The position numbers were made by a program, and so were the translations under genes. A stretch of DNA of 24,081 nucleotides from a virus. The stretch spans positions 1 through 24,081 of the IMG/VR virus record IMGVR_UViG_3300037300_000430, one strand, 5' to 3'. The notes beneath the pieces were generated by a model. The model saw nothing but the letters and a program-made list of their open reading frames with translations, had not been told where the DNA came from and searched no databases. Position 1 is the stretch's first letter. Every line of letters begins with the position of its first letter. Below are positions 1-24,081 of this stretch, piece after piece.

Positions 1-122
1 TGACTGATCCAGCGTTGGGCGGTGCGGCGGGCCAGTACCGGATGCTGTGCCAATAACTCGGCCAACGTCACTCCAGCGTTTGCTGTGGTGATGGTATTCA
101 AAATCTGCTGTTCATTGACCAT
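1..122 (-). CDS. Partial helix-turn-helix protein (N-terminus only)
   Basis: A leftward reading frame starts at ATG 122-120 and runs off the left edge, giving about 40 residues that begin MVNEQQILNTITTANAGVTL. The segment ends in ARRTAQRWIS, which looks like the recognition helix of a winged or simple helix-turn-helix. The reading frame is open throughout and the start sits just downstream of a good promoter candidate (-35 at 191-186, -10 at 168-163) embedded in repeated GCGCCA half-sites. An autoregulated DNA-binding protein is therefore a reasonable inference. The rest of the protein is outside the window, so the family cannot be named; a phage repressor-like regulator and a host regulator with a fused effector domain are both possible. 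Confidence 0.55.
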   Translation of the reverse strand, partial: MVNEQQILNTITTANAGVTLAELLAQHPVLARRTAQRWIS

Positions 123-200
123 GGCGCTGTTTCCGCTGTAAGTAGCGCCATTATGGCGCAGTTTTACAAACAGCGCCACTTTCACGGACAACTGCGCCAT
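121..200. promoter_or_regulatory. Cluster of TGGCGC/GCGCCA operator-like half-sites
   Basis: The stretch contains the palindrome GCGCCAT-T-ATGGCGC (145-159), single GCGCCA copies at 173-178 and 194-199, and TGGCGC at 122-127 overlapping the start codon of the leftward gene. ATGGCGCAGTT (153-163) is repeated exactly in inverted orientation as AACTGCGCCAT (190-200). The sites surround the leftward promoter candidate, so binding by the adjacent HTH protein is the simplest reading. No binding data can be inferred from sequence. Confidence 0.6.
163..191 (-). promoter_or_regulatory. Candidate sigma70 promoter for the leftward HTH gene
   Basis: Read on the minus strand, TTGTCC (191-186) and TGTAAA (168-163) are separated by 17 bases, each matching four of six consensus positions. 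Transcription would start near 156, inside the palindrome at 145-159. A GCGCCA half-site at 173-178 lies in the spacer and another at 194-199 flanks the -35 box. This is the layout expected of a repressed promoter. It is a consensus match only. Confidence 0.45.
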
Positions 201-254
201 TTGTTCGGCTCATTGGTGCCAATTTAGCACTTGTATGCAAGCCGTGATTGCCAT

Positions 255-309
255 TGGCGAACTGAAAGTTTCAGGGCAGTTCGCCAGTCAGTCCATTAAC
301 AGTTCGCCA
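255..309. promoter_or_regulatory. Three-copy CAGTTCGCCA operator-like array upstream of the early operon
   Basis: TGGCGAACTG (255-264) is matched by an exact inverted copy CAGTTCGCCA (277-286) and a third copy CAGTTCGCCA (300-309), the last two 23 bases apart. Between the first two lies a perfect palindrome CTGAAA-G-TTTCAG (262-274). The array is in non-coding DNA about 50 bases before the first rightward gene, the usual place for operators of an early promoter. I could not fix convincing -35 and -10 boxes here. The cognate repressor is not identifiable in the window. Confidence 0.55.
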
Positions 310-361
310 CCCGTTTTCGACACTGCAAGCGTTGTTCCCAACCTAATTGAAAGGGGTACCA

Positions 362-646
362 ATGCTGCAATCGACAACAGCAAATCGCAGTGCATCTGCC
401 CTCACGGCGATGCCTGCACCGGCGGCACCGCACGAGCGGCGCGTACTTTCCGAAACCGAGCTGGCTCAGCGCTGGGGCGTCAGTCCCAAGACGCTGCAAC
501 GTTGGCGTACCGAGGGCCGTGGCCCGAAGTATCTGAAGCTCTCCAAGCGGGTGACCTATCCGCTGGAGGCGATCACCGAGTACGAACGCTGCGCCTTGCA
601 CATCTCGACGTCCGAGCGGGTAGCAAAAGACGGAGGTCGCGCATGA
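362..646 (+). CDS. Helix-turn-helix (HTH_17/AlpA-like) early regulator
   Basis: A 94-residue protein starts at ATG 362, chosen over the in-frame TTG at 347 because AAAGGGG (350-356) gives a well-spaced ribosome binding site. After an Ala/Pro/Ser-rich start of about 25 residues comes LSETELAQRWGVSPKTLQRW, a typical HTH_17 or MerR-like N-terminal helix-turn-helix. It is followed by GPKYLKLSKRVTYPLEAITEY, the usual beta-wing with an arginine contact. Such proteins act as small DNA-binding regulators or excisionase-like factors. It is the first gene of the rightward operon, directly downstream of the CAGTTCGCCA array. Its stop overlaps the next start (ATGA, 643-646), so the two are translationally coupled. 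The precise role (Xis, Cro-like or early activator) is not decidable from sequence. Confidence 0.8.
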   Translation: MLQSTTANRSASALTAMPAPAAPHERRVLSETELAQRWGVSPKTLQRWRTEGRGPKYLKLSKRVTYPLEAITEYERCALHISTSERVAKDGGRA

Positions 647-1146
647 ACGACTCCCTTCTCACCAGCGTCGCGTTCGATCACGCCGCACCCCTAGCTGACA
701 TGAGCGTTGCCCAGATTGCCGCGCTGCCGCCTGCGCATTTGCAGGAAGCACACATCAACCTGCTCACGCTGCAGTCGGCCATCAAGGGTGTTCTGGAACG
801 CCTCAGCGCAGCCCTCGACCAGCGCTATGCCGAACAGGCATCGGCTGCCCGCCAGGCCAACGGTCGTGATTTCGGTGTCTGCCACATTTCCGATGGCCCG
901 CTGCGCATCACGGTTGATGTGCCCAAGCGGGTGTCCTGGGATCAAACCCAACTGGCCGAGATCGCTCAACGCATCGCTGTCGCTGGCGACAAGGTCGGTG
1001 ACTACATCGACACCGACTACTCGGTTTCCGAATCTCGCTTCAACGCCTGGCCTTCGTCCCTCAAGGAAACGTTCGCCAAAGCCCGCACCGTCAAACCCGG
1101 CAAGGCCAGCTACCGCCTCGCCCTCGTACAGGAGAACCACGAATGA
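643..1146 (+). CDS. Conserved-looking phage protein of unknown function, 167 aa
   Basis: The frame is open from 235, but the coupled ATG at 643, which overlaps the previous stop as ATGA, is the credible start. The 167-residue product begins MNDSLLTSVAFDHAAPL. It has a helical first half with a short possible coiled coil (about residues 45-70, ending DQRYAEQASAARQANG), then a mixed alpha/beta half with ISDGPLRITVDVPKRVSWD and DYIDTDYSVSESRFNAWP. There is no signal peptide, membrane segment or recognised catalytic motif. It overlaps the next gene by ATGA (1143-1146). Position in the early recombination operon suggests a DNA-metabolism or regulatory accessory role, but I do not recognise the family and assign no function. 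Confidence 0.75.
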   Translation: MNDSLLTSVAFDHAAPLADMSVAQIAALPPAHLQEAHINLLTLQSAIKGVLERLSAALDQRYAEQASAARQANGRDFGVCHISDGPLRITVDVPKRVSWDQTQLAEIAQRIAVAGDKVGDYIDTDYSVSESRFNAWPSSLKETFAKARTVKPGKASYRLALVQENHE

Positions 1147-1433
1147 AAACCCCAACCCTGCATCAATCGCTGCAAACCAAGCTCGGCCCCTTCGCCGGTG
1201 AGCATCTAACCACGACGCTGCGCTACCAGGATCGCTATGGCAACCCCGTTGAAAAGCCATTGTTCGAAGCAACCCTGGACGAAGTGGCATTCGCGATCCA
1301 GACCCTGAACGCCGAGGGAAGTGCGATTCATCGCCGCCGCAATGCGCTGGACGGCCTGTATACCCTCGCACGTGACCATGGCTGTCTGGGTTCGGACACG
1401 CTTGGCACCGTGGCGGCAGAGGTGACGAAATGA
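1143..1433 (+). CDS. Small unknown protein, 96 aa
   Basis: A 96-residue protein starts at ATG 1143, overlapping the previous stop by four bases, with GGAGAA at 1131-1136 as ribosome binding site. The sequence (MKTPTLHQSLQTKLGPFAGE...) is soluble and mixed in character, with a central YQDRYGNPVEKPLFEATLDE and a basic RRRNALDG patch near residue 65. No domain, cysteine cluster or membrane segment is visible. It overlaps the BRO-N gene by ATGA at 1430-1433. Strict four-base coupling on both sides supports a real gene in the early operon. I do not recognise the family. Confidence 0.7.
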   Translation: MKTPTLHQSLQTKLGPFAGEHLTTTLRYQDRYGNPVEKPLFEATLDEVAFAIQTLNAEGSAIHRRRNALDGLYTLARDHGCLGSDTLGTVAAEVTK

Positions 1434-2179
1434 ACCAACTCGTCGCTTTCAACTTTGAATCCCACAACGTGCGCGTCTGCGTCGGCGAGAACGGCGAGCC
1501 CATGTTTGTCGCAGCCGACGTGTTGTCTACGCTGAGTCTGGACCGCAAAGCGCTTGAGCGCCTGGACGACGACGAAAAGGGTGTGAGTTCAATTCACACC
1601 CCTGGCGGCCCGCAGGACATGACGGCGGTCAACGAGTCCGGCCTGTACAACCTGGTGCTGGGCAGCCGCAAGCCCGAGGCCAAACGCTTCAAGCGCTGGA
1701 TCACCCACGACGTGTTGCCATCAATCCGCACGACGGGGTCGTATGCGTCAGCAGTGTCAGTCGCGGCCCTGCCTATGCCGACACAGGATCGCGTCAACGC
1801 CATCCTGTCCATTGGCGAAGCGATCGCCCGCGTGCCCGGCGTGAAACCCGGCATCGCCATGGCGGCCACTCTGACAGTGATCCATGAGAACACCGGACTG
1901 GCGGTTGAGTCCCTGCGCAAGGTGCTTCCGGCGGCCAATGAACCGATCTGCAGTCTGAACCCCACACAGATAGGTGAGCGTGTGGGCATGTCGGCCCGAG
2001 CGGTCAACACGCGTCTGCAGTCCCTGGGCTTTCAGTTCAAGAACGATCGTGACGAATGGGAGCTGACTGACGCCGGCCAGCAATGGGCCGAGGCCCTGCC
2101 GTTCTCGCGTAACGGACACTCGGGTTACCAGATCCTCTGGAATCCGTCCGTGACCGAACAGATTCGCGAGGTGGCGTAA
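1430..2179 (+). CDS. BRO-N domain antirepressor
   Basis: The 249-residue protein carries an N-terminal BRO-N (Bro-family) domain at about residues 1-110, recognisable from VRVCVGENGEPMFVAADV, the AVNESGLYNLVLGSRKPEAK core and KRWITHDVLPSIRTTGSY. The C-terminal part (about 165-249) contains LNPTQIGERVGMSARAVNTR, a helix-turn-helix-like element found in many phage antirepressors. Proteins of this class antagonise or bind near the prophage repressor and help switch to lytic growth. It starts at ATG 1430 within an ATGA overlap. Its stop (2177-2179) abuts the following ATG at 2179 (TAATG). Position early in the operon fits an antirepressor role; the target repressor is not in the window. Confidence 0.88.
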   Translation: MNQLVAFNFESHNVRVCVGENGEPMFVAADVLSTLSLDRKALERLDDDEKGVSSIHTPGGPQDMTAVNESGLYNLVLGSRKPEAKRFKRWITHDVLPSIRTTGSYASAVSVAALPMPTQDRVNAILSIGEAIARVPGVKPGIAMAATLTVIHENTGLAVESLRKVLPAANEPICSLNPTQIGERVGMSARAVNTRLQSLGFQFKNDRDEWELTDAGQQWAEALPFSRNGHSGYQILWNPSVTEQIREVA

Positions 2180-3000
2180 TGGCACTCCCAATCATCTCTG
2201 CCGAAGAACGGCTCAAGGAACGTCACAGCGCCAAAGTTGGACTGGTCGGTGTCCCGGGCGTGGGTAAAACCTCTCAGCTCAAAACGCTGCCGCCGGAAAC
2301 CACCCTGTTTGTGGATCTGGAAGCCGGGGACCTGTCGGTGCGCGACTGGCCTGGCGACACGGTGCGACCGCGCACCTGGCCCGAATTCCGCGATCTGGTT
2401 GTATTCCTGGCCGGTCCCATGCCGACAGCGAGCGCCGACCAGGCTTTCTCGCAAGCGCACTTCGAGCACGTCTGCACCAAGTTTGGCAATCCGGCGCAAC
2501 TGGCCAAATACGACACCTACTTCGTCGACAGCCTGACCGTGCTCTCGCGACTGTGCTTTGCCTGGTGCAAGACCCAGCCGCAGGCCTTGAGTGAGAAAAC
2601 CGGCAAGCCCGACAACCGGGGTGCCTATGGCCTGTTGGGCCAGGAAATGATCACAGCACTTACCCACCTGCAGCACGTGCGCGACAAGCACGTGATCTAC
2701 GTCGCCATCCTGGAAGAAAAAACCGACGACTTCAACCGCCGCTACTACCAGTTACAACTCGAAGGCAGCAAGACCGCGCTGGAGTTGCCCGGCGTGCTGG
2801 ACGAGGTTGTCGTGCTCTCGGTCCTGAAAGCCGACGACGGCAGCAGTTACCGGGGTTTTGTCACCCGCGCCGACAACCCGTTTGGCTTCCCGGCCAAGGA
2901 TCGCAGCGGCCGGCTGGAAGCCATCGAGGAACCCCATCTCGGAAAACTCATCGCCAAGTGCCTGGGCCAGGACACGCCGGCACAGAACCCATCAATGTAA
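2179..3000 (+). CDS. Sak4-like RecA-fold ATPase (AAA_24), phage recombination
   Basis: The 273-residue protein has Walker A GVPGVGKT at residues 24-31 and a Walker B-like YFVDS with Asp at 117. Together with the acidic LFVDLEAGD after strand 2, this matches the AAA_24/Sak4 family of short RecA-like single-strand annealing ATPases of phages. Known Sak4 proteins act with a single-stranded DNA-binding protein, and the next gene looks like such a partner. The start is ATG 2179, overlapping the previous stop by one base (TAATG), with GCGAGGTGG just upstream. Length is typical. It probably supports phage recombination or replication in the cytoplasm. A generic DnaB/RecA-like ATP-binding role is the alternative. 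Confidence 0.8.
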   Translation: MALPIISAEERLKERHSAKVGLVGVPGVGKTSQLKTLPPETTLFVDLEAGDLSVRDWPGDTVRPRTWPEFRDLVVFLAGPMPTASADQAFSQAHFEHVCTKFGNPAQLAKYDTYFVDSLTVLSRLCFAWCKTQPQALSEKTGKPDNRGAYGLLGQEMITALTHLQHVRDKHVIYVAILEEKTDDFNRRYYQLQLEGSKTALELPGVLDEVVVLSVLKADDGSSYRGFVTRADNPFGFPAKDRSGRLEAIEEPHLGKLIAKCLGQDTPAQNPSM

Positions 3001-3010
3001 AGGAAACCGC

Positions 3011-3655
3011 ATGAACACCAATACCTCCAGCAACTGGAACGATTTCAACGACGCCGAAGCCCAGCAAGGTGCATTCGACCTGATCCCCAAGGGCGCCATC
3101 GTGCCACTGCGCATGACCATCAAACCCGGTGGCCATGACGACCCCAGCCAGGGCTGGACCGGTGGTTACGCCACCGAGTCCTTCGACACCGGTGCGGTGT
3201 ACCTAGCCTGCGAATTCGTTGTCACTGGCGGGCCGTTCGTCAAACGCAAGATGTGGTCCAACGTCGGCCTGCATTCCAAGAAGGGGCCGACATGGGGGCA
3301 GATGGGCCGCAGTTTCATCCGCGCCGCGCTCAACAGCTCACGCAATGTCCATCCGCAGGACAACACGCCGCAGGCGGCAGCTGCGCGTCGGATCAACAGC
3401 TTCGCGGATCTGGACGGCATCGAATTCATCGCCCGCGTGGATGTGGAGAAAGATGCCAAGGGCGAAGACCGCAACGTCGTGAAACTGGCCATTGAGCCGG
3501 ATCACAAGGACTACGCGGCGCTTATGGGCGGCGTCCCCAAGGCGGCTCCTGGCGCTGGTCACGCGGCACCGCCGGCACATGCCGCGCCGGCCTCTGCAGC
3601 ACCGGTACGCGCTGCACAACCTTCCGCGACGGGCAAACCATCGTGGGCACAGTAA
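3011..3655 (+). CDS. DUF669-like candidate ssDNA-binding protein
   Basis: A 214-residue protein starts at ATG 3011, preceded by AAAGGAAA (3000-3007). The N-terminal 170 residues contain SNWNDFNDAEAQQGAFDLIP, a beta-rich core with SKKGPTWGQMGRSFIRAALN, and a segment resembling DUF669-type phage proteins that replace SSB beside Sak4 ATPases. The last 45 residues are a low-complexity Ala/Pro tail ending KPSWAQ. A flexible tail of this kind is common in ssDNA-binding proteins, although the acidic SSB tip is missing. Its position directly after the Sak4-like gene supports a paired role in recombination. The DUF669 match is from memory of family features, so the function is an inference. Confidence 0.65.
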   Translation: MNTNTSSNWNDFNDAEAQQGAFDLIPKGAIVPLRMTIKPGGHDDPSQGWTGGYATESFDTGAVYLACEFVVTGGPFVKRKMWSNVGLHSKKGPTWGQMGRSFIRAALNSSRNVHPQDNTPQAAAARRINSFADLDGIEFIARVDVEKDAKGEDRNVVKLAIEPDHKDYAALMGGVPKAAPGAGHAAPPAHAAPASAAPVRAAQPSATGKPSWAQ

Positions 3656-3667
3656 TGCGAGCCCGCC

Positions 3668-4171
3668 ATGAAATGTTGGGTCTGCTCACGCGAAGCGCGC
3701 GGTTATGGTCACACCGAGAATCGGCACAAGGTGGGCGACCCGCGCCGATACCCGATCGACTGGGTGTTCTGCTCACGTCGCTGCCAGAACGCGTTTCACA
3801 AGATGTACGGCTCCTGGTCACGCGCACGGGACGACGGGTTGCCACCGGAGGCTGCCATGGTTGATGCCACGCCGCTGGAAAAATCCGCCATGCGCATGTG
3901 CCTCAAATTCTTCGGTGAAGCGGCCGGTGCTATCGGTTTCGACAAGCCCCTTGGGGCTTACTCCGAAGCGGAGGCGCTGTCAGTGATCGAGGCCATCGTC
4001 ACGGCCTACGTCGATGAGATGGCCGCGCAGCATGAACGCACCAAGTATCCGCCGGTGCGCATGCCCGGCACGACACCCGTCAGTGACCCCATCCGCGAGT
4101 TGGTTCCACCCGCACAGGAGAGCCCGTTCGCGGACATGGAGGATGACTTGCCATGGGAGACCACACGATGA
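3668..4171 (+). CDS. DUF6511-like protein with an N-terminal Cys zinc-finger
   Basis: The 167-residue protein starts at ATG 3668. The first 44 residues hold C3-x2-C6 and C35-x3-C39 with VFCSRRCQNAFHK, a likely structural zinc site similar to a treble-clef finger. The middle is helical (MRMCLKFFGEAAGAIGF, YSEAEALSVIEAIVTAYVDEM). The C-terminus is acidic and proline-rich, ending in ADMEDDLPWE. The overall pattern fits DUF6511-type phage proteins, which sit in recombination operons and have no known biochemical role. It overlaps the nuclease gene by ATGA (4168-4171), so the two are probably co-produced. Zinc binding is inferred from the cysteine spacing only. Confidence 0.7.
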   Translation: MKCWVCSREARGYGHTENRHKVGDPRRYPIDWVFCSRRCQNAFHKMYGSWSRARDDGLPPEAAMVDATPLEKSAMRMCLKFFGEAAGAIGFDKPLGAYSEAEALSVIEAIVTAYVDEMAAQHERTKYPPVRMPGTTPVSDPIRELVPPAQESPFADMEDDLPWETTR

Positions 4172-4905
4172 TCGATTTCAATTCGTCGGCCAGTCTCTCG
4201 GGCCGGCTGCAGGAACTGTTCGATCTTGAGCTGGAAGCCGAGCGGGACGCAACACCGCCGCGCGAGTACCTAGGTGCTTCGCGTCTGGGTGCGGCGTGCG
4301 AGCGCCAACTGCAATACGAGTACGTCCATGCAGCAGTCGATCATGGCAAGGGTTTCTCGGGGCGACTGCTGCGCATCTTTGAGCGCGGACATCTGACAGA
4401 AGACATGGTGATCCGCTGGCTGCGCATGGCCGGTTTTAACCTCAAGACCGGAGATGCCAATGGTCAGCAATTTGGTTTCTCGGTGGCCGGTGGCCGACTG
4501 CGTGGTCACGTCGACGGCGTACTGATTAGCGGCCCCGATGGCTTTGCCTACCCATCACTTTGGGAGAACAAATGCCTCGGCGCCAAGTCCTGGCGCGACG
4601 TCGAGAAACGCAAGCTCGCGGTTTCCAAACCCATCTATGCCGCGCAGATCGCACTGTACCAAAGCTACCTCGAACTGCACGAGCATCCGGCGCTGTTTAC
4701 GGCCGTCAACGCCGACACGATGGAGATATATGCCGAACTGATTCCATTCGACGCAGGACTGGCGCAACGCATGTCGGACCGCGCTGCACGCGTGATCACC
4801 GCCAGTGAGGCTTGCGATCTGCTACCGCGCTCGTTCACCGATTCCACCCATTTCGAATGCAAGTTCTGCGCGTGGGCAGATCGTTGCTGGAGGACTACCC
4901 CATGA
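4168..4905 (+). CDS. PD-(D/E)XK nuclease with Cas4-like Fe-S cysteines
   Basis: The start at ATG 4168 is preferred to ATG 4153 because it overlaps the previous stop (ATGA) and has GGGAGA at 4155-4160. The 245-residue protein carries a PD-(D/E)XK core: RGHLTED near 73-79, HVDG with Asp116, ENK with Glu133 and Lys135, then AAQIALYQSYL with Gln160. One cysteine near the N-terminus (C44) and three near the C-terminus (C231, C234, C240, in CKFCAWADRC) match the split 4Fe-4S arrangement of Cas4 and AddB nucleases. The likely role is a DNA exonuclease producing ssDNA for the Sak4-like annealing system. Activity and cluster binding are inferred from motifs. Confidence 0.85.
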   Translation: MIDFNSSASLSGRLQELFDLELEAERDATPPREYLGASRLGAACERQLQYEYVHAAVDHGKGFSGRLLRIFERGHLTEDMVIRWLRMAGFNLKTGDANGQQFGFSVAGGRLRGHVDGVLISGPDGFAYPSLWENKCLGAKSWRDVEKRKLAVSKPIYAAQIALYQSYLELHEHPALFTAVNADTMEIYAELIPFDAGLAQRMSDRAARVITASEACDLLPRSFTDSTHFECKFCAWADRCWRTTP

Positions 4906-5174
4906 ATATCGCACAGCCCAATTCCAACCTGACCCGGTTGGTTCCGGAGTCGTTCGTCGATGCTCGCGAAGCGGCCTACACCATGAACCTTCCGATGTAC
5001 TACCTGACCAATGCGCGGCAACGCACCAAGATGCGCATCCCGCATTACCGCATTGGTCGGATGGTGCGCTTCAAACTCTCCGAGCTTGCCGAGTGGCAGC
5101 ACGTGAACGGCACGAGCGTGCCCGAAGCTGTCACAGCAGGAAGCGAGATCTGCGGTGAGGTGCGCGATGAGTGA
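4902..5174 (+). CDS. AlpA/excisionase-like helix-turn-helix protein
   Basis: A 90-residue protein starts at ATG 4902, overlapping the nuclease stop (ATGA). It contains VDAREAAYTMNLPMYYLTNA, a helix-turn-helix of the HTH_17 type, followed by HYRIGRMVRFKLSELAEW, which is the classic wing plus final helix. This is the second protein of that fold in the early operon, but the two share only the fold. Such small proteins are DNA-binding regulators or directionality factors. It overlaps the primase gene by eight bases (5167-5174). A role at an origin or operator is possible but not shown. Confidence 0.8.
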   Translation: MNIAQPNSNLTRLVPESFVDAREAAYTMNLPMYYLTNARQRTKMRIPHYRIGRMVRFKLSELAEWQHVNGTSVPEAVTAGSEICGEVRDE

Positions 5175-7476
5175 ACAAATAAACCGAGATCCCCTGGACT
5201 TCAACGATTGCACCGCTCCCGGAGAAAATGATCGCAGTGCAGAGCGCGATGAAATCCGCACTGCGTTGCTGGCGCGAATTGAATCGGTGCTGTTCTCTCT
5301 ATTTCCCGCCGGTAAGGTTCTGCGCGGAAAGTTCCACATCGGTGACATTTTGGGCAGTCCGGGCGACAGCCTGGAGATCGTCATCAATGGCGAAAAATCC
5401 GGGTTATGGACGGACCGCGCAACGGGCGACGGCGGCGACATCTTCGATCTGATCGCGCGGTACCTGGCGGCGGATGTGCACATCGATTTCGCGCGGGTGT
5501 TGCAGCACGCCAGTGACTTGGCCGGTTGCGCCAGTCCTGCGCCAACGCGCAAAGCTAAGCGCGAAGCGCCCGTCGACGACCTTGGGCAGGCCACCGCCAA
5601 GTGGGACTACCTGGACGCCGGCGGCACGCTGATCGCGGTGGTCTATCGCTACGACCCGCCTGGTCGGCGCAAGGAATTCAGGCCGTGGGATGCCAAGCGT
5701 CGCAAGATGGCCCCACCCAATCCCAGGCCGTTGTACAACCAACCAGGCATGGTGCACATCGATGCAATCGTTGTCGTCGAGGGCGAGAAATGCGCACAGG
5801 CGCTGATCGATTTGGGCATCTGCGCCACCACAGCCATGCACGGTGCCAACGCGCCGGTCGACAAAACTGACTGGTCGCCCCTGGTCGGCAAGGTTGTGCT
5901 GATCTGGCCGGACCGCGACAAACCGGGATGGGAATATGCCGACCGTGCATCCCAAGCCATCCTGGCCACCGGTGCGGCGTCGTGCGTCATCCTGTATCCG
6001 CCTGCAGACAAACCCGATGGATGGGATGCGTTTGATGCCATAGCAGAAGGTTTTGACGTCCGGGGCTTCCTCGCCACCGGGGACCGCGTGCCGGTGTCGG
6101 TGCAGACGGATGCGCCGATCGACGACCATCTGGTCGAGGGCATCGACTGGACCACCGAGGATGGGCTGGCCACCGCGTTCACACGCCGCTATGGCGACGA
6201 CTGGCGCTTCTGTTCGCAATGGGGCAAGTGGCTGGTATGGACCGGCATTCGCTGGAATCCAGACCAGATGCTCTACATCCAGCACCTGTCACGCAACATC
6301 TGCCGGGCCGCGTCCTTCAAGGCTGATACGCCACGCTTGCGGGCGCGCCTGGCCAGTTCCTCCACCATCAGCGCGGTGGAGCGCATCGCACGCAGCGATC
6401 CGAAACATGCCTCGCTGGCCGAGCACTGGGATGCCGACGTCTGGGTCTTAAACACACCGGGCGGCGTGGTGGATCTGCGCACTGGACACATGCGTGCGCA
6501 CGATCGCGCAGATCGCATGACCAAGGTTGCTACTGCTGTTCCGAAAGGCCACTGCCCGATCTGGCTGAGATTCCTGTCTGATGTGACCGGCGGTGACGCC
6601 GAACTCATGGTCTATCTGCAGCGCATGGTGGGCTATTGCCTGACGGGTGTAACCAGCGAGCACGCATTGTTTTTTCTGTATGGCACGGGAGCCAACGGCA
6701 AGTCGGTGTTCGTGAACGTGATCGCCACCATCCTGGGTGATTACGCCGCCAATGCGCCCATGGATACGTTCATGGAAACGCGCTCCGACCGCCATCCCAC
6801 CGATCTGGCGGGTCTGCGCGGCGCACGCTTTGTGGCGTCCATCGAGACCGAACAGGGTCGGCGCTGGAACGAATCCAAGATCAAGACCATCACCGGCGGC
6901 GACAAGGTGTCGGCGCGTTTCATGCGCCAGGACTTTTTCGACTACACGCCGCACTTCAAGCTGGTCATCGCTGGCAACCACAAGCCATCAATCCGCAACG
7001 TGGATGAGGCCATGAAGCGGCGACTGCACCTGATTCCGTTCACGGTGACGATTCCGCCAGAGCGACGTGACGGCAAGCTCACCGAAAAGCTGCTGCAAGA
7101 GCGCGACGGGATTTTGGCATGGGCATTGGAGGGTTGCCTGCTGTGGCAGCAGTCTGGCCTCAAGCAGCCGCAAAGCGTGATGGATGCGACCGAAGAGTAT
7201 TTCGAGGCCGAGGACGCCATGGGTCGCTGGATCGAGGACCGCTGCGTGTTGCATGGCAATGCCAAAGCGCTGACCTTCGAGTTGTTCAACGACTGGAAGC
7301 AATGGGCGGAATCCAACGGCGAGTTCGTGGGGGCTATGCGCCGTTTCTCGGATGCGCTGCTGACCCGGCGTTTCGAAAAATGGCGCAACAGCGGTGGCAT
7401 GCGCGGCTTCGTTGGCATTGGCCTGAAAGAGCCTACCAGCATGGCGCGGCCGTCCTATCCCTACATCGACAACTGA
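5167..7476 (+). CDS. Phage primase-helicase (Toprim plus D5/P4-type SF3 helicase)
   Basis: The 769-residue protein starts at ATG 5167, with GAGG at 5157-5160; the in-frame GTG at 5155 is less likely. Residues 200-270 form a Toprim primase domain with VVVEGEK (Glu205) and WPDRD (Asp249, Asp251). Residues about 330-470 resemble the D5_N region. The SF3 helicase has Walker A GTGANGKS (506-513), Walker B-like VASIE (555-560 region), sensor IAGNHKP (601-607) and RRL arginines near 618-619. No CHC2 zinc finger is visible. This fits the P4/D5 primase-helicase that unwinds and primes phage DNA at an origin. It is the largest early gene and follows the recombination genes. Confidence 0.93.
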   Translation: MSEQINRDPLDFNDCTAPGENDRSAERDEIRTALLARIESVLFSLFPAGKVLRGKFHIGDILGSPGDSLEIVINGEKSGLWTDRATGDGGDIFDLIARYLAADVHIDFARVLQHASDLAGCASPAPTRKAKREAPVDDLGQATAKWDYLDAGGTLIAVVYRYDPPGRRKEFRPWDAKRRKMAPPNPRPLYNQPGMVHIDAIVVVEGEKCAQALIDLGICATTAMHGANAPVDKTDWSPLVGKVVLIWPDRDKPGWEYADRASQAILATGAASCVILYPPADKPDGWDAFDAIAEGFDVRGFLATGDRVPVSVQTDAPIDDHLVEGIDWTTEDGLATAFTRRYGDDWRFCSQWGKWLVWTGIRWNPDQMLYIQHLSRNICRAASFKADTPRLRARLASSSTISAVERIARSDPKHASLAEHWDADVWVLNTPGGVVDLRTGHMRAHDRADRMTKVATAVPKGHCPIWLRFLSDVTGGDAELMVYLQRMVGYCLTGVTSEHALFFLYGTGANGKSVFVNVIATILGDYAANAPMDTFMETRSDRHPTDLAGLRGARFVASIETEQGRRWNESKIKTITGGDKVSARFMRQDFFDYTPHFKLVIAGNHKPSIRNVDEAMKRRLHLIPFTVTIPPERRDGKLTEKLLQERDGILAWALEGCLLWQQSGLKQPQSVMDATEEYFEAEDAMGRWIEDRCVLHGNAKALTFELFNDWKQWAESNGEFVGAMRRFSDALLTRRFEKWRNSGGMRGFVGIGLKEPTSMARPSYPYIDN

Positions 7477-7487
7477 GGCTGACCATT

Positions 7488-8114
7488 ATGAAAAATGAAA
7501 TTTCCAGCCACCGTCTGACGCAGCTGACTTCTCACAACATTAACTTACTACACGTGCGCGCGGGCGCACCTAAAGAGGGGTTACGTTGTGCTGAGTCCGC
7601 TGCGTCAGACCGAGTCGAAAACGAGGTCGGGTTTGGCAGTCCAACCAGGCGCGTGCTGACCATTCTGGCCATTGATCTGGGCACCACGACCGGGTGGGCA
7701 CTGCGTTCGCGTGACAACGACATTGTGCATGGGTTTGTCAGTCTGCGACCGCAGCGGTTCGAGGGCGGTGGCATGCGCTATCTCCGTTTCAAGCGCTGGC
7801 TTTCCGAACTCAAGTCGATGGCGAACGACATCCACGCCGTGTATTTCGAGGAAGTCCGCCGCCATGCGGGCGTAGATGCGGCCCATGTCTATGGCGGCCT
7901 GATGGCCACGCTCACCACCTGGTGCGAACACCACAACATCCCCTACCAGGGTGTGCCAGTCGGCACGATCAAGAAGCACGCCACCGGCAAAGGCAACGCA
8001 AGCAAGGGCGAGGTGATTGCTGCCATGCGCACCAAGGGGCATCCGGTAACCGACGACAACGAAGCCGACGCCCTGGCCTTGCTGCACTGGGCAATTGATA
8101 CACAGGAAGGCTGA
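7488..8114 (+). CDS. RuvC-like Holliday junction resolvase
   Basis: From about residue 56 the protein is a RuvC-fold nuclease: ILAIDLGTTTGWAL with Asp63, VYFEEV with Glu121/122, and DDNEADALALLHW with Asp190 and Asp194. These are the expected acidic metal ligands. Such phage enzymes resolve recombination and replication junctions. The start is uncertain. ATG 7488 has GAGG at 7475-7478 and gives 208 residues. The domain itself begins at GTG 7653 (153 residues, the usual family length). The 55-residue extension uses TTA, CTA, CGA and AGG codons unlike neighbouring genes and overlaps RNA structure and a short leader frame. The GTG start may therefore be the real one. Confidence 0.88.
   Translation: MKNEISSHRLTQLTSHNINLLHVRAGAPKEGLRCAESAASDRVENEVGFGSPTRRVLTILAIDLGTTTGWALRSRDNDIVHGFVSLRPQRFEGGGMRYLRFKRWLSELKSMANDIHAVYFEEVRRHAGVDAAHVYGGLMATLTTWCEHHNIPYQGVPVGTIKKHATGKGNASKGEVIAAMRTKGHPVTDDNEADALALLHWAIDTQEG
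7513..7610 (+). promoter_or_regulatory. Inverted-repeat leader structure around a strong RBS
   Basis: GTCTGACGCAGC (7513-7524) and GCTGCGTCAGAC (7599-7610) are a perfect 12-base inverted repeat 74 bases apart. Inside it lies a second hairpin, GTGCGC-GCGG-GCGCAC (7554-7569), immediately before AAAGAGGGG (7572-7580). In RNA the long stem would enclose this ribosome binding site and the GTG at 7588. Translation from 7488 or a bound factor could open it. The structure is seen in sequence; regulation is inferred. Confidence 0.5.
7588..7659 (+). CDS. Possible 23-codon leader peptide before the RuvC domain
   Basis: GTG 7588 is preceded at seven bases by AAAGAGGGG (7572-7580), the strongest ribosome binding site in this part of the window. 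It opens a 23-codon frame (VLSPLRQTESKTRSGLAVQP then GAC) ending at TGA 7657-7659. That stop overlaps the region just after the alternative GTG start of ruvC at 7653. This layout would couple resolvase translation to the leader. It competes with the longer resolvase reading from 7488, so only one arrangement may be used. The peptide matches nothing I recognise. Confidence 0.3.
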   Translation: MLSPLRQTESKTRSGLAVQPGAC

Positions 8115-8115
8115 C

Positions 8116-8319
8116 ATGAAATTTCCACAACCGCGCTACCCGTCACCCTTGGGCCGCCTGCAGCCTGTGGCTGTCGATCTGGATGTCATCAAGCAACGTG
8201 GGTGGCAAGACCAGCACATCCTGGTTGTCTCCGATGCTGACGAACGCCTGGATTTTCTTGAGCGGCAGATGATTCGCCGCATTGGTGAGCGACTCTATGG
8301 AGGGGGGCGCCATGAATAA
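8116..8319 (+). CDS. Small unknown protein, 67 aa
   Basis: A 67-residue protein starts at ATG 8116, immediately after the resolvase stop, with AGGAAGG at 8104-8110. The sequence MKFPQPRYPSPLGRLQPVAV is proline-rich at first. It then contains HILVVSDADERLDFLERQMI, a probable helix, and ends in a glycine-rich GGGRHE. There is no recognised motif, cysteine cluster or membrane segment. Its 3' end overlaps the next gene by eight bases. The tight spacing and good ribosome binding site support a genuine small early gene, but no function can be assigned. Confidence 0.65.
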   Translation: MKFPQPRYPSPLGRLQPVAVDLDVIKQRGWQDQHILVVSDADERLDFLERQMIRRIGERLYGGGRHE

Positions 8320-8701
8320 GCACTGCACCGCCTGGTGCGATGAGGATGTTGCTGCACGCTTCCAGGAGGCCGTCGTGACAGGTCGGCGGCTGCCGCCAGT
8401 TCGCGTGCAGGGCTACTTCAATCTCTGGCCGCCCATGGTCCGCCAGGGTTGGGAGCGCTACACAGATGACGACCGCGTGATCCATTTTCCGCCATCACCT
8501 GCAGACGTCGACCGGATGTTGGAGGCCATGAGCTGGGTGCAGTGGCTTGAGGTCGAGAGTCGCCACTTGGTATGGATGCGGGCTGACAATTACGAGTGGC
8601 TTGAGATTGGCCGACGTTTCGGTTGTTGTCGAACCACCGCGTGGCGACGTTGGAAGCTTTCAATCCAAATCGTTGTGGGGCAACTCAATGCCAAACTGTG
8701 A
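8312..8701 (+). CDS. DUF6362-like protein with C-terminal HTH, candidate late regulator
   Basis: A 129-residue protein starts at ATG 8312, preceded by GGAGGGGG at 8299-8306. It resembles DUF6362: a middle region RVQGYFNLWPPMVRQGWERY, then FPPSPADVDRMLEAMSWVQW. A C-terminal helix-turn-helix follows, EWLEIGRRFGCCRTTAWRRW (about residues 95-114), similar to sigma region 4. It is the last gene of the early operon and lies directly before a 230-base non-coding gap that precedes the late genes. This is where many phages keep an ArpU- or Q-like late regulator. Function is inferred from fold and position; no experiment is known to me. Confidence 0.7.
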   Translation: MNKHCTAWCDEDVAARFQEAVVTGRRLPPVRVQGYFNLWPPMVRQGWERYTDDDRVIHFPPSPADVDRMLEAMSWVQWLEVESRHLVWMRADNYEWLEIGRRFGCCRTTAWRRWKLSIQIVVGQLNAKL

Positions 8702-8933
8702 ATCAGAGGGTTTTGGCGCACATAAGCGGCGAACTTACATAGCGTGCGTGCATGTGCGGCTGAAACGACCTTTTGATCGTGCAACACATTGAGGGGTTTA
8801 GGCGTATATTTCAGCTATCTTCTGGACAGACGTGTGAGCAGTGCCAAGCGGCATCGCATCGCGCCTGACTAACACCCCGAACCCGCTCTGAGCTTCCTGC
8901 TCTTGGCGGGTTTTCGCATTTCTGGAACCATTG
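8702..8933. other. Non-coding gap between early and late blocks
   Basis: No convincing reading frame is present on either strand. The region holds a TATATT box at 8805-8810 without a well-spaced -35, GC-rich alternating GTGC/GCGT sequence near 8740-8760, and a terminator hairpin at its right end. It is the natural place for a late promoter dependent on an activator such as the preceding DUF6362-like protein. No promoter can be fixed from sequence alone. Confidence 0.5.
8880..8914 (+). terminator. Intrinsic terminator before the methyltransferase gene
   Basis: AACCCGC (8880-8886) pairs perfectly with GCGGGTT (8906-8912), followed by TTTT at 8911-8914. The loop is 19 bases, longer than ideal. 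The ribosome binding site and start codon of the methyltransferase gene follow within 25 bases, the same header layout seen before three late genes. Confidence 0.65.
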
Positions 8934-10187
8934 ATGCCATCCCTGCAAATCCAATATCGGCCGGTCGAGTTATTGATCCCTTATGCCCGAAATGCTAAGC
9001 AGCACTCGGACGCCCATGTGGCACAGATTGCAGCCAGCATCACCGAGTTTGGTTGGGGAGCGCCGATCTTGGTGGATGGTCAGAACAATGTGATCGCTGG
9101 CCATGGTCGCCTGCTGGCAGCACGCAAGCTCGGCATGACCGATGTACCTGTCGTTCCGATGGAGCATTTGACTGACATCCAACGCAAGGCTTTGATCCTG
9201 GCCGATAACAAAATTGGTGAAAACGCATCCTGGGATGACGCCCTACTGGGTTTGGAGTTGGCCGAGTTGCAGGCCGCAGGGTTTGATCTGGACATCACGG
9301 GCTTTACCCCAGAAGAGTGGGACAAGCTTATTGCAGGCGACATCGGCAACGACGGCTTGACTGATGACGATCAGGTGCCGGAAGTCACCGAAACTGCTAT
9401 TACGCAGACCGGCGACATCTGGCTGATGGGCGAGCACAAGGTGCTGTGCGGCGACGCCACCAAGGCCGAGGACTACAAACGGCTGCTTGGCGATGAACTG
9501 GTCGACATGACCTTCACCGACCCGCCGTACAACGTCCACTATGCCAACACGGCCAAGGACAAGATGCGCGGCACGAACCGCCCGATCTTGAACGACAACA
9601 TGGGGGAGAACTTCAGCGCCTTCCTGCAGGCTGCGTGCGTCAACATTCTGGCCGTCACCAAAGGCGCGGTCTACATCGCGATGAGTTCATCCGAACTTGA
9701 CACCCTGCAGTCAGCGTTTCGCGCCGCCGGTGGCAAGTGGTCGACCTTTGTGATCTGGGCCAAGAACACCTTCACCATGGGACGCGCCGACTACCAGCGC
9801 CAGTACGAGCCCATCCTCTACGGCTGGAAGGACGGCGCTCAGCACTACTGGTGTGGCGCCCGCGACCAAGGTGACGTTTGGCAGATCAAGAAGCCGCACA
9901 AGAACGATTTGCACCCGACCATGAAACCGGTGGAATTGGTTGAGCGGGCTGTGAGGAACAGCAGCAAGACGCGTGACCTGGTGCTCGACCCCTTTGGTGG
10001 ATCCGGCACCACGGTCATTGCCTGCGAGAAGGCGGGTAGACGCGCTCGACTCATCGAACTTGATCCGAAGTACGTGGACGTGATCGTCAAGCGCTGGCAG
10101 GAATTCAGCGGCAAACAGGCCGCCCGTTTCAAAGACGGGGTGGCGTTTGACGCGTTGGCTGAGGATTCTCAGCCGGCGACTGCGTAA
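8934..10187 (+). CDS. ParB-domain DNA methyltransferase (DPPY type)
   Basis: The 417-residue protein fuses two domains. Residues 10-95 are a ParB/sulfiredoxin-like domain with NVIAGHGRLLAARKLG (52-67). Residues 160-390 are an amino-methyltransferase with DPPY at 196-199 and the S-adenosylmethionine-binding LDPFGGSGTT at 351-360. The order (catalytic motif before FxGxG) is the beta class, and DPPY suggests N6-adenine or N4-cytosine methylation. ATG 8934 is favoured over TTG 8931 because of spacing to GGA at 8924. Phage genes of this type usually lie near the terminase and may protect DNA from restriction or mark it for packaging. There is no cognate nuclease nearby apart from the HNH packaging protein. 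Confidence 0.93.
   Translation: MPSLQIQYRPVELLIPYARNAKQHSDAHVAQIAASITEFGWGAPILVDGQNNVIAGHGRLLAARKLGMTDVPVVPMEHLTDIQRKALILADNKIGENASWDDALLGLELAELQAAGFDLDITGFTPEEWDKLIAGDIGNDGLTDDDQVPEVTETAITQTGDIWLMGEHKVLCGDATKAEDYKRLLGDELVDMTFTDPPYNVHYANTAKDKMRGTNRPILNDNMGENFSAFLQAACVNILAVTKGAVYIAMSSSELDTLQSAFRAAGGKWSTFVIWAKNTFTMGRADYQRQYEPILYGWKDGAQHYWCGARDQGDVWQIKKPHKNDLHPTMKPVELVERAVRNSSKTRDLVLDPFGGSGTTVIACEKAGRRARLIELDPKYVDVIVKRWQEFSGKQAARFKDGVAFDALAEDSQPATA
10157..10174. repeat. Perfect hairpin between two convergent genes
   Basis: GGCTGAG (10157-10163) and CTCAGCC (10168-10174) form a seven-base stem with a GATT loop. It lies inside the overlapping 3' ends of the methyltransferase gene and the leftward DUF3489 gene and covers the stop codon of the latter. 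No T run follows on either strand, so it is not a standard intrinsic terminator. Confidence 0.6.
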
Positions 10188-10669
10188 ATTCGTTCACCAC
10201 CTTGCGCCTTGCTCGACGTGATCTCAATACCCAGCTTCTTCTTGAATGCGCCGGCAAAGGTGCCGCGCACCGTGTGCGCTTGCCATCCCGTGGCCTCACA
10301 AATTTGCTGAATCGTTGCGCCCTCGGCGCGCTTGAGCATGGCAATGACCATAGCTTGTTTGCTGCTGTCCCGCCTGCGGGACTTGGGTGTTTCAGTTGGC
10401 TGTACGGCTTCGGCAGCCTCGATGACTTTATCAAGCGCTGCAAGGCTAATCGGAGCGCGGCACGGTAACCCGAGGGCATCGTAGCCCTCGGCGGTAACGA
10501 ACCAAGCGGCACCATCCGTTGTAATGAGTGCCCGGTTAAGCAGGCTGTCAAGAACCTTCTTACGTGCCCCGCCTTTGATGTTGTCGGGAAACCAGACGAT
10601 CTTGCCGTCAGTAAATTCGGTGGCGTGAGCGAGGATGGCGTGTTGTGTTTGGCTGAGTTGCATGGCCAT
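10169..10669 (-). CDS. DUF3489 domain protein
   Basis: A leftward 166-residue protein starts at ATG 10669, chosen because AGGAG lies six bases upstream on the minus strand; the frame continues further 5' without a better site. The C-terminal third (about residues 104-166) is a DUF3489 domain: SKQAMVIAMLKRAEGATIQQ, followed by an HTH-like ICEATGWQAHTVRGTFAGAF and KKKLGIEI. The N-terminal half (LSQTQHAILAHATEF) also looks like a small helical DNA-binding unit. The function of DUF3489 is unknown; a nucleic-acid-binding role is inferred. Its 3' end overlaps the convergent methyltransferase by 19 bases. It is the last gene of the leftward island. Confidence 0.85.
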   Translation of the reverse strand: MAMQLSQTQHAILAHATEFTDGKIVWFPDNIKGGARKKVLDSLLNRALITTDGAAWFVTAEGYDALGLPCRAPISLAALDKVIEAAEAVQPTETPKSRRRDSSKQAMVIAMLKRAEGATIQQICEATGWQAHTVRGTFAGAFKKKLGIEITSSKAQGGERIYAVAG

Positions 10670-10682
10670 GGCGATCTCCTGA

Positions 10683-10874
10683 TTACGGTTGTTGTTGGTT
10701 GGATTGGGGCGACTGCTTTCCGGCTTCAAAGGCGGCGAGCAGGGCAGTCTTGATGCCCCAGAAGCTCACCTCATGAAAGTCGAGTCGGTCGCTGTTACGT
10801 GTCGAGAGCGTTTCGACAAAAAGATGGTCTAGCGCGATTTGCTGGAGAAGTTGATCTCGGTCGGCGTTGTCCAT
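10683..10874 (-). CDS. DUF6900-like small protein
   Basis: A leftward 63-residue protein starts at ATG 10874, overlapping the previous stop as TGATG; a GTG at 10877 is possible. The core LDHLFVETLSTRNSDRLDFH followed by EVSFWGIKTALLAAFEAGK matches my memory of DUF6900 proteins, which occur beside DUF3489 genes in proteobacterial prophages. The tail is Gln/Pro-rich. There is no catalytic motif. Tight coupling to the 69-residue gene and proximity to DUF3489 indicate one operon. Function is unknown. Confidence 0.75.
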   Translation of the reverse strand: MDNADRDQLLQQIALDHLFVETLSTRNSDRLDFHEVSFWGIKTALLAAFEAGKQSPQSNQQQP

Positions 10875-11083
10875 CACTTGGCACCCCCGACCTGGTGGAT
10901 CTGGCGAGCGCGCTCAAAGCCAACCCAGTCGCCTTGTTGGTCTAGGCCTCGCGACGCAAGTTCTTCGCGGGCTAGGAGGTTGAGATCGAGTTCTCCGCGT
11001 GCTGCAGCAGCGAGGACTTTGGTCAATGCGATCTGAATGAAGCCGACCTCGTCGATCGTGAATTCGTGGGTGGTAAGTGTCAT
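10874..11083 (-). CDS. Small unknown protein, 69 aa, first gene of leftward island
   Basis: A leftward 69-residue protein starts at ATG 11083 with an excellent ribosome binding site (AAAGGAG five bases upstream on the minus strand). The sequence has FTIDEVGFIQIALTKVLAAA followed by ARGELDLNLLAREELASRGL, mainly helical, and a C-terminal ERARQIHQVGG. No known motif is visible. It is the first of three coupled leftward genes. The 119 bases upstream, shared with the divergent HNH gene, should carry the promoter, but I could not fix one. Confidence 0.75.
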   Translation of the reverse strand: MTLTTHEFTIDEVGFIQIALTKVLAAAARGELDLNLLAREELASRGLDQQGDWVGFERARQIHQVGGAK

Positions 11084-11202
11084 TTTTTCTCCTTTGGGCC
11101 GGTTGATGGTGTTGGTAGTAACGCTCTGTTCAAGGTGGAAGCCAAGCGGTAAATCAACAGTTTCTGCAGATAGTTGCGAACAATTTTGAGAGTGTTGATG
11201 TC

Positions 11203-11592
11203 ATGCCACTAGCAGCCCCAACACCTTGCCGACATCCCGGTTGTGGTGCTGTGCTAACCAAGCCCGGCTACTGCGACGCCCACCGTGTTGCGGTGCATCG
11301 TGACTACGGTCGCGCACGCCGTGGCTTCGATATCGAGCGCTGCTTCTACCAGTCAACCGCGTGGCGTGCAGTGCGTGCTGCGTTCCTGCGTGAGCACCCG
11401 GTGTGCGCGCGTTGTAGCGCCCTTGGGCGCGTCGTTGCGGCAGTGGTGGCAGACCACGTGGTGCCATTGAAGGACGGCGGCGCACGCTTTGACAGGTCCA
11501 ACCTGCAAGCGCTGTGCGTGTCCTGCCACAACAGAAAAACGGCGCGCGAGACCGCTGGCAGACGGGTAAATGGCGCTGACCTACCCCCATAG
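11203..11592 (+). CDS. HNH endonuclease of the packaging machinery
   Basis: The 129-residue protein has an N-terminal Cys/His cluster (C9, C14, C24, H27) and a second HNH domain: C68-x2-C71, ADHVVPLKDGG with Asp84-His85, Asn100, and CVSCHNRK with C105, C108 and H109. This is the phage-type HNH nuclease that, in HK97-like phages, is encoded next to cos and the terminase and is needed for terminase cutting. The start is ATG 11203; the ribosome binding site is weak (TTGAGAG). The stop TAG at 11590 lies inside a G/C hairpin. The terminase small subunit gene follows after 115 bases, supporting the packaging role. Confidence 0.9.
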   Translation: MPLAAPTPCRHPGCGAVLTKPGYCDAHRVAVHRDYGRARRGFDIERCFYQSTAWRAVRAAFLREHPVCARCSALGRVVAAVVADHVVPLKDGGARFDRSNLQALCVSCHNRKTARETAGRRVNGADLPP

Positions 11593-11707
11593 GGGGGGGT
11601 GAATCTCTACATCGTGCGCGGCGCGATGCGTGCGCGTGCACAGATTTTTGTGCGTGCAAATTGAAACAGGGGGGAGTCCCCCCAGATCCGAATCGAAACG
11701 AGACCCA
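11583..11707. other. Candidate cos/packaging region with two G/C hairpins
   Basis: The gap between the HNH and small terminase genes holds two G-run hairpins: ACCCCC (11583-11588) with GGGGGT (11595-11600), and GGGGGG-AGT-CCCCCC (11669-11683). Between them are repeated GTGCG/CGTGC motifs (about 11614-11658), suitable as terminase binding sites. In HK97-like phages cos lies exactly between these genes. The exact cut positions cannot be read from sequence. A terminator role for the second hairpin is unlikely because no T run follows. Confidence 0.5.
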
Positions 11708-12166
11708 ATGCCTGGACGCAAACCCCTTCCCACCACCGTCAAGAAGATCAAAGGAACGCTACAGAAGTGCCGCGCCAACCAGCGCGAGCCTCAACCGCAG
11801 GGTGACTTGGTGGAGCCACCGCTGTACATGACGGACGGTGCAAAGAACGCCTGGCGCTACGCCATCGAAAGTGCCCCACAGCATCTTTTGCGGCGCCTCG
11901 ATATGTCGGTGCTGGAGGTCTGGGCCTGCGCAGCTGATCTGTACCGCCAAGCACAAACAGGTCTCGTTAAGACGGGCCTGTTGATTAAAGCCCCTAACAC
12001 GGGTGTTCCGATGCAGTCGCCGTACCTGGCGATCGCCAACAAACAGGCCCAGATCATGACTAAAGCCGCAATCGAGATGGGATTCACCCCCGCGTCGCGG
12101 TCGCGCATCACGCTGCCGATGGAAGCGGCAGATGATCTGGATCCGTGGTCAGAGATTGCGGGCTGA
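11708..12166 (+). CDS. terS: Terminase small subunit (P27 family)
   Basis: A 152-residue protein starts at ATG 11708. The first half, MPGRKPLPTTVKKIKGTLQK, followed by PQGDLVEPPLYMTDGAKNAW, is the typical P27-family opening. The second half is helical with AADLYRQAQTGLVKTG and PNTGVPMQSPYLAIANKQAQ. The family recognises the packaging site and recruits the large subunit. It lies between the candidate cos region and the large terminase gene, whose start overlaps its stop (TGATG at 12164-12168). Length is typical. Confidence 0.9.
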   Translation: MPGRKPLPTTVKKIKGTLQKCRANQREPQPQGDLVEPPLYMTDGAKNAWRYAIESAPQHLLRRLDMSVLEVWACAADLYRQAQTGLVKTGLLIKAPNTGVPMQSPYLAIANKQAQIMTKAAIEMGFTPASRSRITLPMEAADDLDPWSEIAG

Positions 12167-13878
12167 TGGTGGCTCGCAACTACGCCACCGTCGCCAGGCA
12201 GTACGCCGAAGCGGTGGTGGAAGGTGATATTTCCGCGTGCCGATGGGTGCGCATGGCCTGCCAGCGTCAATTGAATGATCTGACCAAGTTCAAAGGCAAG
12301 AGCAGCGTGCTGCGCTTTAACCCGAAATTGGCGGATCGCTCAGGCAAGTCGTTCACGCCAGCGGACAACCTGTGCGCGTTTATTGAACGGCTGCCGCACG
12401 TCAAGGGGCCGTTGGCGGGCGAGCCGATTCACCTGGAGCCCTGGCAGGTATTTATCCTGACCACCGTGTTCGGTTGGATCAAGATGGACGGCAAGCGCCG
12501 GTTTCGCCGGGCCTACATCGAAGTGCCGCGCGGCAACGCCAAGTCGACGCTGTCCTCGGCGCTGGCGCTGTACATGCTGGCGGCCGACGGTGAAGGTGGT
12601 GCGGAGGTGTATTCGCTGGCGACCACCCGGGATCAGGCTCGGATCGTATTTGGTGACGCGCAGACCATGGCGCGGCAATCCGCAGGATTCCGCACGCGCT
12701 TTGGAGTGGGCGTGGGCGCGCACAACATGCATGTGATGACCAGCGGCTCCAAATTTGAGGCGCTCTCGGCAGAGGGCTCGACGCTCGACGGGTTGAATAT
12801 CCACTTCGGCTGTGTCGACGAGTTGCACGCCCACAAGACCCGCACGGTCTATGACGTGGTGGAAACCGGCACCGGCAAGCGCGACAACTCGCTCTTATGG
12901 GTGATTACCACGGCAGGCAGCAACCGATCCGGTATTTGCTACGAGATCCGCACCTTCGTGGCGCGACTGCTCGACGGCGTGTTCGAGGATGATAGCCAGT
13001 TTGGCATCGTATACGGGCTTGACGATGGTGACGACTGGACGCTGGAAGAATCGCTGATCAAGGCCAATCCCAACTGGGGCATCTCGGTGCGTCCGGAAGT
13101 GTTGGCGCCGCTGCAGGCCAAGGCCATGCAGATGCCCAGCGCGGTCAATAACTTTAAGACCAAACATCTCAATGAGTGGGTCAATGCGGACACCGCGTGG
13201 ATGGACATGCGCTCCTGGGATCGTTGTGCCGATCCGCTGCTGGACATGGAAACCTATGCTGGACAGCCCTGCTGGGTTGGGCTGGATCTGGCCAGCAAAA
13301 CGGACATTGCCGCCCTGCTGCTGGTGTTCGCGCATCCCGAGATTGATGGTGGTTTTTCGGTATTCGGACGCTACTACCTTCCAGAAGACACGGTGCATGC
13401 TAACGGCAATAGCCAGTACTCGGGCTGGATGGGCACCGGCCGTTTGACCGTTACGCCCGGCAATGTGATCGATTTCAGTTGGATCGAGGCCGACCTGATC
13501 GAGTTCGCCTCGCGCTTTGCGGTGCAGGCGGTTGCCTTTGATCCTTTCCAGGCAACACAGCTTTCGACCCGGATGATAAGTGAGGGGTTGCCGATGATCG
13601 AGGTACGCCCCACGGTTCTGAATTTCAGCGAGCCTATGAAAATTCTCGAGGCCCTGGTCTTGCAAAAAAAACTGATTCACGACGGCGATCCGGTGCTCGG
13701 GTGGATGGTCAGCAATGTGGTGGCGCATCTGGACGTCAAAGACAACATCTACCCGAGAAAGGAACGCCCGGAGAACAAGATCGACGGCATTGTGGCGTTG
13801 ATCATGGGCTTGTCCCGCGCTATCACCCCCGGCACCAGTGTCGTACTGGGCGCGGACTATGAACTGGTGATGCTCTGA
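12166..13878 (+). CDS. terL: Terminase large subunit (HK97-like)
   Basis: A 570-residue protein with an N-terminal ATPase: Walker A-like VPRGNAKST at 120-128 (Lys126), Walker B NIHFGCVDEL with Asp218 and Glu219, then LLWVITTAG as the coupling motif. The C-terminal RNase H-like nuclease shows WVGLDLASKTD with Asp374, AVAFDPFQ with Asp459 and NKIDGIVAL near 541-549, giving three acidic metal ligands. It translocates DNA into the prohead and cuts it. ATG 12166 is coupled to the small subunit stop. Its own stop is coupled to the portal start (TGATG, 13876-13880). Confidence 0.96.
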   Translation: MVARNYATVARQYAEAVVEGDISACRWVRMACQRQLNDLTKFKGKSSVLRFNPKLADRSGKSFTPADNLCAFIERLPHVKGPLAGEPIHLEPWQVFILTTVFGWIKMDGKRRFRRAYIEVPRGNAKSTLSSALALYMLAADGEGGAEVYSLATTRDQARIVFGDAQTMARQSAGFRTRFGVGVGAHNMHVMTSGSKFEALSAEGSTLDGLNIHFGCVDELHAHKTRTVYDVVETGTGKRDNSLLWVITTAGSNRSGICYEIRTFVARLLDGVFEDDSQFGIVYGLDDGDDWTLEESLIKANPNWGISVRPEVLAPLQAKAMQMPSAVNNFKTKHLNEWVNADTAWMDMRSWDRCADPLLDMETYAGQPCWVGLDLASKTDIAALLLVFAHPEIDGGFSVFGRYYLPEDTVHANGNSQYSGWMGTGRLTVTPGNVIDFSWIEADLIEFASRFAVQAVAFDPFQATQLSTRMISEGLPMIEVRPTVLNFSEPMKILEALVLQKKLIHDGDPVLGWMVSNVVAHLDVKDNIYPRKERPENKIDGIVALIMGLSRAITPGTSVVLGADYELVML

Positions 13879-15362
13879 TGGGCATGTTCAGTTTCTTTGA
13901 TCGTTTTCGTGCATCGTCGGGTGACCGCTCGCCTTGGGGCGATTTTTGGTTCGAGCCGGTCACGATGCGCACCTCGAGCGGGTTGCGCGTGTCTGCCGAC
14001 AACGCGTTACGCGTGGCAGCGGTGTATGCCAGCGTACGCATCCTGGCCGAGACCATGGCGTCCCTGCCCTTTGTTCTGTACCGCCAACGTGCCGATGGTG
14101 GCAAGGACAAGGTCACCGACCACTGGCTATACCGCTTGCTCGCACGCCGTCCGAACCGGTACCAGAACCCGTATGAATGGCGCGAAATGTTGCAGGGCCA
14201 TATGGCGCTGCGGGGCAACGCCTATAACCGGATCGTGGCCAATAGCCAGGGAGAGATCACGGAATTGGTGCCGATCCATCCGGATCGCATCAAGATGGAA
14301 CTGACGCCGGCCGGTGACTACCGTTATCGCGTGACCGATCGACTCGGTGCGGAATCCATTGTGCCGCGTGGCGAGATTTGGCATTTGCGCGGACTCTCGT
14401 CTGATGGCTTGATGGGCATGAGTCCGATTGACCTGGCACGCGAAAGTCTGGGCATGGCCTTGGCCGCTCAGGATTACGGCGCACGCTTCTTTGCCAATGA
14501 TGCCAAACCAACTGGTGGCTGGATCGAGTTCCCCGGCACCTTCAAGGACAACGAAGCCAAAAAAGTATTTCGCGAGTCCTACCACCAGGCGCAGTCCGGG
14601 GCCAACCGAGGCAAGGTACTGGTTCTCGAAAATGGCATGAAATTCCACGAAGTGGGTGTCACCAACAAGGACGCCCAGTTTCTGGAGCTGCGCAAGTTTC
14701 AAATCACCGATATCGCGCGTCTGTTTCGAGTGCCTCCGCACATGATTGCCGACCTGGAGCGCGCGACGTTTTCCAACATTGAGCAGCAAAGCCTCGAGTT
14801 CGTCATGCACACGATGACGCCGTGGGCCGAGCGATGGGAGGCCAGCATCGAGTCCGAACTGCTGTTCGATGGCGACGATCTGGAAGTGGAGTTTGACTTC
14901 GCCAACCTGATGCGGGGTGACGCTGCCAGCCGCTCGTCTTACTACCAAAGTGGCATCCAGAACGGCTGGCTGACTCGCAACGAAGCGCGGATTTCCGAGA
15001 ACCTGAATCCTCTGGAAGGCTTGGATCACCCTTTACGACCGTTAAATATGGTCGAGGAAGGCGCGGCAGAGGATCTGGAGGTTGATGCCCAGCAGGCAGA
15101 ACCAACTAATCAGGATGCTGCCCAGCCCCTGGATGATGAGGCGGCGGCGCGTCTGTATGCCTTGGTCGCCTCCAGCGCCGCCCGACTGGCGCGTCGCATC
15201 AGTCGGTCTGGTGCGATTGCCGACAACGACATGGTCTTGGTGGCGGACGCGTTGGCCATCTCGCTTGACCGCGTGAAGCAGTGGGCGCAGAGCGCTGGCG
15301 ATAAGCCCCTCACTGAAGCTGAATTAACCGAATCACTGATTTCTCTCGGGGCCCAATTATGA
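13878..15362 (+). CDS. Portal protein (HK97 family)
   Basis: A 494-residue protein of the HK97 portal family: the N-terminal region has NALRVAAVYASVRILAETMA and LPFVLYRQ, then NPYEWREMLQGHMALRGNAY, the IPRGEIWHLRG-like segment (IVPRGEIWHLRGLSSDGLMG), RLFRVPPHMIADLERATFSN and the clip/crown segment. The last 110 residues are an acidic helical extension (from about residue 390) beyond the conserved core. It forms the dodecameric channel at one capsid vertex. The start overlaps the terminase stop and the stop overlaps the protease start (ATGA, 15359-15362). Confidence 0.96.
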   Translation: MGMFSFFDRFRASSGDRSPWGDFWFEPVTMRTSSGLRVSADNALRVAAVYASVRILAETMASLPFVLYRQRADGGKDKVTDHWLYRLLARRPNRYQNPYEWREMLQGHMALRGNAYNRIVANSQGEITELVPIHPDRIKMELTPAGDYRYRVTDRLGAESIVPRGEIWHLRGLSSDGLMGMSPIDLARESLGMALAAQDYGARFFANDAKPTGGWIEFPGTFKDNEAKKVFRESYHQAQSGANRGKVLVLENGMKFHEVGVTNKDAQFLELRKFQITDIARLFRVPPHMIADLERATFSNIEQQSLEFVMHTMTPWAERWEASIESELLFDGDDLEVEFDFANLMRGDAASRSSYYQSGIQNGWLTRNEARISENLNPLEGLDHPLRPLNMVEEGAAEDLEVDAQQAEPTNQDAAQPLDDEAAARLYALVASSAARLARRISRSGAIADNDMVLVADALAISLDRVKQWAQSAGDKPLTEAELTESLISLGAQL

Positions 15363-16285
15363 AAAACCAATTACTGGTCGCCGAATTTATGGCGACGCCA
15401 TGGGCGCTGATGCCCGAACGCTTAAATACGCTGTACGGGGTCATTTCCCGCTGGTCTATTGGTGGCGCAGCCAGTGACGAGACGATGCATTGCGTTCAGT
15501 CCGAACGCGTCTTACGCGATACCCGTCGTCAAACAGCCTCTGCCATTTCTACGGGCGGGATTGCCGTGTTGCCGCTCTATGGGGTTGTCACCCAGCGCGG
15601 CAATATGGTCGACGACGTCTCGGGTTCGGGAAGCGTCAGCACTCAGCAATTTGCCTGCGCTTTGCGCAATGCACTCGCTGATGACGCGGTAAGCCAGATC
15701 CTGATCGATATCGATAGCCCGGGTGGCAGCGTTTATGGGGTGGCAGAGCTTGCTGAAGAAATTGTCAGCGCCCGGGCACAAAAGCCCGTCATAGCCATTG
15801 CCAATAGTCTGGCGGCATCAGCCGCGTACTGGATTGGCTGCTCGGCCGCCGAGTTCTACGTATCGCCCGGAGGTGAAGTGGGCTCCATCGGCGTTTGGCA
15901 GGCGCACTTTGATCACTCGGAGGCTTTGGCGGCCGAGGGCGTCAAACCGACGCTGATCTCGGCTGGCAAGTTCAAGGTTGAAGGTAATCCGTACGCGCCA
16001 CTGGATGAAGATGCGCAAGCCTTCATGCAGTCCCGCGTCGATGATTACTACACCACCTTCACCAAGGCGGTGTCGCGCGGTCGCGGTGTGCCGATCTCTC
16101 AAGTGCGTGATGGCATGGGCCAGGGCCGTGTGCTGGGCGCTGATGCGGCCCTTGCGCAAAACATGGTCGATGGCATCGCCACTTTCGATGACGTTCTCAA
16201 AAAAATGCGCCGCGATGCCAAAACCAACGTGAGGCCCAGGGCGAGTCGTCTCGTCTATGCCCAACGAGTCCTCGAAATTCTGTAA
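15359..16285 (+). CDS. S49/ClpP-like prohead protease
   Basis: A 308-residue protein of the S49 (SppA/protease IV) family. Residues 67-205 contain GIAVLPLYGVV, LIDIDSPGGSVYG, and ANSLAASAAYWIGCSA with Ser154 as likely nucleophile. GEVGSIGVW and SAGKFKVEGNPY follow, with Lys204 or Lys206 as likely general base. Such proteases process the capsid precursor during head maturation. The gene sits between portal and capsid, as usual. It is coupled to the portal gene by ATGA. There is no fused scaffold segment; the delta-like N-terminus of the capsid probably serves that role. Confidence 0.93.
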   Translation: MKNQLLVAEFMATPWALMPERLNTLYGVISRWSIGGAASDETMHCVQSERVLRDTRRQTASAISTGGIAVLPLYGVVTQRGNMVDDVSGSGSVSTQQFACALRNALADDAVSQILIDIDSPGGSVYGVAELAEEIVSARAQKPVIAIANSLAASAAYWIGCSAAEFYVSPGGEVGSIGVWQAHFDHSEALAAEGVKPTLISAGKFKVEGNPYAPLDEDAQAFMQSRVDDYYTTFTKAVSRGRGVPISQVRDGMGQGRVLGADAALAQNMVDGIATFDDVLKKMRRDAKTNVRPRASRLVYAQRVLEIL

Positions 16286-16368
16286 TCCGGGCAGGCTCCG
16301 TCGAGCCGCGCCAGTTCCTGACACGGCCCGTTGGTCGTACCACCACCGCAAGGTGATTCCCATTACAC

Positions 16369-16390
16369 AACCACCTTCGGGTGGTTTTTT
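16369..16390 (+). terminator. Intrinsic terminator before the capsid gene
   Basis: AACCACC (16369-16375), loop TTCG and GGTGGTT (16380-16386) form a perfect seven-base stem with a UUCG tetraloop, followed by a run of six T. The capsid gene start is 20 bases further on, so late transcripts must read through or re-initiate here. Confidence 0.85.
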
Positions 16391-16409
16391 CATTTCTGGA
16401 GAACCATTC

Positions 16410-17711
16410 ATGAGTAAGCAACTGCGCGAGTTTCAGGCTCGCAAATCCACCCTGGTCAAAGAGGCACGAGGCCTGACCGACCGCGTCGCTGCCGATGGGC
16501 GCGACATGACCGACGAGGAAGTCACCGCCTTTGATGCGCTGCGTACCCGTATTGATGCCACGTCCGCTGCGATTGATCGTGAAGCTGGATTGATCGCCGA
16601 TGAGGCGCGAATCAGCGTCAGCAGCGCCATCGGCCCCATCGTCACCGACAACCGGGAAGCCGATCCCAAGCGTGGCTTCAGCTCACTCGGCGAGTTCATG
16701 CAGGCGGTCTACCAAGCCGACAAGCCTGGCAAGTCGATTGATGCGCGCTTGCTGCTCGGCGGAATCGGTGCGGCGGCACCCACCAACTTCAGCAATGAGG
16801 CCGCCGGCCAGGACGGTGGTTTCCTGCTGCCACCCCAGTTCTCACAAGAGATCTTCAAGCTGTCTCTGGGCGAGGATTCCCTCCTGCCGCTCACCGACAA
16901 CGTCGAGATCAGTGGCAACAGCATGGCTTTCCCGAAAGACGAGACCACCCCCTGGGGAACCAACGGCATTCGTGCCTATTGGCAGGGTGAAGCAGCATCG
17001 GCCATCGCCACCAAGCCAGTGCTCGGCTTGGCCACGCTGCGGCTCAAAAAATTGATGGCGTTGGTTCCCACCACCGACGAACTGCTCGATGACGCCAATG
17101 CGCTGACCACCTACTTGCCTCAAAAGGTGGCGTTGTCGATCCGCTGGAAAGCCAACGAATCCATTCTGTTCGGCGCCGGCAATGGCATTCCAGTGGGCTG
17201 CATGAACGCCGGTGCCATCGTCACAGTCGCCAAGGAGTCGGGGCAGGCCACGCAAACGCTCGTGCCACAAAATCTGGCCAAGATGATCGCGCGTCTGCCT
17301 CCCGGTTCGTTCACCAACGCGGTGTGGATCGTCAACAACGATGTGCTGCCGGCGCTGTTTACCCTGAGCCTGGGCAACTTCCCGATTTACCTGCCCACCG
17401 GCCTGTCGGTCGGTGGCATTCAGATCTCACCGTACGGCACGCTTCTGGGGCGCCCGGTGTTCGTCTCGCAGCACGCCAACACCTTCTCGTCCCAAGGAGA
17501 CGTGTTGCTGGTTGATCTGTCGTATTACCAGACCATCACCAAAGCCGGTGGCTTGCAGACCGCAACGTCGATGCACCTGTATTTCGATGCGGATATGACA
17601 GCGTTCCGGACCACTTTCCGCATGGATGGGCAATCCAAGATTGCCAACCCGATTGCACCGGCCAAGGGCAGCAACTCGCTGTCGCCCTACATCCAACTCG
17701 CTGCGCGCTAA
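16410..17711 (+). CDS. Major capsid protein (HK97 fold)
   Basis: A 433-residue protein starts at ATG 16410 after TTCTGGAGAA. Residues 1-110 are a charged, helical delta-like domain (KQLREFQARKSTLVKEARGL, RTRIDATSAAIDREAGLI) that acts as scaffold and is normally cut off by the prohead protease. The mature part has AGQDGGFLLPPQFSQEI, DETTPWGTNGIRAYWQGEAA, LKKLMALVPTTDELLDD and ILFGAGNGIPVG, all hallmarks of the HK97 capsid fold. Cleavage would be near residues 100-130; the exact site is not visible. Strong ribosome binding site and own header suggest high expression. Confidence 0.95.
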   Translation: MSKQLREFQARKSTLVKEARGLTDRVAADGRDMTDEEVTAFDALRTRIDATSAAIDREAGLIADEARISVSSAIGPIVTDNREADPKRGFSSLGEFMQAVYQADKPGKSIDARLLLGGIGAAAPTNFSNEAAGQDGGFLLPPQFSQEIFKLSLGEDSLLPLTDNVEISGNSMAFPKDETTPWGTNGIRAYWQGEAASAIATKPVLGLATLRLKKLMALVPTTDELLDDANALTTYLPQKVALSIRWKANESILFGAGNGIPVGCMNAGAIVTVAKESGQATQTLVPQNLAKMIARLPPGSFTNAVWIVNNDVLPALFTLSLGNFPIYLPTGLSVGGIQISPYGTLLGRPVFVSQHANTFSSQGDVLLVDLSYYQTITKAGGLQTATSMHLYFDADMTAFRTTFRMDGQSKIANPIAPAKGSNSLSPYIQLAAR

Positions 17712-17736
17712 GCAGTTAAGTCATCGGGACTTCAGA

Positions 17737-17768
17737 GAGCGGCGGCTCATTACGCCGCTCCGGTTTTT
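17737..17768 (+). terminator. Intrinsic terminator after the capsid gene
   Basis: GAGCGGCG (17737-17744) pairs with CGCCGCTC (17753-17760), an eight-base stem with an eight-base loop followed by CGG and TTTTT (17764-17768). A smaller hairpin AAGTC/GACTT (17718-17732) lies just before it. The next gene starts at 17796 with its own ribosome binding site. Confidence 0.8.
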
Positions 17769-17795
17769 CATTTTCAATTCCTCCAGGAGATTTCC

Positions 17796-18242
17796 ATGTT
17801 CCCCAATGCAAAGGGCAGCGAAGCGCTGTCGATTCTCGCCACCATCGATCCGGCCAGCCAAGCCGCAGGCACCGTCACCTCAGGCTGGGTGTCCGTCATC
17901 AACTTCCACGCACTGCTTGCGGTCGTAGAAACCGGTGTGCTCGGTGCGGCTGCCACGCTGGACGCCAAATTTCAGCAGGCACAAGACAACGTGGGTACTG
18001 GTGCCAAGGATGTGACCGGCAAAGCGATCGCACAGATCGTCAAAGCCACCGGCGACAACAAGCAAGCACTGATCAACTTCAAGCCTGAGGACATCGATAA
18101 CGCCAACGGCTTCAGTTTTGTGCGCCTGTCACTGACTGTCGGTGTCGCTGCCAGCATCGTGGCGGGCAAGCTGATCGGGATGAATCCGCGTTATGCCACG
18201 GCGGATGCCTTCAACCAAGCCGCCGTTGCCCAGATCATCTAA
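17796..18242 (+). CDS. Unknown virion-block protein, 148 aa
   Basis: A 148-residue protein starts at ATG 17796 with AGGAGA at 17785-17790. The N-terminus SEALSILATIDPASQAAGTV and the segment VSVINFHALLAVVETGVLGA suggest a beta-rich folded protein. FSFVRLSLTVGVAASIVAGK follows, and the C-terminus ends NQAAVAQII. It has no cysteine. Proteins of this size directly after the capsid gene are often capsid decoration or head-associated proteins, but I do not recognise the family. Its strong ribosome binding site and position behind a terminator argue for high expression of a structural protein. Confidence 0.75.
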   Translation: MFPNAKGSEALSILATIDPASQAAGTVTSGWVSVINFHALLAVVETGVLGAAATLDAKFQQAQDNVGTGAKDVTGKAIAQIVKATGDNKQALINFKPEDIDNANGFSFVRLSLTVGVAASIVAGKLIGMNPRYATADAFNQAAVAQII

Positions 18243-18251
18243 AGGAACCCC

Positions 18252-18473
18252 ATGACTACGCGCATCGTGTTCAATCAAAACTTCCATGCGGTCGATGGCG
18301 GAGGCAACAGCTACGTCAAATACCGTGCCGGTGAAAGCTATGCAGCTGATGAGGAAACGACTCGCCTCGTGGCAGCGGGCATCGCTGAAGTGCTGGACGT
18401 GCAAGACGACCCCAAGTCTGCAAACGCACCCATTCAGTCGCCCGCCTCGATATCTGCCGCTGTCAGCGAATAA
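18252..18473 (+). CDS. Small unknown protein, 73 aa, head region
   Basis: A 73-residue protein starts at ATG 18252, nine bases after the previous stop, with AAAGGAA at 18241-18247. It begins MTTRIVFNQNFHAVDGGGNS and continues YVKYRAGESYAADEETTRLV AA, resembling small phage head proteins that contain one short beta-hairpin and a helix. The C-terminal 20 residues are Ser/Pro/Ala-rich and probably disordered. No function can be assigned. Its context is between capsid and head-tail connector genes. Confidence 0.65.
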   Translation: MTTRIVFNQNFHAVDGGGNSYVKYRAGESYAADEETTRLVAAGIAEVLDVQDDPKSANAPIQSPASISAAVSE

Positions 18474-18476
18474 GCG

Positions 18477-19097
18477 ATGCCACTGCAACTAATCAACCCG
18501 CCCGCCGAGGAGCCCGTCTCGCTTGCCGAGGCCAAGCTTCATGTGCGGGTGGATATTACCGACGACGATGCCTTGATCACAGCGCTGATTTCAGCGGCGC
18601 GCCAAGCAGCAGAGTCACTCACCGGGCGACAGATCGTCACCGCAAGATGGAAACTGGTGCTGGACAGCTTTCCTGGACCGAGCTTAATGGGCGTGCCGGC
18701 AGGCCAGCCATTCTCGCTGCCCGGCCACGCCATCCTGTTGCCGAAATGCCCGGTCCAGTCGGTTGTTTCCATCCAGTATCTCGACATGGCGAGCACCCTG
18801 CAGACGATGCCCGCGACTGACTATACGGTCGATGTGGCCTGCGAGCCGGCGCGTATCACGCCTATTTTTGGCAAGATATGGCCGGTGTCATTGCCGCAGA
18901 TTGGCGCGGTAGCGGTCATTTTTGATGCGGGCTATGGTCCGGCCAGCAGCGCCCCGGAAGGCATCAAAAGCTGGATCAAGTTGCGGGTGGACAGTCTTTA
19001 CTCCCATCGCGGTGAGTCGGCCGTGATCAAAGGCAAACTCGAGCGACTGCCGTATATCGATGGCCTGCTTGATCCCTATCGTGTGGTGTTGGCATGA
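18477..19097 (+). CDS. Head-tail connector (gp6-like, phiE125 gp8 type)
   Basis: A 206-residue protein starts at ATG 18477, three bases after the previous stop. The N-terminal PAEEPVSLAEAKLHVRVDIT, followed by DDDALITALISAARQAAESL TGR, is diagnostic of the gp6-like connector family, here in the longer phiE125 gp8-like form. The middle part is beta-rich (ILLPKCPVQSVVSIQYLD, YTVDVACEPARITP) and the end is helical (IKSWIKLRVDSLYSHRGE). It forms a ring below the portal to which the tail attaches. The stop overlaps the next start (ATGA, 19094-19097). Confidence 0.88.
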   Translation: MPLQLINPPAEEPVSLAEAKLHVRVDITDDDALITALISAARQAAESLTGRQIVTARWKLVLDSFPGPSLMGVPAGQPFSLPGHAILLPKCPVQSVVSIQYLDMASTLQTMPATDYTVDVACEPARITPIFGKIWPVSLPQIGAVAVIFDAGYGPASSAPEGIKSWIKLRVDSLYSHRGESAVIKGKLERLPYIDGLLDPYRVVLA

Positions 19098-19456
19098 GCG
19101 GCTTGATTGCCTGGCCAGATACCGGGGAGTTGGTGCGGCGGATTATCTTGCGGCGCTGGAGTGATGTGCCGAATGGCGCCTTTGGTGTCGACCCGGCCTT
19201 TGATTTAGGAATACAACGCTGGGCCAAGGTCGAACCCGTCCAGGGAATTTCGATTCGGGCTGATCTGCAAACGGGGGAGGTGCCGACCCATTTGTTTTGG
19301 GTGCGTTATGCGCCCGGTACTAAACCGGAAGAGATTGACGCCAGCCATGTAATCGATTGGAACGGGCGTCGCTACCGGGTGATCGACGCCATCAATGTCG
19401 AGGACGGTCAGCGCTTTACCCGCATCACCACTAAAGAACTCGGGGTAATCCGTTAA
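19094..19456 (+). CDS. Head closure / head-tail joining protein
   Basis: A 120-residue protein starts at ATG 19094, coupled to the connector gene. It has the beta-barrel pattern of the phage head-tail joining family (SPP1 gp16-like): RIILRRWSD, RWAKVEPVQGISIRADLQTG, HLFWVRYAPGTKPEEIDASH and a closing RYRVIDAINVEDGQRFTRIT. It closes the connector channel before tail joining. Its stop ends at 19456, the first base of the next ATG. Confidence 0.85.
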   Translation: MSGLIAWPDTGELVRRIILRRWSDVPNGAFGVDPAFDLGIQRWAKVEPVQGISIRADLQTGEVPTHLFWVRYAPGTKPEEIDASHVIDWNGRRYRVIDAINVEDGQRFTRITTKELGVIR

Positions 19457-19890
19457 TGGAGCGCGAAAGCCATAGCGCCAATTTGGGCGGTGTTGAGGTG
19501 CACGCAACGCTGGAAGGTCATTCGCGCATTGACTTTGACAAGCGCGCAATCAAAAAGGCGTTGCGCAAAGCCGGCGGCGATATTCGCAAGGCAGCCCGCC
19601 GTCTGGTGGCCCGCCGCGCCGTCTCAAGCCCGGGAGACTTTCCCGGTCGTGACAGTGGCGTATTGCTGCGCTCGATCAAACTGAAGGTCTCCAGTGGCGG
19701 CTTCTGGGCCAAGGTGGAGCCGCAGAAGACGCCAGAGATGAAGTCTTTCTATCCCGCATTCCTTTTCTATGGCACGCGCCGAGGGATGGACAAGCGAGGC
19801 AATTACATGATCAGTGCACTCGACACCCAACGTGAAAACGTCCGTAAGCAGATCCGCGATGCCCTCAAGCATGCGCTGGTTCCGAGGTAA
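19456..19890 (+). CDS. HK97 gp10-like neck/tail completion protein
   Basis: A 144-residue protein starts at ATG 19456, one base overlapping the previous stop (TAATG). It is basic, with AIKKALRKAGGDIRKAARRL, then GRDSGVLLRSIKLKVSSGGF, FYPAFLFYGTRRGM and a C-terminal amphipathic helix NVRKQIRDALKHAL. This matches the HK97 gp10-like family of neck or tail completion proteins. Its place between head closure and tail terminator genes agrees. Confidence 0.85.
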   Translation: MERESHSANLGGVEVHATLEGHSRIDFDKRAIKKALRKAGGDIRKAARRLVARRAVSSPGDFPGRDSGVLLRSIKLKVSSGGFWAKVEPQKTPEMKSFYPAFLFYGTRRGMDKRGNYMISALDTQRENVRKQIRDALKHALVPR

Positions 19891-19892
19891 GC

Positions 19893-20480
19893 ATGCAACT
19901 CGAACCGATCATCGCCGCACTGCGAACCCGTTGTCCGACGTTCGGCAACCGGATCGCTGGCGCGGCACAGTTCAAGCTGCTTCCAGAAAACGCCTCGCTC
20001 GCGGTGCCTTGTGCCTTCGTCATCCCTTTGGATGACAGTCCACAGGAGTCACGTGCGCAGAACAGTGTGCGCCAGGCGCTGACCGACAGCTTCGCGCTCA
20101 TCGTGGCGGTGAGCAATATCGCCGACGAGAAGGGGCAAGGCAGCGCGCAGAGTATTCATTCCCTGCGCACGCAAGTGTGGGCTGCATTGCTTGGCTGGCG
20201 GCCTGATTTGCGCTACGACGGTATCACATATGAAGGCGGACATTTGCTGACACTGGATCGGGCACGACTCTGGTACCAGTTCGAATTCGGTGCTTTGATG
20301 GAAATTGAACCCAGTGATGCCTGGCAGGAAACAGAACTGGCCGACCTGCCGCATTTCGATGGCGGGACGATCAGCATTGATGCCATCGACCCGATGGCGG
20401 ATCCAAACGTTCGCTACCCCGGTCCGGATGGCCGGATTGAAGTCATGCTGAACTTGCCCAAGAGCGGCAGCCTGCCGTAA
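19893..20480 (+). CDS. Tail terminator protein (Mu gp37-like)
   Basis: A 195-residue protein starts at ATG 19893, three bases after the previous stop, with GAGGTAA at 19885-19891. It begins MQLEPIIAALRTRCPTFGNR, then AVPCAFVIPLDDSPQES and SFALIVAVSNIADEKGQGSA, and ends in a beta-rich region with HLLTLDRARLWYQFEFGALM. This is the pattern of Mu gp37-like tail terminators, which cap the tail and join it to the head. The next genes (DUF2635, sheath) repeat the Mu order, which supports the call. Confidence 0.8.
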   Translation: MQLEPIIAALRTRCPTFGNRIAGAAQFKLLPENASLAVPCAFVIPLDDSPQESRAQNSVRQALTDSFALIVAVSNIADEKGQGSAQSIHSLRTQVWAALLGWRPDLRYDGITYEGGHLLTLDRARLWYQFEFGALMEIEPSDAWQETELADLPHFDGGTISIDAIDPMADPNVRYPGPDGRIEVMLNLPKSGSLP

Positions 20481-20504
20481 AGCCATCCACATTGTTTTTA
20501 CCCG

Positions 20505-20531
20505 ACCCGCCGCTTGGCGGGTTTTGTTTTT
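20505..20531 (+). terminator. Intrinsic terminator before the DUF2635 and sheath genes
   Basis: ACCCGCC (20505-20511), loop GCTT and GGCGGGT (20516-20522) form a seven-base stem followed by TTTGTTTTT. The next ribosome binding site (CAGGAG) begins directly after the T tract and the start codon is at 20545. Confidence 0.85.
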
Positions 20532-20544
20532 CAGGAGCTCATTC

Positions 20545-20712
20545 ATGTACATCAAACCTATTCAGGGCCGCATCGTGCCTGACCCCGAACGCGGCGACAT
20601 CCTGCCGTCCGAGGGCCGCGAAGTTGAGCTGACGCAGTACTGGCAACGCCGCCTCGCCGATGGCGATGTGGTCGAGGCGGTCGTTGAAATCCAAAAAAAG
20701 AAGGAAGCCTAA
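20545..20712 (+). CDS. DUF2635 protein (Mu gp38-like)
   Basis: A 55-residue protein starts at ATG 20545 with CAGGAG at 20532-20537. The pattern MYIKPIQGRIVPDPERGDIL, PSEGREVELTQYWQRRLADG and a Lys-rich end is characteristic of DUF2635, the Mu gp38 family found between tail terminator and sheath genes. Its exact role is unknown, but it is part of the contractile tail module. The sheath gene begins three bases after its stop. Confidence 0.85.
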   Translation: MYIKPIQGRIVPDPERGDILPSEGREVELTQYWQRRLADGDVVEAVVEIQKKKEA

Positions 20713-20715
20713 ACC

Positions 20716-22215
20716 ATGCCTGTCTCGTTCAACTACATCCCTGCCAATGTCCGTGTGCCCTTGTTTTATGCGGAAATGGACAATACCCAGGCGGGCTACT
20801 TCACCCAGAATAAACGCAGCCTGCTCATTGGGCAGAAGCTTGCCAGCGGCAGCGCCGTGGTTAACACTGCGTATCTCGTCAGTACCACGGATGCCGCCAA
20901 AACCTTGTTCGGCACCGGCTCCATGCTCGCTCGCATGCACGCTCTGTATCGGCAGCAAGATAGCTTCGGCGAGGTGTGGTGTATCGCGCTCGCGGATGCC
21001 GGCGCGGGCGTGGCAGCGACCGGTACGATCACCGTTACCGGTCCGGCTATCGCCGCCGGGGTCATCAACCTCTACATTGCCGGGCAGCGCGTGCAAGTCT
21101 CGGTTGGCGCGACAGATGCCGCTACCGTCATTGCCGCATCGATCAATGCCGCAATCAACGCTGCGACCGATCTGCCGGGTACCAGCACCGTGAGCACCAA
21201 CGTTGTCACGCTCACCTGCCGCTGGAAAGGCGCCACCGGCAATGACATCATGGTGCTCGACAGTTTTCGTGGTTTTGCCGGTGGAGAAACCCTGCCAACG
21301 GGCATCGCGCTGGCTTACACCGGCTGGGCCAATGGCGCTACCAACCCCACGCTGCCAGGCAACGCCATCACTGCCATGGGCGATGACGAGTACGACTACG
21401 TCATTCACCCCTACACCGACAGCGCCAGCCTCGACGCTTTCGTCATCGAGTACAACGATTCAGTTGGCCGCTGGGCTTGGTCGCGCCAAGTGTATGGCCA
21501 CGTCTATTGCGCCCTGCGCGGCACGCTTTCGGCACTCACCACCGCAGGCGGTTTGCGCAATGACCCACACCACACGATTGCGGGGATCGACGTCGACACC
21601 CCGAATCCCTGCTGGGAATATGCAGCTGCCTACGGCGCTGCCAATGCCCTTGGCCTTAACGTCGATGTGGCACGCCCCACGCAGACGTTGCCGCTGACCG
21701 GCATCCTCGCCCCGCGTGCCGGAAAGCGGTTTCTGCTCACAGAACGGCAGTCGCTGCTCAACTACGGTATTGCCACCAGCTTTGTCTCCGGCGGCCAGTT
21801 GCGCATCGAGCGAGCGATCACGACCTACCAGAAAAACACCTGGGGCCAAGCTGACCCGAGCTATCTTGATAGCGAGACCTTGCACCAGCTTACCGAAATC
21901 ACCCGTCGGCTGCGCAACCGCATCACCCAGAAATACCCGCGCCACAAGCTGGCGAATGACGGCACTCGCTTCGGTGCCGGTCAGGCCATCGTCACACCGA
22001 GCGTCATCCGGGGAGAGTTGCTGGCCGAATACAGCGATATGGAACAGCTTGGCCTGGTTGAAAACGCCACGCTGTTCAACAAATACCTCATCGTCGAACG
22101 TGATGCTGGCAACCCCAACCGTATCAACGTTCTGCTGCCGCCTGATCTGGTGAATCAGTTGCGCATCTTCGCGCTACTCAACCAGTTCCGCCTGCAGTAC
22201 GGCGCATCCGCTTAA
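20716..22215 (+). CDS. Contractile tail sheath protein (Mu gpL-like)
   Basis: A 499-residue protein starts at ATG 20716. Residues 1-90 (NYIPANVRVPLFYAEMDNTQ, LLIGQKLASGSAV, ALYRQQDSFGEVW) form the N-terminal sheath part. Residues 95-200 are the threonine/alanine-rich surface domain seen in Mu gpL. The C-terminal half (DDEYDYVIHPYTDSASLDAF, LTERQSLLNYGIATSF, RRLRNRITQKYPRHKLANDG) contains the conserved sheath core. It forms the contractile outer tube, so this phage is a myovirus. Length is typical of Mu-like sheaths (about 495). Confidence 0.95.
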   Translation: MPVSFNYIPANVRVPLFYAEMDNTQAGYFTQNKRSLLIGQKLASGSAVVNTAYLVSTTDAAKTLFGTGSMLARMHALYRQQDSFGEVWCIALADAGAGVAATGTITVTGPAIAAGVINLYIAGQRVQVSVGATDAATVIAASINAAINAATDLPGTSTVSTNVVTLTCRWKGATGNDIMVLDSFRGFAGGETLPTGIALAYTGWANGATNPTLPGNAITAMGDDEYDYVIHPYTDSASLDAFVIEYNDSVGRWAWSRQVYGHVYCALRGTLSALTTAGGLRNDPHHTIAGIDVDTPNPCWEYAAAYGAANALGLNVDVARPTQTLPLTGILAPRAGKRFLLTERQSLLNYGIATSFVSGGQLRIERAITTYQKNTWGQADPSYLDSETLHQLTEITRRLRNRITQKYPRHKLANDGTRFGAGQAIVTPSVIRGELLAEYSDMEQLGLVENATLFNKYLIVERDAGNPNRINVLLPPDLVNQLRIFALLNQFRLQYGASA

Positions 22216-22271
22216 TTCTCACGGGCGGCTGCTTTGTTCGCTGCCGCTCCTCAATCTGAAAGGAAATCATC

Positions 22272-22631
22272 ATGGCAAAACGTGTTGCAGGTATCTGCTA
22301 CATCAAAGTCGACGGCGAGCAGCTCGAAGTCTCAGGTGGTGTTGAAGTCCCGTTGGTCGATCTCAAGCGCGAAACCGTCATGGGCCTCTCGGGGCCTGCC
22401 GGTCTCAAGGAAACCGCGCTTGAGCCTTACGTCAAGCTCTCGGCCATCTTCATGCCAAGTTTCCCCATTGCCATGCTGCAGACCAGCACCGAAATGACGG
22501 TCACGGCGGAGCTGGCCAACGGCAAGAGCTACACCCTGTCTGGCGCCTTCATCAAAGGCGAGCCCGCGATCAAGGGCGACGACGGTACCGTCGAATTGGA
22601 GTTCGGCGGGAAGAAGGGGATTTGGCAATGA
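22272..22631 (+). CDS. Tail tube protein (Mu gpM-like)
   Basis: A 119-residue protein starts at ATG 22272 with AAAGGAAA at 22259-22266. MAKRVAGICYIKVDGEQLEV, VMGLSGPAGLKE and the closing GDDGTVELEFGGKKGIW match the Mu-type tail tube family. It forms the inner tube inside the sheath. It directly follows the sheath gene, as in Mu. Its stop overlaps the start of the chaperone gene (ATGA, 22628-22631). A weak GCGGC/GCCGC stem at 22225-22247 lies in the 56-base gap before it without a T run. Confidence 0.92.
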   Translation: MAKRVAGICYIKVDGEQLEVSGGVEVPLVDLKRETVMGLSGPAGLKETALEPYVKLSAIFMPSFPIAMLQTSTEMTVTAELANGKSYTLSGAFIKGEPAIKGDDGTVELEFGGKKGIWQ

Positions 22632-22927
22632 GCGCCACGATCAAACTCTCCAAGGCGATCAAAGCGCACGGCGAAGAAGTCGATGAAGTCACCATGCGCG
22701 AGCCAGGTACCAAAGATCTCATGGAGTTGGGCCTGCCCATGCTCATCATCACCGGGGCTGACGGGCAGAGTACCGGTATTGAAATTCGCCAGCCGGTGAT
22801 CGCCCGCTACATCAGTCGCCTCGCCGCCATTCCGATGGGTAGCGTCGAAGCCATGACGATCAAAGACTTCTCTCTGTGCAGCGCGGCGGTGATGGGTTTT
22901 TTCGGGTCGGGCGATGGCGAAGCTTAG
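22628..22927 (+). CDS. Tail assembly chaperone (Mu gp41-like), zero-frame product
   Basis: A 99-residue protein starts at ATG 22628, coupled to the tail tube stop. It has IKLSKAIKAHGEEVDEVTMR, PGTKDLMELGLPMLII and IARYISRLAAIPMGSVEAMT, a pattern of the Mu gp41/Phage_TAC family that helps assemble the tape measure into the tail. Near its end the codons GGT TTT TTC contain the slippery heptamer T TTT TTC (22897-22903). Slipping back one base fuses it to the GpE-like frame that ends at 23076, giving a 149-residue protein. The terminating zero-frame TAG lies at 22925-22927. Confidence 0.9.
   Translation: MSATIKLSKAIKAHGEEVDEVTMREPGTKDLMELGLPMLIITGADGQSTGIEIRQPVIARYISRLAAIPMGSVEAMTIKDFSLCSAAVMGFFGSGDGEA
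22897..22903 (+). promoter_or_regulatory. Programmed -1 ribosomal frameshift site T TTT TTC
   Basis: In the chaperone frame the ribosome reads TTT TTC after GGT. After a -1 slip both tRNAs can re-pair with TTT TTT and continue with CGG GTC GGG into the GpE-like frame. The position, order of genes and size of the extension match the frameshifted tail chaperones of lambda, P2 and Mu. Only weak pairing is visible downstream, so efficiency cannot be judged. Confidence 0.8.
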
Positions 22928-23076
22928 AAGATCTGACCGATCGTGTCTTTGAAGTCGCCTACTTCTGGCGGGTGAGCCCCGCTGAAATCATGGCCTTGTC
23001 GCTTGAGCAATATCTCCTCTATGAGCGGCAGGCCGAACGCCTCGCAGAACAAATCAACGCACCCCAAACGGAATAA
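22903..23076 (+). CDS. GpE-like extension made by -1 frameshift
   Basis: This frame has no credible start of its own (only a GTG at 22876 without ribosome binding site inside the chaperone gene). Read after the -1 slip it adds 57 residues: RVGRWRSLEDLTDRVFEVAY, then FWRVSPAEIMALSLEQYLLY and a charged helix ERQAERLAEQINAPQTE. The second part resembles the P2 GpE family (hydrophobic FxW, helical MSLxE segment). The fusion product would link chaperone to tape measure protein, whose gene begins three bases after the stop. Confidence 0.78.
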   Translation, partial: RVGRWRSLEDLTDRVFEVAYFWRVSPAEIMALSLEQYLLYERQAERLAEQINAPQTE

Positions 23077-23079
23077 ATC

Positions 23080-24081
23080 ATGGCGGATAACTGGCAACTC
23101 AAGGCCGTGCTCTCAGCCGTTGACAACATGTCACCCGTGCTCAAAAGCATCGGCACTGTGGCCAAGACAACGCGCAAGTACCTCGCCGATGTGGGCGGTG
23201 CTGCAGGCAATCTCAGCGGCAAGATCGGTATGCCCATGGCCGCCATCTCTGGCATTCTGAGTGGCTTCTCGCTGATGGCCGTCAAGAACGCCGTGGTCGG
23301 TTTCACGGATATGGGCGAAGCGGTGCAAAAAGGCGCGCTCAAAGCTGGCATGTCGGTAGAGCAGTACCAGCGCATGAAGTACGTGGCCGAGCAATCTGGC
23401 ACTTCGATTGAAGCCATGGAAGGCAGTCTCTCCAAGCTCAACCGCTCGTTGGGGGATGCCGCCGTCGGCAAGAATAAAAATATGGCGAGCTTGATGGCGC
23501 ATCTCGGCTTGAGCATGCGCGACAGCAATGGCCAACTGCGAACCGGTGTTGATTTGCTGCCGCAATTGGCCGATGCCTTCAAGCGCAATGAAAACCCGGT
23601 CGTGCAGGCGCGCATGGGCATGGCCATGTTCGGTAAAAGCTACGCTGAAATTCTGCCGCTGCTGGCAGAAGGGTCAGCAGGTATCAACGACAACCTGGCG
23701 CGCTTCGACAAGATCAAAGGTGTTCTTGGCAAAGATGACATCAAGGGCGCAAAAGATCTGGGCGACTCGTTCAAAGACCTGGATATGGTCATGAAAGGGT
23801 TTCAAGTCACCATCGCCAAGCAACTCGTCCCGGTCATCAAACCGATGGTCGACAGTCTGGTGGCATGGTGGGTTATCAACAAAAAACTCGTCAGCACGGA
23901 AGTCAGCGCCATGGCCAAAGACCTCGGCATCTGGATCAAAACCATTGACTTTAAAAAGGTGCTGACGGACGTCGGTGACTTCGTTAAAAGCCTCGGCGGA
24001 TTTATTGACATGATCGGCGGCGCAAAGAACGCGCTCATTGGCCTGGTCATTTTTATGAACATGCAAACCATCATGGCCGTC
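23080..24081 (+). CDS. Tape measure protein, N-terminal part (runs off window)
   Basis: The frame from ATG 23080 is open to the right edge (334 residues, 3' end missing). It begins MADNWQLKAVLSAVDNMSPV, a usual tape measure opening, followed by GNLSGKIGMPMAAISGILSG, KGALKAGMSVEQYQRMKYVA and LLPQLADAFKRNENPVVQAR, with MFGKSYAEILPLL. This is the conserved N-terminal module of Mu/P2-like tape measure proteins. A hydrophobic stretch starts near the edge (GGAKNALIGLVIFMNMQTIM). The protein sets tail length and is injected with DNA. It lies directly after the frameshift product that chaperones it. Confidence 0.92.
   Translation, partial: MADNWQLKAVLSAVDNMSPVLKSIGTVAKTTRKYLADVGGAAGNLSGKIGMPMAAISGILSGFSLMAVKNAVVGFTDMGEAVQKGALKAGMSVEQYQRMKYVAEQSGTSIEAMEGSLSKLNRSLGDAAVGKNKNMASLMAHLGLSMRDSNGQLRTGVDLLPQLADAFKRNENPVVQARMGMAMFGKSYAEILPLLAEGSAGINDNLARFDKIKGVLGKDDIKGAKDLGDSFKDLDMVMKGFQVTIAKQLVPVIKPMVDSLVAWWVINKKLVSTEVSAMAKDLGIWIKTIDFKKVLTDVGDFVKSLGGFIDMIGGAKNALIGLVIFMNMQTIMAV

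Follow-up and report, generated by a model that had tools for sequence, protein, structure and literature searches.

A probable programmed −1 frameshift in the gp41-like tail chaperone gene of a virus with a Mu/SfV-type contractile tail

The production of a tail assembly chaperone in two forms by frameshifting is a known mechanism of tailed phages. In phage lambda, the short chaperone gpG and a rarer frameshift fusion, gpGT, handle the tape measure protein (PMC5009743). Phage P2 produces E+E' from gpE via a −1 slip at T TTT TTG (PMC3091744; see also the Smp131 paper, PMC3931495), and gp41 of phage Mu reportedly relies on a −2 slip (PMC5009743). Here we describe a viral contig in which a programmed −1 ribosomal frameshift very probably makes two forms of a gp41-like chaperone. 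The lambda pair is taken as the model of how this pair might work, the likeness being one of arrangement. The lambda slippery sequence differs from that of the present locus.

The window, that is, the whole stretch of DNA analysed, comprises 24,081 bases of the IMG/VR virus record IMGVR_UViG_3300037300_000430; the features of its tail module and frameshift locus given below are all on the + strand. Pfam and PHROG searches identify an HK97-type head module (terminase, portal, S49 protease and capsid) followed by a Mu/SfV-type contractile tail module in the order of sheath, tube, chaperone and tape measure. The sheath protein (Mu gpL-like, 20716-22215) matches Pfam Phage_sheath_1 and PHROG 165 (E=9.7e-189), and the tube protein (Mu gpM-like, 22272-22631) matches Pfam PF10618 (E=5.3e-32). 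The ATG of the chaperone gene (22628-22927, 99 aa) overlaps the stop codon of the tube gene, and its product matches PF10109 (Phage_TAC_7, E=8.1e-14) above the gathering score as well as PHROG 166, 'tail protein'. The tape measure gene (23080-24081), which is cut by the contig end, matches PHROG 8125 (E=2.2e-34) and several tape measure families. Thus, a short ORF sits between the tail tube and tape measure genes, as in frameshifted chaperone pairs of the lambda G/GT class. Elsewhere in the window, a BRO-N domain protein is encoded close to its start (1430-2179), and an N4/N6 DNA methylase (PF01555) with a weak ParB-like N-terminal match is encoded at 8931-10187; a DUF3489 protein (10169-10729, − strand) lies between this methylase gene and those for packaging.

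By direct reading, the 99-codon frame runs from the ATG at 22628 to the TAG at 22925-22927; a 101-aa version in the ORF list starts at an upstream TTG. Near its end, the codons ATG GGT TTT TTC GGG include the heptamer T TTT TTC (22897-22903) in the phase X XXY YYZ, so that an in-phase slippery heptamer lies where the lambda G/GT class has one. A second in-phase heptamer, G GGT TTT (22894-22900), overlaps the first and would give an identical fusion product; it is missing in many distant relatives. The −1 frame stays open between 22843 and the TAA at 23074-23076, and a −1 slip gives ...MGFF|RVGRWRSLEDL..., a fusion of 92 + 57 = 149 residues, whose end at 23076 lies directly ahead of the tape measure ATG at 23080. 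The initial annotation had proposed this heptamer, the 149-residue fusion beside the 99-residue form and the location just upstream of the tape measure gene, and all of these are borne out by the reading. An Rfam scan of the slip site gave only sub-threshold chance matches. Most ribosomes would read the gp41-like gene through to the TAG at 22925 to make the 99-residue chaperone, and a minority would slip back by one base, with tRNA-Phe on UUU and UUC of U UUU UUC, and continue in the −1 frame to make the fusion with a C-terminal helical domain; that the slip occurs, and that it is the less frequent event, we infer. If the two forms act like gpG and gpGT of lambda, the tape measure protein would be coated by the short one, and the domain added in the fusion would recruit tail tube subunits.

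The arrangement resembles that of P2 in several respects: a short form of the PF10109 family (P2 gpE, E=1.5e-12), a site before the tape measure gene, the −1 direction and a nearly identical heptamer. The P2 heptamer ends in G, whereas that of the window ends in C, and the P2 fusion has 142 residues against 149. Downstream structure has not been reported for P2 (PMC3091744), unlike the structure excess in the window's group described below. The extension had been called GpE-like, which holds for the family of the short form but not in the same sense for the extension itself: PF06528 (Phage_P2_GpE) matches P2 E' at 2.3e-22 but matches none of the 28 extension family members, and profile comparison with P2 E' gives a distant similarity (hhalign probability 85%, 41 columns). 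Mu has a similar order of tube, chaperone and tape measure genes, and the peptide of its +1/−2 frame distantly resembles the extension (hhalign 80%), but no T TTT TTY is seen at the end of its gp41 gene. A −2 shift was rejected for the window, where the +1/−2 frame is a 19-codon stretch that closes at 22952.

Direct homologues with the same gene order are found in the SfV-like phages SfV, SfIV, ST64B, AH07, BgVeeders33, EPP-1 and YeP1, which have Mu-type tails; their proteins show ~28-38% identity to the window's (tblastn), and all of them have T TTT TTC or T TTT TTT plus a −1 extension. A DNA search of the window gene against phage records gave no match. Homologues were gathered from viral contigs, genomes, phages and plasmids, and the viral-contig, genome and phage loci were thinned to <80% DNA identity, leaving 37 loci. 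The initial annotation had named conservation of the heptamer in homologues as a check, and the site is conserved: 35 of these 37 divergent loci keep NNT TTT TTY at the conserved Phe-Phe, where the codon usage of each locus would predict 3.7 (P ~5e-40), and with one count per clade the figure is 14/16 (P ~7e-16). The loci that lack it are relatives of Paraburkholderia phage IPK, described below. The residue ahead of Phe-Phe is variable (Gly, Pro, Ser, Asn, Arg or Asp), and yet its codon always ends in T. The T-ending codon and TTT are kept even in phages of 68-70% GC that almost never use TTT (L043, L047 and L049). Four plasmid and two E. coli records, examined later than the 37 loci, all have the site. 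In phage-like plasmid records from Mesorhizobium (L120) and Arsenophonus (L121), the same chaperone gene has T TTT TTT together with a −1 extension, so that hosts of this arrangement are found among the alpha-, beta- and gammaproteobacteria.

The −1 frame extension (22903-23076), consisting of 57 codons past Phe-Phe and the TAA, belongs to a conserved family. The slip opens an extension of 49-61 residues in every complete homologue, and the 28 extensions that were aligned share an invariant Ala, Trp, Pro, Ala and Arg. In the window's close relatives, the DNA of the extension changes mostly at third positions of the −1 frame (dN/dS ~0.04-0.3), and the extension is therefore under purifying selection in them. 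AlphaFold2 predicts three helices (mean pLDDT 85.8). Pfam scans of the extension gave only weak unrelated matches, an NCBIfam search gave none, PDB searches by sequence and by fold returned nothing meaningful, and no match in a BFVD fold search fell below E 0.18. In that search, a phage D108 protein of 48 aa aligned well with the extension (TM 0.68/0.82) but without significance. A conserved, overlapping second ORF in a shifted frame that lacks a start signal of its own is again found in the lambda G/GT class. The lack of such a signal had been stated for the window and agrees with the present data: the GTG at 22876-22878, where a gene finder might start a separate 66-aa gene, is preceded by no Shine-Dalgarno-like sequence, and neither a start codon nor a Shine-Dalgarno was found conserved among the extension homologues. 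At the position of 22876, homologues have GTG, TTG, ATG or no start, and several have no start codon at all ahead of the extension domain, so that frameshifting is the only visible route for its translation there.

The slip is probably aided by RNA structure. A possible stimulatory stem-loop (22909-22960) begins 5 nt after the heptamer, with pairing of 22909-22915 to 22954-22960 and of 22918-22922 to 22947-22951. Across the group, the 60 nt from 4 nt past the heptamer are more structured than control segments (mean z −1.6 vs −0.3, p 1.4e-7, dinucleotide shuffles). The excess begins sharply at the heptamer and survives synonymous-codon resampling (p 3.8e-6, n=29), and averaging by clade gives p 0.018. 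It suggests a stimulatory stem-loop, a likely conclusion though not a firm one. In L001, the closest relative, the stem-loop of the window is mismatched, its covariation across eight close relatives is no better than in shuffles, and in the SfV group the strongest hairpin lies ~44 nt downstream, at a greater distance than stimulators usually have. A weak Shine-Dalgarno-like stretch upstream of the slip site, GGCGGTGA (22885-22892), has an anti-SD pairing of −6.3 kcal/mol; the corresponding group effect is small (p 3e-4, for an interval picked after inspection of the profile), and as a stimulator this stretch is suggestive only, with weaker evidence than the downstream structure.

Three other explanations have to be weighed. 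The window contains TTTTTTC 5 times, where 2.2 occurrences would be expected, and, given Gly-Phe-Phe, codon usage alone would produce GGT TTT with a chance of ~0.34 x 0.23 = 8%. The heptamer in one genome is therefore weak evidence, and an accidental heptamer followed by a functionless overlapping open frame might be suspected; the conservation in homologues, however, puts the site far beyond chance and, together with the purifying selection on the −1 frame, refutes this explanation, which we regard as scarcely credible. The same fusion could in principle arise without ribosome slippage if RNA polymerase slipped on the T run and gave mixed mRNAs. RNA polymerases can slip on homopolymer runs (reviewed in PMC5009743), and some homologues have a run of seven T. 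The run is, however, only 6-7 long and without exception in phase for a tandem slip (T TTT TTY), whereas polymerase slippage would presumably favour longer runs and be indifferent to phase, although the evidence from phase is partly confounded by the conserved Phe-Phe; transcriptional slippage is thus highly improbable.

Translation of the −1 frame as a separate gene, either from the GTG at 22876 or through re-initiation once the gp41 stop has been reached, is also very unlikely, if slightly less so, and it has a natural precedent. Paraburkholderia phage IPK and its relatives (L009, L025-L028, L030 and L031) have a homologous short form and extension domain, but unlike the window they have GGC TTC TTC in place of a slip site and encode the extension as a separate gene with its own GTG. 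The position of this GTG is fixed, exactly 69 nt ahead of one and the same codon in all of them and in L107 as well, and several have good anti-SD pairing. RefSeq, too, annotates a separate ORF of this kind in 1 of 2 E. coli records inspected. Against such a gene in the window stand the missing Shine-Dalgarno and the unconserved start described above, as well as the homologues with no start before the domain, and it would leave the conserved heptamer unexplained. Homologues without a slip site and with separate starts had been named beforehand as a finding that would speak against frameshifting. They do exist in the IPK-type phages, and the fusion is accordingly not required in every relative; the frame relation is, however, not kept there, the extension domain being in frame −1 in L009 (locus coordinates 1501-2018) and in +1 in L025-L028, L030 and L031. 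Because of this loss and the fixed GTG start, we read the IPK-type arrangement as a local change to separate genes rather than as an argument against a frameshift in the window. In the gp41 tree, IPK-type members are placed among frameshifting relatives in two places, on branches with only partial support, which makes loss of the frameshift the simplest reading for them. The GenBank record of IPK is flagged UNVERIFIED, and the viral-contig members agree with it. An SfV-like prophage (L092, 1501-1909) carries a single additional G ahead of the T run, which gives a permanent in-frame fusion; either natural variation or a sequencing error could account for it.

The programmed −1 frameshift is thus very probably the correct reading. 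The window site is an ordinary example of a known tailed-phage mechanism, well conserved and for the most part left unannotated, and it is a further well-supported instance of a classic recoding event. The IPK-type phages, with the slip site and the frame relation lost and a separate start present, offer a direct route to ask whether tail assembly needs the covalent fusion or the domain alone. We tentatively propose, as a possibility somewhat short of probable, that in the SfV-like phages the stimulatory stem-loop is fixed in position and free in sequence, and that one C-terminal domain is reached by interchangeable routes, namely the −1 slip at T TTT TTY, the −2 slip of Mu, the separate IPK-type gene and perhaps the permanent fusion of L092. 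If so, this chaperone family would serve as a natural experiment on the reasons why phages use a frameshift to attach the domain.

A literature search found no description of SfV-like slip sites, but many phages have reportedly been surveyed by Xu et al. 2004, and no claim of a first description is made for these sites. The SfV version of the region is matched in 909 of 5,426 complete E. coli genomes. The initial annotation had expected that plain gene annotation would miss the fusion or call a false gene, and both outcomes were found: the SfV-like annotated records inspected carry the short form only, with the fusion unannotated in every one, except that one of them adds a separate ORF in the −1 frame. 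This ORF, in E. coli NZ_AP045179.1 (L117, 537-719), overlaps the chaperone gene and is a false gene that RefSeq lists as a 'hypothetical protein'.
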